64,000 nucleotides of DNA from Dulcicalothrix desertica PCC 7102 (GTDB taxonomy: Bacteria > Cyanobacteriota > Cyanobacteriia > Cyanobacteriales > Nostocaceae): the NCBI RefSeq assembly GCF_003991905.1, contig NZ_RSCL01000001.1, forward strand, positions 124,001 to 188,000, written 5' to 3'. A program made the position numbers and the translations under genes. Of this stretch, positions 1 through 64,000 are shown piece by piece; positions within the stretch are counted from its first letter, which is position 1; each line of letters starts with the position of its first letter. The notes beneath the pieces were generated by a model. The model was not told where the DNA came from, ran no database searches, and saw nothing but the letters and a program-made list of their open reading frames with translations.

Positions 1-919
1 CTAGCGAACGGTCAATGTTTTGATGTGCTTCTTGGTATTTACCGAGTTTGGTCAGAGCGTAACCTCGATTGTCCCAAGCTTCGTAGTTATTTGGGTCTAC
101 TTCTACAGATTTTTTGTAAGAATCTATTGCTTCCTTAGTTTTGCCTAGGCGCCGTAAAGTGATGCCGCGATTATACCAGGTTTTTGTATCATTGGGTTGT
201 AGTTTTAATGCACGGTCGTAACAAGGTAATGCTTCTGCGTCATTTCCCATTTGACTTAACATATGTCCACGGTTTGCCCAACCTGGTGCATATGTGGCGT
301 CAACTTCAATGGCTTTATCAAAACTTTTTAGTGCTTCTTGTGGTTCTCCCGAAACCATGAAACCACAACCACGATTAAACCATACTGCTGGGTCATCGGG
401 TTGGATACTTATGGCTTGGTCGTAACTGCGAATACCTGCTTTAAAACGTTTTAAGTTGATTAATGCGTTGCCGCGATTTGTAAAAGCTTTGTAATAGCTA
501 GGGTTAAATTCTATTGCTCGTTCATAAGCGTTTAAAGCTTCGGTATGGCGCCCTAATTCAAATAACGAGTTCCCTTTTGAATCCCAAGCTTCGTAGTCAT
601 AAGGATATAATATTAGTAGTTGCTCAAAACCTTGAATTGCTTCAAGATGTTTACCTAATTCAGCCAATATTAAACCGCGATTAAACCAGGCACGACGGTC
701 TTTGGGGTTTAGTTCTAAAGCCCGATTAAAATTTTCTATTGACTCAGTGTGACGTTTGAGATGTCCTAATACTAAACCTCGACAACTCCAAGCATCGCTG
801 TAGTTTGGGTCATGTGTGATAGCTGCATCTAGGGGTGCTATTGCCTTCTCGAATTCGCGTGCTTCTAGTAGACGGGCGCCTTCAGAGAGTAATTCTTGCG
901 CTGTTAAATCGTGTTCCAT
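1..919 (-). CDS. Tetratricopeptide repeat (TPR) protein, 3' end outside window
   Basis: The reading frame is open from an ATG at 919 to the window edge (306 residues seen, C-terminus missing). It consists of back-to-back 34-residue TPR units with the usual pattern, such as AWFNRGLILA, DPNNYEAWDNRGYAL and YQEAHQNIDRSL. TPR arrays form superhelical scaffolds for protein-protein binding, and nothing here shows the partner. An ATG six bases upstream (925) is in frame. An AGAG motif is better spaced for 919. No signal peptide or enzyme domain is visible in this part. The family is certain and the specific function is unknown. Confidence 0.85.
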   Translation of the reverse strand, partial: MEHDLTAQELLSEGARLLEAREFEKAIAPLDAAITHDPNYSDAWSCRGLVLGHLKRHTESIENFNRALELNPKDRRAWFNRGLILAELGKHLEAIQGFEQLLILYPYDYEAWDSKGNSLFELGRHTEALNAYERAIEFNPSYYKAFTNRGNALINLKRFKAGIRSYDQAISIQPDDPAVWFNRGCGFMVSGEPQEALKSFDKAIEVDATYAPGWANRGHMLSQMGNDAEALPCYDRALKLQPNDTKTWYNRGITLRRLGKTKEAIDSYKKSVEVDPNNYEAWDNRGYALTKLGKYQEAHQNIDRSL

Positions 920-965
920 AAGCATCAACTCTATTTAATGCTGTATAACTAATTATACTATTATT

Positions 966-1514
966 CTACACGGACGATTTATTGGAATTATTTAAGTGTT
1001 CTTGAATTTTATTTAAATGAGCTTTAAAAGTAATAAATCTACAACCTAGCTCTTGATATTGACTTCGTATTTGTGTTGAGCTATTCTTAAGCTCCCGTGA
1101 TTGAGTAATAATTTTATTAGTAAGCTGATTATTAACTTGGCTCATTTTAATATTAAACTTTACTTTCTCTTTCAATTCTTGGGGTTCTTCTGATACGCCA
1201 TAGATAATATTGAGTAACTTTTCCACTAACTCACTAGTACATTCAGAAGAATTCAACATTGTTTTAGCTATTGCTTTAGCCTCATCAAAACTCACCCCTG
1301 CCATCAGCGTCTTTGCTAATTCATCATTTATAACTTCTAACTCCTGATTTACCTCAAGCAATTGGTTTTCAAGATTATAGATATGTGAGTTTTGAGTCTC
1401 TATTAACTGGTGTAAAAATTCTATCTCCTCTCGTGCAGCTAATAATTCTTCATTACTTTCCTCATTTATTACTTCCTTGTCATTAATTTTACATTTTTTT
1501 ATATTTTTATACAT
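966..1514 (-). CDS. Hypothetical coiled-coil protein
   Basis: This 182-residue protein was not recognised. It is rich in Glu, Asn, Gln and Lys, with heptad-like stretches around residues 18-70 (EELLAAREEIEFLHQLIETQ) and 115-180 that suggest two coiled coils. The segment between them (residues 72-110) looks globular. There is no signal peptide, membrane segment or catalytic motif. It lies upstream of the TPR gene on the same strand, about 40 bp away, so the two may be co-transcribed. It may be a structural or adaptor protein, but that is inference. Confidence 0.6.
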   Translation of the reverse strand: MYKNIKKCKINDKEVINEESNEELLAAREEIEFLHQLIETQNSHIYNLENQLLEVNQELEVINDELAKTLMAGVSFDEAKAIAKTMLNSSECTSELVEKLLNIIYGVSEEPQELKEKVKFNIKMSQVNNQLTNKIITQSRELKNSSTQIRSQYQELGCRFITFKAHLNKIQEHLNNSNKSSV

Positions 1515-1622
1515 AAATTATTTTTCATGTAATCATGGTTACAAACTATTTTAATAAAAAACCCTTCTTTTGGGTACTTGACTACTCTGATTCGATATAT
1601 ATCTAATTTATTGTGTCTTGTA

Positions 1623-1643
1623 GCACAGGCATCTTGCCTGTGC
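1623..1643. repeat. Short palindromic repeat, CACAGGCA/TGCCTGTG family
   Basis: GCACAGGCA, a 3-nt loop and TGCCTGTGC form a perfect 9-bp hairpin between genes. Near-identical hairpins lie at 6917-6937 and 49948-49968, and related ones at 14101, 51961, 52009 and 58230. This is an interspersed repeat family of the kind common between cyanobacterial genes. Confidence 0.85.
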
Positions 1644-1693
1644 AGGTTATCATCTGCTAGCACGTATTTAAAATACAACTACGGGAGAAAGCA

Positions 1694-2788
1694 ATGTCCA
1701 CCCCATCTCAACTAGAGAAATTCGGCAATCACCTGCTTATTGGTATTTCTGGCACCCAATTAAACGACGACGATAAAAAGTTACTCAGTACTGTGAAGCC
1801 CATAGGAATAGTATTTTACGGTAAAAACTTTGTGACTGGGCGCCCTTACGAAGTTTGGCTAGAAACATTTAAATCACTAAGCGCGCAAATTCGGGAATAC
1901 GCAGAACGTGATGACATGTTTATGTCGCTTGACCATGAAGGTGGTCGTGTTCATCGTCCCCCAATGCCAATTACTCGTTTTCCCGAAGCGTATTTAGCTT
2001 CAAAAAATGCACTTAGTATTGCTGCATGTGCTGCTATCGAACTTAAATCGATGGGTATCAATGTTTCATGGGCGCCTGATGCTGATATTTATTCTAATCC
2101 AAATAATCCAATTATTGGCACACGTGCTTTTGGCACTACTCCCGAGTCTGCTAGCGTTGGCGCCATATCATATTTAGCTGGGCTGCGTGATGGAGGTATA
2201 ATTGGTTGCGCGAAACATTTTCCTGGACATGGTGATACAAGTACCGATTCGCATTTAGAGTTACCTGTACTGCATTTAACCAAAGAAGAACTACAGGCAC
2301 GCGAACTTTTACCTTTTCAAGCTTTAATTGGCGCCGAAGTTCCAATGGTAATGACGGCACATATTTTATTCCCTAAGATAGATGCGAATGTGCCAGCAAC
2401 ATTATCAAAAACAATATTAACAGGTATACTTCGCGAAGAATTGGGATTTAAAGGGGTAATAGTATCGGATGATTTAGATATGAAAGCCGTTGCGGATATG
2501 TACGCAAAACCAGGAACGGTAACACAAACATTTAACGCAGGCTGCGATTTACTAATGGTATCGCGCAATTTACCTTCATCCTCAATTGAAAGAACTATTG
2601 CCATAGCTCAAGATTTTGCTGACTCAATTAATAATGGTAGTCTTGATGAACAAATTGTCGAAACTGCGTTCAGACGAGTTGATAAACTTTTAGCTATGAC
2701 TGGACAGTATGAAGCGCATTTGCTGAGTAAAGATGTTTTAAGGCGCCATGCTTCTTTAGTAATTGATTGTGTTTTTAGTGACTTGTAA
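1694..2788 (+). CDS. nagZ: Beta-N-acetylhexosaminidase, glycoside hydrolase family 3 (NagZ-like)
   Basis: A 364-residue GH3 enzyme of the NagZ type, which removes beta-1,4-linked N-acetylglucosamine from muropeptides during peptidoglycan recycling. The NagZ loop KHFPGHGDTSTDSH is at residues 174-187 and supplies the Asp-His acid/base pair. GVIVSDDLDM around residue 254 carries the nucleophile Asp259. The N-terminal TIM-barrel signature MSLDHEGGRVHR (residues 77-88) is intact. There is no signal peptide, as expected for a cytoplasmic recycling enzyme. The ATG at 1694 follows GGGAGA at good spacing. The length is normal for a single-domain NagZ. Confidence 0.93.
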   Translation: MSTPSQLEKFGNHLLIGISGTQLNDDDKKLLSTVKPIGIVFYGKNFVTGRPYEVWLETFKSLSAQIREYAERDDMFMSLDHEGGRVHRPPMPITRFPEAYLASKNALSIAACAAIELKSMGINVSWAPDADIYSNPNNPIIGTRAFGTTPESASVGAISYLAGLRDGGIIGCAKHFPGHGDTSTDSHLELPVLHLTKEELQARELLPFQALIGAEVPMVMTAHILFPKIDANVPATLSKTILTGILREELGFKGVIVSDDLDMKAVADMYAKPGTVTQTFNAGCDLLMVSRNLPSSSIERTIAIAQDFADSINNGSLDEQIVETAFRRVDKLLAMTGQYEAHLLSKDVLRRHASLVIDCVFSDL

Positions 2789-2793
2789 CATTT

Positions 2794-2843
2794 ATCTTGT
2801 ATCTTGTATCTTGTATCTTGTGGAGCGGGCATAGAAAGCCCGC
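2794..2843. repeat. Heptanucleotide tandem repeat (ATCTTGT x4) plus hairpin
   Basis: Four exact copies of ATCTTGT run from 2794 to 2821, just after nagZ. A hairpin with arms GCGGGC/GCCCGC follows at 2825-2843. Short tandem heptamers like this are typical of filamentous cyanobacterial intergenic DNA. The hairpin lacks a T-run on either side, so it is not called a terminator. Confidence 0.85.
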
Positions 2844-2962
2844 CTCTATAAATACCACAGAGACACAGAGGTAACAGAGATGAGAGTTGCGTGAAGAAAG
2901 GCGCCTCTCGATAGAAAATAAAGTTGCTAAACTAGATTCAAATATCTTCTTTGAGAAATGAA

Positions 2963-3220
2963 ATGTCTGTGGTACTAGATGCGGATTGTTTGGTTGGTTT
3001 GAGTGTTGATGAGTTGCGCGCGTTGGCAAATTTTAAATTGTCTACAGCAGAGCAAGGTCATTTGAATGATTTAATCGCTCGAAATGCGGAGTCGCAACTG
3101 TGTTCTGATGAGGTGATTGAATTAGACCGCTTGCTAGTGGATGCGGATTATTTAATGGTGATGAAAGCACGCGCTCGATATACGCTTAAGTGCCTAGATA
3201 CGTATATTTTAACTCAATAA
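2963..3220 (+). CDS. Small conserved-looking hypothetical protein (85 aa)
   Basis: A short acidic, helical protein. It contains the phrases LVGLSVDELRALANFKL and LIARNAESQLCSDEVIELDRLL, followed by MVMKARARYTL. I recall similar small cyanobacterial proteins with an LSVEELEALA motif, but I cannot name a function. The ATG at 2963 is preferred over the in-frame TTG at 2951. Its 3' end overlaps an antisense antitoxin relic, which hints that this spot once held a toxin-antitoxin type locus. No membrane segment or catalytic motif is seen. Confidence 0.55.
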   Translation: MSVVLDADCLVGLSVDELRALANFKLSTAEQGHLNDLIARNAESQLCSDEVIELDRLLVDADYLMVMKARARYTLKCLDTYILTQ

Positions 3221-3361
3221 TGGTTTATTAAAATCTTCTGACATTTCAATTAGACCTTTGGCACTTCCAAATTTCGGACGTGGTTCTTCTGGTGTAACAA
3301 GCACAATTTTAAGGTTTTGAGGTTTTGAAGCACTGAAGTGCTTATTACGACGAGGTTTTTT
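3209..3361 (-). pseudogene. Relic of a DUF2281-like antitoxin C-terminus
   Basis: In the frame that continues past the mutL stop codon, the minus strand reads without interruption to a TAA at 3209. It contains VTPEEPRPKFGSAKGLIEMS and then EDFNKPLL. This resembles the C-terminal tail of DUF2281-type antitoxins (usual form GSAKGLIxMSxDFDEPLEDF). No start codon or N-terminal domain remains, because the segment begins at the mutL TGA. I read it as a decayed gene end. The similarity is from memory and should be confirmed by a protein search. Confidence 0.4.
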
Positions 3362-5116
3362 TCAGATGCCGTGGCTTTTTCCTATTACCCAGTGTCTTTT
3401 GAAGTATTTGGATAGGGATGTTTCTAGTAGTGATAAGCTGATGGGGCGCCCGTGGGGACATGTGCGGGGGTTACGGGTACGTTGCCATTGTTCGATTAAG
3501 GTTTGCATTTCTTCTATGGTTAAATGTGTACCGTTACGTATGGCACTGCGACATGCTACGGCAACTTGTGCTGCTTTTAGGTCTCCTCCTTGGCTAAGTT
3601 CGAGGATGGCTTGATGACAGTCAGAGCGCGCTTTGAGCATTGCGGGTACTGTGCGTACTGCCTGCATGTTTTCTCCGAAGGGTTCTATTTCTAGTCCTAT
3701 GCGTTGTAGTTGTTCTACGTTTGCTTTCGATAGTTGATATAGAATTAATGGCGGTTCGATTGGAACTAGTTGCCAGTCATCACATATTTGTTCGTATAAT
3801 ACTCGTTCGTGGGCAATGTGTTGTTCTACTAGCCATACTCCACCAGGATGTTCAACAAGTATATACATGTTGTTGATTTGAGCTACGACTTTAAAATAGT
3901 GCTGAGTGCTGAGTTCTGAGTTCTGAGTGGGCAGTGTTTCTGGTAATGAGTTTATTGTATCCTTAGCCTCTGTTTCTGTTTTTGGTATTGTTTGAATTGA
4001 ACGACTGGTACGATAGGTGTTTTGTTTTTCGGCTGTTGTAATAAGTTTACTAACTCGACTGGTTTGTACTGTTTCGTTTAATGTGTCGGAGTTTATACGC
4101 AGTGCTTGTTCGATGGCTTGATTTATTTGTTCTTGCCAGTAATGCAGGTTATTTAAATAAATTTCGCTTTTGGTGGGGTTGCGGTTCCAGTTGATGTGTT
4201 CGGGAGATATTGATAAGTGTAGTAAGCAAACTGGAAAGCGGTCACGTGGTAATGTTCGATGAAATGCTGAAAGTACTGTCTGTTCGAGTTCAGCTGCTTT
4301 AACCATGCGCTTATTAACTGCTAGTCTTACCCAGTCGGGACGATGACGGTGACATCTGTCGGGTAATCCAATCACTAAATATATGTTATCTCTACACGCA
4401 TATGAAGCTAACTCTAAAGTTAATTCGTGTAAGTCTCCTTGCCGAACTCGATTTAATATTTGTGGTAATAATTTACCCATTGTTGCTGCTGGACTCGTAT
4501 TTATCCAGAGACGGTCATTATGCCACACTTGCCATGTTACTTGCGGATGACATAAGGCTATTTGATGAATTGTTTCTTGTACTGCTTTGAGTTGCTGTGA
4601 TGTATTTGGTAATCCTTGTCTACGTGCTTTACAATAACCAAATAAATTTGATACTGTCACAACTGTACCCGGCGCCATTGCGGTTGCTGCTATTTCGTGT
4701 GTTTCTCCACCGTTACTATATATAACTTTAAAACCACAGCTATTTATATCGGCGCCAATATAACAATTTGTTGGACGACTCATAATTTCTAGGTCTGCCA
4801 ACATTGTTAAACTATGTAGCGCTTCTCCTCTAAACCCTAAACTGTGAATTTTCCACAAATCGGCGCCGTTATGTATTTTACTTGTACTGTGGGCGCTCGC
4901 TGCATACTGCAAATCTTCGTAGTTCATTCCGCAACCGTTATCAGCTACGCGAATTCGCCACTGCTCAGGATATAAATACACTACAATTCGCGTTGCACCT
5001 GCGTCGAGAGAATTTTCAACAAGCTCCCGAACTACAGCCGCAAACGAGTCAATTACTTCTCCTGCCGTAATCAGATGTACGACTTCTTGGGGTAAAGTTT
5101 GAATCGTGTTAGCCAT
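3362..5116 (-). CDS. mutL: DNA mismatch repair protein MutL
   Basis: A 584-residue MutL homologue. The GHKL ATPase motifs are complete: ELVENSLDAGA (residues 31-41), DNGCGM (59-64) and GFRGEAL (94-100). A low-complexity linker around residues 340-405 precedes the C-terminal dimerisation/endonuclease domain. That domain keeps ACRSAIRNG and CPHGRP (near 553), both metal-site motifs of endonuclease-type MutL. The canonical DQHAxxE motif reads EQHIAHERVLYE (near 428), a conservative Asp-to-Glu change. The start at MANTIQ (5116) is chosen because MutL homologues begin there. The frame is open upstream to 5218, but that extension does not look like MutL. Confidence 0.93.
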   Translation of the reverse strand: MANTIQTLPQEVVHLITAGEVIDSFAAVVRELVENSLDAGATRIVVYLYPEQWRIRVADNGCGMNYEDLQYAASAHSTSKIHNGADLWKIHSLGFRGEALHSLTMLADLEIMSRPTNCYIGADINSCGFKVIYSNGGETHEIAATAMAPGTVVTVSNLFGYCKARRQGLPNTSQQLKAVQETIHQIALCHPQVTWQVWHNDRLWINTSPAATMGKLLPQILNRVRQGDLHELTLELASYACRDNIYLVIGLPDRCHRHRPDWVRLAVNKRMVKAAELEQTVLSAFHRTLPRDRFPVCLLHLSISPEHINWNRNPTKSEIYLNNLHYWQEQINQAIEQALRINSDTLNETVQTSRVSKLITTAEKQNTYRTSRSIQTIPKTETEAKDTINSLPETLPTQNSELSTQHYFKVVAQINNMYILVEHPGGVWLVEQHIAHERVLYEQICDDWQLVPIEPPLILYQLSKANVEQLQRIGLEIEPFGENMQAVRTVPAMLKARSDCHQAILELSQGGDLKAAQVAVACRSAIRNGTHLTIEEMQTLIEQWQRTRNPRTCPHGRPISLSLLETSLSKYFKRHWVIGKSHGI

Positions 5117-5319
5117 AACATATAGTGTACGGCAAAAGTAAACCCCAATACAATTGTTTAATTTATTAAGTTTAGTTACAAATATAAATTTACATTTTGT
5201 TACTAAAAGCAATACCAAATTATTGAAATGAATAAAAATATTTATTAATTCTAAAAATCACTTATATAGCGGCAATTTCTTGATAAATTGCTGTTGGTAG
5301 TACAAGGAAAAATAAATAC

Positions 5320-5655
5320 ATGCTGAATCATCTCGTTGCTCACACTGATGCTCATGATTTAAGAGCGCGTTTAGAATGGGGACAACCCGGTCTGACAATT
5401 GTGGATGTTCGCGACCGTTTTACCTACAACCACGGTCACATTACAGGCGCCATGCCAATGCCTATTGATGACTTAGCATCGCGCGCGAAAGCTAGTTTAC
5501 ACCAAAAACGTGATATTTACGTTTACGGTGAAAACGACGAACAAACTGCTCATGCAGCACAATTACTCCGCGATGCTGGATTTATACACGTCTCTGAAAT
5601 CATTGGTGGTTTGAGCGCTTGGCAAACTGCTGGTGGAGCAGTAGAAGGCGTATAA
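5320..5655 (+). CDS. Rhodanese-like domain protein lacking the catalytic cysteine
   Basis: A single 111-residue rhodanese fold. The signatures are TIVDVRDRFTYNHGHITGA (residues 26-44), the active-site loop region YVYGENDEQTAHAAQLLRDA and the closing GGLSAWQTAGG. In active rhodaneses the loop after VxY begins with a catalytic Cys (CRSGxRS). Here Gly70 takes its place and the basic loop is acidic. Sulfur transfer by the usual mechanism is therefore unlikely. Such Cys-less domains usually act as binding or regulatory modules. The gene stands alone between divergent mutL and a convergent deaminase gene. Confidence 0.85.
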   Translation: MLNHLVAHTDAHDLRARLEWGQPGLTIVDVRDRFTYNHGHITGAMPMPIDDLASRAKASLHQKRDIYVYGENDEQTAHAAQLLRDAGFIHVSEIIGGLSAWQTAGGAVEGV

Positions 5656-5693
5656 TATTATTACATTTTCATTGGTAGTTGTTTTTTTGATGA

Positions 5694-5766
5694 TGTCATG
5701 CTGAACGTAGTGAAGCATCTCATTACTATTGAAATTTTAAGATTCTTCGCTGCGCTCAGAATGACA
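5694..5766. repeat. Inverted-repeat element (TGTCATxCTGAxCGxAGxGAAG type)
   Basis: The left arm 5694-5720 and right arm 5740-5766 are imperfect inverted copies of about 27 nt, separated by 19 nt. They lie between the convergent rhodanese and deaminase genes. The motif TCATTCTGAGCGCAGCGAAG is a repeat I know from many cyanobacterial genomes. A degenerate half copy is near 59170. It could act as a bidirectional terminator or be a small non-autonomous mobile element. Confidence 0.75.
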
Positions 5767-5783
5767 AGTTTTTTACATCTTTT

Positions 5784-6821
5784 TTATGGTGTGGGTACCA
5801 ATACTGGTGGAGTATTGAGTATTCCATTTAATAGCGATGCGGGACGTTGACCGTAGGGCCAAGCGAAAGCGTGTTTAAACGCAGCATCTTGACAAGCTTG
5901 TAGTTGTTGAAAATTAATGATGTCGTAGGTTAACAAATTCTCATACTCAAACGGTAAACGCACGTTATGTAGTCCTGCGTTATCCGTACAAATTGCTATA
6001 TCTACTCCTGCTTCAAAACAACGGTCAAATACTGTTTTTAATTGACGAATATCTTCTAATGTACCCGTCTTAATATAAGTTGTCGGACAAACTTCTAAAC
6101 ATTGTCCACGCTGTGCTAGTTCAGGTAACAACTCAGGATGTAATAGAGGAACTTGAATCCCGTGTCCGATACGCATTAAACAAGGTAATAGTTCTGGATA
6201 ACAACCTGCTGTTGTCTCATATAGATGTCCAGTAGTTTTGACTCCTAATGACAGTGCATAGTTATAAAGTTGTATCCACTCTTCTAACCTTTCTGCGTAG
6301 TAACTATCTCCTCCTGCTACATCTACCCCACATACGAAGTTTTTGTTTTCTGCTGCTAGGTCAACTATTGCTTTATTTACCTCATATGGTAAACGTGCGT
6401 GCATACACAATATTTGACTTGTGACAATGGGATACTCTGGTATTTGACTCGCTTTACCCACTACCTCAACTATTTCTCTCATTTTGTCAATTCGTTCTGA
6501 TTGACTCAGGTGTTCGGGTGTGCGTAAATATGGAGTATAACGCAATTCTAAGTACGCCAGATTTTCAAATATGTAGGCGCCTCTCAATAAGCGATAAATA
6601 AAATAAGGGAGAGTTTCTACAGTTTGAACACTTTCAACTAATGTGTGTAATTCGAGATATTCATCCAGTGTATTACGAGGTTTTGTATAAAATTCTTCAA
6701 ATGTTGAGTAATCATTAAAGCGGGATACCATATCCTCGGAATGACGCTGGAAATATCTCCATAGTACGCGAGGTACTACCGAACCTCCCAAATGCCGATG
6801 CAATTCCGCATATAATGCCAT
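5784..6821 (-). CDS. Adenosine deaminase-like metallohydrolase
   Basis: A 345-residue protein of the adenosine/AMP deaminase family. ELHRHLGGS (residues 6-14) supplies two metal-ligand His. TGHLYE supplies the third His and the catalytic Glu. RIGHG supplies the active-site His. CTDNAGLHN carries the metal-binding Asp. In classical adenosine deaminase this last motif is TDDP, and here the second Asp is Asn, so substrate choice may differ from adenosine. The start at MALYAELHRH (6821) fits the family. The upstream in-frame extension to 6866 has no homologous character. Purine salvage is likely but the exact substrate is unproven. Confidence 0.85.
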   Translation of the reverse strand: MALYAELHRHLGGSVVPRVLWRYFQRHSEDMVSRFNDYSTFEEFYTKPRNTLDEYLELHTLVESVQTVETLPYFIYRLLRGAYIFENLAYLELRYTPYLRTPEHLSQSERIDKMREIVEVVGKASQIPEYPIVTSQILCMHARLPYEVNKAIVDLAAENKNFVCGVDVAGGDSYYAERLEEWIQLYNYALSLGVKTTGHLYETTAGCYPELLPCLMRIGHGIQVPLLHPELLPELAQRGQCLEVCPTTYIKTGTLEDIRQLKTVFDRCFEAGVDIAICTDNAGLHNVRLPFEYENLLTYDIINFQQLQACQDAAFKHAFAWPYGQRPASLLNGILNTPPVLVPTP

Positions 6822-6911
6822 AATGCCACTTTTTAATATAAATTTTATTAATCTTAACAAGAACAAATGTAAAAAGTAATCTATACGCAGAATAATTTTT
6901 TATTTAGAGAC

Positions 6912-8651
6912 TTACTGCACAGGCAAGATGCCTGTGCCACAAGAGCTTGTTAGCTGTGTTGGTAAAATGTGTGTGGAGGTGGTTTTAATTACAGGTAAAT
7001 AGACTTTGAAGCAAGTACCTTCACCGACTTTGCTATGAACGTCAATGAACCCACCATGATTTTTGATGATGCTTTTTGTAGTCGAAAGTCCTAAACCAGT
7101 TCCTTTGCCAACTTCTTTGGTAGTGAAAAATGGTTCAAAGATATGCTCTAAATTAGATGCTGGTATCCCAATTCCTGTATCTGTAACTGTGATGATGACG
7201 AAATTAGTCTCGGTGTCGGCGCCGTTCAAATGTAAAGTTAATTTACCACCCTGTGGCATTGCATCTCGTGCGTTGACAACCAAGTTCATCAAGACTTGGT
7301 GTATTTGAGTGGTATTTCCCATTACACAGCCTAAATATGGAGATACACTGATTTGACAGGTAATAGATTTAGGAAATGTTTGGGTGATGAAAAGCTCGAC
7401 ATCGCTAAATACAGCTTTCAAGTCAATAAGAGTCTGTTTATCAACACCACGAGCAAATAATAATATCTGTTTAATTAGGTTTGCTCCACGTTTGACGTTG
7501 TTTTCTAGCGTCGTTAGCAAAGAGCTATATTCGTTGTTAGGCAATTTCATCCGTAATAACTGTGCTGACAAAAGAATTGGAGAAAGCACGTTATTCAAGT
7601 CATGAGCAATACCACCAGCATTTGAACCAATTGTGTCGAGACGTTGGAAACGTAACAGTGTAGAAAATAGTTGCTTTTCTTCGGTAATGTCACGTGTCAC
7701 CGATAAATTCAAAAAACTCCCATCTTCGCAACTCAACGGAACTGCGTGTGTTTTCACCCAACGACGTGTCCCTTGAACGTTAATCTCAAATTCTAATGTT
7801 CCTGCGTTTCCTCTACATACACTTTCATGCAATGCTGCAAATGCGCGATAGTACTCACGCTCTACTCTTGTATCAACTCGTTTGCCAAGTAGCTCGTTTG
7901 CACTTAAAGCTTTCATCATTTTGATTCCATTCGCATTTATCTCCAATAGCGTTGTGTCGGGAGCAATTAACTCCACACACTCACTTGCATCCATTAACGC
8001 TTGTAAACGATTCTCACACGAAGCTAACTTTCGTTCTGTCACCTGTAAATGCATCTTTGCACTTCGCAGTAGCAAATAGAATAGTACTACTAACCCGACA
8101 TTCCCAAATGTGGCAATCGAAAAAGTTGTTATTGTATGAACAAAGCTGATTTGCGAAGCTTTGATAACTGTTTGAAGCTTTTTAGACTCGTTTGCTTTGA
8201 TTTTCTCAAACAATTGCTGAATATCACGAGTCAAAACCTCTGTTGATAACAATTCTTGATTTTTATTAGCGTTTATTTGACTTTCAAACAGATTAAAACT
8301 ATTAGTAATTTTGTCTTGAAGTAAATTTATATACTTCTTATCATTTGCGTAGCTAAAGATGGTATCAAGCTGTTTAAGACTTGTATTCGTTTGCTCAACT
8401 CCAACGGTATAATCTGATAGATAACTTTGATTATTTGTAACTAAGTAAGTTTGAAAAGATATTTGAGTATTATTAAACTCCCAAAGCGTTCGTTCGAGTT
8501 GACTAATAACCTGTAAAGCTTGGTTTACTGAATGTTGATGATAAATGAGTTTAAATGTATTACTGTAATAAATTATGGCATTAATCACGACGACTGAAGC
8601 CGCTACCACAAAAACAGTCGTCAGTTTTTTCAGTCTAGACAACTTCTTCAT
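6912..8651 (-). CDS. Membrane sensor histidine kinase (CHASE3-like, PAS, HATPase)
   Basis: About 579 residues. Transmembrane segment 1 is near residues 13-32. A 140-residue CHASE3-like periplasmic helical domain follows, then a second transmembrane segment near 175-198. Next come a PAS domain (about 212-325, ending VTRDITEEK), a phosphoacceptor helix [14 protein letters not shown] of the NtrB-like type, and a HATPase domain with [19 protein letters not shown] and KGTGLGLS. The last nine residues (CGTGILPVQ) are encoded by an interspersed palindromic repeat at 6917-6937. No response regulator is adjacent, so the partner is unknown. ATG 8651 is preferred over the in-frame TTG at 8672. Confidence 0.9.
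6917..6937. repeat. CACAGGCA palindrome inside the 3' end of a kinase gene
   Basis: GCACAGGCA-AGA-TGCCTGTGC is the same hairpin as at 1623 and 49948. Here it is translated as the C-terminal tail of the histidine kinase, which suggests it replaced or extended the original gene end. Confidence 0.85.
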
Positions 8652-10361
<1,710 letters not shown>

Positions 10362-10362
10362 T

Positions 10363-10426
10363 TGTAGAGACTGTACATGTACAGTCTGTGCAGGAGTTAT
10401 GAGACTGTACATGTACAGTCTCTACA
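10363..10426. repeat. Palindromic repeat pair, TGTAGAGACTGTACATGTACAGTC
   Basis: Left copy 10363-10386 and right copy 10403-10426 are inverted relative to each other. Each is itself mostly palindromic (GACTGTACATGTACAGTC). The outer edge TGTAGAGAC/GTCTCTACA is shared with the perfect palindrome at 46455-46486, so both belong to one repeat family with different cores. Confidence 0.85.
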
Positions 10427-10483
10427 AATATTCTCTGCTACACTAAGATTTGCTGCGAAAACGAAAACAAGAAGTTTATTGAT

Positions 10484-10783
10484 ATGCCACTGACAGTTGA
10501 ATGTAAGAAGCGACCCGAAGGTAGTAAACCAAATGCCTTACGTCGTTCAGGATTATTACCTGCTAATTTGTATGGTCACAACGGTAATGAATCTATATCG
10601 CTTGTGATTGACAGAAAAACCGTTGAAACGTTGCTTAGAAAAGCGCGTGTAAATGATACACCAATTGAACTCAAGATAACTGATGGGGAATGGGTTGGTA
10701 ATACGGTGATTAAGGAAGTGCAAGCTCATCCTGCTAAAGGCACTTTGTATCATTTAAGCTTCTTTTCTCTTGGAAAAGGTTAA
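10484..10783 (+). CDS. rplY: 50S ribosomal protein L25
   Basis: A 99-residue protein of the bL25 family, which binds 5S rRNA in the large subunit. The N-terminal phrases are typical: [18 protein letters not shown] and [20 protein letters not shown]. The end [18 protein letters not shown] matches the end of the core domain. The C-terminal CTC extension of longer homologues is absent, as is usual in cyanobacteria. An intrinsic terminator follows at 10843. The usual neighbour in cyanobacteria is purA, as here. Confidence 0.93.
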
Positions 10784-10842
10784 GAAAGATACTAAGTATC
10801 TGTATTTTCCGCTATTTGAAGTTTCTACGAAGCAATAATTAG

Positions 10843-10868
10843 ACCAGGGTTAATGCCCTGGTTTTTTT
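10843..10868 (+). terminator. Intrinsic terminator after rplY
   Basis: ACCAGGG (10843-10849) pairs with CCCTGGT (10856-10862) around a 6-nt loop, followed by a run of Ts. It ends the purA-rplY region before the next gene. Confidence 0.9.
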
Positions 10869-10907
10869 GTTAAGCTGTCTAAGTTTGTAAAAACGCATCA
10901 ATATATT

Positions 10908-12452
10908 ATGTCTGATACTTCGCTTCCTGCTTTAATTCAGCAAATGCAACAACCTGGTTTCTATCCACATCCGTGTCAGGAACCTATACAACTAATTCAA
11001 ACGCACTGTTCGTATGTTCTGTTAACTGGTGATTATGTATATAAGTTAAAAAAGCCTGTGGATTTTGGCTTTTTGAATTATTCTACTTTAGATTTACGGC
11101 GCCATTTTTGCCATGAGGAGTTGCGTCTTAACCAAAGAGGTGCTGCTGAATTATATTTGGAAGTTTTGCCTATTTATCAAAGCAACGAGCAATATCAATT
11201 CGGCGCCACAGGTGATGCTGTAGAATATGCCCTGAAGATGCGGCAGTTTCCTGATGATGGTTTATTTAGCACAATGTTCGAGTCAGGGAAAATAAACGAG
11301 TCGTATATTGAAGATTTGGGCAGGGTTGTTGCACGCTATCACGGTAAAACTGAGACATCGGACTATATTAGTAGTTTTGGAACTGTGCCAAAGGTTAGGG
11401 AAGCTTTCGACCAAAACTACGAACAGACTGTTAATTATATAGGTGGTCCCCAAACACAACAGCAGTTCGACGAAACCCAGCAATATACCAATAAGTTTTT
11501 TGCAGAACGCAATGAACTGTTTCAAAGTCGCATGAAGAATAACTTTATCCGTGAGTGTCATGGTGATTTGCACATGCGGAATATTTGTTTATGGCATAAC
11601 CAAATTTTACTCTTTGATTGTATTGAGTTTAACGAACCGTTTCGTTTTGTTGATGTCATGTATGATGTCGCGTTTACTGTAATGGATTTGGAGGCGCGCG
11701 GACGTAAGGATTTAGCTAATATATTCTTAAATACTTATGTTGAACAAACGGGTGACTGGGAAGGTTTACAAATATTGCCTTTATATTTGAGTCGGCAAGC
11801 ATATGTACGCGCTAAGGTCACTTCATTTTTACTCGATGATCCAGGTGTTCCTACTGCTGTAAAACAAGAGTCGGCAAAAACTGCGGCAGCATATTACACC
11901 CAAGCATGGGAATATACGCATTCTTCAACGGGACGATTGATTTTAATGTCGGGGGTGTCGGGGTCTGGAAAAAGTACGACCGCTCGTTATTTAGCTAAAC
12001 AAATAGGCGCCATTCATTTACGTAGTGATGCAGTACGGAAGCATTTAGGGGGTGTGGAATTGTATGAACGTGGTAGCAGCGAATTATACACTCCAGAAAT
12101 GACGGCGAAGACTTATGCTCGATTGGTAGATTTGGGTGTAATGCTAGCAAATCAAGGATTTGACGTGATTTTAGATGCCAAGTATGATAGAGTAAATTTA
12201 CGTAGTGATGCGATAAATAAAGCAACTGAAAAAGGGATTTCACTACAGATAATACAGTGTACGGCGCCAGTAGAAGTGTTAAACGAACGGTTGAGTAACC
12301 GCAGTGGTGATATAGCGGATGCAACAGTTGATTTACTGTCATCACAGCTACAATCATCAGAAGCATTTACAGCAAGTGAAAAAAGTTATATAAAAATCTT
12401 GGACACAACTCAACCACTAGCGTCACAATTAGATGATGTAATTCGCCAATAG
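10908..12452 (+). CDS. Fused aminoglycoside-phosphotransferase-like / AAA_33 kinase-like protein
   Basis: A 514-residue two-domain protein. Residues 1-330 form an APH-like kinase fold with the catalytic loop CHGDLHMRN (near 218), followed by LLFDCIEFNEPFRFVDVMYD, where the metal-binding DC replaces the usual DFD-type motif. Residues 340-514 are a P-loop kinase domain with MSGVSGSGKSTTARYLA and LRSDAVRKHL. This matches the bacterial COG2187/COG0645 fusion, whose substrate is unknown. The following gene starts 9 bp after its stop, and the next follows closely, so the three probably form an operon. Confidence 0.85.
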   Translation: MSDTSLPALIQQMQQPGFYPHPCQEPIQLIQTHCSYVLLTGDYVYKLKKPVDFGFLNYSTLDLRRHFCHEELRLNQRGAAELYLEVLPIYQSNEQYQFGATGDAVEYALKMRQFPDDGLFSTMFESGKINESYIEDLGRVVARYHGKTETSDYISSFGTVPKVREAFDQNYEQTVNYIGGPQTQQQFDETQQYTNKFFAERNELFQSRMKNNFIRECHGDLHMRNICLWHNQILLFDCIEFNEPFRFVDVMYDVAFTVMDLEARGRKDLANIFLNTYVEQTGDWEGLQILPLYLSRQAYVRAKVTSFLLDDPGVPTAVKQESAKTAAAYYTQAWEYTHSSTGRLILMSGVSGSGKSTTARYLAKQIGAIHLRSDAVRKHLGGVELYERGSSELYTPEMTAKTYARLVDLGVMLANQGFDVILDAKYDRVNLRSDAINKATEKGISLQIIQCTAPVEVLNERLSNRSGDIADATVDLLSSQLQSSEAFTASEKSYIKILDTTQPLASQLDDVIRQ

Positions 12453-12461
12453 TATTTTCTC

Positions 12462-12962
12462 ATGGCACCACAAAAAAATAATAATCCGGTACCTATTTCT
12501 CCGAACTTTTCTAACCAGCTTATATTTGGCTTGTTTTTGACGCTCGTGCTGTCAATGACAGGTTTGCCATATGCTTGGAGTATATTTTTAGGCATTTTGG
12601 GTGGTTTTGCAGTTGGTTGGATTAGCGAAACGAACAAAAGTGGACCTCAACAGTCTGATGTTGCGGCCTCAGAAGGTATCGACGCTGGGTTAAAATACTG
12701 GTTATTTTTCCTAGCTGGCTTTATGCTAGTAAGAATCTTTCCAGCACCCTTAAATATTTTGTTAAGTGGACTGGGTGGTTTTGGTGGTGGAACAATTATT
12801 GCTTGGTGGGGAAGTCGAGAAGCAACGCAAACTGAATTACCACCTGAGTTAACCGAAGACGAAAGTGCCGAACTACCTAAACAAACTTTTGGTCGTCATC
12901 GCAAAGAAACTCGTCGGTTCCGTCGTCCACGTGGCAGAATCAATTTTCGTTTTTGGGAATAA
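12462..12962 (+). CDS. Hypothetical membrane protein
   Basis: A 166-residue protein with two hydrophobic blocks: residues 18-53 (Gly-rich, GILGGFAVGW) and 78-113 (LLSGLGGFGGGTIIAWW). The cytoplasmic tail is acidic and then strongly basic (RRFRRPRGR). I do not recognise a family beyond a likely cyanobacterial conserved protein. It lies 9 bp after the APH/AAA gene and 53 bp before the ElyC/YdcF-like gene on the same strand, so co-transcription is likely. Function cannot be inferred. Confidence 0.75.
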   Translation: MAPQKNNNPVPISPNFSNQLIFGLFLTLVLSMTGLPYAWSIFLGILGGFAVGWISETNKSGPQQSDVAASEGIDAGLKYWLFFLAGFMLVRIFPAPLNILLSGLGGFGGGTIIAWWGSREATQTELPPELTEDESAELPKQTFGRHRKETRRFRRPRGRINFRFWE

Positions 12963-13015
12963 ATTAAAACCTGGGGAAATCTACTCAAAAACTTATTCCC
13001 GCTCCTTAATTCTCT

Positions 13016-13804
13016 ATGTTTCTTTATCTTTCTAAATTGATACCACTATTTTTCTACCCGCTTGGACTCAGTTGCGTGGTGTTAATAGTGGCTTTTTTGA
13101 CTGTTGGTCGGCGCCCACGTACTGCGGCGTTTTGTATCGCTTTTGCGCTAATACTGCTATTGGGTACTAGTAATGGTTGGGTGTCGCGCTATTTAGTGCG
13201 TTCACTCGAATGGCAAAATACTCCTAGTCAGTTACCAAATGCTGAAGCGATTGTAGTACTCGGTGGTGCTACTCGCTCGGCACTCTTACCGCGACCAACG
13301 GTAGATTTACAAGAGTCTGGAGACAGAGTTATTTATGCTGCACAACTTTATCGTCAAAAAAAGGCGCCTTTACTTATATTAAGCGGTGGTCGAATCGAGT
13401 GGTTCGGTAAAGGTACGCCTGAATCTGAAGATATGGCGACAATTTTAACTTCGATTGGTATACCCAAGGAAGCACTAATTCAAGAACCAGATTCGCTCAA
13501 TACCTATCAAAACGCAGTTAATGTTAGAAAAATTTTAGAACAACGTAATATTAAGCGTGTATTACTTGTTACATCTGCTATTCATATGCCGCGTTCGCTG
13601 TTAATCTTTCAAAAGCAAAATATAGATGTAATTGCGGCGCCGACCGATTTTTTAGTTAGTACTGGGGAGCTAGGAGAATTAACGAGTACACCAAAAGCTG
13701 CTATTTTAAATTTGCTTCCTGATACTAGTTATATTGACCAGTTTACTAGCGCGCTCAAAGAATATATTGGTATTGTTATATATCGCTTACGAGGGTGGTT
13801 GTAG
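13016..13804 (+). CDS. ElyC/SanA/YdcF family protein (DUF218)
   Basis: A 262-residue protein with two N-terminal membrane segments (about residues 8-30 and 36-55) and a DUF218 domain. Typical motifs are AIVVLGGATR (84-93), RVIYAAQLYRQKKAPLLILSGG and LNTYQNAVNVRKIL followed by LLVTSAIHMPRSLLIFQKQN. Members such as ElyC affect envelope biogenesis at the undecaprenyl-phosphate carrier stage, though the chemistry is unsettled. It is the last gene of a likely three-gene operon. The stop codon is directly followed by an AACGGATGTAACGG repeat. Confidence 0.88.
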   Translation: MFLYLSKLIPLFFYPLGLSCVVLIVAFLTVGRRPRTAAFCIAFALILLLGTSNGWVSRYLVRSLEWQNTPSQLPNAEAIVVLGGATRSALLPRPTVDLQESGDRVIYAAQLYRQKKAPLLILSGGRIEWFGKGTPESEDMATILTSIGIPKEALIQEPDSLNTYQNAVNVRKILEQRNIKRVLLVTSAIHMPRSLLIFQKQNIDVIAAPTDFLVSTGELGELTSTPKAAILNLLPDTSYIDQFTSALKEYIGIVIYRLRGWL

Positions 13805-13806
13805 CT

Positions 13807-13912
13807 GGCAACGGATGTAACGGATGTAACGGATGAGTTATTTTTATAAACAAAGATTTATGATTTCTTTTATCAAAGAAGTTATCTGTTACATCCGTTT
13901 ATCATCCGTTGC
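13807..13912. repeat. AACGGATGTAACGG inverted/tandem repeat
   Basis: A left block of three CGGATG/CGGATGTAA units (13807-13836) faces an inverted block ending CATCCGTTGC at 13912. The same family occurs at 19092-19122 (single, direct) and at 43586-43655, with perfect GGCAACGG/CCGTTGCC ends. In each case it sits right at the 3' end of a gene. Confidence 0.85.
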
Positions 13913-14116
13913 TTGCTTTGTTAATTCTGATATTCTGGTGTGTATTGATTCAGCTTCGCTATATTTTCCTTGAGATTTGTAGAGTGAAGCTAGATTTTCT
14001 AAAATTATTATCAGTTCGGTGTCGGCGCCGAGTTTTTCTTGTATATTAATTGCTTTAGTTGGATGTACGTCATACCCAAATATAAAATATTTAAAGTTTT
14101 CTTGTGGGGTGGGCAT
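13889..14116 (-). pseudogene. TPR gene fragment bounded by repeats
   Basis: The 75-codon frame contains one clear TPR-like motif, ILENLASLYKSQGKYSEAES, of the kinesin-light-chain type. Its start codon (MPTPQEN) lies inside a TGGGGTGGGCATCC repeat at 14101, and its last residues (KQATDDKRM) lie inside the AACGGATG repeat. The natural N-terminal and C-terminal repeats are missing. I read it as a relic of a larger TPR gene left between two interspersed repeats, not as a functional gene. Confidence 0.45.
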
Positions 14117-14126
14117 CCTTGCCCGC
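14101..14126. repeat. CTTGTGGGGTGGGCATCCTTGCCCGCC repeat
   Basis: This copy is the same, over more than 25 nt, as the left arm of the element at 51961. A reversed version lies at 58230-58259 and a diverged one at 37320-37346. The core GGGCATCCTTGCCC is palindromic. Confidence 0.85.
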
Positions 14127-14198
14127 CCTTGTTTGGAACAGGTGCCAACATTTCTTAGCTTTTAAGTCCTAATCGCTACAATAAGAGGTAGGGCAAAT

Positions 14199-14233
14199 TA
14201 ACTCCTAACTCCTAACTCCTAACTCCTAACTCT
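14199..14233. repeat. Tandem 8-mer CTAACTCC repeat
   Basis: About four tandem copies of the unit CTAACTCC, directly upstream of the small gene at 14250. The same unit recurs near 39627-39646 and, reversed, at 53766-53795. It is a common short tandem repeat in filamentous cyanobacteria. Confidence 0.85.
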
Positions 14234-14249
14234 TAGTAATAACTTTTTT

Positions 14250-14471
14250 ATGTCAAAAGATTTTCCATATATTATACCTTCGGCGCCTGCGGAAGTTGAA
14301 GAAGTGTTTGAGGCGGCACAGGTAACGAGGGAATATTATGATGAGATAAAGGTTCGGAGTACACACAAACAGCACTGTGAATGGTACCGCGCGACTGCCG
14401 CGCGTCACCGTAATGAACTTGAAAAAATGCGCGGCGAATTGAATATTTTTGCATGGTTTCGCCGGCGGTGA
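14250..14471 (+). CDS. Conserved small hypothetical protein (73 aa)
   Basis: A charged, probably all-helical protein: IIPSAPAEVEEVFEAAQVTR (residues 8-27), then HKQHCEWYRATAARHRNELE and a C-terminal FAWFRRR. I recall similar short cyanobacterial proteins of unknown function with the same EVEEVFEAAQ and HRxELEKMRGELNIF phrases. It ends 9 bp before the convergent ftrV gene. No metal site, membrane segment or signal peptide is evident. Confidence 0.65.
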   Translation: MSKDFPYIIPSAPAEVEEVFEAAQVTREYYDEIKVRSTHKQHCEWYRATAARHRNELEKMRGELNIFAWFRRR

Positions 14472-14480
14472 TTGTTACAT

Positions 14481-14762
14481 TTATTGAATGGCTTCTAGTT
14501 CGTTTTCACGTAGATGTGCCTTGAATTTTTTAGTGAATTGAACCAATATCGGCAAGTTGGCACTAACAGGCCTACCATGCCACTCGGTTACAATACGTTC
14601 TACTTGTCCTTCTGTGCCTTTGAGGTCAAAGGCTTTACCGCGATGTTCAGGATGATGGTAAATTATAACCGACTCTTTAACACGAACGCGATCGCCTGTT
14701 TTCATATCAGCACTTACACCTAACTTTACTGTTTGCACTTCTACTAGTGTCTCCACACTCAT
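14481..14762 (-). CDS. ftrV: Ferredoxin-thioredoxin reductase variable (alpha) chain
   Basis: A 93-residue protein with the FtrV SH3-like barrel: GDRVRVKESVIIYHHPEHRG, then AFDLKGTEGQVE and GRPVSANLPILVQF, ending KKFKAHLRENELE. This non-catalytic subunit pairs with the Fe-S catalytic chain (FtrC, not in this window). Together they pass electrons from ferredoxin to thioredoxin, giving light control of enzymes. The ATG at 14762 gives about 20 residues before the core. Since FtrV is often about 75 residues, the internal Met at residue 20 is an alternative start. Confidence 0.92.
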   Translation of the reverse strand: MSVETLVEVQTVKLGVSADMKTGDRVRVKESVIIYHHPEHRGKAFDLKGTEGQVERIVTEWHGRPVSANLPILVQFTKKFKAHLRENELEAIQ

Positions 14763-14892
14763 CCCTCATCGAATATGACGCACGACAAAAAAGATCGCCT
14801 CTTGCTTGCTGTGATTTGAGTTAAAGTCCTTTTGTAATCATGACTAGTCATAAATAATATTGGTATTTATTCGGACTTTGAGATGTTTTTAG

Positions 14893-14920
14893 ACGAACAA
14901 AAGCCTGCTCGTGCAGGCTT
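14893..14920 (-). terminator. Likely intrinsic terminator downstream of the PP2C gene
   Basis: AAGCCTGC (14901-14908) and GCAGGCTT (14913-14920) form an 8-bp hairpin. Read on the minus strand it is followed by TTTGTTCG. It lies about 130 bp after the minus-strand phosphatase gene and before ftrV. The T-run is short, so termination strength is uncertain. Confidence 0.5.
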
Positions 14921-15051
14921 GAGTTATCCAAAATATAACTCTATGGAGATAAACGAGTTTAGACGATAAAACCATCTAAATATAGCAAGAGGTCTAATCA
15001 TCTCCTAATTCTCACATAATATTGGCGCACTTGATAGTGGGGAGCAAAGCC

Positions 15052-17019
15052 TTATTTTCGATTTGGGCATACACGTTGTACTGTTATTGGTAGCTGACGA
15101 CACAATGAGTTAAATGTTTTTGGGCTGTAACGCCACCACACAAACAATCCGACTGAGCTACCCACTAACAATAGCAGTGTTAAACTTACTAACCACACTA
15201 ACGGAAAACGGCGCCTAGAAGAACGTTTATTTTTCAGAGGTGGTGTTTCAACTCCATTTACCACAGGCGCTTCAAGTGGTAATTCTAAATCTAACGGTGG
15301 TTGTGAGTCACTATCTAACTCCTGAGTATTATCTGACTCGGCTTGAATTGTAATAACATCAACTAATTCCTGGGTTTCTTTATCTGCTTCTTCGTGAACA
15401 TTGTCAAATATATGAAGTGGCGTCTGCGAAGTTGCCGATACATAATCTGGTGAGACGTGACAGTAATTAAGTACTAACGAAATATTATCGTGACCATTGA
15501 TTTGATTCGCTTTATTTATCCAAGCGTCAACTGCTTCGGATACCGTCATATAACCATTCAACACCGCAGGTGCGAATGATTGCCACGTGCGTTCAACTAA
15601 ATTATTGTCGCTGAACCCATCCGAACACAGTACAAGTAAACCATCTTCTTCAATAATGAACCGTTGAATCGAAAAGTGTAAGTTTTGAGCTTCTTTTGTT
15701 CCTAAAGCTTGTGTTAAGGCGCCTGCATCCGCACGACTTAAAGCTTTACGATATAAACTGCGACCATTACGTACTTCACGTGCGGCAATATCATCATCTA
15801 AAGTTAGTTGCTGATAACCATCGCGGGTTATCCAATACGCACGACTATCACCAATACTCGCTATATATAGTTCGTGGGAATTTTCTGCATCCCATCCCAT
15901 TGGTGTTTGAATAGTTTGTGCTACTTGTAATGCCATTACCAGCGTCGTCCCCATCCGTTGTTTACCTGAGCGATGTTGCTGGTCGTTCGCGTTACATATC
16001 AAGTTATTAACAACACGTAAACTCGCTTCGAGTTGAGACATTAATAAGTCAGGAGGAACAGGTTCGTTGCTTAGTGCTACCTCAGCTTTTAATGCGCGAA
16101 CTTGTAATTTTACAGATTGTACTGCGAGTTGACTTGCTACTTCTCCTCCCTCGTGTCCACCAATACCATCACAAACTATTGATACTCGTACTGACTGAGA
16201 ATCTTCGATATCACCACTACTAGGAAAGCAAGCATCTTCGTTTTGTTTTAATTGGGCGCCGGGATGAGTGGCACCTGCCGTTTTTATACTAAGTGGTTGT
16301 TCTGAAGCGGCTGAAAGCAATAAATGATTGAGTTGAATTTGTATATTTTTTATATCTACTGATTCATATTGGGTAATTTGTTTAACTATTGATTCTAACT
16401 GGTCGCGAATAGATGGATGTGCTGTTAATACTAGATGTTGCCAGTGTGTACCTAGTTGTTGTATTGATGCAGGTGCTGTTATTAATTCTAGTAAACGCAG
16501 GCGCCAACCAGTTACTCGTAAATTATTTGATACTAATAAACTACCACTTAAATTATTAACAGATAAAGGTTCCCACAGTTGCAGAATTTGCCATAGCCAA
16601 TATACTTGACGAACCGCAGTTGCTTGTTCCCATGCATCATCTATTGCGCTCGTAAGTTTGCCGTTGTTATCTATTGGTACATTTTCTAGTAAAACAATTT
16701 TGCTTGTCCCAATCAAATCATATACTTGAGGTATGTGTAAATGATGACTATATAATTTAGAATATACAGTACTCTCTACAGATATTTCCGTATCAACTAC
16801 ACCTGGTTTAGTATCAAGCCAAATCGAAGGCGCCACCACTTCGTATCTATCAGCGACTATCTCATTAACAGGCACTTTCCTCGCTTCTTCACCTGCTGCC
16901 CAAACATATTTATAAACTAATGGTGTTTGACAAGCTGCACACTCACGATTGCCAACTGGATTTCTGGGTGCTGTACAAGCCGGATTTATGCAATCAATTA
17001 TACTAGAAGTCGAAATCAT
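15052..17019 (-). CDS. Zinc-ribbon, membrane-anchored PP2C Ser/Thr phosphatase
   Basis: 655 residues. A zinc ribbon (CINPAC...CAACQTPL, residues 10-33) is followed by a region (about 55-215) that looks like a degenerate protein-kinase-type lobe without catalytic motifs. A complete PP2C domain (about 245-510) follows. It has NEDACFP, CDGIGGHEGGEVA, GTTLVMAL, IGDSRAYW, SDGFSDN and HDNISLV, which give the two-metal acidic site. After an acidic linker, a single transmembrane helix (FPLVWLVSLTLLLLVGSSVG) anchors it, with a short tail. The same zinc-ribbon pattern opens the WD40 kinase at 59210, suggesting a matched kinase/phosphatase family. Target unknown. Confidence 0.9.
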   Translation of the reverse strand: MISTSSIIDCINPACTAPRNPVGNRECAACQTPLVYKYVWAAGEEARKVPVNEIVADRYEVVAPSIWLDTKPGVVDTEISVESTVYSKLYSHHLHIPQVYDLIGTSKIVLLENVPIDNNGKLTSAIDDAWEQATAVRQVYWLWQILQLWEPLSVNNLSGSLLVSNNLRVTGWRLRLLELITAPASIQQLGTHWQHLVLTAHPSIRDQLESIVKQITQYESVDIKNIQIQLNHLLLSAASEQPLSIKTAGATHPGAQLKQNEDACFPSSGDIEDSQSVRVSIVCDGIGGHEGGEVASQLAVQSVKLQVRALKAEVALSNEPVPPDLLMSQLEASLRVVNNLICNANDQQHRSGKQRMGTTLVMALQVAQTIQTPMGWDAENSHELYIASIGDSRAYWITRDGYQQLTLDDDIAAREVRNGRSLYRKALSRADAGALTQALGTKEAQNLHFSIQRFIIEEDGLLVLCSDGFSDNNLVERTWQSFAPAVLNGYMTVSEAVDAWINKANQINGHDNISLVLNYCHVSPDYVSATSQTPLHIFDNVHEEADKETQELVDVITIQAESDNTQELDSDSQPPLDLELPLEAPVVNGVETPPLKNKRSSRRRFPLVWLVSLTLLLLVGSSVGLFVWWRYSPKTFNSLCRQLPITVQRVCPNRK

Positions 17020-17552
17020 AAGTATATTGTTTATTTGTGATTGTTTTGACTTCTACATACTTAAAAGTCAAAGTAATTTTGTTTCTGTAAAAAATAACAG
17101 ACAAATTCATGAGTGTATATAAGCACAAAAAGGCATTTTAGGGAATGGCGCCTCAAAACTAAATCCCGGTTTCTTAGAGAAACTGGGATTTTAAGAATTG
17201 TTCGATTTGAATTTTTCATTGCTATAAAGTCAAAACACTAAAAGTCAGGGGAACCCTTCAGCACGTATGAAGAGAAGGGTAAATGTAAAGGGTAGAAAAT
17301 GAATGCTGATTCTAGACTTACATTTTACGCTTTTTACTACAGCTTCTGGTTCCCCACAAATACAAACTAGTGCAGCAGGGGGTTAATTATTGACTAGTAG
17401 ATATTTGCTTACAAATACTGATGTATTACTAAAGCTTCACCAGAGTAATTAAAAAAAAGCCACCATACATCTAGTACTTTATATTCTTCAAAGTAATCAC
17501 GCTTAGGATACTTTCAACTCAACACTCAGCACTCAACACTCAACACTCAGCA
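17020..17552. other. 533-bp intergenic region without a gene
   Basis: It contains a degenerate copy of the AGAAACCGGGTTTCT-type palindrome (about 17163-17195). It also has a loosely complementary pair, AGGGGAACC near 17248 and GGTTCCCC near 17348, that could bracket a stem. At the right end are tandem CAACACT/CAGCACT units (about 17516-17554). No open frame of any quality and no tRNA-like sequence was seen. Confidence 0.6.
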
Positions 17553-17984
17553 CTATTGACTTAATTGTGCAGCTTGTGCTAATTGACACTGACTACATAA
17601 ACCAAAAAATTCCAGAGTATGATAGAAAATCTTAAATTTGTGGTCAGTTTGGAGTTCAATTTCAAGCTCGTGTGCAGGACATTGGTTAATGGGTATTGAA
17701 GTACCGCAAGCTAGACAGGTGAGGTGATGCTTATCTTGTTGTGCCAAGCTATACAACGCTTCACCATTTGGAAGCGTCCGCATTTGTACCAATCCTTCGA
17801 GCTTCAACGCTTCGAGTGAACGATAAACAGTCGCTAGACCCATGCTTTGGTTACGACTACGCAATTCTACGTACATATCCTGGGCAGAAATACCAAGCTT
17901 AATTGTTTTGAGCAGGTTTAAAATCCGCTCTTGACTACGGGTACGCGAAGCTTTCATGACAGTTTTTTGGTGTGCCGATATCAT
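17553..17984 (-). CDS. zur: Fur-family repressor, most like Zur (FurB)
   Basis: A 143-residue Fur-family metalloregulator. The N-terminal winged helix includes RTRSQERILNLL and the recognition region SMGLATVYRSLEALKLEGLV. The C-terminal half has HHLTCLACG and FGLCSQCQ, two CxxC pairs that form the structural zinc site, and a regulatory-metal region with HELEIELQTDHKF. The sequence resembles what I remember of Anabaena FurB/Zur more than FurA or PerR, so zinc-responsive repression is the best guess. It is divergent from purS. No clear Zur box was recognised in the shared 115-bp region. An internal start at 17957 is possible. Confidence 0.8.
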   Translation of the reverse strand: MISAHQKTVMKASRTRSQERILNLLKTIKLGISAQDMYVELRSRNQSMGLATVYRSLEALKLEGLVQMRTLPNGEALYSLAQQDKHHLTCLACGTSIPINQCPAHELEIELQTDHKFKIFYHTLEFFGLCSQCQLAQAAQLSQ

Positions 17985-18099
17985 TTATACTTTAATAGTG
18001 ACGCTAGATGTAGCTTAACTTATACTTATAATCAACACAAACAATGAACCCTTGAAAGATGTAGTATAAGTTTTGTAACTTAAATTCAAGAAAAAGCAA

Positions 18100-18375
18100 G
18101 TGCTGAGAAAATACAAAGCCAAAATTTTTGTCACGCTGCGTCCTTCAGTTTTAGACCCAGCAGGAACAGCAGTAGTATCAGGACTTACGCAGCTAGGATA
18201 CAGCAACGTTGAGTCGTGTCGAATTGGTAAATTCATTGAACTCACCCTTACTGCACCCGATGATAATGCTGCACGTCAAGATTTAGACAAGATGTGTGAC
18301 TCTATGCTAGCAAATCCTGTAATCGAAAATTACCGCTTTGAGTTAATCGAAGTTGAATCTCAAGTTGGAGTTTAA
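18100..18375 (+). CDS. purS: Phosphoribosylformylglycinamidine synthase subunit PurS
   Basis: A 91-residue PurS: YKAKIFVTLRPSVLDPAGTA, IGKFIELTL and MLANPVIENYRFE are family signatures. PurS bridges PurQ and PurL in the multi-subunit FGAM synthase of purine biosynthesis. The start is GTG at 18100, with no ATG available before the conserved YKAKIFV. purQ begins 42 bp after its stop, as in other cyanobacteria. purL is not in this window. Confidence 0.95.
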   Translation: MLRKYKAKIFVTLRPSVLDPAGTAVVSGLTQLGYSNVESCRIGKFIELTLTAPDDNAARQDLDKMCDSMLANPVIENYRFELIEVESQVGV

Positions 18376-18417
18376 CGGGGTAAAGAGGAAAGGGTAAACC
18401 GTAAACGAGGTTAATGT

Positions 18418-19092
18418 ATGAAATTTGGGGTTATAGTTTTTCCTGGTTCTAACTGCGATAGAGATGTTGCTTATGTAACACGTGATATCCTTCAACAACC
18501 TACACGAATGGTTTGGCACCAAGACACTGATATTTCTGATTTAGATGTAATAATTATTCCTGGTGGGTTTAGTTACGGTGATTATTTACGATGTGGCGCC
18601 ATTGCGAAGTTCTCACCTGTAATGCAGCAGGTAATTGCACACAGCATATCTGGTAAACTAGTGCTTGGTATTTGTAATGGCTTTCAAGTACTAACCGAAG
18701 CCGGACTTTTACCAGGAGCATTAACGCGGAATCGCGATTTACATTTCATTTGCGATAGAGTTCCGCTCAAAGTCGAAAAAAACAGTCTTGTTTGGACACA
18801 ACAGTACAGTAAAGGTGAAATCATTACTTTACCCATTGCCCACGGTGAAGGAAGATTTTATGCTTCAGAAGACACACTCAAAGCTATCGAAGACAACGAC
18901 CAAGTAGTATTTCGCTACGAAAACGATAATCCCAACGGTTCATTAAATAATATTGCTGGTATTTGCAATTCTACTGGCAATGTTGTAGGCATGATGCCAC
19001 ACCCCGAACGCGCGTCTGATACAATGCTCGGTAACACCGACGGATTAAAAATGTTCGCAGGATTACTCGAAAAAGTCGCTGCAATGGTCTAG
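18418..19092 (+). CDS. purQ: Phosphoribosylformylglycinamidine synthase subunit PurQ
   Basis: A 224-residue class I glutamine amidotransferase that supplies ammonia to PurL. Landmarks are [31 protein letters not shown], the nucleophile elbow [10 protein letters not shown] with the catalytic Cys, and MMPHPERA with the catalytic His and Glu. Length and ends are normal. It follows purS in a two-gene unit and is followed immediately by an AACGGATG repeat. Confidence 0.96.
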
Positions 19093-19151
19093 GCAACGGA
19101 TTATTAACGGATGTAACGGATGGTTGATTTTTTGGCGCCGTTATATGTATG

Positions 19152-19184
19152 GTAGGTTGGCTTCGCTTACGCCAACCCAACTAC
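19152..19184. repeat. GTAGGTTGGC inverted repeat
   Basis: An inverted repeat reading GTAGGTTGGC then GCCAACCCAACTAC, with a short loop, lies between convergent purQ and the Uma2 gene. It resembles an interspersed cyanobacterial hairpin and may end transcripts from both sides. Confidence 0.7.
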
Positions 19185-19187
19185 AAA

Positions 19188-19775
19188 CTACATAACTTTT
19201 GCCATATCTAATATAAAGCCTGGTAGTATATCTTCTCCCGATAAAGTGGCAGGATTTTGAAGAATTTCAACATCTTGGTTCGGACGATAAATTTCTACCC
19301 GCTTATTCTTACGGTCAATTAACCAGCCTAACCTAACACCATTCTGAATATATTCTTCCATTTTTTTCTGCAATTCTTTGAGCGAATCACTTGGAGAGCG
19401 TAATTCTACAACAAAGTCAGGACAAATCGGAGCAAAAATATCTTGTTCTTTTTCACTTAGAGCATCCCATCTTTCACGTTTTATCCAAGAAGCATCTGGA
19501 CTTCGCTCCGCACCATTGGGAAGTTTGAAACCAGCAGAAGGGCCAAATACCTCACCCAAATTACTTTTTTCATTCCATATATCAAGCTTTGTAGTGATTT
19601 TGACGTTACGTCTGTCTGTATCACTCCCCGATGGTGACATAATTAACACTTCCCCTGATGCAGTTCGTTCAAATTGGTAATCACGATTTCTTTGACATAG
19701 CTCGAAAAACTGCTCATCAGTTAAGTCTATTTTCAGCTTAAAGGTATTTGTAGTAGTGACTGATGGCGCCTGCAT
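19188..19775 (-). CDS. Uma2 family putative endonuclease (DUF820)
   Basis: A 195-residue Uma2/DUF820 protein with a PD-(D/E)XK nuclease-like core. SPDASW provides Asp94 and PDFVVELRSPSD provides Glu124. The helix DSLKELQKKMEEYIQNGVRL and the strand LGWLIDRKNKRVEIYRP are typical of the family. Uma2 proteins are very numerous in cyanobacteria and their role is unproven. Its acidic site looks complete, unlike the second copy at 50581. It is divergent from the large unknown gene at 20213, so it is unlikely to be in that operon. Confidence 0.88.
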   Translation of the reverse strand: MQAPSVTTTNTFKLKIDLTDEQFFELCQRNRDYQFERTASGEVLIMSPSGSDTDRRNVKITTKLDIWNEKSNLGEVFGPSAGFKLPNGAERSPDASWIKRERWDALSEKEQDIFAPICPDFVVELRSPSDSLKELQKKMEEYIQNGVRLGWLIDRKNKRVEIYRPNQDVEILQNPATLSGEDILPGFILDMAKVM

Positions 19776-20212
19776 AAGTCAATTAAATAAATGAATATGA
19801 CTATATTGTAATGTCCGCATTATCAGAATAGCAACAGCCGTGTGTAACTGACGGCGCCTGTTATTTCGTGTAAATCGGTTTTTACTTGGTTTTACTTAGT
19901 ATTTATACTGTGATTCGTAATTATTTCGTTACTAATTGTTTTAAGTATTATAGCGGTGGTAATTTAATACGCACAAAGATTATTACTAAATAACTACCTT
20001 ACCGTATTAATTTTAATTAACGAAAAAGTGTGTTAATCACATTACCTGAGACAATACAACGGAAGCGAGGTAATCAATCTTTATGCGGTGAACTAGTTAT
20101 ATTATCCACTTCGTTTTGAAAGATTGGAAAAACTGTATTTCCCCTTCTATCAATCCAAACTGGATACAAAAGTTATTTAAATTCGCATTTAATATCTACC
20201 AGGGAGTTGAGA
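19776..20212. other. 437-bp promoter region of the unknown large-protein/helicase locus
   Basis: A non-coding region between the divergent Uma2 gene and the 998-residue gene. It is strongly AT-rich with two GGCGCC sites near its left end (19765, 19852). Near the right end AGATTGGA (about 20121) and TCAATCCA (about 20149) form a partial inverted repeat that could be an operator. A purine-rich AGGGAG at 20201-20206 is the likely ribosome binding site. No convincing -35/-10 pair was identified. Confidence 0.5.
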
Positions 20213-23209
20213 TTGAATAATATTTCAGGCGATAACGCTTTAGTATATGTAGATTATACTGATTTATTGGCTAAAATTTTACACGCACTTCAGAATCAGC
20301 AAATATTTGAATTGTCTCAACGCTTACATTTACAGGTTAATATTGATAAAATTGCTACCCATGTTGCAGCTTCACAGGTACAAAACCCTTTAGGCGCCGG
20401 TTCACGTAGCGCACGTTCTGCTACTGTTAATATTAGTCCAGGTTCGGATGCACGCTTCCAACAACTAATTGGTCAAATCAGTTATTGCATTAGGCAGCAG
20501 TTATCTAGTTTACTGGGTAATACTGAAATTGAGGAGTTTGTTGCAGGAATGGTAACTAGTTTACAAGCATTGACTGGTAAACCTAGCTTGAATTTTAATT
20601 ATAATTTTTCGTCACATCAAGGATTGCAGAAACAGCGTTTGACTTTAAACAACACAAATAAAGAAAAAACGCAAGCAGAATTACTTCTCAAGTTTCACAA
20701 GTTAACCATAACAGTACAAAATACCCGCGAATTTAATCGACATTTACAGCAAGGAATCAACCATTATATAGATTTACATCAAATCGGTGCAACTACAGCG
20801 CAACGCGAAGACTTAGAATATATTTTAGAAGATTTGGAAAAAGACCCAAATTCCGACTTTTATCGGTTGCAGAAGATTGTTGATACAGAAACCCTTGGAA
20901 AACTCAAAAAACAAGCACAGGTCAATTATCTAGAGTTTCTTTTAGAGAACGTTAGTACTTCCGGTAGTCAAAACGAGAAAGCTATAATCTATTTAAAAGA
21001 TTTAATTAGACGACTCAAATTGATCGAAACGTATATCGGTAATAGTGCGAAACCTGATGGATATTACTTGGTTAGCTATGGTGGTGTCTCAATTAACTAT
21101 AGAGACATGTTCTCACGCGCGGAAGTTTATGAGATACTACCAATTATCCCCATCATCGAAGGATATTTAGGCGAAAACAAAGATGAGGAGAAAGGAGAAA
21201 TTGAGTTTGTTTTCGGTATCAAGTTAAAATTTGATGGCAAGGTGCTTTCCCTTGGTGGTAAAAATGTATTTGATTACCATTTAAATTTACTCAACCCCGA
21301 TAGTGCAGAACACAAAGCAGCGTTATCGAATGAAGCAACAAAGGAAACTTTTGTTCGTAAAGTTCTAAAAATCGCGTTTTTATATTACTTCGTTTTCGCT
21401 TCACGTCAAGACCCAACTAAAAAAGAGTATAATTTACACCAAGAACTCGAATATGACCCGATAGCAGCGTTTGATAAACATGTACTTACTAAACTTCAAG
21501 CTAGCGATGAACCTGCAAAACAAAAGTTGTTCCGAGATATCTATAAGTACTTCCAAGACTTGAAAGTACAAGTCAAAATCAATTCACTCAAAGTTCTATT
21601 ACGTAACCTGCTCAAATACAAGTCTTATTTTAGCACGCGCGAGTTTCCTCTGCATATTTCCATCAAACACGGTATCGTCGAAGAGAATATCGAGTCATGT
21701 TTTAAAAACAATACTTTATTCAAACCTGTTTTACGCACAAACCCCAAAGAAAACCTCAAATATATTGCACTCGGTCAAGCACAATCTAATACAAATGCAT
21801 TATGCACATTACCAGGAAAGATAACTTTTAGCGACATTCATTTCTTTGCCACCGACGACAAGCAGACTTTTACGATGGACTATGATTTGCGGGGTATCAA
21901 CGCTTTGCCAATTTTAATGGCGCCTATCAATAATTCTATTTGCAAGCGTGTGTACGAGCAAGAATTTCAATCGCGTAAGTTAATTGTATTTCCCTACGGC
22001 GAAGAAACCAACCAGTATGACTCAATTCGAGGATTTATTCATCAATTTACATATAGCTTGCTTGCGTACATTTGTTTGCATGTGTTATTAAAACATCAAA
22101 AAATGTCGTTTGTACCCATACTGCGACTACATCTACATAATAAACAGGATGAGGCGCCGACAGAGAAATTTCTCGTTTCGTTGTCGAACGTACTCTCACA
22201 TCTACTCAACGAAACGCATCGTTCCAACTCACAAGGAGTAGATATTCGTGATTTGCAAAGTAAAGGTCAGTATAAAATACCGAATGTAATGAGTTCGCTG
22301 TATTCTGTACTTCCCAAAAAGTTTACTTTTACCAATACGAACTACACACCACAGCTAGATAAACTGGCAATTATTGTGGTTTCGAGTCGTGAGAGTGATA
22401 GAAAATGGGGTGCAAAGGATAAAATCTCTAATTTGATGGGGGAGATTATTGGGTTACGACTGATGAACAACTCGGTTCGAGTTCAGTTACTCACCACATT
22501 TTCTGATAATTACGACGACCAACAGTTATTTACCCACCCTGCTGTCATCGTCGAAAACGTTGCCAAACTCTATAAAATGGGATTTCGTCATTTTGCTTAT
22601 ATTGCCAAAGCACCTTATACGAGTACTTTGCATATGACGCAAACCGAAGAAGACGATGGGTTATTCTTCATGTCGAGGGAGGTTATTGAAGCGTTGAAAG
22701 CTCAACACGACGATATCAAAATATATCCAATGTTCTTTGACAAATACTATGCCATCAAACCAGATAAAGTCAAATCTAGTTCCTTATATATACAGGATAC
22801 GGTAGAACTTACGAATTTAGTCGAAGACAGCAGTAAACAGTCAGTAGTTTTCTTCAACCTGTTCAACGGTATCGATGTAGCTGGCGCCGAAAAGTATTAC
22901 AATGGCGTAATTTCGTATGCAACGCTGTTGAATATCTATAAAGGGATACTCGATGATGAGGATATTCGTACTGGTTTGATGTACGAAGGGTCTTTGAAGA
23001 ATGATATTTTGCAGTATTTGACTTTATTCCACTTCTCACGTTATCAAAAAGCGAAAGAAATTCACCTCAAGCTTGACCCATACGATAAATTGATTGGTGA
23101 TAACTCGGTTGGGAAGTTGGCAACGTTTGCTCACATGCAAGGTAAAACTGAATTTAACTCCCTTGCGTTTTTGACGTTGGTTAAAAAAGTGTTGAATGTG
23201 AAAGAGTAA
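20213..23209 (+). CDS. Unrecognised large protein (998 aa), first gene of candidate novel system
   Basis: I do not recognise this protein. The N-terminal 130 residues are helical, with a Gly/Ser/Ala-rich stretch near residue 60. Residues 150-300 are charged helices. From about residue 716 there is a regular alternation of hydrophobic strands and helices: KLAIIVVSS near 716, VRVQLLTTFSD near 755, HFAYIAKAP near 792, IKIYPMFFD near 835 and VVFFNLFNGIDV near 876. That suits a Rossmann-like or RNase H-like fold, but no catalytic motif can be fixed. There is no signal peptide or membrane helix. TTG 20213 is chosen because AGGGAG lies 6 bp upstream. TTG 20207 abuts that site and is less likely. Confidence 0.85.
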   Translation: MNNISGDNALVYVDYTDLLAKILHALQNQQIFELSQRLHLQVNIDKIATHVAASQVQNPLGAGSRSARSATVNISPGSDARFQQLIGQISYCIRQQLSSLLGNTEIEEFVAGMVTSLQALTGKPSLNFNYNFSSHQGLQKQRLTLNNTNKEKTQAELLLKFHKLTITVQNTREFNRHLQQGINHYIDLHQIGATTAQREDLEYILEDLEKDPNSDFYRLQKIVDTETLGKLKKQAQVNYLEFLLENVSTSGSQNEKAIIYLKDLIRRLKLIETYIGNSAKPDGYYLVSYGGVSINYRDMFSRAEVYEILPIIPIIEGYLGENKDEEKGEIEFVFGIKLKFDGKVLSLGGKNVFDYHLNLLNPDSAEHKAALSNEATKETFVRKVLKIAFLYYFVFASRQDPTKKEYNLHQELEYDPIAAFDKHVLTKLQASDEPAKQKLFRDIYKYFQDLKVQVKINSLKVLLRNLLKYKSYFSTREFPLHISIKHGIVEENIESCFKNNTLFKPVLRTNPKENLKYIALGQAQSNTNALCTLPGKITFSDIHFFATDDKQTFTMDYDLRGINALPILMAPINNSICKRVYEQEFQSRKLIVFPYGEETNQYDSIRGFIHQFTYSLLAYICLHVLLKHQKMSFVPILRLHLHNKQDEAPTEKFLVSLSNVLSHLLNETHRSNSQGVDIRDLQSKGQYKIPNVMSSLYSVLPKKFTFTNTNYTPQLDKLAIIVVSSRESDRKWGAKDKISNLMGEIIGLRLMNNSVRVQLLTTFSDNYDDQQLFTHPAVIVENVAKLYKMGFRHFAYIAKAPYTSTLHMTQTEEDDGLFFMSREVIEALKAQHDDIKIYPMFFDKYYAIKPDKVKSSSLYIQDTVELTNLVEDSSKQSVVFFNLFNGIDVAGAEKYYNGVISYATLLNIYKGILDDEDIRTGLMYEGSLKNDILQYLTLFHFSRYQKAKEIHLKLDPYDKLIGDNSVGKLATFAHMQGKTEFNSLAFLTLVKKVLNVKE

Positions 23210-23250
23210 CAAACCGCAAAGGACGCAAAGGACGTAAAGAATTTTCCTTT

Positions 23251-23607
23251 GTGTCCTTGCTTGGTTTTGAACTGAAAAGGAGTTTAAGTCAAGGTAATGG
23301 GGATCCACCAGAGCGCGTTCAAAAGATTGAGGCACGGGCAAACGAGCTAATTGCCGAACATATGACGCTTCGGGATATAAGAAAAGCAAGGGAACTGACG
23401 CAAGAGCGGATGGCAGAATTATTAGGCATTCGTCAGGATAGTATCTCAAAACTTGAAAAACGCACTGACCTTCTTCTTTCAACCCTTCGTAGTTACTTGG
23501 ATGCAATGGGAGGTTCACTTCAACTAGTTGTAGAGTTTCCTGATAGACCACCTGTTGTAATTACTGGATTTGCAGAACTTAATGAGGAGAATAACGAGCA
23601 AAGTTGA
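23251..23607 (+). CDS. Xre/HigA-like helix-turn-helix regulator, orphan
   Basis: Up to 118 residues. The HTH is LRDIRKARELTQERMAELLG followed by IRQDSISKLEKRTDLLL, and the tail has the family ending RSYLDAMGGSLQLVVEFPD. Proteins like this are normally antitoxins paired with an upstream HigB-like toxin. Here no toxin exists and the upstream gene is the 998-residue protein, so it is an orphan that may regulate this operon. The GTG start at 23251 falls within an AAAGGACG/GTCCTT repeat and the first 20 residues look disturbed. The ATG at 23362 would give a minimal HTH protein. Confidence 0.7.
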   Translation: MSLLGFELKRSLSQGNGDPPERVQKIEARANELIAEHMTLRDIRKARELTQERMAELLGIRQDSISKLEKRTDLLLSTLRSYLDAMGGSLQLVVEFPDRPPVVITGFAELNEENNEQS

Positions 23608-23704
23608 CAAGCATAATTCGTGATTGTTTCTTTAAATCTTACCTCTGTGTTCTCCACGTCTCTGTGGTAAAAAAGAATTTACCCCTTTCTTCCAAAAAAC
23701 TGCT

Positions 23705-26700
23705 ATGTCATCTAAAATTGCCGAACACTTAGGGCGCCTATTCGAGGTAGGATTTAATATTGGCGCCCTCGCCTCAATAAATCAGTATAAAATAAAACAT
23801 AATTTCGGAAGTTTATACCGTGAGGAACTAGAAAATCTCAACTTTGCCAAAATACGTCAAAGAATTGGTTCAGAAGTAATTAGTGCAGTAGATAGGGATA
23901 TTGCAGAAACTTGGAGTACTTTTTTTCTGCAAAAAGGGTTTTTAAGCGGTTTGAATTTTTTTCGCGAGTACCTCAGTGCAGTAGGATGGAATGAACCACA
24001 TCGTCTCAAACGTGTAGAAGTAGTTTACTATCATTGTCGGTTTAGTGGTGAGAACAGTCTCGGTACTTATGACCCAGAAGATAACCAGCAGTGGTATAGT
24101 CGTGTTCTATCTCAGCTAGAATTAAATTCGAGTGCGTTATCTATATATATAGATAAATATAAAAAAAAGGGTGAGTTTCTCAACGCTGATACTTTAGTAT
24201 TACTCAAACTAGGCAAATCGTATAGAATTCTATGTATAGATTTGACGGTGTTTGGAATACGTTTGCAAAGTGATATCCAAAATATCGACTATGTAGAGAT
24301 TATTCGCAATTTACTAATGCGGGATGTCAGCTATTTACGTTCTAAAAGCGTATTTTCGCGTTTGCGTCTTGATACAGAGTCTATGGACTTTGAAATATCA
24401 CCCGATTTAATGCAATATTTTAACGCTTTTAAGTATAGAGACAAGGAAACCGCGAAGTTAATTCAAGCTGGTGGTTACATTTACAGCTTTTACCAATTTC
24501 TGCAAGAAGCTAAAATCATATCTGATACGTCAATGGTTTTCAATGCGGTTGGTTACAGTGACAGAGATATCAATGCAATATCCGTCACTCCTCAAAACCT
24601 TGAGATTTTAAAGACATGCTACGAAATCTATAAGCATCATCAAATTGAAGATATCTCAGAAGCGCGTTTGGGAGTGTTAAATAAAATAAAGCGCAGTGCT
24701 TATGCTAGTTTTGAACGAGGTAAAGAATTTGTTGACGCAATATTATCGATATCACCTGGTGATATAAATTATATACCCCCACATTGCGAGAAGCTGACGG
24801 GATTTTTTAACTCAGTTGCCCAAGTTCCTCCGGAGTTAATGGGAAAATTAGGATTATCTGGTACGCTGAACCTACGAGATGCACATGCTTCACTCATCAA
24901 AAAATCTTTACTGTCACACGATACTTTTGTATTTTTAACGGGTAATCCTGGTATTGGTAAGACTACGGCAATAGTAGATTTTCTCAAAAAGCATCTTGAT
25001 GATGGTTTTCTATTTTTCTATGTCAGTCCTAGAAAACAAGTCAACCTAGATATTATCGATAAATTTAAAGACAAACAAACGCAACAGCTATGTGACGATA
25101 GGATATTTACTATCAACTCTCACAGTAATCTCATCGCCGATAACTGTGGACATTACACCGTTCAGTATACCAGCAATCGGCGCCAAGGTAATTTTTCTGA
25201 ACAAGCTGTTAATTTTATCGATGGTGATGTTGATTTACAATCTAAACGTACTAACCGACTGCAAAACTCTTCGGATGATACCATCCGTGATGTTGGCAGA
25301 AAAAGTAAAGGTGTTCTAAACAGCGTTTGCGAAGCTATTTCAACCGTCATTGAACATGATGTTTCCAGGCAAATTGTTGCAACTACTTCAATTCAAGCTT
25401 TGAAAAAAACAGGGGTAGGGGATACCTTGAAGCATTTTGAGAAAATCTTTAGAAATGCTTATAACCAACGTGAAGGTACTATTTTTCCTGAGAAGATGCA
25501 GCAAATATCAAGCCGTATTAAACATTTCTTTGTAATGATTGATGAAATTACGGGGGATGGCGGTGGTGTAGAATTTTTAAATGGGATATACGAAATAGTT
25601 ACTAGATATAAATTAACTAGTCCGGAATTTGGTTTCAATACAAAAATCATAGTTGCCGATGCTTCGATTGTTGATAAGAATGTAATTACGCAGCACTTGT
25701 CTTTGGAGGCGCCGGAACCTGATAAAATATATTTTAGGCGCCCTTCGGACGAGTTATGCAATCAACCGATATCATTAGAAAACTTTGTTTTTAAAAACCT
25801 ACCTGCAACAGTAATTAATACAAACTCATATCCTGCGCGTTCTTTAGCAATTACGTACAAACTATTGATACAATCAAGTAAGTACGACGAGCAAACGAAT
25901 ATTCAAGGTAAAAATACTTTAGAATATAAGCTGCACATCGAAATTTTAAAAGATATACAAACACTCTTAAAAAATCCGGAAGTTGAGCAATTTATAGTTT
26001 ATATTCAGCATAAACGAAAATTAGCAGAATTAATTGCTGAAATTCAAGAACATCAAGAATTTAACTTATATACAGATTATTTAGAAATACATGCGAGTAT
26101 ATCCGAAGAAGAAAAGCAAAAAATACATACCTTTCAGAATCAAGTCAAAGTTATATTTATGACTTCTTCGGGAAGTCGTGGTTTATCGTTTCCAAAAGTT
26201 AAGCATATCTTGGTAGAAATTCCTAAGTATCAAATTGAAAATAACTTGATGGAAATTATTCAGGTTATATATAGAGGACGTGGGAATGAAATAATAGATA
26301 ACCAAGATAAAGAACTAACGTTTTATTTAGCTGTTAACTCGCATTATCACTCAGAACAAGACTGGCAAATAGGACTTCAAGAAAGTGTATTGGACATTTT
26401 GAATATTTTATTGATTTTAAAAGCTGCGATAATGACAAGAATATTTGGTTCTGGTCAGATTGGTCGTGATAACTTTATTATAATACCGATTGGTGGTAAA
26501 TCAGTTTTTGCAGCGGGTGAGACATTTTCGATGGAACTGGCAAACTTGATACTATTATTGAAACAAGAAAGTTATCGAGAACCGAGTAATAAGCTGATTA
26601 AAAATGTATATACCAGCTTGGAGAAATTATTGAGTTCTGCTGAATTTGTCATTCAAGGCGCCGCTGAATCCAATTATCTCACACTACGTGAAGACTTCAA

Positions 26701-27313
26701 CACTAAATTTATTCAAAACTATAACACACTCGATAAATTATTGGATGATGGCGCCGTTGAATCAGCTTATATAAGCGGTGGTATGTTAATTGTACCACTT
26801 GAACATAATACATTAGAAGAAAATTACTTAATTAAATTAGCGGACATCAACGAAATAGCGAACGAAGAACTTTGGCGAAACATGCAAAAAATCAGCCATA
26901 GTAAATCATACCCAGAAAACCTGCGTTCAGCAATAAGAGATGCTATTGAACTAATAAGAAAACTACGTGTAGGAGTAGAAAAAACACAACACTTAGAACT
27001 ACGTGCAGCACAACCCGACCAATACTATGCATTCCCACTATTTGCATTTATCTGTGGAGACGCAATGCGTGCGTACTTTGAAACACAACCCGAAGAACCC
27101 GAAGATAAAAGCTTTCGCGACATTTTAGCAAGATATATCCGGTCATCTTATGCAGTAGGAAATATTCTACCCATCGGGTCGCACTATAAAGAATTTCCTT
27201 TTGTCGTATTTAAAAGTTACAGTTTGAAAGAAACTCGGCAAAAGATTTTTACTGATAAGTATTTACTATCGTCGCATGAATTGAATGTGTTAAATTTAAT
27301 CTTATCAAAATAA
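23705..27313 (+). CDS. Large SF2-like helicase with N-terminal nuclease-like region (1202 aa)
   Basis: A divergent superfamily 2 helicase. It has Walker A GNPGIGKTT (413-421), motif Ia FFYVSPRKQ (438-445), Walker B VMIDEIT (610-616), a motif III-like VADAS (650-654), motif IV FIVYIQHKRK (763-772), motif V FMTSSGSRGLSFP (818-830) and motif VI QVIYRGRG (853-860). Residues 158-183 read LNADTLVLLKLG...YRILCIDL. This resembles a PD-(D/E)XK core with Asp162 and Asp179, but the usual Lys is absent. A 340-residue C-terminal region has no match I know. The stop is 14 bp before the next kinase gene. Helicase assignment is firm. Role and family are unknown. Confidence 0.88.
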   Translation: MSSKIAEHLGRLFEVGFNIGALASINQYKIKHNFGSLYREELENLNFAKIRQRIGSEVISAVDRDIAETWSTFFLQKGFLSGLNFFREYLSAVGWNEPHRLKRVEVVYYHCRFSGENSLGTYDPEDNQQWYSRVLSQLELNSSALSIYIDKYKKKGEFLNADTLVLLKLGKSYRILCIDLTVFGIRLQSDIQNIDYVEIIRNLLMRDVSYLRSKSVFSRLRLDTESMDFEISPDLMQYFNAFKYRDKETAKLIQAGGYIYSFYQFLQEAKIISDTSMVFNAVGYSDRDINAISVTPQNLEILKTCYEIYKHHQIEDISEARLGVLNKIKRSAYASFERGKEFVDAILSISPGDINYIPPHCEKLTGFFNSVAQVPPELMGKLGLSGTLNLRDAHASLIKKSLLSHDTFVFLTGNPGIGKTTAIVDFLKKHLDDGFLFFYVSPRKQVNLDIIDKFKDKQTQQLCDDRIFTINSHSNLIADNCGHYTVQYTSNRRQGNFSEQAVNFIDGDVDLQSKRTNRLQNSSDDTIRDVGRKSKGVLNSVCEAISTVIEHDVSRQIVATTSIQALKKTGVGDTLKHFEKIFRNAYNQREGTIFPEKMQQISSRIKHFFVMIDEITGDGGGVEFLNGIYEIVTRYKLTSPEFGFNTKIIVADASIVDKNVITQHLSLEAPEPDKIYFRRPSDELCNQPISLENFVFKNLPATVINTNSYPARSLAITYKLLIQSSKYDEQTNIQGKNTLEYKLHIEILKDIQTLLKNPEVEQFIVYIQHKRKLAELIAEIQEHQEFNLYTDYLEIHASISEEEKQKIHTFQNQVKVIFMTSSGSRGLSFPKVKHILVEIPKYQIENNLMEIIQVIYRGRGNEIIDNQDKELTFYLAVNSHYHSEQDWQIGLQESVLDILNILLILKAAIMTRIFGSGQIGRDNFIIIPIGGKSVFAAGETFSMELANLILLLKQESYREPSNKLIKNVYTSLEKLLSSAEFVIQGAAESNYLTLREDFNTKFIQNYNTLDKLLDDGAVESAYISGGMLIVPLEHNTLEENYLIKLADINEIANEELWRNMQKISHSKSYPENLRSAIRDAIELIRKLRVGVEKTQHLELRAAQPDQYYAFPLFAFICGDAMRAYFETQPEEPEDKSFRDILARYIRSSYAVGNILPIGSHYKEFPFVVFKSYSLKETRQKIFTDKYLLSSHELNVLNLILSK

Positions 27314-27327
27314 CTATCATTATCAAT

Positions 27328-29850
27328 GTGAACGATTGTAACACAGGGTATAGAGGAATAGAGACGGGCTGTAATAGCGAGCAGATTTTTGATATAGTAT
27401 CGACAGCGCCTGTATCTGAGGGTATGGTATTACAGCTAGCTGATGGTACTATTTATGCTAGTAATGTCATTGCTCTTAAACTTCTTGGTCGTACTATCGA
27501 GCAATTACAAGGGTCAACTTCGAGTGATTATCCTTGGCAAACGATTCATGAGGATGGTTCTGAGTTTACTGGCAATGAACACCCAGCAATGGTAGCACTC
27601 TCGACAGGTGAACCTTGTTTGAATGTGGTGATGGGTTTTTATAAACTGAATGGTGAGTTAGTTTGGTTAAAGCTTAATTCGCAACCGATGTTTCGTTCTG
27701 GAGAAGTTACACCGTATGGTGTTGTAACATCTTTTGTTGATATTACAGAAGCAAAATGTCAAATTGATGACAGATGTGATTTGGTATCTACCACTGAAAT
27801 AAAGCAAGCACAAAACGAGCGATTACAACGTACAGTTTTAATTATTGATGATTGTCTAGAAGATATAGAAACTTATCGGCGTTATTTACTTAAAAATACA
27901 GAATATAATTATGTAATAATTGATGCCAAGTCAGGAAAACAAGGACTCGAAGTTTTTCAAAGCCACAAGCCAGATTTGGTATTGCTCGATTATTTACTGC
28001 ACGATATTGATGGGCTGGAATTTATTACGCAATTAAAAAAAATACAAAATATATTATATACACCTGTAATTGTACTGACAGGGCAAGGTTCAGAAGAAGT
28101 TGCTGTACAAGCCATGAAGTTAGGCGCCTCGGATTATTTAATTAAGGGAGAAATTACTTCAGATAAACTACGGTCGGCTGTGAATTATGCGTTTGAAAAA
28201 GCACAACTACATCAGCGCGAACGAATTGTGACGCAAATTGCTACATCTATTCGGCAATCGTTGAATTTGGATGTGATTTTAGACACTACAGTTAAAGAAG
28301 TACGGCAGTTTTTACAGACCGACCGTGTATTAATTTTTCGTTTATTGCCTGATGGTAGTGGTACTGTTGTAACTGAGTCAGTCGGAATTGAATGGGCACC
28401 TATTCTCTCTTCAACAATTAGTGACCCCTGTTTTACTGGAAGCGACATTGAAGCTTATCGTCAAGGATTAGTTACTGCTGAAGCTGATATTTATACTGCT
28501 AATATTAACCCGTGTCATGTGGAATTACTTGAACAGTTTTCTGTACGGGCTAATTTAGTGGTTCCAATTTTACAGGGTGAAAATTTGTGGGGATTATTAA
28601 TTGCCCATCACTGTTCGCAACCAAGAGAATGGCAGCAAATAGAAATTGATTTACTTATGCAACTGACACCACAGGTGGGAATCGCGATTCAACAAGGAGA
28701 ACTGTTAGAAAGCGAAAAAGCTGCTCGTGAGTCAGCAGAAAAAGCGAATCGCATCAAAGATGAATTTTTGGCAGTACTTTCTCATGAATTGCGCTCACCC
28801 CTAAATCCAATTTTAGGTTGGGCAAACTTACTTAAAGATGGTAAACTCGACTCAAAGAAAATAGCCCACGCGGCAACGGTTATTGAACGTAGTGTTCTAT
28901 TGCAAACAGGTTTGATTGATGATTTGCTCGATGTATCACGCATTTTACGTGGTAAGCTTGTACTCAACTCATCACCTGTGAACTTGGAGTCAATTATTAC
29001 TTCTGCTTTAGAGGCAGTACAATTATCGGCGAAAGTCAAAGGTATTCAAATTAATACAATTATAGAACCAAATTTTCCACTAGCATTGGGTGATAGCGCG
29101 CGTTTACACCAAGTCGTTTGGAACCTGGTTTCTAACGCTGTGAAATTTACTCCGCGAGGAGGATGTGTATCGGTACGGCTTGAAGAGATAAATGGAATGG
29201 CGCAAATTACTGTGGGTGATACAGGTAAAGGAATTAAACAAGAATTTTTACCTTATATATTTGATTATTTTCGTCAAGAAGATAACAGCATCACTAGAAA
29301 TTTTGGTGGGTTAGGGTTGGGGTTAGCAATTGCTCGGCACTTAGTAGAAGCAAATGGTGGAACGATATGTGCAGAAAGTGCTGGCATTGGACAGGGTGCA
29401 ACTTTTACCGTTTGTTTGCCGTTAATGGCAAGTATAGAGAGCGATGTGAATAATAACGAAGTGATAAATAATTCTTTAGATTTAAATGGCGTTAGTATTT
29501 TAGTCATTGATGATGAAGTTGATTCGCTTTATTTTATCGCTTTTTTATTAGAGAAAGCGGGTGCGACGGTAACAGCAGTATCCGAATCTATGCAAGGACT
29601 TGAAATTTTAGCGCGATTTCAACCTGATATTTTAATTAGCGATATTGAAATGCCTAAAATGGATGGTTATATGCTGATTCGTGCTATTCGAGAACAAGGA
29701 ATAACAATACCAGCTATAGCTTTAACTGCTCATGCTGGAGAGTTTGCTCTTCATCAAACCCTTGAAGCTGGGTTTCAAAAACATCTTCCTAAACCTATTC
29801 AAACTGATACTTTGATGCAAGTAATTGGGAGTTTACTTATAAATCAGTAG
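27328..29850 (+). CDS. Hybrid histidine kinase (PAS-REC-GAF-HisKA-HATPase-REC)
   Basis: 840 residues, cytoplasmic. The order is PAS (about 20-145), REC (about 168-290, phospho-Asp221 in LVLLDYLLHDIDG), GAF (about 310-455), HisKA with LAVLSHELRSPLNP (His486), HATPase (DTGKGIKQEF, GLGLGLAIARH) and a C-terminal REC (about 728-840, Asp772 in LISDIEMPKMDG). The GTG start at 27328 is 14 bp after the helicase stop, so it is probably co-transcribed with it. The gene at 30248 is a tandem paralogue with an extra PAS domain. A PAS followed by a receiver before the kinase core suggests phosphorelay input. Confidence 0.93.
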   Translation: MNDCNTGYRGIETGCNSEQIFDIVSTAPVSEGMVLQLADGTIYASNVIALKLLGRTIEQLQGSTSSDYPWQTIHEDGSEFTGNEHPAMVALSTGEPCLNVVMGFYKLNGELVWLKLNSQPMFRSGEVTPYGVVTSFVDITEAKCQIDDRCDLVSTTEIKQAQNERLQRTVLIIDDCLEDIETYRRYLLKNTEYNYVIIDAKSGKQGLEVFQSHKPDLVLLDYLLHDIDGLEFITQLKKIQNILYTPVIVLTGQGSEEVAVQAMKLGASDYLIKGEITSDKLRSAVNYAFEKAQLHQRERIVTQIATSIRQSLNLDVILDTTVKEVRQFLQTDRVLIFRLLPDGSGTVVTESVGIEWAPILSSTISDPCFTGSDIEAYRQGLVTAEADIYTANINPCHVELLEQFSVRANLVVPILQGENLWGLLIAHHCSQPREWQQIEIDLLMQLTPQVGIAIQQGELLESEKAARESAEKANRIKDEFLAVLSHELRSPLNPILGWANLLKDGKLDSKKIAHAATVIERSVLLQTGLIDDLLDVSRILRGKLVLNSSPVNLESIITSALEAVQLSAKVKGIQINTIIEPNFPLALGDSARLHQVVWNLVSNAVKFTPRGGCVSVRLEEINGMAQITVGDTGKGIKQEFLPYIFDYFRQEDNSITRNFGGLGLGLAIARHLVEANGGTICAESAGIGQGATFTVCLPLMASIESDVNNNEVINNSLDLNGVSILVIDDEVDSLYFIAFLLEKAGATVTAVSESMQGLEILARFQPDILISDIEMPKMDGYMLIRAIREQGITIPAIALTAHAGEFALHQTLEAGFQKHLPKPIQTDTLMQVIGSLLINQ

Positions 29851-30247
29851 TTCATATTTATTATTTTTCATCGTATATTTTTATTACATTTCCGACACAG
29901 AGAACACAAGAAGAATAAGTAAATAGTGGTATACTATTGTTTAGCAATTATTTTGGCTCGCTACTTCTCTCCGACCTGTTACATGCTCGGTCAAGGTATC
30001 CCGCAAAAAGAAGATAAAAAAAAGATAAAAGGTACCGCAGTTTTTCTCTAAAAACACGTATTGTGAAAGAAATAGTTGTCGTAATTTTACAAAAGGCTTC
30101 TTAGACTTACACCAATTTTGATTGCTGTAATTGATAAATACTTAAGAAATGCTTGTCACTAAAATTACAATATTTTCTTTACAATCGATACTGGTAGTCT
30201 GGAAAAAACTCAATCTTGAAATCACCTAGCTTATTTGCGAGACCTAT
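29851..30247. other. 397-bp intergenic region between duplicated kinases
   Basis: AT-rich sequence between the two paralogous kinase genes. It has an A-rich stretch near 30005-30030 but no clear hairpin-plus-T-run. It carries no open frame and no GGCGCC site. It probably holds the promoter of the second kinase, but I could not pin one down. Confidence 0.5.
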
Positions 30248-33172
30248 ATGCAGAACGAAGAAGTATTTTTGAATTTACCTCTTGACAAGGGATGCAGTAG
30301 CAATCAGCGAATTGATACAATATCAACGGCGCCTGTTAGTGAGGGTGTGGTATTACAGCTAGCTGATGGTACTATTTACGCTTGTAATGCTACTGCTCTG
30401 AAAATTCTTGGTCGTACTGCGGATCAATTACAAGGGTCAACTTCATGTAATTATCCTTGGCAAACAATTCATGAAGACGGTTCTGAGTTTCCTGGTGATC
30501 AACACCCAGCAATGGTAGCACTCTCTACTGGTGAACCTTGTTTGAATGTGGTGATGGGTTTTTACAAACTTGATGGTGAGTTAGTGTGGTTAAAGCTCAA
30601 TTCGCAACCGATGTTTCGTACTGGAGAAGTTGCACCATATGGGGTTGTAACAAGTTTTGTTGATATTACAGAATCAAAATGTAAAATTGAAGACAGATGC
30701 GAGTTATTTGATGCTGCGATAGAGCAAACAGAAAACGAGCGATTACAACGTACAGTTTTAGTTATTGATGATTGTCTAGAAGATAGAGAAACTTATCGGC
30801 GTTATTTGCTTAAAAATAAAGGATATAATTACGTAATAGTTGATGCCAAGTCGGGAAAACAAGCACTCGAACTTTTTCAAAGCCACAAACCAGATTTAGT
30901 GTTGCTCGATTATTTACTGCCTGATATTGATGGGTTAGAATTGCTCGCAGAATTAAAAAAGTTACAAAATATTTACTATACTCCTATAATTGTACTTACA
31001 GGTCAAGGTTCGGAAGAAGTTGCCGTACAAGCGATGAAGTTGGGCGCCTCAGATTATTTAATTAAGGGAGAAATTACTTCAGATAAACTGCGGTCGGCTG
31101 TTAATTATACGCTTGAAAAAGCACAGCTACAAAGGCGTATAAAGCAAAGTGAGGAACGATTGCGATTAGCTCTAGATGCAGCCCATATGGGTACTTGGGA
31201 GTGGAATCTTCAAAGCAATGCGATGATTTTCTCTGAGTATGTAGGGACAATGTTAGGGTTGGCTGCGGGTGAATCGTTACCAAATTATGAAGTGTTTTTA
31301 AATAATGTACACCCCGCTGACCGTGAACGGGTGAAAAGAGCTGCAAGTGATGCCATTGCATCTGGAAAAAAACAAGATGTCGAATTTCGGGTTGTTTGGG
31401 CAAATGGTACTGAGCGATGGTTGCAAATCGCAGGAAAATTATACACACATCGGAATGGACAACCACGCTGTATTATTGGGACAGTGCTTGATGTTACCGA
31501 ATCTAAGCAGGCAGAAATAGCGCAGCGCTTAGTTTTCGAGCGCGAACGAATTGTTTCGCAAATTGCTGCTTCTGTTCGCCAATCGCTTAATTTAGATGCG
31601 ATTTTGGACACTACAGTTCAAGAAGTACGGCAGTTTTTACAAACCGACCGTGTATTGATTTTTCGTTTAATGCCCGATGGCAGTGGTACTGTTGTAACTG
31701 AGTCAGTAGCAACTGAGTGGGCATCTATTCTCTCTTCAAGAATTAATGACCCTTGTTTTGCTGAAAAATACATTGAAGCTTATCGCCAAGGATTAGTGAC
31801 TGCTAAAAAGGATATTTATACTGCTGATATTAACCCGTGTCATGTGGAATTACTTGAACAGTACTCTGTACGGGCTAATTTAGTAGTGCCTATTTTACAG
31901 GGTAAAAATTTGTGGGGATTGTTGATTGCCCATCACTGTTCGCAACCAAGAGAATGGCAGCAAATAGAAATTGATTTACTTATGCAACTGACAACACAGG
32001 TGGGAATTGTAATTCAACAAGGAGAACTGTTAGAAAGCGAGAAAGCTATTCGTGTTGAGGCAGAAAAAGCAAATCGCATCAAAGATGAATTTTTGGCGGT
32101 ACTTTCTCATGAATTGCGCTCACCCCTAAATCCAATTTTGGGTTGGGCAAACTTACTTAGAAGTGGCAAGCTCGACGCTCTAAAAATAGCTCAAGCGGCA
32201 ACGACTATCGAGCGCAATGTTAAATTGCAAATCGATTTGATTAACGATTTACTTGATGTGTCGCGAATTTTACGTGGAAAGCTTGTACTTAATTCATCAC
32301 CTGTGAACTTGGAGTCAATTATTTCCGCTGCTTTAGAAACAGTACAATTATCGGCAGAAGTCAAAGCGATTCAAATTAATACAAGCTTAGAACCAAATAT
32401 TAAACCTGTATTAGGCGATAGCGCGCGTTTACAGCAAGTCGTTTGGAATTTGCTTTCTAACGCCGTGAAATTTACTCCGCAAGGAGGATGTGTTGCGGTA
32501 ATGCTTGAAGAGACGAATGGAATGGCGCAAATTACTGTGCGCGATACAGGTAAAGGAATTAAACGAGAATTTTTACCTTATATATTTGATTATTTTCGTC
32601 AAGAAGATAGCAGCACCACTAGAAATTTTGGTGGGTTGGGGTTGGGGTTAGCAATTATTAGGCACTTGGTAGAATTGAATGGTGGAACGATATGTGCAGA
32701 AAGTGCCGGTATAGGACAGGGTGCAACTTTTACCGTTTGTTTGCCGTTAATGGCAAGCACACAAAGTGATTTATATAATCACGAAGCAATAAATAATTCT
32801 TTAGATTTAAATGGCATCAATATTTTAGTTGTTGATGATGAAGTTGATTCGCTTAATTTTGTTGCTTTTTTCTTAGAACAAGCAGGTGCGACGGTAACAG
32901 CGGTATCTGAGTCTACGCAGGCACTCGAAATTTTAGCTCGATTTAAACCTGATATTTTGATTAGTGATATCGGAATGCCCGAAATGGATGGTTATATGCT
33001 GGTTCAGGCGATTCGAGAACAAGCAATAACAATACCAGCGATTGCTTTAACTGCTTATGCTGGTGAGTTTGATCGTCATCAGGCACTCAATGCTGGGTTT
33101 CAAAAACATCTTTCTAAACCCATTGAAACTCATAGTTTAATGCAAGCGATTGGCAGTTTACTTAACAAGTGA
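30248..33172 (+). CDS. Hybrid histidine kinase, tandem paralogue with extra PAS domain
   Basis: 974 residues. The order is PAS (20-145), REC (168-290, Asp221), an additional PAS (about 298-430, LRLALDAAHMGTWEWNLQ to IGTVLDVTESK), GAF, HisKA (His621), HATPase and REC (Asp907 in LISDIGMPEMDG). Outside the extra PAS it is near-identical to the upstream paralogue over long protein stretches and many DNA stretches, so the pair arose by tandem duplication. The roughly 134-residue PAS was gained or lost cleanly between KAQL and RERIV. Both catalytic sites look intact. Output partners are unknown. Confidence 0.93.
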   Translation: MQNEEVFLNLPLDKGCSSNQRIDTISTAPVSEGVVLQLADGTIYACNATALKILGRTADQLQGSTSCNYPWQTIHEDGSEFPGDQHPAMVALSTGEPCLNVVMGFYKLDGELVWLKLNSQPMFRTGEVAPYGVVTSFVDITESKCKIEDRCELFDAAIEQTENERLQRTVLVIDDCLEDRETYRRYLLKNKGYNYVIVDAKSGKQALELFQSHKPDLVLLDYLLPDIDGLELLAELKKLQNIYYTPIIVLTGQGSEEVAVQAMKLGASDYLIKGEITSDKLRSAVNYTLEKAQLQRRIKQSEERLRLALDAAHMGTWEWNLQSNAMIFSEYVGTMLGLAAGESLPNYEVFLNNVHPADRERVKRAASDAIASGKKQDVEFRVVWANGTERWLQIAGKLYTHRNGQPRCIIGTVLDVTESKQAEIAQRLVFERERIVSQIAASVRQSLNLDAILDTTVQEVRQFLQTDRVLIFRLMPDGSGTVVTESVATEWASILSSRINDPCFAEKYIEAYRQGLVTAKKDIYTADINPCHVELLEQYSVRANLVVPILQGKNLWGLLIAHHCSQPREWQQIEIDLLMQLTTQVGIVIQQGELLESEKAIRVEAEKANRIKDEFLAVLSHELRSPLNPILGWANLLRSGKLDALKIAQAATTIERNVKLQIDLINDLLDVSRILRGKLVLNSSPVNLESIISAALETVQLSAEVKAIQINTSLEPNIKPVLGDSARLQQVVWNLLSNAVKFTPQGGCVAVMLEETNGMAQITVRDTGKGIKREFLPYIFDYFRQEDSSTTRNFGGLGLGLAIIRHLVELNGGTICAESAGIGQGATFTVCLPLMASTQSDLYNHEAINNSLDLNGINILVVDDEVDSLNFVAFFLEQAGATVTAVSESTQALEILARFKPDILISDIGMPEMDGYMLVQAIREQAITIPAIALTAYAGEFDRHQALNAGFQKHLSKPIETHSLMQAIGSLLNK

Positions 33173-33392
33173 AGTGTTATGGTGCCTCAACCTTACTCAA
33201 TATCATCTTGCTTCTCTTTTTATCAAACTGATTGTAGACTTTTCAAGTTTAATACAAATTCTAGTAAGACGAGTTATAGGCGCCTATATTACCCGCCAAC
33301 TTTCGAGAAGTTTAATTTACTAAATCTAATTTTGTCATATATATAAATAATACCATATAGGCATTTAATAAATATCGATTAAAATAAGCTAT

Positions 33393-33701
33393 TTAACTTT
33401 CTTCCCTATCAAAATCAGCTATAATATCTTGAATTTCATTGGTAGCAATATCTTCTCGGTCAGACTTAGAATAAATCGTTAATAGTAAAATACTTGTAGG
33501 TGACTCAACTTGATAAATCAACCTATATCCAGCATTCTTACCTTTTTTTATATTACTATTGCGAACCCTTAATTTATAAACAACATATTCCTCACCAATA
33601 TCTCCTATTCTATCTCCTAAAATATTACCTTGCTGTAATTCCTCAATAATTAATTGAATATCAGAACGAATGTTGCGAAATCTCTTGGAAAGGTCGCGCA
33701 A
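33393..33701 (-). CDS. RelE-family toxin without antitoxin, start codon damaged
   Basis: 102 residues from a TTG. The sequence has GDRIGDIGEEYVVYKLRVRN, GKNAGYRLIYQVE and ILLLTIYSKSDREDI, typical of RelE/StbE-type mRNA interferases. The expected N-terminus (IDLTAEFKRNL) is present in frame upstream to 33731, but it begins with ATT and is preceded at once by a stop. The true ATG thus seems mutated or lost. No antitoxin gene is found on either side. The copy may be silenced, weakly translated from the TTG, or a relic. Confidence 0.6.
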   Translation of the reverse strand: MRDLSKRFRNIRSDIQLIIEELQQGNILGDRIGDIGEEYVVYKLRVRNSNIKKGKNAGYRLIYQVESPTSILLLTIYSKSDREDIATNEIQDIIADFDREES

Positions 33702-33738
33702 ATTTCGTTTAAATTCAGCGGTTAAATCAATGGTTTAA

Positions 33739-33966
33739 TCTGACGATAAACACTGGATGCGTTATTATAAACTCGATAGTGTCAATCATCATTGCTTTCA
33801 AGTATGGAAGAGCGATAACAACACTTGGCAAGACGATATTAGAGTTAAAGCTGCTTTCTTTCTACAAGCAAGAGATGACGACCATTGGATGCGGTATGAA
33901 TATATGAAAAATGGACAACATAGCACTTTTAATATATGGAAAGGAGATAATACTTGGGTATCTTGA
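33739..33966 (+). pseudogene. Truncated two-repeat protein fragment
   Basis: The frame contains two copies of one motif: DDKHWMRYYKLDS...FQVWKSDNNTW and DDDHWMRYEYMKN...FNIWKGDNTW, spaced 43 residues apart. The first repeat starts right after an in-frame stop (33736), upstream of the only ATG at 33757, so the natural start is gone. I read it as the C-terminal remnant of a longer repeat protein. Its broken edge coincides within 10 bp with the damaged start of the RelE-type gene. Family not recognised. Confidence 0.5.
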
Positions 33967-34002
33967 ATGTGAACCAATGGTTCACATTTTTGAAATTGGT
34001 TA

Positions 34003-35313
34003 TTAAGGCGCCTCAAGAGTACGGAATTTTAATGAAGAACGTAATACCTTATATAACACAGGAAGCGCAAATAAAGAATTTGGAGTTTTAATCATATGTG
34101 CCACTTCAGCAAATCTTTTAGAGATATCGGAATCACTGACTGAAAGCTCTAAAATTTTATCTATATACATTTGCATCAACTGTGTAATTTTATCTGCTTT
34201 ACCACCTTCTGTTGTTTCGTAGCGAAAATCTTCACCTGTTGCCATCAACCAGGGTGTTTGTAAAATTTTTGCTAATTGTTTTTGGAACTTTAATGTAAAA
34301 CCTTTTACGTTACAAGGCGAATTTTTAAATTGCTCTTTCAAGCAACGTGAAAGTTCTAATGCAGAAGCAGCTCCTGTTGTCATTCCTTGACCGTAGATTG
34401 GATTAAATGCACAAACTGCATCCCCAATTGCGACTATACCATCTGGAAGGCGTGAAAGTTTTTCGTAATGGCGCCTGCAATTTTCTGTGCGTCGATAACC
34501 ATATACTGGGGATATAGGTTTTGCGTTTTTGATGGCATCATAAATTATCGGACTACGTAGACTTCGGGCAAATTTTAAAAAACTATCAGCATCTGTAGGT
34601 GGGTAATCTTTGGACATCCCAGCCAGTGTAATTGCCCAACGATTCGCTTCTACAGGGTATAAAATTCCACCGCGCAAGCTGTCGGGTGGTTTTGCCGCTA
34701 CTAACAGTGCTTTCCAAGAAGCGCAAAACTCATCTGGAACTTCATACCAGCATGTACTGTATCCTAAAAAAGAATTAATTATCGTTGTTTCGGGCGCCTG
34801 GTAGCCAATTTCTTCTAAAAACTTGGGTAACTGCGAGTTACGTCCACTAGCGTCAACGACTAAATCGGCTGTTAGTTCTTTGTCGAGAGCGCTATTTTTA
34901 CAATGTAATTTAACTCCAGATACTTGATTCTCAGTATTTACGAGTAGTCCTTTGAACAAGGTAGACGTTACAAACTCTAAATTTGGAATTATTTGTATTA
35001 AAGCAGAATCCTTGTATGATAAAAATTTAAGTTTAACAACTTTTACTCCAGTCCATATTTCAATTGTGGCTACTGTTCTATTTACACAATCTTTATTTAT
35101 AGTAAATTCATAAAGCATATTTTGTAAAAAAACATGTCTTTCAGGATTTTTTGAGCAGTGAAGTAAAACAAAAATTAGTTGTAAAAGTGTACTTTTACCA
35201 CCTCCATTTTGACTACCAATTGGAAAAATATTTGGTACAAAAGCTTTTTCAAAAGTTATATCAACATTTTTTAAAACACGAAATTCAGGAACTTGAACTC
35301 GCTGCAAACGCAT
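34003..35313 (-). CDS. Chimeric gene: AAA ATPase head fused to FAD monooxygenase tail
   Basis: 436 residues from two families. Residues 1-103 are the start of a RecF-like AAA ATPase (VPEFRVLKNVDITFE, Walker A GSQNGGGKSTLLQL). They stop before any Walker B or signature motif. From about residue 105 the sequence is the middle and end of an FAD-dependent monooxygenase: LVVDASGRNSQLPKFLEEIGY, GGILYPVEANRW, VAIGDAVCAFNPIYGQGMT. The monooxygenase lacks its N-terminal GxGxxG FAD-binding segment. Neither half is complete, so the product is probably inactive. The join maps near 35000 and looks like a deletion fusion. Confidence 0.8.
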   Translation of the reverse strand: MRLQRVQVPEFRVLKNVDITFEKAFVPNIFPIGSQNGGGKSTLLQLIFVLLHCSKNPERHVFLQNMLYEFTINKDCVNRTVATIEIWTGVKVVKLKFLSYKDSALIQIIPNLEFVTSTLFKGLLVNTENQVSGVKLHCKNSALDKELTADLVVDASGRNSQLPKFLEEIGYQAPETTIINSFLGYSTCWYEVPDEFCASWKALLVAAKPPDSLRGGILYPVEANRWAITLAGMSKDYPPTDADSFLKFARSLRSPIIYDAIKNAKPISPVYGYRRTENCRRHYEKLSRLPDGIVAIGDAVCAFNPIYGQGMTTGAASALELSRCLKEQFKNSPCNVKGFTLKFQKQLAKILQTPWLMATGEDFRYETTEGGKADKITQLMQMYIDKILELSVSDSDISKRFAEVAHMIKTPNSLFALPVLYKVLRSSLKFRTLEAP

Positions 35314-35372
35314 AAATCGCTCCTATTAACGATTAAATATCAACTAATTACTATCATTACTTGGAATAGTTA

Positions 35373-35699
35373 TTAAACACTATAAGCATGAAAATTGATT
35401 TTAACATGTCTACTCCTAAGCAAATGCCCTTCACATTCTATGAACAAAGCTTCTGTTACTCCTACTGTATCTTCTCGACCATCAGCATACTTGGCTATTT
35501 GCTGACCTACAATTCTCAAACCTAGTTTTTGTAATATTTATGGTGATATCACTAAATATGTTGAACCTGTATCAACTAGTGCATCGAATTCGCATGTACG
35601 TAGTAAGCTGGGTGCTAGTAAACCTCGACTTATTAATGCTTCGTCTATTGCGTTGGTTAGTTTTATTTTGGTGTAAACTGCTCCCATTGTTTGAGTCAT
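35373..35699 (-). pseudogene. Broken retropepsin-like aspartic protease gene
   Basis: The minus-strand frame from ATG 35699 reads MGAVYTKIKLTNAIDEALIS, then DALVDTGSTYLVISP with the catalytic DTG motif. An in-frame TAA follows at 35538-35540, exactly where relatives continue with EILQKLGLR. After the stop the frame still encodes the family sequence (KLGLRIVGQQIAKYADGRED) until about residue 90, then diverges. It is a clan AA aspartic protease gene killed by one nonsense mutation and a truncated 3' end. Confidence 0.75.
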
Positions 35700-35812
35700 T
35701 AATTTTAGGTTACTGGTTATATATTAATTATATATTATTGGTATTGTCAGTTTCTAGGAGGGCGCCTCTTGTTGAGCTTGTTGGTAAGCTCTAAGTCGCT
35801 CCAACGCCACTC

Positions 35813-35865
35813 TCCTTAACGGGGGAAACCCCCGCACGGAGGTGGCTCCCCAACCTACGTATTTG
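35813..35865. repeat. Intergenic repeat ending GTGGCTCCCCAACCTAC
   Basis: It contains the hairpin CGGGGGAAACCCCCG and ends with GTGGCTCCCCAACCTAC (35842-35858). The same ending lies at 63174-63190, there also preceded by a hairpin-rich stretch with GGGAAACCC. It is a shared interspersed element. Confidence 0.75.
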
Positions 35866-35936
35866 CGATTGATAATAAATTATAGCTACTGTAGGATATA
35901 AGTATCGGTTCATTTTGTAAAAGATAGCACGTAATT

Positions 35937-37319
35937 ATGATTACTCAATCGTTAATTAGTGAGATTGTCAGCAAGCAGCGTCAGTTTTTCTATACGGGTG
36001 CAACTAGAGATGTTAGTTTCCGTGTTGAACAACTAAGAAACTTGAAACAAGGAATAATGCAATATGAACATGAGATTACTCAAGCGTTAAAAGCTGACTT
36101 AAATAAACCAGAGTTTGAAGTTTATGGTGCAGAGTTTTCGCTAATTTTTACTGAAATTGCTGATGCTATTAAACATCTAAAGAATTGGGTAAAACCTCAA
36201 AGAAAAGGACTTGAATTGTCTTTTTTGCCTGGGTCGGCTTATTTATATCCTGAACCATTGGGTGTTGGTTTAATTATAGGCCCCTGGAATTATCCTTTTC
36301 AATTATCTTTACTGCCGTTAGTAGGCGCCATTGCATCAGGTAATTGTGCAATTGTCAAGCCTTCTGAAATTGCTTCTCATACTTCCCATGTAATAAATGA
36401 CGTAATATCAAAGGTTTTCCCGCGCGAATATATTGCTGTTGTTGAAGGTGGGGTAGAAACTACTCAAGAGCTGCTGCAAGAAAAGTTTGACCATATCTTT
36501 TTTACAGGTGGTACAGCCGTCGGTAAAATTATTATGAAGGAAGCAGCAAAACATTTGACACCAGTTACTTTGGAATTAGGTGGTAAAAGCCCTTGTATAG
36601 TTGATACAGATATTAATCTTGAAGTTAGCGCGCGACGAATTGCGTGGGGCAAGTTTTTGAATGCTGGCCAAACTTGTATTGCACCTGATTACCTATTAGT
36701 AAATAAGTCTATTAAACAGGATTTATTAAAAGCAATAGCAGATAGTATCAAAGAATTTTATGGCGATAACCCAATAGACAGTCCTGATTACTGTAGAATT
36801 ATCAGTGAAAAGCATTACACTAGATTGATAAATTACATTGAAGGAGATATTTACTTTGGTGGCGAATATAATTCTGATAAATTATTTATTGCTCCAACTG
36901 TAATCAACAATGTTTCGTGGCAAGATTCAATTATGGAGGAAGAAATTTTTGGTCCAATTCTTCCTGTTATTGAGTACGAAGATATTAATGAGGTTATAGC
37001 AGCAATAAATTCTCGTCCGAAACCTCTTGCTTTATACTTGTTTACAAATAATAAAGATTTACAAGGGCGAATATTACGTGAAACTTCATCTGGTGGTGTT
37101 TGTATTAATGATACTATTAAGCACTGCGGAGTGGCTTCGTTACCTTTTGGTGGTGTAGGAGATAGTGGAATTGGTAAGTATCACGGCAAAGCTAGTTTTG
37201 ACGTTTTTTCGCATTACAAGAGTGTTTTGAAACGGGGTTTTGGTTTTGACATGAAAGTTTTGTATCCTCCTTACGAGGGTAAATTAGCTTTGCTCAAGCG
37301 GGTTTTTGGTAAAAATTAA
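35937..37319 (+). CDS. Aldehyde dehydrogenase, class 3-like
   Basis: 460 residues of the ALDH superfamily, NAD(P)-dependent oxidation of aldehydes to acids. The shorter N-terminus, PLGVGLIIGPWNYPFQLSL, FTGGTAVGKIIMKEAAKHL, the general base in TLELGGKSP and the nucleophile in FLNAGQTCIAPDY fit the class 3/fatty-aldehyde type. The C-terminus has SLPFGGVGDSGIGKYHGKASFD. Relatives in cyanobacteria handle long-chain aldehydes next to alkane synthesis genes, but such neighbours are absent here. The ATG at 35937 is the natural start. Confidence 0.92.
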   Translation: MITQSLISEIVSKQRQFFYTGATRDVSFRVEQLRNLKQGIMQYEHEITQALKADLNKPEFEVYGAEFSLIFTEIADAIKHLKNWVKPQRKGLELSFLPGSAYLYPEPLGVGLIIGPWNYPFQLSLLPLVGAIASGNCAIVKPSEIASHTSHVINDVISKVFPREYIAVVEGGVETTQELLQEKFDHIFFTGGTAVGKIIMKEAAKHLTPVTLELGGKSPCIVDTDINLEVSARRIAWGKFLNAGQTCIAPDYLLVNKSIKQDLLKAIADSIKEFYGDNPIDSPDYCRIISEKHYTRLINYIEGDIYFGGEYNSDKLFIAPTVINNVSWQDSIMEEEIFGPILPVIEYEDINEVIAAINSRPKPLALYLFTNNKDLQGRILRETSSGGVCINDTIKHCGVASLPFGGVGDSGIGKYHGKASFDVFSHYKSVLKRGFGFDMKVLYPPYEGKLALLKRVFGKN

Positions 37320-37346
37320 AATGGGATGGGTGTCCTGCCCGTCCTT
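37320..37346. repeat. Diverged GGGATGGGTGTCCTGCCC repeat
   Basis: A palindrome-like unit, GGGATGGGTGTCCTGCCCGTCC, at the 3' side of the aldehyde dehydrogenase gene. It is a diverged member of the family at 14101, 51961 and 58230. Confidence 0.65.
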
Positions 37347-37390
37347 TTGTAGAATTTATAGGAAAAAGCACTCTTCGTGCTTACTACGAG

Positions 37391-38905
37391 CTATTTTAAA
37401 CATCTTATTGCTTCTAGTAGTCCGCGTGCTTTATTTAGGGTTTCTTCGTATTCTTTTTCGGGTTCTGAGTCTGCCACCAAACCGGCGCCTGCTTGTACAC
37501 TAACTTTGCCTGCGCGCGCTACCATTGTACGGATGGCTATGGCTGTATTTAATTGTCCTTCAAAGTCGTAGTATCCATATACACCTGAGTATACTCCTCG
37601 GCGTGATGGTTCTAGTTCGTTGATTATTTCCATTGCTCTAATTTTTGGCGCCCCACTTACTGTTCCTGCGGGAAAACAAGCTTTCATTAAGTCCCATGCT
37701 GTTTTTGATGGCGCCAGTTTACCTATTACGTTACTGACGATGTGCATGACATGAGAGTATCGCTCAATAACCATTAATTCATCGACGCATACGCTGCCAC
37801 TTTCACATGCTCGACCTAAGTCGTTTCTACCTAGGTCTACTAACATGACGTGTTCGGCAATTTCTTTGGGGTCTTGTAATAAGTCTTTTGCTAGTGCGTC
37901 GTCTTCTTTTGGAGTTTTACCGCGTTTTCTTGTGCCTGCTATTGGACGCAGTGTTGCTATATTGTTACCGTCGGCGTCTTTTTCGGCTTTTACCATGACT
38001 TCTGGACTGGAGCCTATTATTTGCCAGTCTTGGAAGTTAAAGTACGCCATGTATGGTGATGGGTTGATTTGACGTAGTGAGCGGTAAAGTGAAAAGGGGT
38101 CTCCGCTATATTCGGTTGTTAGACGCTGGGAAATTACTACTTGAAATATATCGCCTGCTTTGATGTATTCTTTGGCTTTCTCGACACTGCGACAAAATTC
38201 TTCTTTACTAAAGTTACTTTGATACTCTTCGGTTTCGTTTGAACGAGGCGCAAGACTTGCAGGTGGTGTCCATTCTAAAATAGTTTTGGCTGGCTGAAGC
38301 GGTGATGATAATTTATCCACCATTTGCGTAACACATTCTACGGCTTTGTTGTACGCTTCTTCTACATCACTGTTGCGTAAATCTGCATATGCTATTACCC
38401 AAATTTTACGTTTAACTTGGTCAAATATGAGTAAATTGTCTACCTGCATCCACAATCCATCAGGTATATTACGCTCATCTTGAGTATGAATTGGCACTCG
38501 CGGTTCTATCCACTTGATTAATTCATAACCCCAAAATCCAAATAAACCACCTATTCCTGGTGGTAACTCTGGTAACTTAACTGGATTATATGGCGCCAAA
38601 CAGTTTGCTAATGCTTCAAATGGGTCGCCATCGAATACTACTTGTCTTGCGTCGCGATGCGTTTGCGTTGAAAGTTCTCCACGCGCTTCTAATACCCATA
38701 AAGGATTACAACCAAGCAAACTATAACGTCCGACTTTCTCACCACCTTCGACTGATTCCAACAAAAAACTATAAGGTTGTCCAGCACATACCTTATACCA
38801 AGCTGAAACAGGTGTATCTAGGTCTGCAACCCACTCTTGATATACCGGAACAAAATTACCAAGATTAGCTAATTCAGTAAATTGTGAGAAATCGGGAAAA
38901 ATCAT
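37391..38905 (-). CDS. trpE: Anthranilate synthase component I
   Basis: 504 residues. TrpE converts chorismate and glutamine-derived ammonia to anthranilate, the first step to tryptophan. The N-terminal SFLLESVEGGEKVGRYSLLG holds the LLES motif of the tryptophan feedback site. The catalytic half has IFQVVISQR, SPYMAYF, ATLRPIAGTRKRG, DLGRNDLGRAC and FPAGTVSGAPKIRAMEIINEL. It lies downstream of psaD on the same strand. No Trp-codon-rich leader precedes it. A long inverted repeat (38919-39019) fills the gap to psaD. Confidence 0.96.
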   Translation of the reverse strand: MIFPDFSQFTELANLGNFVPVYQEWVADLDTPVSAWYKVCAGQPYSFLLESVEGGEKVGRYSLLGCNPLWVLEARGELSTQTHRDARQVVFDGDPFEALANCLAPYNPVKLPELPPGIGGLFGFWGYELIKWIEPRVPIHTQDERNIPDGLWMQVDNLLIFDQVKRKIWVIAYADLRNSDVEEAYNKAVECVTQMVDKLSSPLQPAKTILEWTPPASLAPRSNETEEYQSNFSKEEFCRSVEKAKEYIKAGDIFQVVISQRLTTEYSGDPFSLYRSLRQINPSPYMAYFNFQDWQIIGSSPEVMVKAEKDADGNNIATLRPIAGTRKRGKTPKEDDALAKDLLQDPKEIAEHVMLVDLGRNDLGRACESGSVCVDELMVIERYSHVMHIVSNVIGKLAPSKTAWDLMKACFPAGTVSGAPKIRAMEIINELEPSRRGVYSGVYGYYDFEGQLNTAIAIRTMVARAGKVSVQAGAGLVADSEPEKEYEETLNKARGLLEAIRCLK

Positions 38906-38918
38906 AGAAAAGAGTTAT

Positions 38919-39019
38919 GAGTGCGCTCGTGCTGAGTGCTGAGTGAGGGAATAAGAGTTGAGAGTAGAAAGTGGGACTCTTTACTCTCTTTACTTCTTAA
39001 ACTCAGCACGAGCGCACTC
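38919..39019. repeat. 18-bp inverted repeat between psaD and trpE
   Basis: GAGTGCGCTCGTGCTGAG (38919-38936) is exactly complementary to 39002-39019, with a 65-nt spacer. On the minus strand it follows psaD and precedes trpE, so it could limit read-through of the abundant psaD message. It is built from the GTGCTGAGTGCTGAGT repeat motif frequent in this DNA. Confidence 0.8.
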
Positions 39020-39041
39020 AGCACTTTTAACTTTAAATTAG

Positions 39042-39461
39042 TTATGCGTCGTAAGTATACTTACCGCTGAACTTGAGTTGAGCAGGGCTGGGGTTTTCAC
39101 CAATTCTACGGTCAACGTAACGTACTTTTTCACGTCCTTGGTTGACTTTTTCTGGGAATACACCATCTGCTGGGTGAATCTTTGTAGTTTCACCGCTTGG
39201 AAGAATCCGGTAAATTTGGTAATTGGTGATTTTAAATTTCCGAAGCTGACCACCGAGTGCGATGCCGTATTCTTTACGAGCTAAATACAACAGGTTATCA
39301 CCTTGACGCATTTTAGCGGCGCCACCAGTGGGCATTTCAAAAACTTGCTCTTTGGGGCTAGTCCAGGTGATTGCGTACATTTCTTCCTCGGCTGCTTTGG
39401 TAAGCAAGCCGCCAGTGGAGCCACCGAATAAAGGAGCTTGTCCAGAAAGTGTTTCTGCCAT
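39042..39461 (-). CDS. psaD: Photosystem I subunit II
   Basis: 139 residues, peripheral stromal/cytoplasmic subunit of photosystem I that docks ferredoxin. The sequence is the standard Psa[41 protein letters not shown] and CT phrases including [15 protein letters not shown]. It is basic in the ferredoxin-binding region ([13 protein letters not shown]). It is strongly expressed in cyanobacteria. The upstream 100 bp probably holds its promoter, but I could not confirm HLR1 elements. It confirms an oxygenic phototroph. Confidence 0.98.
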
Positions 39462-39558
39462 AAGGTTTTCACTTCATAGTTTTTACGGCATCCTAACATT
39501 GCCCGGTAGACAACATTGCGATTATTTCATAGTCTGTAACACTTTTTTAGAAGTGGAA

Positions 39559-39646
39559 AGTCCTGAGTGCTGAGTACCGAGTGTTTTTTACTCCAAACTC
39601 AGCACTCAGAACTCAGCACTTTTAACTCCTAACTCCTAACTCTTGG
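39559..39646. repeat. GTGCTGAGT / ACTCAGCACT inverted repeats and CTAACTCC tandem units
   Basis: AGTGCTGAGT near 39566 and ACTCAGCACT near 39597-39620 form inverted pairs, followed by CTAACTCC units that encode the last residues (QELGVRS) of the DICT kinase. The block lies between that kinase and psaD. Confidence 0.7.
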
Positions 39647-41634
39647 CTTTTTGTCACGGTGGGTACAGTAAAGTGGAATTCGCTTCCTTGGTTTTTTCCT
39701 GTTGATTGTGCCCAGATGTCTCCTCCCCAACCTGAGACAATTTGACGACAAATTGCTAACCCTAGCCCTGTTCCTCCTGCTGTTCTTCTTAAGGCGCCTT
39801 CTTCTTGGTAAAAACGGTCGAATACAATTTCGAGACGATTTGGCTCGATTCCTCTACCTGTGTCGGCAATTGTGACTTCGACCATTTGCTCGCTGTTGAG
39901 GCGCCCAATGATTGTAATTTTTCCGTCGGGTGGAGTGAATTTACAAGCGTTGTCTATCAGCTTTGCAAAAACTTCTACTAGCCAATCTCCATCTGCCAAT
40001 ACTAAGGGCAAATTATCGGCGATGTTAGTAGTTATTTGTGGCAGATTTTCAATCGCTGTACGGGCACGTACTCGACTCAGGGCTAAATCGATACATTCCT
40101 GTAATGTCAATGATTCTGGATGCCATTCAACTCGACCGCTTTCAAGATTCGATAGTGTTAAGAAATCTTGCACGAGCTTTCGCATTCGCTCGGAATCTGA
40201 TAAGGCTGTGTTGAGCATTACTTGCTGCAATTCCAAGGGCATATCAGGTTCCGAAGCAAGGCTTTCTAAACAAACTTGAATTGTTGAAAGTGGTGTGCGT
40301 AGCTCGTGTCCAGTAATGGCGATTAAGTTACTACGGGTACGGTCGAGTGCTTCAAGTTGACTGTTGAGGTCTTCAAGGTTGGCAAACGACTCGGCTTGAA
40401 TTAATGCGGCGCCTATTTGAGTTGCTATTGCTTTAACTAAATCTATTTCGCCTGTGTGCCAAATGTGTGGCGAATTTCCACAGTAATGTAACTCAACAAT
40501 CCCCAACAATCGTCCTTGATAATAAACAGGTTCAAGTAACCAAGAACGAATTCCTAGTTTCTCTACGTGTTTCCATACCACGCTTGATGTTGATGTACGA
40601 CTGTCGTTCATTGTATCGGCAACGCACACCCCTTCTGAATGCTTTACAACTTCCGCAAATAACGGATTGTTGTCTAGCTGCCAAGTTTGTCCTTTTACCG
40701 ATGTTACCCCCGCACGAATAAACTCATGCTCGATTGTCGCTCCCAAGTCACTCACCTGTGCGCGATAAATTAAACACCTACAGGCGCCTAATATTTGTCC
40801 TAGTTCTTGCGCTGCTGCATGAAGTACTTCTTGTGGGTTTAATGAACGCCTAATTGTTGTTGTAATTGAGTTGACTAAACGCTCTTTTCGTGCTTGGGCG
40901 GCAATTGAACGATAAGCTTTATGCAATTTGTATTGACTCGCCTGCAAATAAGTTACTAAGCGCTGTACAAACGGATCTGTGTCTATATCACAGGCATACT
41001 CGTTTGTTTTTACAGGCTCTAAAACATCTTTGTACTTACCAATACCAAATCGGCGCCGAGCCGAGTTGATTTTTTTGGTTAGCTCCGGTCGGTAAGTTTG
41101 AATGCGCGTTAATAGCAAATCAGCAGCTTTCAGGCTAACACCTCGCTCCGACGTCCAGATTCCCTCAAACCTTCGCGCTGTGTCCATATCTAAGCTTGGA
41201 CTTAATTCGCGTAGGTCTTCCTCATCTTGACTATCGTGTCGGCTGGTTGAACGTGAAAACTCTCGACAAACCAAACAAGTGGCATAGTTTTGAGCAATCA
41301 CAATTAGATGCCATTCAAGACTGAGGGCATCTTCTGGTTCAAAAGCTACTTTTTCGTAATACTCGGAACTGCTAGTAAAATCAGTTTCCGGGGCAGCCAA
41401 AACATATACTTGGTCACTTCGTTGTGCTAGTCGCTCATATCGATGTGCCTCTTGGCGATAAAAACGCTCGCGCTGAAAACTGGCTATTACCAGCGGGGCT
41501 TCGAGAGTTGCCGCCAATACTTGGTCTTCCATCGCATGGGAGAGGGCTGTTAGCGAAGCTTTAAAATACAGTTGTGGACGTAGGTAGGGTAAGGTCTGTA
41601 GCAAATCGCTCAGTACCGAAGTCGAAATGCTCAT
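39622..41634 (-). CDS. DICT-domain sensor histidine kinase with GAF domain
   Basis: 670 residues, no membrane segments. The N-terminal DICT sensory domain (about 10-140) includes SVLSDLLQTLPYLRPQLYFK and WHLIVIAQNYATCLVCREF. A long helical region, a GAF domain (about 280-415), HisKA with AITGHELRTPLSTIQ (His near 441) and HATPase with ADTGRGIEP and TGLGLAICRQIV follow. DICT domains are typical of cyanobacterial light- and signal-related proteins, often with GAF. The start at MSISTSVLSD (41634) is preferred to ATG 41682. The last eight residues derive from a CTAACTCC repeat. Confidence 0.92.
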   Translation of the reverse strand: MSISTSVLSDLLQTLPYLRPQLYFKASLTALSHAMEDQVLAATLEAPLVIASFQRERFYRQEAHRYERLAQRSDQVYVLAAPETDFTSSSEYYEKVAFEPEDALSLEWHLIVIAQNYATCLVCREFSRSTSRHDSQDEEDLRELSPSLDMDTARRFEGIWTSERGVSLKAADLLLTRIQTYRPELTKKINSARRRFGIGKYKDVLEPVKTNEYACDIDTDPFVQRLVTYLQASQYKLHKAYRSIAAQARKERLVNSITTTIRRSLNPQEVLHAAAQELGQILGACRCLIYRAQVSDLGATIEHEFIRAGVTSVKGQTWQLDNNPLFAEVVKHSEGVCVADTMNDSRTSTSSVVWKHVEKLGIRSWLLEPVYYQGRLLGIVELHYCGNSPHIWHTGEIDLVKAIATQIGAALIQAESFANLEDLNSQLEALDRTRSNLIAITGHELRTPLSTIQVCLESLASEPDMPLELQQVMLNTALSDSERMRKLVQDFLTLSNLESGRVEWHPESLTLQECIDLALSRVRARTAIENLPQITTNIADNLPLVLADGDWLVEVFAKLIDNACKFTPPDGKITIIGRLNSEQMVEVTIADTGRGIEPNRLEIVFDRFYQEEGALRRTAGGTGLGLAICRQIVSGWGGDIWAQSTGKNQGSEFHFTVPTVTKSQELGVRS

Positions 41635-42565
41635 GCGTTTCTCGAGCAAAAATCTGGACAAAAAACCATCTCTCAGCTGCATTGTACAAATTACAACGGT
41701 CTTTCAATCCAAACACATGGTTGCGATATGTAAAGATTAGCAAAGCCGAAGCCGAAAGTTTTAGATTCCTCTCTATAGATATTTGTTTTTCTTATTATAC
41801 ATGGTTAGTTTCCTCTATATATTCGCACATCAGTTAAATTTTATCTACCCTAATAATGACAACTTGGCGCCATCACTCCAGTAGTATAATTAGCAATATT
41901 AAAAAAGTATTAATAATATTACATTTGTTTAAAATTATCTCAGTATTTCAATTGCTTATTTTTGTTGATACTCCCCTGTTTACAATATATCCAATACCAC
42001 TCCAGATGCATAACTATCCTTAAGACAAACCTTAACATAAGTTTAGATTTGTAGTTTAATTCACACTTAAGAGCCTTGTCCCAGATTCAACATATTATCA
42101 ACATATTAAGTGATAATCAGAACAGATGGTATTTTTATACAGTTAACTTTAAATTTAATTTATTAGTATACAAAAACACAATTCTGGCTCAATAGTAATA
42201 CGTAAAATTCAAATTCAATTAGTAGATTTAATTGGCAAGATGCAGATATTGCGATGTTTGACAAATTAATGTAATATAACTTTGTTGAAAAATATAATTA
42301 CAAAATCATGTAAAATAAACTCAATTGTAAACTATTTATTTCAGATGGTTTTGCACGTGTAACTTTATCGTCATAAGTAGTTTAATCCTTGTCAGCAAAG
42401 ACTTTGATGGGGGAAATGAGTTTGAAAATAACTTTAAAAACAGCAGGTAAATCATTTCCCTATGCCTTGAAGAAAAGTGAGTATTTATATACTCACTTAC
42501 TTCAACATCTCGTCTTGCATTTTCAACAGTAGTAGGCATTTTCCTTTACCTGCTTGCGGTGAAAC
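41635..42565. other. 931-bp intergenic region with one strong hairpin
   Basis: A long AT-rich spacer between divergent genes. The clearest structure is AGTGAGTAT-TTAT-ATACTCACT (42476-42497), a perfect 9-bp hairpin 68 bp before the glycosyltransferase start. It is not followed by a T-run. A short minus-strand frame covers it but is not convincing. No tRNA or conserved gene was seen. The region is large enough to hide a small RNA. Confidence 0.5.
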
Positions 42566-43597
42566 ATGAAAATTGCGATTGTTGCTCCTTTATGGGAACG
42601 TGTACCTCCTAAAGGTTATGGTGGTATTGAACTAATTGTTAAGTTATTAACCGACGAATTAGTTCGGCGTGGTCATGACGTCACATTATTTGCTTCAGGA
42701 GATTCAATAACAGCAGCAAAACTTAAAACAGTACACCCACAAGCGCTACGACTTGACCCGAATATCAAGGAACCGGGTATTTATGAGCATATGCTCCTCG
42801 CTGATGTTTTCCAGCACGCGCATCATTTTGATGTTATCCACTCTCACTTTGGCTACCAAGCTCTTTCTTACAGCAGTTTCGTCAAAACTCCTACTGTTCA
42901 CACACTCCACGGCGCCTTTTCTGAGGAAAATGAGAAAATATACCGTCGCTTTGCTTGGCAGAAGTTCATTAGTATTAGCTTTTCGCAACGCGAACCACGT
43001 TTGGGCTTAAATTACATTCACACCGTCTATAACGGTATCGACACAAGCGTCTACGCTTTTAACTCAGAACCCGTACAACCACCATTACTAGCTTTTGTTG
43101 GACGCATATCGCCAGAAAAAGGCCCCGTCGAAGCCATCAAAATTGCCCGTGCGACTGGCTTACCCTTAAAAATGGCGGGTAAAATTGACGTTGTAGATAA
43201 AGATTTTTACACCGAGCAAGTTGAACCACTCATCGATGGTGAGCAAATTCAGTTTTTGGGTGAAGTCTCTCACGAAGAAAAGGTGAAACTTCTATCAGAA
43301 GCATCTGTAACTTTATTCCCCATTAATTGGCGAGAACCATTTGGTTTAGTAATGATTGAGTCAATGGCAACTGGTACACCTGTTGTTGCTATGGGTCTGG
43401 GGTCTGTACCCGAAGTTATTGCTCACGACAAAACTGGTTACGTGTGTCACTCTCTTGAAGCCATGATTGAAATGGTTCCTTATGCTATGAAGCTTGACCG
43501 TCATACTTGTCGCGAGTATGTTGTTAACCGCTTTAGTGTTGAATCTATGGCATCGGAGTATGAACGCGCTTATTCGATGGTTATGGGCAACGGATAA
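42566..43597 (+). CDS. GT4-family glycosyltransferase
   Basis: 343 residues with a GT-B fold. It opens MKIAIVAPLWERVPPKGYGG, the family donor/acceptor loop, and continues with DVIHSHFG, PTVHTLHG, VYNGIDTSVY, FVGRISPEKGPVEAI and the EX7E signature EPFGLVMIESMATGTPVV. It transfers a sugar from an activated donor to an unknown acceptor. The debranching-like glucosidase gene downstream (44167) may share a role in saccharide metabolism. The last residues (GNG) are formed by an AACGGATG repeat. Confidence 0.92.
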   Translation: MKIAIVAPLWERVPPKGYGGIELIVKLLTDELVRRGHDVTLFASGDSITAAKLKTVHPQALRLDPNIKEPGIYEHMLLADVFQHAHHFDVIHSHFGYQALSYSSFVKTPTVHTLHGAFSEENEKIYRRFAWQKFISISFSQREPRLGLNYIHTVYNGIDTSVYAFNSEPVQPPLLAFVGRISPEKGPVEAIKIARATGLPLKMAGKIDVVDKDFYTEQVEPLIDGEQIQFLGEVSHEEKVKLLSEASVTLFPINWREPFGLVMIESMATGTPVVAMGLGSVPEVIAHDKTGYVCHSLEAMIEMVPYAMKLDRHTCREYVVNRFSVESMASEYERAYSMVMGNG

Positions 43598-43655
43598 AAC
43601 GGATGTAACGGATGTAGCTGATCAACTATCCGTTACATCCGCTACATCCGTTGCC
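43586..43655. repeat. AACGGATG inverted repeat with perfect GGCAACGG ends
   Basis: The element starts GGCAACGG and ends CCGTTGCC. It contains CGGATGTAACGGATGTA and its inverted copy, and overlaps the glycosyltransferase stop codon. Same family as 13807-13912. Confidence 0.85.
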
Positions 43656-44166
43656 AGATATATTATAAATACTTATATATGTAAGAAAGGCTTTTGCTTG
43701 GCTTAATCAACTAGTAATCGCTTGTTAAGCAGTTTTTTCAAGTATTTTGTTCTTTTAGAACAATTATAGGCGTTTTTTAACATATATAATTTAATCAAAT
43801 AGAAAAACTTTTGATATCAGGCGCCATTTATGCGTTAAAGCTGTAATAATGTTTTCGGTTGATTTGTGTCTTGAAATTTACATTTAATCATACGGAAATC
43901 AACACATTTTTATCGTCTTTGACATACTATCTGGCGTTATAATCTATAAAATTTCTAAAAGATTTACATAAGTTAACAAAGCGACTCGTTGCGTTTATTG
44001 TGTAAGTTTTATACCAAAATGCTTGGTATAGATATTTCTAACAGTGCTGTTTGCGGTTCTACGGCAACACGGCAATAACGAATTGAATTAAAAAAAAGGC
44101 GCCTTTTTTCCTGTTGACGCTTTTTTGACGAAGAAACTAGACCTGTTATCACCTGGAAATTGGAGC
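43656..44166. other. Intergenic region upstream of the glucosidase gene
   Basis: About 500 bp of AT-rich sequence. It includes AAAAGGCGCCTTTT (a GGCGCC palindrome extended to 14 bp, 44094-44107) near the downstream gene. No gene, tRNA or clear promoter pair was recognised. Confidence 0.45.
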
Positions 44167-46452
44167 ATGACACCGGATACATTAATCGCACCGGAAAAAA
44201 TTTTGCTGGACGGAAAAGCTTTTGTCCCTGCCGACCAAATCCCTATTCCTGAATGGCCCTGTGTGGCTAGCTCGCGTCCACAGCCTACATTAACTATTAA
44301 AGATGACGATTTATTTTTAGTTACAGATACTTTAGGTAATATTTCTGGGTGCGGTCTTGGTGACAGCAACCCAAGTATGGGATTATTTTGTTCAGATACA
44401 CGCTTTTTAAGTCGCTTAGAGTTACAAATTGACGGATACTCGCCTGTTTTATTAAGCAGTACTGCTGATAAAGGGTTTTCATTATCTGTTTTATGTACTA
44501 ATCCGCGTATTGATGAGCGTTTACGACCTGATACGATTGGTATTCGTCGTGAGCTTGTGTTAAACGGCGCCTTATTTGAAGAAATAGAAGTATCTAATTA
44601 CAGTACTACAACAATTAGTTTTGAGCTTAGTCTTAGTTTTGACGGTGATTTTGCCGATTTATTTGAAGTGCGTGGACATGGCAGAGAAAAACGCGGCCGC
44701 TTATTGCGTTTAGCTGAAGGGGTCTCTCATCTTGAGGTGCCATCAGAAGAAGACCATGAACATCATCATAATTCAGACGAAGTAACCGAAAAGTCTTTAT
44801 TCCTTGCTTATCAGGGTTTAGATGGAATAATAATGGAGTCGCGGATTAAGTTCCAGCACCGTCAGCCAGATTATTTTAAAGGTTATACAGCACTTTGGCG
44901 GTTTGAACTGGCGCCGCATGAAAAGCAAAAAATAGGTTATCGTGCTAGACCTGTTACAAATAATAAGTCGAGTTCAATTGTCAGTGCGCCTGTAACATTA
45001 GGTCAGGCGAAAGCTGCTGAAGTAATGGAAGAGCAAAACTGGGTACAGCAAATAACCCGGATTCGCGCTGATAAAGGTATATTCAACCGAGTTATCGAGC
45101 GTGCGGAACAGGATATGTATTTGCTACGACAGTCATTTGGTAAGCATAAAACCGTATCCGCTGGAGTACCTTGGTTTTCGACGCTGTTTGGACGCGACTC
45201 AATAATCACCGCTTCGCAAACCTTGATGTTAAATCCTGAAATTGCGAAGGAAACTCTTACTTTATTAGCTATATACCAAGGTAAGCTCGAAGACGAATGG
45301 CGTGAAGAGGAACCAGGAAAAATTCTACACGAATTACGATTTGGAGAATTAGCACGCTGTAAAGAAGTACCTCATACTCCTTATTACGGTACAGTCGATG
45401 CGACTCCATTATGGTTAATGCTTTATGCTGAATACTACGCTTGGACACATGACTCTGAAACCCTAGAAAATTTGTGGAATAATGCGCTTTCCGGGATGGA
45501 ATGGATTGACCGCAATATGAAACAAACAGGTTATTTAAGCTATCACCGCAGGTCGAGACTAGGTTTAGCAAACCAAGGTTGGAAAGATTCTGGTGATTGT
45601 ATAGTTAACCGTAAAGGTGAACTTGCCTATGGTTCAATAGCACTGTGTGAAGTACAAGCGTATGTTTATGCTGCTAAATTACGTCTGGCTGAAATTGCCC
45701 GAATGAAAAAGCGTTTAGATTTAGCAGACCGTTGGACTGATGAAGCGCGTAGTCTGAAAATGCGTTTTAACCGTGATTTTTGGATGGAAGACCAAGATTT
45801 CTGTGCCCTAGCTTTAGATGGTGATGGGAAACATGTAGATAGTATTACTTCTAACCCAGGTCACTGTTTACAACTAGGTATATTTACTCCCGAAAAAGCT
45901 TACAGCGTTGCCGAAAGATTACGGGCGCCGGACATGTATAACGGTTGGGGTATTCGTACCTTGAGCAGCTTATCACCTGCATACAATCCAATGGGATACC
46001 ATATTGGTTCCGTGTGGCCCCATGACAACTCAATGATTGCTATGGGGTTACGTTCCCTCGGTTTAATAGACCAAGCACTCGAAGTTTTTCAGGGACTAGT
46101 TGACATGACCAGCGTTCAACCATACCAACGTCCACCTGAACTACTTTGTGGATACGAACGTGATGGAGATAACGCTCCAGTGCTATATCCTGTAGCATGT
46201 TCACCACAAGCATGGGCAACTGGTAGCGTCTTCCAACTAATACAAATGATTGTCAATCTTGTTCCAGATGCACCAAACAACTGCCTTAGAGTTATTGACC
46301 CAGCTTTACCCGAATCAATTACTCACCTTTCTATACACAACTTACGTGTAGGTCCAACTATTCTCGACCTAGAATTTGAGCGTTCAGGTAACACAACAGC
46401 TTGCCGTGTAGCTAAAAAACGCGGCAACCTACGTGTCGTTATTGAAGCCTAA
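44167..46452 (+). CDS. Amylo-alpha-1,6-glucosidase / glycogen-debranching-like enzyme
   Basis: About 761 residues. The N-terminal domain (FLVTDTLGNISGCGLGDSNP, GLFCSDTRFLSRLEL) is the glycogen-debranching N-terminal beta-sandwich. The C-terminal part is an (alpha/alpha)6 barrel with GVPWFSTLFGRDSIITA, NQGWKDSGDC, YHIGSVWPHDNSMIA and CSPQAWATGSVFQL, motifs of the GDE/GH15-like family. The expected reaction is hydrolysis of alpha-1,6 or similar glucosidic bonds in storage glucan. The ATG at 44167 is preferred. An in-frame TTG at 44125 would add 14 residues. A perfect palindrome follows its stop. Confidence 0.9.
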   Translation: MTPDTLIAPEKILLDGKAFVPADQIPIPEWPCVASSRPQPTLTIKDDDLFLVTDTLGNISGCGLGDSNPSMGLFCSDTRFLSRLELQIDGYSPVLLSSTADKGFSLSVLCTNPRIDERLRPDTIGIRRELVLNGALFEEIEVSNYSTTTISFELSLSFDGDFADLFEVRGHGREKRGRLLRLAEGVSHLEVPSEEDHEHHHNSDEVTEKSLFLAYQGLDGIIMESRIKFQHRQPDYFKGYTALWRFELAPHEKQKIGYRARPVTNNKSSSIVSAPVTLGQAKAAEVMEEQNWVQQITRIRADKGIFNRVIERAEQDMYLLRQSFGKHKTVSAGVPWFSTLFGRDSIITASQTLMLNPEIAKETLTLLAIYQGKLEDEWREEEPGKILHELRFGELARCKEVPHTPYYGTVDATPLWLMLYAEYYAWTHDSETLENLWNNALSGMEWIDRNMKQTGYLSYHRRSRLGLANQGWKDSGDCIVNRKGELAYGSIALCEVQAYVYAAKLRLAEIARMKKRLDLADRWTDEARSLKMRFNRDFWMEDQDFCALALDGDGKHVDSITSNPGHCLQLGIFTPEKAYSVAERLRAPDMYNGWGIRTLSSLSPAYNPMGYHIGSVWPHDNSMIAMGLRSLGLIDQALEVFQGLVDMTSVQPYQRPPELLCGYERDGDNAPVLYPVACSPQAWATGSVFQLIQMIVNLVPDAPNNCLRVIDPALPESITHLSIHNLRVGPTILDLEFERSGNTTACRVAKKRGNLRVVIEA

Positions 46453-46454
46453 AC

Positions 46455-46486
46455 ATGTAGAGACGCGATATATCGCGTCTCTACAT
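46455..46486. repeat. Perfect 32-nt palindrome, TGTAGAGACGCGAT family
   Basis: ATGTAGAGACGCGATA is followed directly by its exact reverse complement. It lies 2 bp after the glucosidase stop and 4 bp before the convergent DUF2973 gene, so it probably serves as a bidirectional terminator or cruciform. Its outer edges match the repeat pair at 10363-10426. Confidence 0.9.
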
Positions 46487-46489
46487 TAA

Positions 46490-46804
46490 TTATTTTTCTT
46501 CTTGAACGTCGCTTTTGTGTCCAGGTGATGCTTCAAATATTGCATCAAGCTGCTGACGAGCGTCTTCTACGTTAATAGAACGCATTACTAATAAAGGTTC
46601 TTTAATTAAATTGCCCGAACTATCCAACAATTCTGGATGAGGCACAAATTGCTTTCTTGCTGTGTAACCGTAATTACCACCTTGTGGTCTTGTTGTATAT
46701 GTTCGCTCTCTATCAAAACTAAACATAATTAAGTTACGAATCAAATTCGCAACAGCAATAATCGCGAGAACTGTAAAAGCAAGAATGTAAATAAGGTGTA
46801 ACAT
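46490..46804 (-). CDS. DUF2973 family membrane protein
   Basis: 104 residues. One N-terminal membrane helix (LHLIYILAFTVLAIIAVANLI), then a basic loop FDRERTYTTRPQ and the conserved FVPHPELLDSSGNLIKEPLL. This matches the cyanobacteria-specific DUF2973 family, whose function is unknown. ATG 46804 is preceded by GGAGG at 9-nt spacing, which decides the start against the in-frame TTG at 46819. The neighbouring minus-strand gene is DUF2605, a pairing I recall from other cyanobacteria. Confidence 0.88.
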   Translation of the reverse strand: MLHLIYILAFTVLAIIAVANLIRNLIMFSFDRERTYTTRPQGGNYGYTARKQFVPHPELLDSSGNLIKEPLLVMRSINVEDARQQLDAIFEASPGHKSDVQEEK

Positions 46805-47053
46805 AGGGGTTTCCTCCAAGGCAGCGTATTATTAAAGGGTTTATAAATCGATACTAGATTTGCAGTTTGTACTTGATACTGAAATTTAAATGCAATCAAA
46901 TCAAAACAAGAACTACGAAAACTTACTTAACTAGCTAAATATTGGGCTACACTCTTATCTTTTATCGATACTAAGTAGCATAATATACTTTAATCTGAAG
47001 ATAAACTGGTTAAATCATTTCTTTGTAATTGTAAAGTAATATAGCTGTACTTC

Positions 47054-47371
47054 CTACACTTCACCTTGAGCGCGATGATTCATAGCCACATTCCAACATT
47101 CGGTAACAAGCTGATGCCAAGGCATTAAGGCTTCCATATCGATTCCAACTTGTCCAGAGGTCGCGCTAAACATCATCTTCGCAGTATTTACCTGTTCTTG
47201 CGCGGTCTTTACTCGCTGCTTCAAGTCTGACTGCTGCTGTGTACTCATAAAATCAATCCGCTCAGTTTCAAGCAAGTGCAAGGCACGGGCAAACCAGTAC
47301 TGGAAATCTTCCAATAAAGGCTGTAAAACTGACTTTAGTAATTCCGGTTCTGGTAGATTTGAGTCCCGCAT
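47054..47371 (-). CDS. DUF2605 family protein
   Basis: 105 residues, soluble and helical. Signature phrases are LPEPELLKSVLQPLLEDFQY, WFARALHLLETERI and MPWHQLVTECWNVAM. It belongs to the cyanobacterial DUF2605 family of unknown function. It lies upstream of the DUF2973 gene on the same strand with a 249-bp gap. The conserved association suggests a joint role, which is inference. Confidence 0.85.
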   Translation of the reverse strand: MRDSNLPEPELLKSVLQPLLEDFQYWFARALHLLETERIDFMSTQQQSDLKQRVKTAQEQVNTAKMMFSATSGQVGIDMEALMPWHQLVTECWNVAMNHRAQGEV

Positions 47372-48083
47372 AAATGAGAAGCATACTTCTAACTTTCTTA
47401 TTAATATTAACTTTTTTAACGATTCTTAACACTCTAGAATCATAAGATACTTCTCACACCTGGCATTTTGTAGCAAGGGCTACAATCTATATTATAGTCG
47501 ATTTGATTAATTACCTGTAAAACTTTAACTATATAGGGAACACAAACCTTTTACTGTCAATATGTACAGTTATGATACAAAAACATGACTTTTACCTTAG
47601 TCCGACTCTATCGTTAACATAGATGCAGAACTATGTTCTGTTCTTCGGCGCCTCAAAAGTGCAAAAATCACATTTGTAACAAGTCCAATACCAAAATTAA
47701 TTTTGCGATTGGAATATTAAAATTACCATTACAGGTAATCAAAAGCAAATTGATTTAGTTTTTTAATTTAAGTACTAATTAAGTAGTAAGTCAATGTGTC
47801 AGAGGAGGTATCTTTGTGTAAAGATGAACAGAATATAAATATTTTATTAAGAAAGCATGAGAGAATATATCGCGCCGTAGCGGTATCTATAGGTTAGAGT
47901 TTGTTGACTTGATATTGTTAAAATCATCCTCCACATGGCTTAAGTTGTGAATGACGGGCGACCTAGGAGCGGCGCCACAATAATCAAAAACGACCATGTT
48001 AGTATAGGAACTATTTTTTTACAATATAAGCGCAAGTCCAAATACAAAGTAATTAAAGAATTAAGCCAAAGGTAAAACAGCCG
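47372..48083. other. 712-bp intergenic region upstream of thrS
   Basis: Contains a TACTTCTCACACC sequence near 47448 and a small hairpin, TGTAGC/GCTACA (about 47469-47484). Two GGCGCC sites (47648, 47972) are present. No threonine-rich leader frame, tRNA or terminator was found. It is long enough for one or two small RNAs, but I see no firm candidate. Confidence 0.45.
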
Positions 48084-49937
48084 ATGTCGCCAAACGTAAC
48101 ACAACTAGATAATAATCAGCCAGAGCAATCAGAGCAATCATCCGTCGAAAAAATTAGTTTACCCCGCACAAGCGAGTCGGAAAGCTTGAAGAAAATTCGC
48201 CATACGACTTCTCACGTCATGGCAATGGCAGTACAAAAGCTGTTTCCCAAGGCACAAGTTACAATTGGTCCTTGGATTGAAAATGGTTTTTACTACGACT
48301 TTGATAGTCCAGAACCTTTTGCTGAGAAGGATTTAAAATCCATCTACAAGGAGATGATAAAGATTATCAACCGTAAACTGCCAGTAACGCACGAAGAAGT
48401 TAGTCGAGAAGAAGCGGAACGTCGAATTAACGCAATTAACGAGCCTTACAAGTTAGAAATACTAGCGGACATCAAGCAAGAACCCATAACAATTTACCAT
48501 GTGGGTGACCAATGGTGGGATTTGTGTGCAGGACCTCACGTTGACAATACAGGTGATTTAAACCCGAAAGCAATTGAACTTGAAACTTTAGCAGGCGCCT
48601 ATTGGCGTGGCGACGAAACCAAGGCACAATTACAGCGTATATATGGCACCGCATGGGAAACACCCGAACAGCTAGCAGAGTACAAGCGACGTAAAGAAGA
48701 AGCACTACGTCGTGACCACCGTAAACTAGGCAAAGAGTTAGGGTTATTTATATTCTCTGACTTAGTAGGGCCGGGTTTACCATTATGGACACCCAAAGGC
48801 ACTTTGTTACGGAGTCTTTTAGAAAATTATCTCCAACAAGAACAAATTAAACGCGGTTACTTGCCTGTTGTTACTCCTCACATTGCCAAAGTTGATTTGT
48901 TTAAAACTTCGGGACACTGGCAGAAGTACAAAGAAGACATGTTTCCTCTCATGGCAGAGGATGAAGAAGCGAAAGCTCTGGAAATGGGTTTTGTCATGAA
49001 ACCAATGAACTGTCCTTTCCACATCCAGATATATAGCAGCGAACTACGCTCATACCGTGAGTTACCAATGCGTCTCGCCGAGTTTGGCACAGTATACCGC
49101 TACGAACAATCTGGAGAATTAGGTGGTTTAACACGTGTGCGCGGATTTACAGTTGATGACTCGCACTTATTTGTAACACCCGAACAACTCGACTCTGAAT
49201 TTCTCAACGTCGTTGATTTAATATTGTCAGTGTTCAAAAGTTTGCAACTAAAGAACTTTAAAGCACGCTTAAGTTTCCGCGACCCAGAAAGCGACAAATA
49301 CATAGGTTCAGACGAAGCATGGGAAAAAGCTGAGGGTGCCATTCGTCGCGCAGTTGAAAATTTGGGAATGGACCACTTTTTAGGTATAGGAGAAGCTGCC
49401 TTCTACGGTCCCAAATTAGACTTTATCTTCCAAGACGCATTAGAAAGAGAATGGCAACTTGGAACGGTACAAGTTGACTACAACTTACCCGAACGCTTCG
49501 ATTTAGAATATGTTGCTGAAGACGGTTCACGTAAACGTCCAATTATGATACATCGGGCGCCATTTGGTTCCTTAGAACGATTAATTGGTATTTTAATTGA
49601 AGAATACGCAGGTGACTTTCCATTATGGTTGGCGCCAGAGCAAGCACGTTTACTACCAGTAAGCGAACAATTCTTAGACTACGCCAAAGAAGTTGCTGCC
49701 AAAATGCGCGCTGTAGGTATCCGTGCAGAAGTAGATATCAGTGGAGACAGACTAGGTAAAATAATTCGTAACGCCGAAAAACAAAAAATACCAGTAATGG
49801 CAGTAGTAGGCGCCAAAGAAGTAGAAACAAACACCCTAAGTATCCGCACACGCGCATCAGGAGAACTAGGAAGCGTAGCAGTAACAGAAGTCATCGACAA
49901 AATGAAAAACGCAATCACCAACTTCGAGAACTTCTAA
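48084..49937 (+). CDS. thrS: Threonyl-tRNA synthetase lacking the TGS domain
   Basis: 617 residues, class II aminoacyl-tRNA synthetase. It begins with a non-homologous 35-residue tail and then the editing domain (HTTSHVMAMAV with the HxxxH metal/editing motif, and WWDLCAGPHV). The N-terminal TGS domain found in E. coli ThrRS is absent. The catalytic core has MNCPFHIQIY (zinc-ligand Cys), motif 2 GTVYRYEQSGELGGLTRVRG and motif 3 GSLERLIGILIEEY. The C-terminal anticodon-binding domain is complete (ISGDRLGKIIRNAEKQKIP). Editing-competent, zinc-type ThrRS of cyanobacterial form. Confidence 0.96.
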   Translation: MSPNVTQLDNNQPEQSEQSSVEKISLPRTSESESLKKIRHTTSHVMAMAVQKLFPKAQVTIGPWIENGFYYDFDSPEPFAEKDLKSIYKEMIKIINRKLPVTHEEVSREEAERRINAINEPYKLEILADIKQEPITIYHVGDQWWDLCAGPHVDNTGDLNPKAIELETLAGAYWRGDETKAQLQRIYGTAWETPEQLAEYKRRKEEALRRDHRKLGKELGLFIFSDLVGPGLPLWTPKGTLLRSLLENYLQQEQIKRGYLPVVTPHIAKVDLFKTSGHWQKYKEDMFPLMAEDEEAKALEMGFVMKPMNCPFHIQIYSSELRSYRELPMRLAEFGTVYRYEQSGELGGLTRVRGFTVDDSHLFVTPEQLDSEFLNVVDLILSVFKSLQLKNFKARLSFRDPESDKYIGSDEAWEKAEGAIRRAVENLGMDHFLGIGEAAFYGPKLDFIFQDALEREWQLGTVQVDYNLPERFDLEYVAEDGSRKRPIMIHRAPFGSLERLIGILIEEYAGDFPLWLAPEQARLLPVSEQFLDYAKEVAAKMRAVGIRAEVDISGDRLGKIIRNAEKQKIPVMAVVGAKEVETNTLSIRTRASGELGSVAVTEVIDKMKNAITNFENF

Positions 49938-49947
49938 CACTCATGTA

Positions 49948-49968
49948 GCACAGGCATCCTGCCTGTGC
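49948..49968. repeat. CACAGGCA palindrome downstream of thrS
   Basis: GCACAGGCA-TCC-TGCCTGTGC lies 11 bp after the thrS stop. Same hairpin family as 1623 and 6917. Confidence 0.85.
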
Positions 49969-50077
49969 AGTCAAAAATTTACATATCACAACAACTCAAA
50001 AATTTAATATAAGTTGTATGAATAGCAAAGAAATAATCATTACCAAGGATGAAAACCTGTAATGAAATTAACCTCAG

Positions 50078-50479
50078 TTAAAACAGGCAAAAAACGTCCT
50101 CCAGTACTTCTAATACATCTCGCAGAAGCTTGATGGTGTAACCCTCGCTCAGTTGTTTTCCAGGAGTAAGTTCTTTGCCTAAGTCTTGTCCCTCGATAAA
50201 CTCCTGAATTAAGAAAAATTCGCCATTTTCTTCAAAATAAGCGAAGAGCCTGGGAATTTGATTATGGCTTTGTCCCAGGTTGTACATTATTTTCGCTTCT
50301 GTCTCAAACAACCGTAAAACTTCTGGTTGTATAACTTGAGGATGTAAGCGCTTGACAACACATTTTGGCTTCGGTTCTGCGGGAATGTCTAAATCTTCTG
50401 CCAAGAACGTTTCGCAAAAGCCTCCTTGCCCCAATTGCTCGATAATCTTGTAATGCTGCCGTATGACTTGTCCAATCAT
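50078..50479 (-). pseudogene. Truncated Ser/Thr protein kinase (N-lobe only)
   Basis: 133 codons. They encode the start of a cyanobacterial Ser/Thr kinase: YKIIEQLGQGGFCETFLAED (Gly-rich loop), CVVKRL (catalytic Lys), FLIQEFIEGQDLGKEL (hinge). The frame stops at VLEVLEDVFCLF, just before the catalytic HRDxKPxN loop. No catalytic loop, DFG motif or C-lobe follows. It is a 3'-truncated gene and cannot be an active kinase. It might still be translated, since start and frame are intact. Confidence 0.8.
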
Positions 50480-50580
50480 TGCGTTGATGCCACTGAAGTT
50501 ATTATTGTAAATTTTGGCACAACAACCCTTCCGCAGTCAGTACTTAATTCAAGTTTTCAGGTTTAATATTTTCTTAACAA

Positions 50581-51204
50581 TTATGGGATGGCGCCTTCGT
50601 CAGAATTTTTTTCCTCTTCCTCTGATTCAATTGTATCAAATTTTACTTTATTGTATAAATCTTGCAACGTAATTTCAAACGGAACAGTCACTAAAGAAAT
50701 TTTTTCATCCTCATGATCGTATTCTTGTATTGACCAATGCTTATCATCTATTTTTGAATAATGCAATACATTAATTTCATCCTGTTCAATCAATAAATAC
50801 TCTTCAAAAGATGGTATTGTGCAATAAGCATTAAATTTAGTTTTTCTCTGATTCTTCTCAGTAAGTTTTGGCAAAACTTGAATGATTACTTTTGGATTGG
50901 TAATTGTATCTTTACGATTCTCCAAAAATTCTGGTTCACCTGCTATAACCATTACATCTGGGTATGTATAAATACGTGGCTTCGGTAGCCAAAGACGCAT
51001 ATCGCTTTTGAATACTTCATAATTTTCTCGCTTGAACGCAAAATTCATAACAGCATAAAAATTACCAGCTATTCGATTATGATTCGCACTTCCACCTGCC
51101 ATTGGAATAATCTCTCCATCTATATACTCGCTTTTTGAGTCGGCTTTTTCCTCCAAAGCTAAGTATTCCTCTATGGTATAGTACCGCTTTTCTGTGACTT
51201 GCAT
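50581..51204 (-). CDS. Uma2 family protein with degenerate nuclease site
   Basis: 207 residues of the Uma2/DUF820 family: YYTIEEYLALEEKADSKSEY, YIDGEIIPMAGGSANHNRI, YPDVMVIAGEPEF. In active-looking relatives the strand after NPxVI reads VEVLSxST, where Glu is a catalytic PD-(D/E)XK residue. Here it reads IIQVLPKLTE, with Gln109 in place of Glu. The Asp at 83 remains. Nuclease activity is therefore doubtful. The acidic C-terminal tail (ESEEEEKNSDEG) is unusual. It stands between a kinase relic and a divergent DNA glycosylase gene. Confidence 0.85.
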   Translation of the reverse strand: MQVTEKRYYTIEEYLALEEKADSKSEYIDGEIIPMAGGSANHNRIAGNFYAVMNFAFKRENYEVFKSDMRLWLPKPRIYTYPDVMVIAGEPEFLENRKDTITNPKVIIQVLPKLTEKNQRKTKFNAYCTIPSFEEYLLIEQDEINVLHYSKIDDKHWSIQEYDHEDEKISLVTVPFEITLQDLYNKVKFDTIESEEEEKNSDEGAIP

Positions 51205-51309
51205 TTGCGTAATAATAATATTGGAAGCGATAGGACAAATGTTACTTCTTTCCTATCTTAGGATTACCTTTGATTATAGCAAGAGTATCCACGTATAAAT
51301 AAAAACATA

Positions 51310-51954
51310 ATGTTAATACTGCAACCTCTTACAGAAGAAACGATTGCGCTAGGTATACAAGAACTTGTGAGTCGTGATAATGACTTAGCAGAAATTATTC
51401 AAACCTATGGGTATCCACCAAACTGGATACGGGAAAAGGGTTTTATTGGACTTATACGAATTATTTTAGGACAACAAGTTTCGGTTGCTTCGGCTAATGC
51501 AATATTTAAGAAGTTAGAACTTTTAGTTAATCCGTTAACGCCAGAACATTTTATTAAGTTTGATGATTTGCAGTTACAGTCAGCAGGTTTAAGTCGTCAA
51601 AAGATTGTTTATACACGCGCCCTAGCTGCTGCAATAGCTAGTAACTCACTTGATTTGGATAAACTTGAATTGGGTGATGAGGCAATTTTACGCGCGGAAC
51701 TTACAAAAATTAAAGGTATTGGTAATTGGACTGTAGATATATATTTAATGATGTCGTTACAGCGTCCTGATGCTTTTCCTGCATCTGACTTAGGAGTGAT
51801 TCTTGCTTATCAGAAATTAAAAGATTTACCTACACGTCCAACACCACAACAACTAGAAGTTATTGCTGAGAAATGGCGCCCGTGGCGTGCTATAGCTACA
51901 AGGATTTTGTGGCATTATTATTTGAATAACACAACTAAAGTTAAAAGTATTTAA
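51310..51954 (+). CDS. AlkA-like DNA-3-methyladenine glycosylase
   Basis: 214 residues of the HhH-GPD superfamily, excising alkylated bases in base-excision repair. ILGQQVSVASANAIF (52-66) starts the fold. The helix-hairpin-helix is LTKIKGIGNWTVDIYLMM (131-148) and the catalytic Asp160 lies in FPASDLGV. There is no C-terminal Fe-S cluster motif, so it is not an Nth/MutY type. The N-terminal AlkA beta domain is also missing, giving the short single-module form. Substrate range is inferred from the family. Confidence 0.9.
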   Translation: MLILQPLTEETIALGIQELVSRDNDLAEIIQTYGYPPNWIREKGFIGLIRIILGQQVSVASANAIFKKLELLVNPLTPEHFIKFDDLQLQSAGLSRQKIVYTRALAAAIASNSLDLDKLELGDEAILRAELTKIKGIGNWTVDIYLMMSLQRPDAFPASDLGVILAYQKLKDLPTRPTPQQLEVIAEKWRPWRAIATRILWHYYLNNTTKVKSI

Positions 51955-51960
51955 TTTTTT

Positions 51961-52034
51961 CTTGTGGGGTGGGCATCCTTGCCCGCCTTTAATTTTGAGA
52001 TTAAATTAACAGGCAGGGATGCCTGTTCCACAAG
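51961..52034. repeat. Inverted pair of CTTGTGG...CCACAAG repeat units
   Basis: Left unit 51961-51987 (CTTGTGGGGTGGGCATCCTTG...) and right unit 52009-52034 (...GGCAGGGATGCCTGTTCCACAAG) face each other between convergent genes. The ends CTTGTGG/CCACAAG are exact inverted repeats, giving a compact 74-nt element that could fold into a long hairpin and stop transcription from both sides. Confidence 0.8.
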
Positions 52035-52042
52035 ATTTGATT

Positions 52043-52939
52043 TTAGAGTTTGACAAATGATGACATTGCTTTTACAAATTCTGCTGTTGACTCATATGGC
52101 AGAACATTTCTTCCTGGAATTTTAATACCTTGTGCTTGGGGTAAACATGCCAAGTACTCGGCTAAACGTTCGTTTGCTTTTTCTTGTTCTCCTTCTTTGG
52201 CTATACTCGATGCGACTTCACCCATTACTGCAAGTACGGGTTTTTGAATTACTGCTACCTTGCTACGATAATCTTGGCGCCAAAATCCAGCTAAGAATGA
52301 GAATACAGCATAGCGAGAAGCCATATTAGAGGCGCCTTTCTGTAAAGTATTTAGCCATTCACTATCAACTTTATCAGAGGATGCAAATAGTCTTTTAGTT
52401 GAGAAGTTGCGTAAAAACTTCTCGGTACGTGCATAACGATAGAATAAATTTCCAAATAGTGAACTAAATATTGACCATGCTAAATTTTGGCGCCATTTGG
52501 GTCTGTCTTTACTAATTAGTGACCAAGTGGGAGGCCCAGATAACACCATTCCCGCGATTAAATCGGGTACTTTCTGGTATAATTCGACAGCTACAGGAAA
52601 TAAGGCGCCTTGTACAACTAAAATTACTGGCTTCTGAATTATATTTTGAATAAAGAATTGTAACTGTTGTGCTTCAAATTCGGGTGTAGATGGTATAGCG
52701 GGCATATCACTGTCACCGCATCCAATTAAATCAGGATTATAAATCTGATTTTGATGACCTTGATTGTAAAATTCGCGAATGAAACGCTGCCAAAATTGGC
52801 GTGATAAACCTACCCCGATAGGGTGAACTAATAATAAAGGGGCGCCACTTGGTGTATTAGTAGGATTGTACACCTCGTAAGCACAACGGTAGTTTTGCCA
52901 GGTGTAATATTGTGTCTGTGTAGTATCTTGAGTTAGCAT
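52043..52939 (-). CDS. Alpha/beta hydrolase fold protein with altered nucleophile elbow
   Basis: 298 residues with an alpha/beta hydrolase fold: LLLVHPIGVGLSRQFWQRFI, PDLIGCGDSDMP and a C-terminal YESTAEFVKAMSSF. The nucleophile elbow, normally GxSxG, reads VVQGALFPVA, so the serine is missing. Enzymatic hydrolysis by the usual triad is doubtful. The gene starts 1 bp after the stop of the upstream epimerase gene, implying translational coupling. Related cyanobacterial proteins exist, but I know of no assigned substrate. Confidence 0.85.
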   Translation of the reverse strand: MLTQDTTQTQYYTWQNYRCAYEVYNPTNTPSGAPLLLVHPIGVGLSRQFWQRFIREFYNQGHQNQIYNPDLIGCGDSDMPAIPSTPEFEAQQLQFFIQNIIQKPVILVVQGALFPVAVELYQKVPDLIAGMVLSGPPTWSLISKDRPKWRQNLAWSIFSSLFGNLFYRYARTEKFLRNFSTKRLFASSDKVDSEWLNTLQKGASNMASRYAVFSFLAGFWRQDYRSKVAVIQKPVLAVMGEVASSIAKEGEQEKANERLAEYLACLPQAQGIKIPGRNVLPYESTAEFVKAMSSFVKL

Positions 52940-52940
52940 G

Positions 52941-53762
52941 TTAAAAAATCATCTCCGGATGAATTAACTTGTAACCAGTAGCTTTAATTTTTTGATTCGA
53001 GATTTTGGCTAAGTAGTTTTTGTTAGACGGTTGTGAGGTATCCCATGTGACTTTGGGTAAATTATGTGTCTCACATACACGGTCTATTACTTCGCGATTT
53101 AATAAATTAGCATCGTCAACTAAATTATAAATTCCCTGAAGGTGATAATGTCGTGCAAACTCAATGGCGCCAACAATATCATCCAAATGTATCCAGTTAG
53201 ATGGTTCGCTTCCATCTCCAGGACGAGTTTGGCCTGCGACTCGACTGTAAATTTTTACTAGTTCGCGTCCTGGCCCATAAATTCCACCAAGACGAAATAT
53301 ACAAACATGTAATTTATCTTTTAATTCAGTAAGTAATACTTGTTCGGTGTCACAAAGAACTTGCTGACTTTCACTAGTTGGCGCCAAAGGTGTTGTTTCA
53401 TCTACTAAATTACCGTTTTGATTTCCGTATACTGAACAAGTACTTGTATATATTAATTGTTTGACTGAAGCTTTTTTTAAGACTTGTGCGACTGTTTCGG
53501 CAGTTTGTAAATAAGTATCTTGATAAGAATTACCACGTCTAGGTGCAACACTCAACAATACACAATCTTGACCATGTACAACTTTTTCTAACTCTTCGCG
53601 GTCATTACCTTGTAAAACAAATACTTTTTGGGCAAAAGTTTGTAATTCTGAAACTCTTGCCAGTGTAGTAGTAGTCGCTGTTACAACCAGCGTCATTTTT
53701 TGTTGCCAACATTTAGCAACTGCTGTACCGACATAACCACATCCAATAATTGCAACATTCAT
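52941..53762 (-). CDS. NAD(P)-dependent epimerase/dehydratase-like protein (extended SDR)
   Basis: 273 residues. The N-terminus MNVAIIGCGYVGTAVAKCWQ carries the Rossmann GxGxxG. LIYTSTCSVYGNQ contains a serine-threonine region and Tyr of the SDR active site, but the usual YxxxK pairing is not apparent afterwards. FRLGGIYGPGRELV and NWIHLDDIVGAIEFA are extended-SDR motifs of the YeeZ/COG0451 type. It is translationally coupled to the hydrolase gene. Substrate unknown. Confidence 0.87.
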   Translation of the reverse strand: MNVAIIGCGYVGTAVAKCWQQKMTLVVTATTTTLARVSELQTFAQKVFVLQGNDREELEKVVHGQDCVLLSVAPRRGNSYQDTYLQTAETVAQVLKKASVKQLIYTSTCSVYGNQNGNLVDETTPLAPTSESQQVLCDTEQVLLTELKDKLHVCIFRLGGIYGPGRELVKIYSRVAGQTRPGDGSEPSNWIHLDDIVGAIEFARHYHLQGIYNLVDDANLLNREVIDRVCETHNLPKVTWDTSQPSNKNYLAKISNQKIKATGYKLIHPEMIF

Positions 53763-53765
53763 AAT

Positions 53766-53851
53766 TTAAAGTTAGGAGTTAGGAGTTAGGAGTTAGGAGT
53801 TATGAGTTATGAGTTATGAGTTACAACTCAGCACTCAGCACTCATAACTAA
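53766..53851. repeat. GGAGTTAG tandem and GAGTTAT repeats upstream of the epimerase gene
   Basis: About three GGAGTTAG units are followed by GAGTTAT units and CAGCACT pairs. They are the reverse complement of the CTAACTCC family at 14199. They occupy most of the gap between the epimerase gene and the glutathione peroxidase gene. Confidence 0.8.
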
Positions 53852-53856
53852 ATCTA

Positions 53857-54342
53857 CTATTTTGCGAGTTCGCGCTCAATTATTTCGATTAACTCTGGTG
53901 ATTCGGGTGTGGTACCGCTTTTGAACCGCGCGACGACTTCACCATTTTTGCCGACTACAAATTTCTCAAAGTTCCAAGATACGTCACCTTTTGGTTCCAC
54001 TGCGCTTGTTAGTCGCTCGTAAAGTGGGTGTTTGTCGGAACCTTTTGCGTGAACTTTATCGAATAAGTCAAAAGTTACGCCGTAGTTTCTGTCGCAAAAT
54101 GTTGCAATTTCTTGGTTTGTACCTGGTTCTTGGGCGCCGAAATCGTTACTAGGAAATCCAAGTATACGTAATCCGGCATCGCGGTATTTTTTGTTTAATT
54201 GCTCTAGTCCGCTATATTGCCCTGTGTAACCGCAGTAAGATGCGACGTTTACTATTAATAGTACTTTTCCAGCATATTCACTGAGGTTTTTTTCTTGTCC
54301 GTCGATTGTTTTGACTGCTATGTCTGTGATTGTGGTACTCAT
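53857..54342 (-). CDS. Glutathione peroxidase family protein
   Basis: 161 residues. The catalytic tetrad is Cys37 (NVASYCGYTGQYSGL), Gln71 (FPSNDFGAQEPG), Trp123 and Asn124 (VSWNFEKF). A second conserved Cys (ATFCDRNYGV, residue 83) suggests a two-cysteine, thioredoxin-using enzyme, as is common for this subgroup. It reduces hydroperoxides in the cytoplasm. The catalytic residue is Cys, not selenocysteine. It is complete and stands alone. Confidence 0.95.
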   Translation of the reverse strand: MSTTITDIAVKTIDGQEKNLSEYAGKVLLIVNVASYCGYTGQYSGLEQLNKKYRDAGLRILGFPSNDFGAQEPGTNQEIATFCDRNYGVTFDLFDKVHAKGSDKHPLYERLTSAVEPKGDVSWNFEKFVVGKNGEVVARFKSGTTPESPELIEIIERELAK

Positions 54343-54459
54343 TTAACTAATGGTGTAATTGTAAACCATTGTTAAGTTTCTCACATTATTGGTACGGGGC
54401 GGGTTTAGTTATATGTTTGGTGAACAAGAAAGATTTGGGTTAACCCGCCCTTACATTAA

Positions 54460-55383
54460 CTAATCGTGTACGGAACCGTCGGGCATAATGGCGCCGCTTA
54501 ACATGGCGCCGATGAGTTTAACTTGAACTCTATCGCCAATCATGACTCTGGCATTGCGGAAGTCGGCGCCACGTAAATCAGCACCGCTTAAGTCGGCACC
54601 TATTAAGTTGGCTGACTGTAAATTGGCTTCTCGTAAATCGGCTAGCAATAAATTTGCCCGAAATAAATTAGCTTCAGATAGATTTGCACCACGTAAATTT
54701 ACTTTGTGCATAAATGTATCGCTAAGATTGGCGCCGCTAAGATTTGCGTAACTCAAGTTTCGACCAGAGAAATCACGGTTACTTAAGTTGGCGTTACTGT
54801 AGTCTTTGCCGCTTAAATCGGGATGCTGCTTAGGCGGTTGATAATTTGATTGATATGTTTGTTCTTGATAACTTGGCTGGGGTGTGGGTTTTGGTGTGGT
54901 TGAAGATGCAGGTCTGTAGGTTGTTTGGCTTGACGATGAAGATTTTGGCACCGCTTCTGATTTGGGTTCTGGCGCCGCTTCTGGTTTGGGTTCTGGTGCT
55001 GGCGAGTGTGGTTTGGGTTCCGGTGCTGGCTGTGGTTTTGGCTCTGGTGCTGGCTCGTATGTTCTTGATTGTGAGGTTGATTGAGAGGTATATCTAGTTG
55101 ACTTTGGTGGCGGTTGTGATACAGGTCTAGATGATTGCCTGTAGGTTGTTTGCGAGGATGTGCGATTAACGTTAAAGCGCGATTTGTACGAGCGTAACTT
55201 CTCGCGTGCTTCGTTAATGTCTTGAAGCTTTCTCTCAGCTTTTTCTCTTAAACGTTGATTATCCAACGGGATGCGGTCTGGATGCCATACAAAAGCCAAA
55301 TCCTTGTAAGCCTGGTTAACTTCATCAAGAGTAGCTCCTGGCTCCAATTCTAAAATTCGGTAGTATCGCTCCAGTTCTCGCAT
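54460..55383 (-). CDS. J-domain protein with C-terminal pentapeptide repeats
   Basis: 307 residues. The N-terminal J-domain (1-65) has YYRILELEPGATLDEVNQAY and the HPD motif (HPDRIP) needed to stimulate DnaK ATPase. The central region (75-185) is low complexity, rich in Pro, Glu, Lys, Gln and Ser (APEPKPQP units). The C-terminal 110 residues are about 18 A(D/N)Lxx pentapeptides (SGANLSDTF, LREANLQSANLIGADL) forming a right-handed beta-helix. This would link a Hsp70 co-chaperone module to a protein-binding solenoid. The target is unknown. Confidence 0.92.
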   Translation of the reverse strand: MRELERYYRILELEPGATLDEVNQAYKDLAFVWHPDRIPLDNQRLREKAERKLQDINEAREKLRSYKSRFNVNRTSSQTTYRQSSRPVSQPPPKSTRYTSQSTSQSRTYEPAPEPKPQPAPEPKPHSPAPEPKPEAAPEPKSEAVPKSSSSSQTTYRPASSTTPKPTPQPSYQEQTYQSNYQPPKQHPDLSGKDYSNANLSNRDFSGRNLSYANLSGANLSDTFMHKVNLRGANLSEANLFRANLLLADLREANLQSANLIGADLSGADLRGADFRNARVMIGDRVQVKLIGAMLSGAIMPDGSVHD

Positions 55384-55590
55384 AAGTCAGTTGTATTTTT
55401 ACCATTTTAATTATGAGTGATTTAGCCCCTTATCTGCTCTTTTCAGGAGTAAATCTTTTAACAAATTCGTTCAGGGCACCACAAATACGGTATTTTTTAA
55501 TTTTTGTGATTACCTAGAATTATGAATCGGGACTAGAGAATATACATTTTGTAATCCCCTATTCCCGGACTCAGAATCCTCAATTTTTAT

Positions 55591-56079
55591 CTACCGAATC
55601 AGCAAACGCTCGCGTATAGCTCGCAAATAAGCTCGAATCGGTACTTGATATATCTCAATGAACAACCATAAAATGATTGTAAAGTGCGATATAAAAGTCA
55701 ACGCAGTCCAAATATAAGGTACCCAGCTTAATGGAGCCTCTGGCGATGGGGGGAAATTGTAAGCAACGATACCTATTAGTCCTGTTGGTAAAAATATAAA
55801 GGCAAGTGCTGCAAAAACGTAACCCCAGCCAAATTCAACTCCTTCTAGTTGAGCTTCTGTCCAATTGAAACCATTCCAACGCCAAACTAAAGGAGGTTGT
55901 CGCGAAGGCATTTTTAGTTGCTGCTGCTCTATGTTGACAGTAAAGATTTGCTGACAAAAATCACAAGACATTGCCTCCATCATGGGCATATGAGTAATTT
56001 TACCCACACGACAAACCGGACAGGGATAAGCACCGTGATAGTTAAATGATGTTGATAAAAGTTTGGAACTGGGCTTCAT
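55591..56079 (-). CDS. Hypothetical membrane protein with zinc-binding CxxC pairs
   Basis: 162 residues. An N-terminal zinc ribbon has CPVCRVGKITHM and CDFCQQIF. A linker with WRWNGFNWTEAQLEG follows, then two membrane helices (GYVFAALAFIFLPTGLIGIV and IWTALTFISHFTIILWLFIE) and a basic C-terminal tail. I recall similar cyanobacterial proteins without function. It is monocistronic and divergent from the aroF leader region. Confidence 0.75.
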   Translation of the reverse strand: MKPSSKLLSTSFNYHGAYPCPVCRVGKITHMPMMEAMSCDFCQQIFTVNIEQQQLKMPSRQPPLVWRWNGFNWTEAQLEGVEFGWGYVFAALAFIFLPTGLIGIVAYNFPPSPEAPLSWVPYIWTALTFISHFTIILWLFIEIYQVPIRAYLRAIRERLLIR

Positions 56080-56356
56080 ATATAAGTCGATGCGTCGATA
56101 ACGTTGTGCAATGGATGGTTAATAGGCGCCGCGCTTTCCACTCAATCGATGCTATGAACATATCTTACTTACCCTGGTGGTTGCCGATTGACTACTACCT
56201 ATTATCTATAAAGCTTTACTTCACTAAGCTGTACTTTACAGAATAAACACTATTTTTTTTAATGATGCTCATATATTGACGAATGCTGTTATACCCTGCT
56301 AAATTGTAAAGGATAGGATTATTATAAGTTTTTGCAACAATCTAATCAATGATACA

Positions 56357-56362
56357 TACAAT
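56357..56362 (+). promoter_or_regulatory. Possible promoter (-10 TACAAT) before the structured RNA
   Basis: TTGCAA (56332-56337) and TACAAT (56357-56362) are 19 bp apart, slightly wide for a sigma-70-type promoter. Transcription would start near 56369 and include the structured RNA that follows. The call rests on sequence resemblance only. Confidence 0.35.
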
Positions 56363-56368
56363 CAGCTA

Positions 56369-56472
56369 CTTTTATTTTTGGCATCGGGTGGTTCACTGGG
56401 AGTGAATGACGTTTCCACATGGAAATCACCCAGTGAACCGCAGACTAGATGTTCTGCGGTTTTTGTTTTTTT
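56369..56472 (+). ncRNA. Candidate structured RNA with its own terminator (sRNA or 5' UTR element)
   Basis: GGTTCACTGGG (56390-56400) pairs perfectly with CCCAGTGAACC (56429-56439). The 28-nt interior contains a small hairpin, TTTCC/GGAAA (56412-56425). The stem touches a terminator, CCGCAGA/TCTGCGG plus T-run (56438-56472), and two bases (56438-56439) are claimed by both stems, so they compete at the edge. It could be a standalone small RNA or the first of two switches in the DAHP synthase leader, whose leader ATG is only 24 nt away. It matches no RNA family I recognise. Confidence 0.55.
56438..56472 (+). terminator. Intrinsic terminator upstream of aroF leader peptide
   Basis: CCGCAGA (56438-56444) and TCTGCGG (56453-56459) form a 7-bp stem, followed by TTTTTGTTTTTTT. 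Strong by shape. It ends the structured RNA before the leader peptide. Confidence 0.85.
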
Positions 56473-56495
56473 GTACTTCTATTAATTTGTTCGTC

Positions 56496-56561
56496 ATGGC
56501 ATACCTTACAAGCTGGTTTTACGGATTTTATTTTTGGTTCGGATATCCTCCGGAGCAATAG
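56496..56561 (+). CDS. Aromatic-rich leader peptide of the DAHP synthase gene
   Basis: A 21-codon frame, ATG to TAG, whose product contains the run WFYGFYFWFGY. Of 21 residues, 2 are Trp, 4 Phe and 4 Tyr. It lies just upstream of a perfect terminator and of the DAHP synthase gene. Its last codons (CTCCGGAGCAA, 56548-56558) are the left arm of a possible antiterminator. A stalled ribosome on scarce aromatic-tRNA codons would leave that arm free, and a ribosome at the stop codon would cover it. This is the arrangement of classical amino-acid attenuation. No Shine-Dalgarno sequence is seen. Confidence 0.8.
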   Translation: MAYLTSWFYGFYFWFGYPPEQ

Positions 56562-56615
56562 GCGCGTCATGATGACAAACTTTTGCCCGGAGTATTAACA
56601 CTCCGGGTTTTTTTT
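56548..56615 (+). promoter_or_regulatory. Attenuator: antiterminator/terminator switch for aroF
   Basis: Terminator: CCCGGAGT (56586-56593) pairs with ACTCCGGG (56600-56607), then eight Ts. Antiterminator: CTCCGG-A-GCAA (56548-56558) can pair with TTGCCCGGAG (56583-56592), ten base pairs with one bulged A. It uses up the terminator's 5' arm. The left antiterminator arm overlaps the last four sense codons of the leader peptide and abuts its stop codon. The two structures are mutually exclusive. Confidence 0.8.
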
Positions 56616-56645
56616 GACTTTCACACATATAAACAACATCTTGCA

Positions 56646-57503
56646 ATGAATAACGCTAAACTCGCTGCTAAATCAAACCAACAACAATCTTTAGTACAAA
56701 TCTCTGATAATGTAACCTTCGGAAGAGAAGAAATAATTATTATTGGTGGTCCCTGTGCGGTAGAAAGTTACGAACAAATGGAAACCGTAGCAGAAAAACT
56801 CCATACTTCCCCTGTAAAAGCATTACGTGGTGGAGTTTACAAACCCCGCACATCTCCTTACGCATTCCAAGGTATGGGTGAAACTGGGTTGAAAGTGCTA
56901 GCAGAAGTAAGTCACAAATATAATCTACCTGTAGTTACAGAAGTAATGGCGATTTCACAAATCGAAGTTATAGCTGCTCATGCTGATATGCTGCAAGTAG
57001 GCAGTCGCAACATGCAAAACTTCGATTTACTTAAAGAACTTGGACGTGCAGGTAAACCAATTCTACTTAAACGCGGTTTAGCTGCCACAATTGAAGAGTT
57101 TGTCATGGCAGCAGAATATATTTTAAGTCACGGCAATTCTGATGTTGTACTGTGCGAACGCGGTATTCGCAGTTTCGATAACTATACTCGTAACGTATTA
57201 GACTTAGGCGCCGTAGCAGCACTCAAACAAATTACACATCTACCAGTTATCGTAGACCCATCACACGCTGCTGGTGGACGCGAACTAATAGCACCATTAT
57301 CACGTGCCGCAATTGCATGTGGCGCCGATGGATTAATAATTGAGTGTCATCCAGTTCCAGAAAAATCAGTTTCCGATGCACAACAAGCACTATCTTTAGA
57401 AGAAATGATTGATTTAGTTCACACATTAGTACCAGTTGCCTTCTCTGTCGGACGCAAAATATCTAATAGAAAAGTGCTGAGTAGAAAGTGCGCTCATTAC
57501 TAA
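56646..57503 (+). CDS. aroF: 3-deoxy-7-phosphoheptulonate (DAHP) synthase, type I-beta
   Basis: 285 residues. It condenses phosphoenolpyruvate and erythrose 4-phosphate, the first step of the shikimate pathway to Trp, Phe and Tyr. Motifs are IIGGPCAVES, ALRGGVYKPRTSPYAFQG, LQVGSRNMQNFDLL, ILLKRGLAATIEEF, PVIVDPSHAAGGRELI and IIECHPVPEKSVSDA. The enzyme is the short KDO8P-synthase-like type, without an ACT or chorismate mutase domain, so feedback by fused domains is not expected. ATG 56646 is after the terminator, whereas an in-frame upstream ATG-less extension lies inside the terminator. The last residues (KVLSRKCAHY) come from a repeat. Confidence 0.95.
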   Translation: MNNAKLAAKSNQQQSLVQISDNVTFGREEIIIIGGPCAVESYEQMETVAEKLHTSPVKALRGGVYKPRTSPYAFQGMGETGLKVLAEVSHKYNLPVVTEVMAISQIEVIAAHADMLQVGSRNMQNFDLLKELGRAGKPILLKRGLAATIEEFVMAAEYILSHGNSDVVLCERGIRSFDNYTRNVLDLGAVAALKQITHLPVIVDPSHAAGGRELIAPLSRAAIACGADGLIIECHPVPEKSVSDAQQALSLEEMIDLVHTLVPVAFSVGRKISNRKVLSRKCAHY

Positions 57504-57943
57504 TTAGCTGCTTTTTCTACTGCTGTAATTACATCATCTAAAGCTTTACCTGCTTCTTTGATGAAGTTGTCTGCCTCAGCATCAGATTCAGCATTGACCG
57601 CAGCTTGTACTGATGCAAGCGCGCGGTTCATTGCTTTGGCGCCTTCTGGAACACCAGCTTGTTCTAATAAACTTGCTGTTTCTTCCATTGCTACTAATGC
57701 TGTGTCAAAATGTAGTTGCACTTGTTGTGTACTTTTTGCTGTTTGGGTTGCGAGCATTGCGTTTGCTGCTCTTTCTAGTGCATTACCTGCTTTGTAGAGT
57801 GCTTCTTGGTCGATAGCTTGCGCTAGTAGTGTTGAGGTTGGTGAAGATGGTGTTTTATTAACGTTAGTGCTTGCTGTTGCTGGAAATATGGTAAGCATTA
57901 AACCTGCAACTACAATGTTTGATAAAATAATTTTACGTAGCAT
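57500..57943 (-). CDS. Secreted/periplasmic helical protein of unknown function
   Basis: 147 residues with a signal peptide (KIILSNIVVAGLMLTIFPATASTN, cleavage near residue 26). The mature part is Ala-rich and helical: KAGNALERAANAMLATQTA, then VQAAVNAESDAEADNFI. I do not recognise a family. Its stop overlaps the stop of the convergent aroF gene by 4 bp. No catalytic residues stand out. It may be a small envelope-associated bundle. Confidence 0.7.
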   Translation of the reverse strand: MLRKIILSNIVVAGLMLTIFPATASTNVNKTPSSPTSTLLAQAIDQEALYKAGNALERAANAMLATQTAKSTQQVQLHFDTALVAMEETASLLEQAGVPEGAKAMNRALASVQAAVNAESDAEADNFIKEAGKALDDVITAVEKAAN

Positions 57944-58289
57944 TTTATGATTTTTTCCTATTTTAAAGATTGGAAATCCCCCCTAGCCCCCCTTAATAAG
58001 GGGGGGAATAAGAGTGGTGTTTGAAGCTTTTTTCTGAAGGAAGAGGGAACAATATTAAGATTTAAAGCCCCCCTTAGTAAGGGGGGTTGGGGGGATTAAA
58101 TTCTACTTCTACAAACTGGCATAACATTTGTGTTATCGTCAATCTGAAATATAAGTAAAATCAAAAATTTATAGTTTTTATTTATTAAGTCGGTAAATAT
58201 ACTTTGTTTGTAAAAAAAATATAGATAAGGGACGGGCAAGGATGCCCATCCCACAAGATGCTCTATAAGATGTATTACAGGACTTTGGT
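57944..58289. repeat. MITE-like inverted repeat (CCCCCCTTAxTAAGGGGGG) in a 346-bp spacer
   Basis: Left end 57975-58006 (AATCCCCCCTAGCCCCCC... then TTAATAAGGGGGG) and right end 58066-58097 (CCCCCCTTAGTAAGGGGGG then TTGGGGGGATT) are inverted copies of about 30 nt, each palindromic. They flank about 60 bp, so the whole is about 120 bp. A CAAGGATGCCC repeat lies at 58230-58259. No gene is present. Confidence 0.8.
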
Positions 58290-58979
58290 TTATTGAGTGA
58301 TTTTACGGAATTCATATGATTCAGCTTTGGCGCCCCAAACTTGTTTACCGTTGGCATCAAAGCCTCTATCCCAGGTATTCATTCCGGTTTTACTTAATAC
58401 AATTGTATTTGTGATTTTAACGGCGCCTCGAACGTTAGCGGGGCAACCTTCATTTGGTGTGATACCAATATAGTTTTCACCTGAACGTGTAAGATAAACG
58501 CTACAAACTGGTTTACCAAGGTCAGTTGATGTAACTATTCGTTCAGAAACTGGTTTGTTGCAGAGGTTAATAACAGATTGTACGTTGGCTGGTTTGTAAG
58601 ATAATGACCGCACGGTTCGACCGTTATTTACCGAAGATATTTCTAGAAAGCGTTGCCGATAAGGTTTGTTCAGTTCGCTTGATAACGCTTGCTCTTGATA
58701 TAGAAATATTGGGTTATTAGATTTGTTTGTTGCTTGAGCATTATTATTTAAACTAATACGGCAAGCAGTCATCCTAACATTTGCAGCTTTGGAATTTACC
58801 CGCGCTCGTGCCGAAGTATCCATTATCCCTTCCAAGCGCTGTGCAACTTCTTCTATCTGCTGCTGACTTGACACAGCATCCTGGGCTACAGCAACCAAAG
58901 TATAATTGCTTAGTAGAGAGGCGCCGAGTAACACAATACCCAAACCGCAATTTTGGAAAATTTTTGTAACAGCCTTCAT
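58290..58979 (-). CDS. CpeT/CpcT-family (DUF1001) protein with signal peptide
   Basis: 229 residues. An N-terminal signal sequence (LGIVLLGASLLSNYTLVAVA, then QDAVSS) precedes a CpeT/CpcT-like domain: LYQEQALSSELNKPYRQRFL, RTVRSLSYKP, GCPANVRGAVKITNTIVLSK and MNTWDRGFDANGKQVWGAK. CpeT/CpcT lyases attach bilins to phycobiliproteins in the cytoplasm. A secreted member is not expected to do that, so a different tetrapyrrole- or lipid-binding role is possible. The family call is firm from the C-terminal half. Confidence 0.85.
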   Translation of the reverse strand: MKAVTKIFQNCGLGIVLLGASLLSNYTLVAVAQDAVSSQQQIEEVAQRLEGIMDTSARARVNSKAANVRMTACRISLNNNAQATNKSNNPIFLYQEQALSSELNKPYRQRFLEISSVNNGRTVRSLSYKPANVQSVINLCNKPVSERIVTSTDLGKPVCSVYLTRSGENYIGITPNEGCPANVRGAVKITNTIVLSKTGMNTWDRGFDANGKQVWGAKAESYEFRKITQ

Positions 58980-59209
58980 TGGTAATACTTATGTAAAAAC
59001 ATGCAATTAATACAACTATTCTAAATCAAGATTACGGAAGCATCTCAAATATCTAAAAATATGTCATTTAGTCTGGCGCCGTAACAGTCACATTCATTTA
59101 TAGTCCTCTTCTAGAGGAGTTTTGCTATTAGCATGGGGACTGAAAGGGACATGCGGGTAGAACGTAGCTACAGATTCTTCGCTACGCAACTAATGACAAT
59201 TTATACCTC

Positions 59210-61213
59210 TTAAAAAGGGATGTGCCATATTTTGAGATTATTTCCTGCGCTACCGCCGCTAGCAATACTTTGTGCATCTGGACTAACGGCGATAGAATAA
59301 ATAAAGCCAGAGTCTTGTGTTAAAGTACGAAGTTTTTTTCCAGTAACTGGATTCCATAGTTTGATAGTGTTGTCGTTACTACCACTAATTAAAATTTCAT
59401 CGATATCTAAAGCTTGATTATATTTAGCACCAGATGCGAAGGCAACAGAATTAACTTTTTCGGTATGTCCTTCTATGGTACGGATTACTTCTCCTGTTAC
59501 CAAGTTCCATAATTTGATAGTTTTATCTTTACTACCGCTTGCTAACATAACACCTCTGGCATCAAAGGCAATGGAGAGGACAATATCTGAATGTCCTTTT
59601 AGTGTGCGGATTTCTTGACCGTTTACTAAATTCCATAGTTTGATAGTTTTATCCCAACTGGCACTAGCTAGTGTTGCACCATCGGGACTAAAAATAATGT
59701 TATCGACTGGTTGAGAATGTCCAATTAGAGTGCGAATTTCTTTTGCGTTTGCTACATCCCATATTTTAATAGTTTTGTCTAAGCTGCTACTAGCTAGCTG
59801 TTTGCCATTAGGACTAAAAGCTACAGAGCTAACACCTTGTGTATGTCCTTTGAATGTGTTGATTAAATTTCCTGTTGCGACATCCCACAGTTTTATGGTT
59901 TTATCGGCGCCGGAACTTGCTAGTATTTTTGCATTAGGACTAAAAGCTATAGACCAAATCCAATTAGAATGTCCTGTAAGGGTGCGAATTTCTTGCCCTG
60001 TGGCTGAATTCCATAATTTTATCGTTTTATCATCACTCGCACTCGCGAGTATTTTACCATCAGGAGCAAATGCCACAGAATTTACATCGCTTGAATGTCC
60101 ACTCAAAGTTTTAGGCGCCAATTTGAATGTGTTTGTTTGCTCCGAATGATTCGGTCGAATATTTTGAGATTGTTTAGAATACCAACCGATGCCTAAAGTT
60201 AACAAAGTTATTATACTAAACAACAGTAGTTGATTCTTGAGTAGGTTATCTAGTTGAGTTCGCTGTGTTAACTTGGTTTGAAGAGGTTCATTAATCGAGG
60301 TGTGGTTGGAAGCGTTGTGTGTTAAGTGCGCGTAAGCTTCTGAGGCAGATTGGTAGCGTTTTTGAATGTCAGCTACTAACAGCCTGTCTAAAAAGTTGCC
60401 TAATTCCTCGCTTGGTAATACGCTTTTTAGGATAATATGGCGCCGCCAGTCGTTAGTCCAGCTAAAACCGTGTTCCATCCATAATTTAGATGGAGAAATG
60501 CCTGTTAGCAGGTAAAAGCAAGTTACACCTAAACTATATAAGTCACTTGCTGGGTAAGTTTGCCCATGTTGTAATTGCTCAGGTGCGCTATAACCATGTG
60601 ACCCAATAGCTGTACCAACTTTAGTTTGTACTGTTTCACTCAGTTGCTTCGAGGCGCCAAAATCTATAAGTACAAACTTTCCATCACTCGAACGGCGAAT
60701 AATATTTTGTAATTTAATATCTCGGTGAATTACCCCACGGTCATGAATATAACTTAATATAGGTAATAAATCTAACAACAGTTCTTGAACTTTACTTTCT
60801 CTGTAAATTCCTTGTATTTGTAGTTCTTTGAGCAAATTCGGCCCATCAATATATTGTTGCACCAAGTATAAATAATTGTCTTGCTCAAAGTAAGCGTATA
60901 GCGAAGGTATTTGTGGATGTTCTCCCAACTGCTGTAATTGATTCGCTTCTTGTTTAAATAGCTCAATTGCTTTCTTGATAACCATTGGTTCTTGAGTTTT
61001 CGGCGCCAACTGCTTAACAACACACTTTTCATCTAGCTTATCTACGTCGGAAGCTAGATAAGTTTTGCCAAAACCTCCCTCGTTGGATAGAACTTTAATA
61101 ATACGATAATGACCTCTAAGTAGAGGTATCAAAGGTGTACCGCATTCCTGACAATGACTGGCGCCATCAGGGTTCAAAGGATTTGAGCAGTCGGGATTTA
61201 GGCAACAGAGCAT
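59210..61213 (-). CDS. Zinc-ribbon Ser/Thr protein kinase with seven WD40 repeats
   Basis: 667 residues. A zinc ribbon (CLNPDCSNP...CQECGTPL, 4-26) leads into a Hanks-type kinase (34-300): GGFGKTYLA, CVVKQL, VIHRDIKLQN (near 160, with Leu for the usual Pro), IDFGAS and APEQ. A single membrane helix (LLLFSIITLLTLGIGWYS) follows, then seven WD40 repeats (about 370-667, each xGHxxxVxSxAFSPDGxxLASxSxDKTIKLW). The kinase is cytoplasmic and the beta-propeller lies across or beside the membrane. The layout suggests it scaffolds partners. The substrate is unknown. Confidence 0.93.
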   Translation of the reverse strand: MLCCLNPDCSNPLNPDGASHCQECGTPLIPLLRGHYRIIKVLSNEGGFGKTYLASDVDKLDEKCVVKQLAPKTQEPMVIKKAIELFKQEANQLQQLGEHPQIPSLYAYFEQDNYLYLVQQYIDGPNLLKELQIQGIYRESKVQELLLDLLPILSYIHDRGVIHRDIKLQNIIRRSSDGKFVLIDFGASKQLSETVQTKVGTAIGSHGYSAPEQLQHGQTYPASDLYSLGVTCFYLLTGISPSKLWMEHGFSWTNDWRRHIILKSVLPSEELGNFLDRLLVADIQKRYQSASEAYAHLTHNASNHTSINEPLQTKLTQRTQLDNLLKNQLLLFSIITLLTLGIGWYSKQSQNIRPNHSEQTNTFKLAPKTLSGHSSDVNSVAFAPDGKILASASDDKTIKLWNSATGQEIRTLTGHSNWIWSIAFSPNAKILASSGADKTIKLWDVATGNLINTFKGHTQGVSSVAFSPNGKQLASSSLDKTIKIWDVANAKEIRTLIGHSQPVDNIIFSPDGATLASASWDKTIKLWNLVNGQEIRTLKGHSDIVLSIAFDARGVMLASGSKDKTIKLWNLVTGEVIRTIEGHTEKVNSVAFASGAKYNQALDIDEILISGSNDNTIKLWNPVTGKKLRTLTQDSGFIYSIAVSPDAQSIASGGSAGNNLKIWHIPF

Positions 61214-61454
61214 ACTGGTATTCGTGTCCAGCTTAAGTTATTATTGAGCCATACCTTACTAATTTAACAACCGGATTTTACTTAAACAATATTTTCTAAA
61301 TTCTTGTTAATTATATAGCTATAATCGCTATATAATACCTATACTTAAGTAATTAAGTTCAAAATAATTATGATTATGGTGTAATTATTGTCACACTTAA
61401 TTTCATAAATGTAATTTTACCATCAAAATTTTAAAATAAACCGCGAGGAGTAGA
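61214..61454. other. Divergent promoter region of kinase and secreted protein genes
   Basis: 241 bp of strongly AT-rich sequence between divergent genes, with TATATAGCTATAATCGCTATATAA near 61313-61336, a partly palindromic stretch that could be an operator. GAGGAG at 61444-61449 is the ribosome binding site of the plus-strand gene. Confidence 0.45.
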
Positions 61455-63113
61455 ATGATGGCAAACAATAAGAATAAATATTATCCAAAAAATAATCAAG
61501 AAAAAATAAAGCTAATTTTAGCCAGTTGCATAAGCAGCAGTGTATTATTATTAAGTAATGGCTTGTCTCTCGCAGCATCAGCAAAGTCTTTGACCGTAAA
61601 TTCAGGAAGCCCAAATTCCCGAAGTATAAATTATCTGAACACAAACTCTTCAAATCAAACAAATTCTAATTCAAAACAATTTTTACTGGCTAAACCACCA
61701 GATGAGAGACAACCAGAAGCAGTAGAACAAGGTATTGAAAAAATTCCGACATCTGAAATACCGCAACAGCGAGAACCCAAACAGCCAATAAAATCTCCTT
61801 TACCTCCTACCCCATCACCCGTAACTCCTACACCCGACCCAACTCCAACACAACCAAACGTAACTCCTACTACAACTCCAACACAAACGGCGCCGACTCC
61901 ACAACCGGACGTAACCCCTACAAAACCACCAACACAAACGGCGCCACAACCTCAACCAGTACAACGTCGTCAAACACCGCAACCAAATGTAACTCCAACG
62001 ACACCCTTACAAACGGCGCCACAACCTCAACCAGTACAACGTCGTCAAACACCGCAACCAAATGTAACTCCAACGACACCCTTACAAACGGCGCCACAAC
62101 CTCAGCGTCAATCTAAACCTGTGCAACGTCGTCAAACACCGCAACCAAATGTAGCTCCAATGACACCCTTACAAACTGCGCCACAACCACAGCGTCAACC
62201 TCAACCTGTGCAACGTCGTCAAACACCGCAACCAAATGTAACTCCAACGACACCCTTACAAACGGCGCCACAACCACAGCGTCAATCTACACCTGTACGT
62301 CAACGAATAGAATCAATACCTTCTGAAAATATTGAATCTAATCAAATACCTCAAAGACAGAGAAATCAGCAGCAAAGAACAAAATCACCAGTTTCTTCGT
62401 CTGGTAATTATAAAAATATTAACTTTGTAGATTTAGAAATTGGAGTTTTAAAAAGAGGTGATTTCCAGTCACAAGGCAGATATTTTCATTTTTACCAGTT
62501 CGAGGGTACAGAAAATCAACTTATTGAAGTTAGGTTAACTGGGAGTATAGATAAGCGTCGTTCTAATAATTTGAGTCTAGACCCCTTTATGTTTCTACTA
62601 GACTCAAATAATCAAGTTATTTTAACTAGAGGTAGCAACGAATTAAATAATGGACAAGCTAGCGGAAGGGTTAAGAGTGCATTTGCGTTCGTTCGACTTC
62701 CTGCTACAGGCAAATACACCATTGCAGTAACTAGTCGTAACCCACGAGATAGTGGTCGTTATAGTTTGGCTTTACGGAACGATAGAGCTAGTTATGCTTT
62801 AGATAAATCTGGTGTGCTAACTACGCGAGGTTCTACTATTAGAAGAAATGGCAGTCCTTATAGCGTTTCTAAGTTTCAAGGTAGAAGAGACCAGCTTGTA
62901 AGTATACGTGCTGATAGTGTTTTTGAAGATTTTTCTCCTTATGTTGTGCTTTTAAACTCTAGAGGAGAGGTTGTTGCTAGGGATAATGATAAGGATGGTA
63001 GATACAGTGCTTTAATTGACAGGGTTAGGTTGCCTCAAGATGATATTTATTATGTGGTAGTTATTTCTGCTATTGCACGTGAGAGGGGAACGTATAGACT
63101 AACTGTTTTTTAG
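61455..63113 (+). CDS. Secreted Pro/Gln-rich repeat protein with C-terminal PPC-like domains
   Basis: 552 residues. A signal peptide (residues about 18-43, LILASCISSSVLLLSNGLSLA) is followed by a 200-residue low-complexity linker. It contains about five tandem units of the type RRQTPQPNVTPTTPLQTAPQ, at 61960-62290 in DNA. Two beta-rich C-terminal domains follow (GVLKRGDFQSQGRYFHFYQF... and SGVLTTRGSTIRRNGSPYSV...). They resemble bacterial pre-peptidase C-terminal (PPC) domains, each with a conserved DPF/DFSPYVVLL pattern. It is probably an exported binding protein with a flexible stalk. Start ATG 61455 follows GAGGAG. Confidence 0.82.
   Translation: MMANNKNKYYPKNNQEKIKLILASCISSSVLLLSNGLSLAASAKSLTVNSGSPNSRSINYLNTNSSNQTNSNSKQFLLAKPPDERQPEAVEQGIEKIPTSEIPQQREPKQPIKSPLPPTPSPVTPTPDPTPTQPNVTPTTTPTQTAPTPQPDVTPTKPPTQTAPQPQPVQRRQTPQPNVTPTTPLQTAPQPQPVQRRQTPQPNVTPTTPLQTAPQPQRQSKPVQRRQTPQPNVAPMTPLQTAPQPQRQPQPVQRRQTPQPNVTPTTPLQTAPQPQRQSTPVRQRIESIPSENIESNQIPQRQRNQQQRTKSPVSSSGNYKNINFVDLEIGVLKRGDFQSQGRYFHFYQFEGTENQLIEVRLTGSIDKRRSNNLSLDPFMFLLDSNNQVILTRGSNELNNGQASGRVKSAFAFVRLPATGKYTIAVTSRNPRDSGRYSLALRNDRASYALDKSGVLTTRGSTIRRNGSPYSVSKFQGRRDQLVSIRADSVFEDFSPYVVLLNSRGEVVARDNDKDGRYSALIDRVRLPQDDIYYVVVISAIARERGTYRLTVF
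61960..62290 (+). repeat. Coding tandem repeat, about 72-84 bp per unit
   Basis: About five in-frame copies of CGTCGTCAAACACCGCAACC-type units, four of them carrying GGCGCC. Unit length changes between copies by steps of 12 bp, so the number of units probably varies between strains by slippage. Confidence 0.85.
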
Positions 63114-63116
63114 TCC

Positions 63117-63190
63117 AGCGGTGTCGGCTTCCGTGCCGCAGGCTGGACTCACCGGGAAACCCGTAAGGGCGCAGTGGCTCCCCAACCTAC
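63117..63190. repeat. Hairpin-rich repeat ending GTGGCTCCCCAACCTAC
   Basis: Contains AGTCCAGC/GCTGGACT (63114-63121 and 63141-63148) and GGGAAACCC. The ending is identical to that at 35842-35858. It lies between the convergent secreted protein and RDD kinase genes. Confidence 0.75.
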
Positions 63191-64000
63191 TTATTTATGA
63201 CTAAAGTATTTGCTATTATATCGTGGAGAGCTTGTTTCTTTTTGGTAAAGATGGCAACTACGTAACCAATACATAACATTATACCTGAAAGATTTTTACT
63301 CCAATATCTAATATTTGCTTGAGCAAAACTAAGACGTTTTCCATTTGCATCTGTTGCGATAATTTGTAGCGGCATTTTTCCTACTGTTGCTTGTAAATTT
63401 GAGCTTTCTAAGAATACAAAATACAACCATTGCAATATTAATATAAGAAGACTCGTAATTTTTGCCACTGGATATAGTGGTGGGTCTGAGACAAAAAAAA
63501 CAAGTAATAGTCCAAATAAACCGAAGCTAGAAGTGAAAAGTCCTCCGACAACTGCATCTGTAATTGGGGTACTTGTTATTTTCTCTTTTGGTATGGAACT
63601 TGGTAGCGTTGCCATTGAAGCAGGAAATACATCTACCAGTATTGACCCGACTATTCCACTTATTACCATTACACCAATTACGATAATTACGTAATCAATT
63701 ATGTAAGCTATTGCGCGCTTCCAAAAACCAGCATATTTTGGTGTGTTATGTACAGGCGCCTTTTCGTAATTTGATGAGTCTTTATCTATAGCTGCAAGCA
63801 AATCTAAAATTTGAGATGCATCTTTGGGTCGATTTCCTGGAAACGGCGCCACTAAATAATCGATTAAGTTACCAAGTTGCTGTGATACATGGGGAGCGTA
63901 ATTTCGCCAGATTAATTCACCTGTTCGAGGGTCTTCAGGAAAAGAATTTGGAAATTTTCCTGTGAGTAGAAATATAAAAGTGCGTCCCAAAGCATAAAAG
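63187..64000 (-). CDS. Partial Ser/Thr kinase with C-terminal RDD membrane domain
   Basis: Open through the window edge (271 residues seen, N-terminus missing). The first 75 residues are the end of a Hanks-type kinase C-lobe (FYALGRTFIFLLTGKFPNSF and RPKDASQILDLLAAI). From residue 88 there is an RDD domain: AGFWKRAIAYIIDYVIIVIG with the conserved Arg-Asp, GKMPLQIIATDANGKRLSFA and a C-terminal KKQALHDIIANTLV. RDD domains are three-helix membrane modules of uncertain, transport-like function. The catalytic motifs lie beyond the window. Confidence 0.85.
   Translation of the reverse strand, partial: FYALGRTFIFLLTGKFPNSFPEDPRTGELIWRNYAPHVSQQLGNLIDYLVAPFPGNRPKDASQILDLLAAIDKDSSNYEKAPVHNTPKYAGFWKRAIAYIIDYVIIVIGVMVISGIVGSILVDVFPASMATLPSSIPKEKITSTPITDAVVGGLFTSSFGLFGLLLVFFVSDPPLYPVAKITSLLILILQWLYFVFLESSNLQATVGKMPLQIIATDANGKRLSFAQANIRYWSKNLSGIMLCIGYVVAIFTKKKQALHDIIANTLVINK

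Follow-up and report, generated by a model that had tools for sequence, protein, structure and literature searches.

How might a cyanobacterium restrain a DAHP synthase that carries no allosteric domain? This question is raised by the aroF gene in a stretch of 64,000 nucleotides from Dulcicalothrix desertica PCC 7102 (hereafter the window). The window AroF is a type I-beta DAHP synthase core, with TIGR01361 and PF00793 both over cut-off. A match to PF18152, the ferredoxin-like regulatory domain, was not found in it, in agreement with a sequence-only reading of this DNA, which had described an enzyme without a fused regulatory domain. The same reading had placed a leader-peptide attenuator before the gene. 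Comparison with relatives supports such an attenuator, but there are two in series, not one, since a second unit of the same type, with its own frame, antiterminator and terminator, adjoins the earlier-noted unit on its upstream side (Table 1). We consider it highly probable that the aroF leader consists of two ribosome-mediated transcription attenuators in series that would sense charged aromatic tRNAs, as judged from sequence comparison and folding models. The direct support for this lies in the anatomy of the leader, its conservation, its covariation, its linkage to aroF and a switch point that can be located in silico.

Table 1. Features of the aroF leader and gene (positions in the window)
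Feature	Position	Strand	Evidence
Predicted sigma-70 promoter, extended -10 (TTGACG, 18 nt, TGC before TAAATT)	56276..56305	+	promoter scan
Leader peptide 1, MIHTISYFYFWHRVVHWE, 18 codons, aromatic run YFYFW	56349..56405	+	sequence; 78/78 sequences
Antiterminator 1, 5' arm GGTTCACTGGG, within end of ORF1	56390..56400	+	11-bp helix with 56429-56439, covariation
Antiterminator 1, 3' arm CCCAGTGAACC, last bases are part of terminator 1 5' arm	56429..56439	+	helix, covariation
Intrinsic terminator 1, hairpin 56435-56462 and U-rich tail	56435..56472	+	terminator scan; pairing over 45 sequences
Helix over leader 2 start codon, competes with antiterminator 2	56486..56500 with 56566..56579 (after leader 2 stop)	+	minimum-energy fold, covariation
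Leader peptide 2, MAYLTSWFYGFYFWFGYPPEQ, aromatic run WFYGFYFWF	56496..56561	+	sequence; codon table, 76 sequences
Antiterminator 2, 5' arm CTCCGGAGCAA, at end of ORF2	56548..56558	+	duplex energy; orthologous helix supported
Antiterminator 2, 3' arm TTGCCCGGAG, overlaps terminator 2 5' arm	56583..56592	+	duplex energy, covariation
Intrinsic terminator 2 (GCCCGGAGT..ACTCCGGGT, then Ts)	56585..56615	+	terminator scan; pairing over 45 sequences
aroF, DAHP synthase, type I-beta catalytic core only, 285 aa	56646..57503	+	TIGR01361 and PF00793 over cut-off

What had been read from the letters of the downstream unit held up. Translation confirmed a 21-codon frame at 56496-56561 with ten Trp, Phe or Tyr codons, and six of the 18 residues of leader 1 are aromatic as well. 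The end of the second frame does pair with the 5' arm of the following terminator (CTCCGGAGCAA with TTGCCCGGAG, one bulge), the region having a duplex energy of -18.5 kcal/mol, and the antiterminator 1 region has a dG of -26.2 kcal/mol. The terminator with eight Ts that had been claimed after leader 2 was found at 56585-56615, where nine pairs and a loop of six (56585-56608) are followed by the Ts at 56608-56615.

For comparison among named organisms, one genome per species was scanned and the 80 closest loci were kept, a set that is biased to close relatives and in which Nostoc PCC 7120 is not named. Three loci with upstream DNA of only 102, 47 and 67 bp (L015, L033, L059) were dropped, leaving 77 relatives beside the window; the window AroF shares 98% identity with its counterpart in Calothrix sp. 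PCC 7716. All 78 sequences contain both frames, complete with start and stop codons, and both T-tailed hairpins when hairpins are recounted with at least eight pairs for terminator 1 and at least seven for terminator 2, one mismatch allowed and four Ts in eight. A stricter terminator scan over 500 bp upstream missed terminator 2 in L050, L058 and L066, and it also missed the leader of L078, which is more distant. The patterns used to find the frames required aromatic residues and were widened or supplemented by hand for six loci (L021, L024, L057, L078, L080, L082); in the end, they cost no locus that had enough DNA. Over the 78 sequences, leader 1 has four to eight aromatic residues and leader 2 seven to 13.

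The predicted promoter would serve both leaders, with a predicted start about 36 nt upstream of ORF1 (median over the 78 sequences, 41 nt). A TTGA-type -35 element with a -10 element at 16-19 nt scores at least 9 in 77 of 78 sequences, a figure that comes with no chance control, and in all 20 sequences listed a TG stands before the -10 element and the spacing is 17-18. Promoter-like sites in the aroF upstream stretch are no commoner than in shuffles (7 versus 8.4). None of the 78 sequences has a Shine-Dalgarno sequence for leader 1; for leader 2 one is found in 66 of 78, but it is absent from the window.

At the codon level, all 78 sequences have the aromatic core of leader 1 together with a start and a stop codon. 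Each of its five aromatic positions holds an aromatic residue in 72 or 77 of 77 sequences, and each of the seven positions of leader 2 does so in 75 or 76 of 76. Synonymous Tyr codons differ among the sequences (for example TAT in 56 and TAC in 20), and 13 of the 15 non-synonymous variant codons in the aromatic cores still specify an aromatic residue, types being counted here and not events. The codon after the aromatic run of leader 1 is variable (F 51, R 10, Y 7 and others, of 77). These patterns have to be weighed against the reading that functional small proteins rich in aromatic residues are made from the frames, with the hairpins serving only to separate genes. Such proteins would go well with the conservation of the frames and with gaps that are, by eye, mostly multiples of three (the exception, in the window and L008, is a one-base gap towards the end of leader 2). 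However, the end of leader 1 is invariant in its codons, GTT, which pairs with the terminator arm, and TGA, in the same stretch, each occurring in 77 of 77 sequences; the arms covary; and in L137 and L145 the frame stops directly after the aromatic run. Hence, we give this reading hardly any credence.

A second alternative is nascent-peptide arrest of the TnaC kind, in which the terminator would be controlled by a ribosome that a specific peptide stalls in response to free aromatic amino acid. The strong conservation of peptide order in close relatives (SWFYGFYFWPR; YFYFWxRVVHRE) is what such a mechanism would lead one to expect, but distant members keep the aromatic content and neither the order nor the residues after the run: the run recurs there in altered order, as in MSRYFYFYFFWTRECPG, MTVHSAQNWFFGFFYTGTGSG and, by eye, in CNFYFWFFYWFG of G174, so that the conserved arrest-peptide sequence of TnaC-type systems is not what is found here. 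Moreover, induction by an abundant amino acid would have the wrong sign for a biosynthetic gene. We regard arrest by the peptide as very unlikely, and return to attenuators that would sense charged tRNAs.

To see how far the leaders extend beyond close relatives, 386 evenly drawn Cyanobacteriota genomes were used, in 38 of which a protein search found an aroF orthologue. The identity in these 38 is at least 69%; after a break, G343 follows with 62%, and the others have at most 57% among the matches listed. Covariance models were built on 45 of the 78 sequences, similar ones having been removed, and each was searched in all 386 genomes. The leader 1 model was matched in 38 genomes, 37 with an orthologue and G030 without one, and the leader 2 model in 36, every one with an orthologue. 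The latter count omits six weak matches in genomes of one family, f31 (G079, G086, G090, G092, G132, G142; E 0.003-0.007, 72-112 nt), which are probably due to chance and would raise it to 42 of 386. Among the 38 orthologue-bearing genomes, 35 have both leaders, two leader 1 alone (G116, G170), one leader 2 alone (G143) and none neither. An ORF search does recover an aromatic second frame with a terminator in G170; in all, 37 of 38 genomes have a readable aromatic frame for leader 2 (by eye in G174), the exception being G116. The comparison of orthologous leaders that the sequence-only reading had proposed as a check thus came out in its favour, with leader 1 in 37 and leader 2 in 36 of 38 by covariance model. 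The matches lie on the same strand as the aroF match and shortly before it, at 61-340 bp for leader 1 (36 of 37) and 18-177 bp for leader 2 (35 of 36); the exception for both is G382, where the gene is split by an insert. The named and evenly drawn sets overlap, leader 1 being identical to one of the named set in four of 37 fetched loci.

Three loci are unusual in other respects. The insert that splits aroF in G382 (L151, G382:C1:3950300-3958000) comprises 5836 bp between 16-bp direct repeats (TACGCTTTCCAGGGAA) and carries a 425-aa PF00589 integrase near one repeat; we take it to resemble the excisable elements of heterocyst formers. At L152 (G030:C48:71000-74600), leader 1 is kept, but the locus lacks leader 2, the aroF start and the end of terminator 1. 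The downstream DNA looks by eye like an aroF remnant; this is probably a decaying copy. Finally, the aroF match at G042:C1:3292643-3293467 contains one TGA, with both leaders present, and because of this internal TGA the copy may be broken or the sequence in error.

The covariation of the arms was examined over the 45 sequences. Antiterminator 1 with its inner hairpin has 95.4% of its cells paired, with 11 cells changed on both sides versus 1.6 in shuffles, and antiterminator 2 has 94.3% paired, with five such cells versus 1.2. For terminator 2 the figures are 97.3% and 16 versus 4.3, and for the helix over the leader 2 start codon 80.6% and 23 versus 10.9, and terminator 1 is paired in 98.6% of cells with little variation. 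Some measures do not exceed chance: the count of pair types in the case of antiterminator 1 (reached by 207 of 500 shuffles), and for antiterminator 2 two of five measures, namely pairs with both-sided change (136 of 500) and pair types (318 of 500). Sliding antiterminator 2 by +1 or +2 equals or beats some of the change measures, at 60% and 25% pairing, respectively. A free consensus fold of unit 1 consists of a local hairpin and terminator 1, with the antiterminator not chosen and both-sided change in none of 21 pairs, and in the fold of unit 2 four of 13 pairs change on both sides.

In the evenly drawn set, the sequences' own arms pair in 382 of 407 cells for antiterminator 1 (37 sequences; both-sided changes at four of 11 positions) and in 297 of 324 cells for antiterminator 2 (36 sequences; three of nine positions). 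When the 3' arms were permuted and their placement chosen anew, own-arm pairing was reached in 0 of 500 permutations for each antiterminator, and the same holds for either one in the distant loci alone (19 and 18 sequences); these results are not probabilities, because permutation does not preserve relatedness. Covariation of the two stems had been suggested as a check by the earlier reading, and it was seen in the antiterminator arms as well as in terminator 2, which also varies on both sides.

Chance was considered for the window itself. The 141-nt leader-2 stretch folds better than 200 of 200 dinucleotide shuffles (z -4.6), and for the 96-nt stretch with terminator 1, one of 200 shuffles is equally good (z -2.8). 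The best leader ORF, which for the shuffle comparison was scored in a TTG-extended form, has the top aromatic score of 1467 ORF ends (8-40 aa) in the window; of 5000 dinucleotide shuffles of 56310-56645, seven yield an ORF matching its aromatic richness and two yield a pair of ORFs matching both leaders. Terminator-like sites are not rare per se, with four in 3 kb versus 2.2 expected in shuffles. Each leader covariance model has one convincing match in the organism's own genome. At the Rfam gathering score, no T-box or other catalogued family was matched in the window or in six relatives, and sub-threshold matches in 56250-56660 to snR77 (E 0.25) and anti-hemB (E 0.036) are far below the cut-offs and were taken as chance.

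How would the two units work? We infer that the leader is translated, that ribosomes stall in it, that transcription terminates in vivo and that the whole responds to aromatic supply. In each unit, a ribosome would translate the short frame with its run of aromatic codons. With ample charged tRNA-Phe, -Tyr and -Trp, it would reach the stop codon and mask the frame end, and with it the antiterminator's 5' arm; with the frame end masked, the terminator hairpin would form and transcription would end. Under aromatic shortage, the ribosome would stall in the run, the terminator's 5' arm would be taken up in pairing by the free frame end, and the polymerase would read through. Since aroF would be made only past both terminators, the two steps should multiply.

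This scheme was modelled by setting the ribosomal A site on each codon and folding the free nascent RNA to the end of the terminator's 5' arm; the values are equilibrium folds of a partial RNA and not kinetics, and full competition with the 3' arm lies outside the model. For leader 2, the arm is held upstream with a mean value over 78 sequences of 0.92-0.94 on the aromatic codons, falling to 0.63, 0.25 and then 0.08-0.14 up to the stop. For leader 1, the means begin at 0.66-0.69 over aromatic codons one to three, drop to 0.50 at the fourth and 0.18 at Trp, reach 0.03 one codon later and then lie at 0.17-0.25. For leader 2 of the window itself, the value drops from 0.89 to 0.55 at the final Phe of the run, with 0.23-0.36 thereafter and 0.27 at the stop; for its leader 1, the value is down to 0.01 after Trp, comes back up to 0.33-0.45 on three later codons and is 0.06 at the stop. 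With footprints of 9-17 instead of 13, applied to the 26 of 78 sequences with a standard leader 2 length, the step shifts by up to two or three codons and remains near the end of the run. The model thus suggests that both leaders switch close to where their aromatic runs end.

In the evenly drawn set, leader 2, with G343 counted in, has 0.87 in mid-run and 0.17 at the stop, versus 0.45 with shuffled upstream sequence. Leader 1 has 0.56 and 0.24 versus 0.44 and is not clearly above its control, because only part of the terminator arm lies within the antiterminator. That the control fails to set leader 1 clearly apart would suit a different role for unit 1 (56349-56472), namely that it is mainly a free-standing small RNA or the mRNA of a small protein and that unit 2 alone regulates aroF. 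Counted from the predicted start, the RNA released at terminator 1 would be about 150 nt long, and the catalogue of predicted small RNAs of Nostoc PCC 7120 has many of 100-200 nt, some with predicted small ORFs, in the accessible part of that source (PMC4734099); the RNA ending at terminator 1 may be one of the unnamed predictions in its supplement, given there without interpretation. However, the aromatic run, antiterminator and terminator of unit 1 are laid out as in unit 2, the promoter scan of the window lists none on the plus strand between the two units, both units accompany the same gene in 35 of 38 genomes, and the sole leader 1 without an orthologue, that of G030, adjoins what by eye is an apparent aroF remnant. 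We therefore hold a separate role for unit 1 to be unlikely and keep to two attenuators acting on one gene.

Without a ribosome, the nascent fold is estimated at equilibrium to favour the antiterminator, with 0.98 for leader 1 and 0.73 for leader 2, and therefore translation would be needed for termination. The value of 0.73 also speaks against the idea that the helix over the leader 2 start codon strongly blocks the antiterminator when no ribosome is present, and this idea was discarded. The enteric principle of stalling and antitermination, invoked by the sequence-only reading, is supported as far as the layout goes, but the ribosome-free RNA may behave unlike the trp model.

The genome contains three paralogues of the enzyme. 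Two of them (L001, L003) carry PF18152 and the third (L002) is of the aroFGH type, and in the 600 bp upstream of these three genes no ORF of 8-45 aa with at least four and at least 20% aromatic residues, as would mark an attenuator, was listed. Control at the leader may replace allosteric control of the domain-less DAHP synthase. Directly before the L001 gene there are, by eye, three tandem copies of a repeat of the AAACCCCCGTAAGGGCGGGTTAACGAAATATC type, preceded by a reading frame that by its appearance resembles trpB.

A simpler form of the leader occurs in G343, which belongs to another class of Cyanobacteriota and whose genome (94% complete) gave no match to the photosystem II reaction-centre family PF00124. 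There, a single leader (MKRFYYFSFYPNALRC) with a terminator and an antiterminator of -17.1 kcal/mol precedes the gene for a 62%-identical, core-only DAHP synthase (L153, G343:C1:1425852-1426902), and its modelled switch falls from 0.83 to 0.08, with 0 of 30 shuffles as high. The principle may be old in the phylum because this single-leader form occurs in G343, one genome in which inheritance and transfer are not separable. Tentatively, and with more doubt than confidence, we propose that the tandem same-signal attenuators form a multiplicative, steep gate and a stand-in for the missing allosteric domain, the principle being old in the phylum and the second unit having been added later and kept.

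A survey of 2016 states, in the part available, that there were no reliable data on an attenuation mechanism in cyanobacteria (PMC4833913). A conserved, covarying and gene-specific example at aroF would place leader-peptide control in Cyanobacteriota and would point to a way in which a DAHP synthase may be restrained when it has no allosteric domain. The aroF leaders would offer a ready test case in engineerable strains, and for the engineering of aromatic products it would matter that aroF would be throttled at the RNA level in cyanobacteria carrying them. Among the literature matches listed, from a search whose scope leaves out most subscription papers, no report of this aroF leader was found, nor did word searches within papers give a passage on it; the attenuation mechanism is thus of a known kind, and its tandem same-signal layout was not met in the literature searched.

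The known kind is represented by the trp, phe and his attenuators of enteric bacteria, in which a short frame with runs of end-product codons is followed by an intrinsic terminator and by a competing antiterminator that depends on stalling. The aroF leader resembles them in its frame of product codons, its intrinsic terminator and its competing antiterminator. Two aromatic-rich frames and two intrinsic terminators are found before the gene, and an antiterminator that would be freed by stalling and exclude the terminator is seen in silico for both, less strongly for leader 1. The aroF leader differs in having two complete units before one gene, with all three aromatic amino acids in each run, and in standing before the first enzyme of the common pathway in another phylum. 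In an attenuator of the E. coli trp type in the narrow sense, untranslated leader RNA terminates, whereas the equilibrium estimate suggests that untranslated aroF leader RNA may read through.

Closest in its target gene is the uORFC-13-1 motif upstream of aroF in Acholeplasma, itself a prediction, for which the accessible description gives 24 representatives with a predicted frame containing Phe codons and an intrinsic terminator (PMC8632094). It shares with the leaders described here the upstream frame with Phe codons and the intrinsic terminator before a DAHP synthase gene, but is a single unit with at least one Phe codon, and the same part of that source describes no Tyr/Trp run, second unit or antiterminator (PMC8632094). 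The tandem arrangement, in turn, has a counterpart in the mgtCBR leader of Salmonella, where, according to the part of the report available, tandem attenuators with two frames sensing ATP and proline act additively (PMC3641672). In both cases two short frames lie in one leader RNA and each is tied to stem-loop control of transcription (PMC3641672, in the same part). However, the frames of mgtCBR read different signals, as described there (PMC3641672), whereas both aroF frames are aromatic-rich and each has its own intrinsic terminator.
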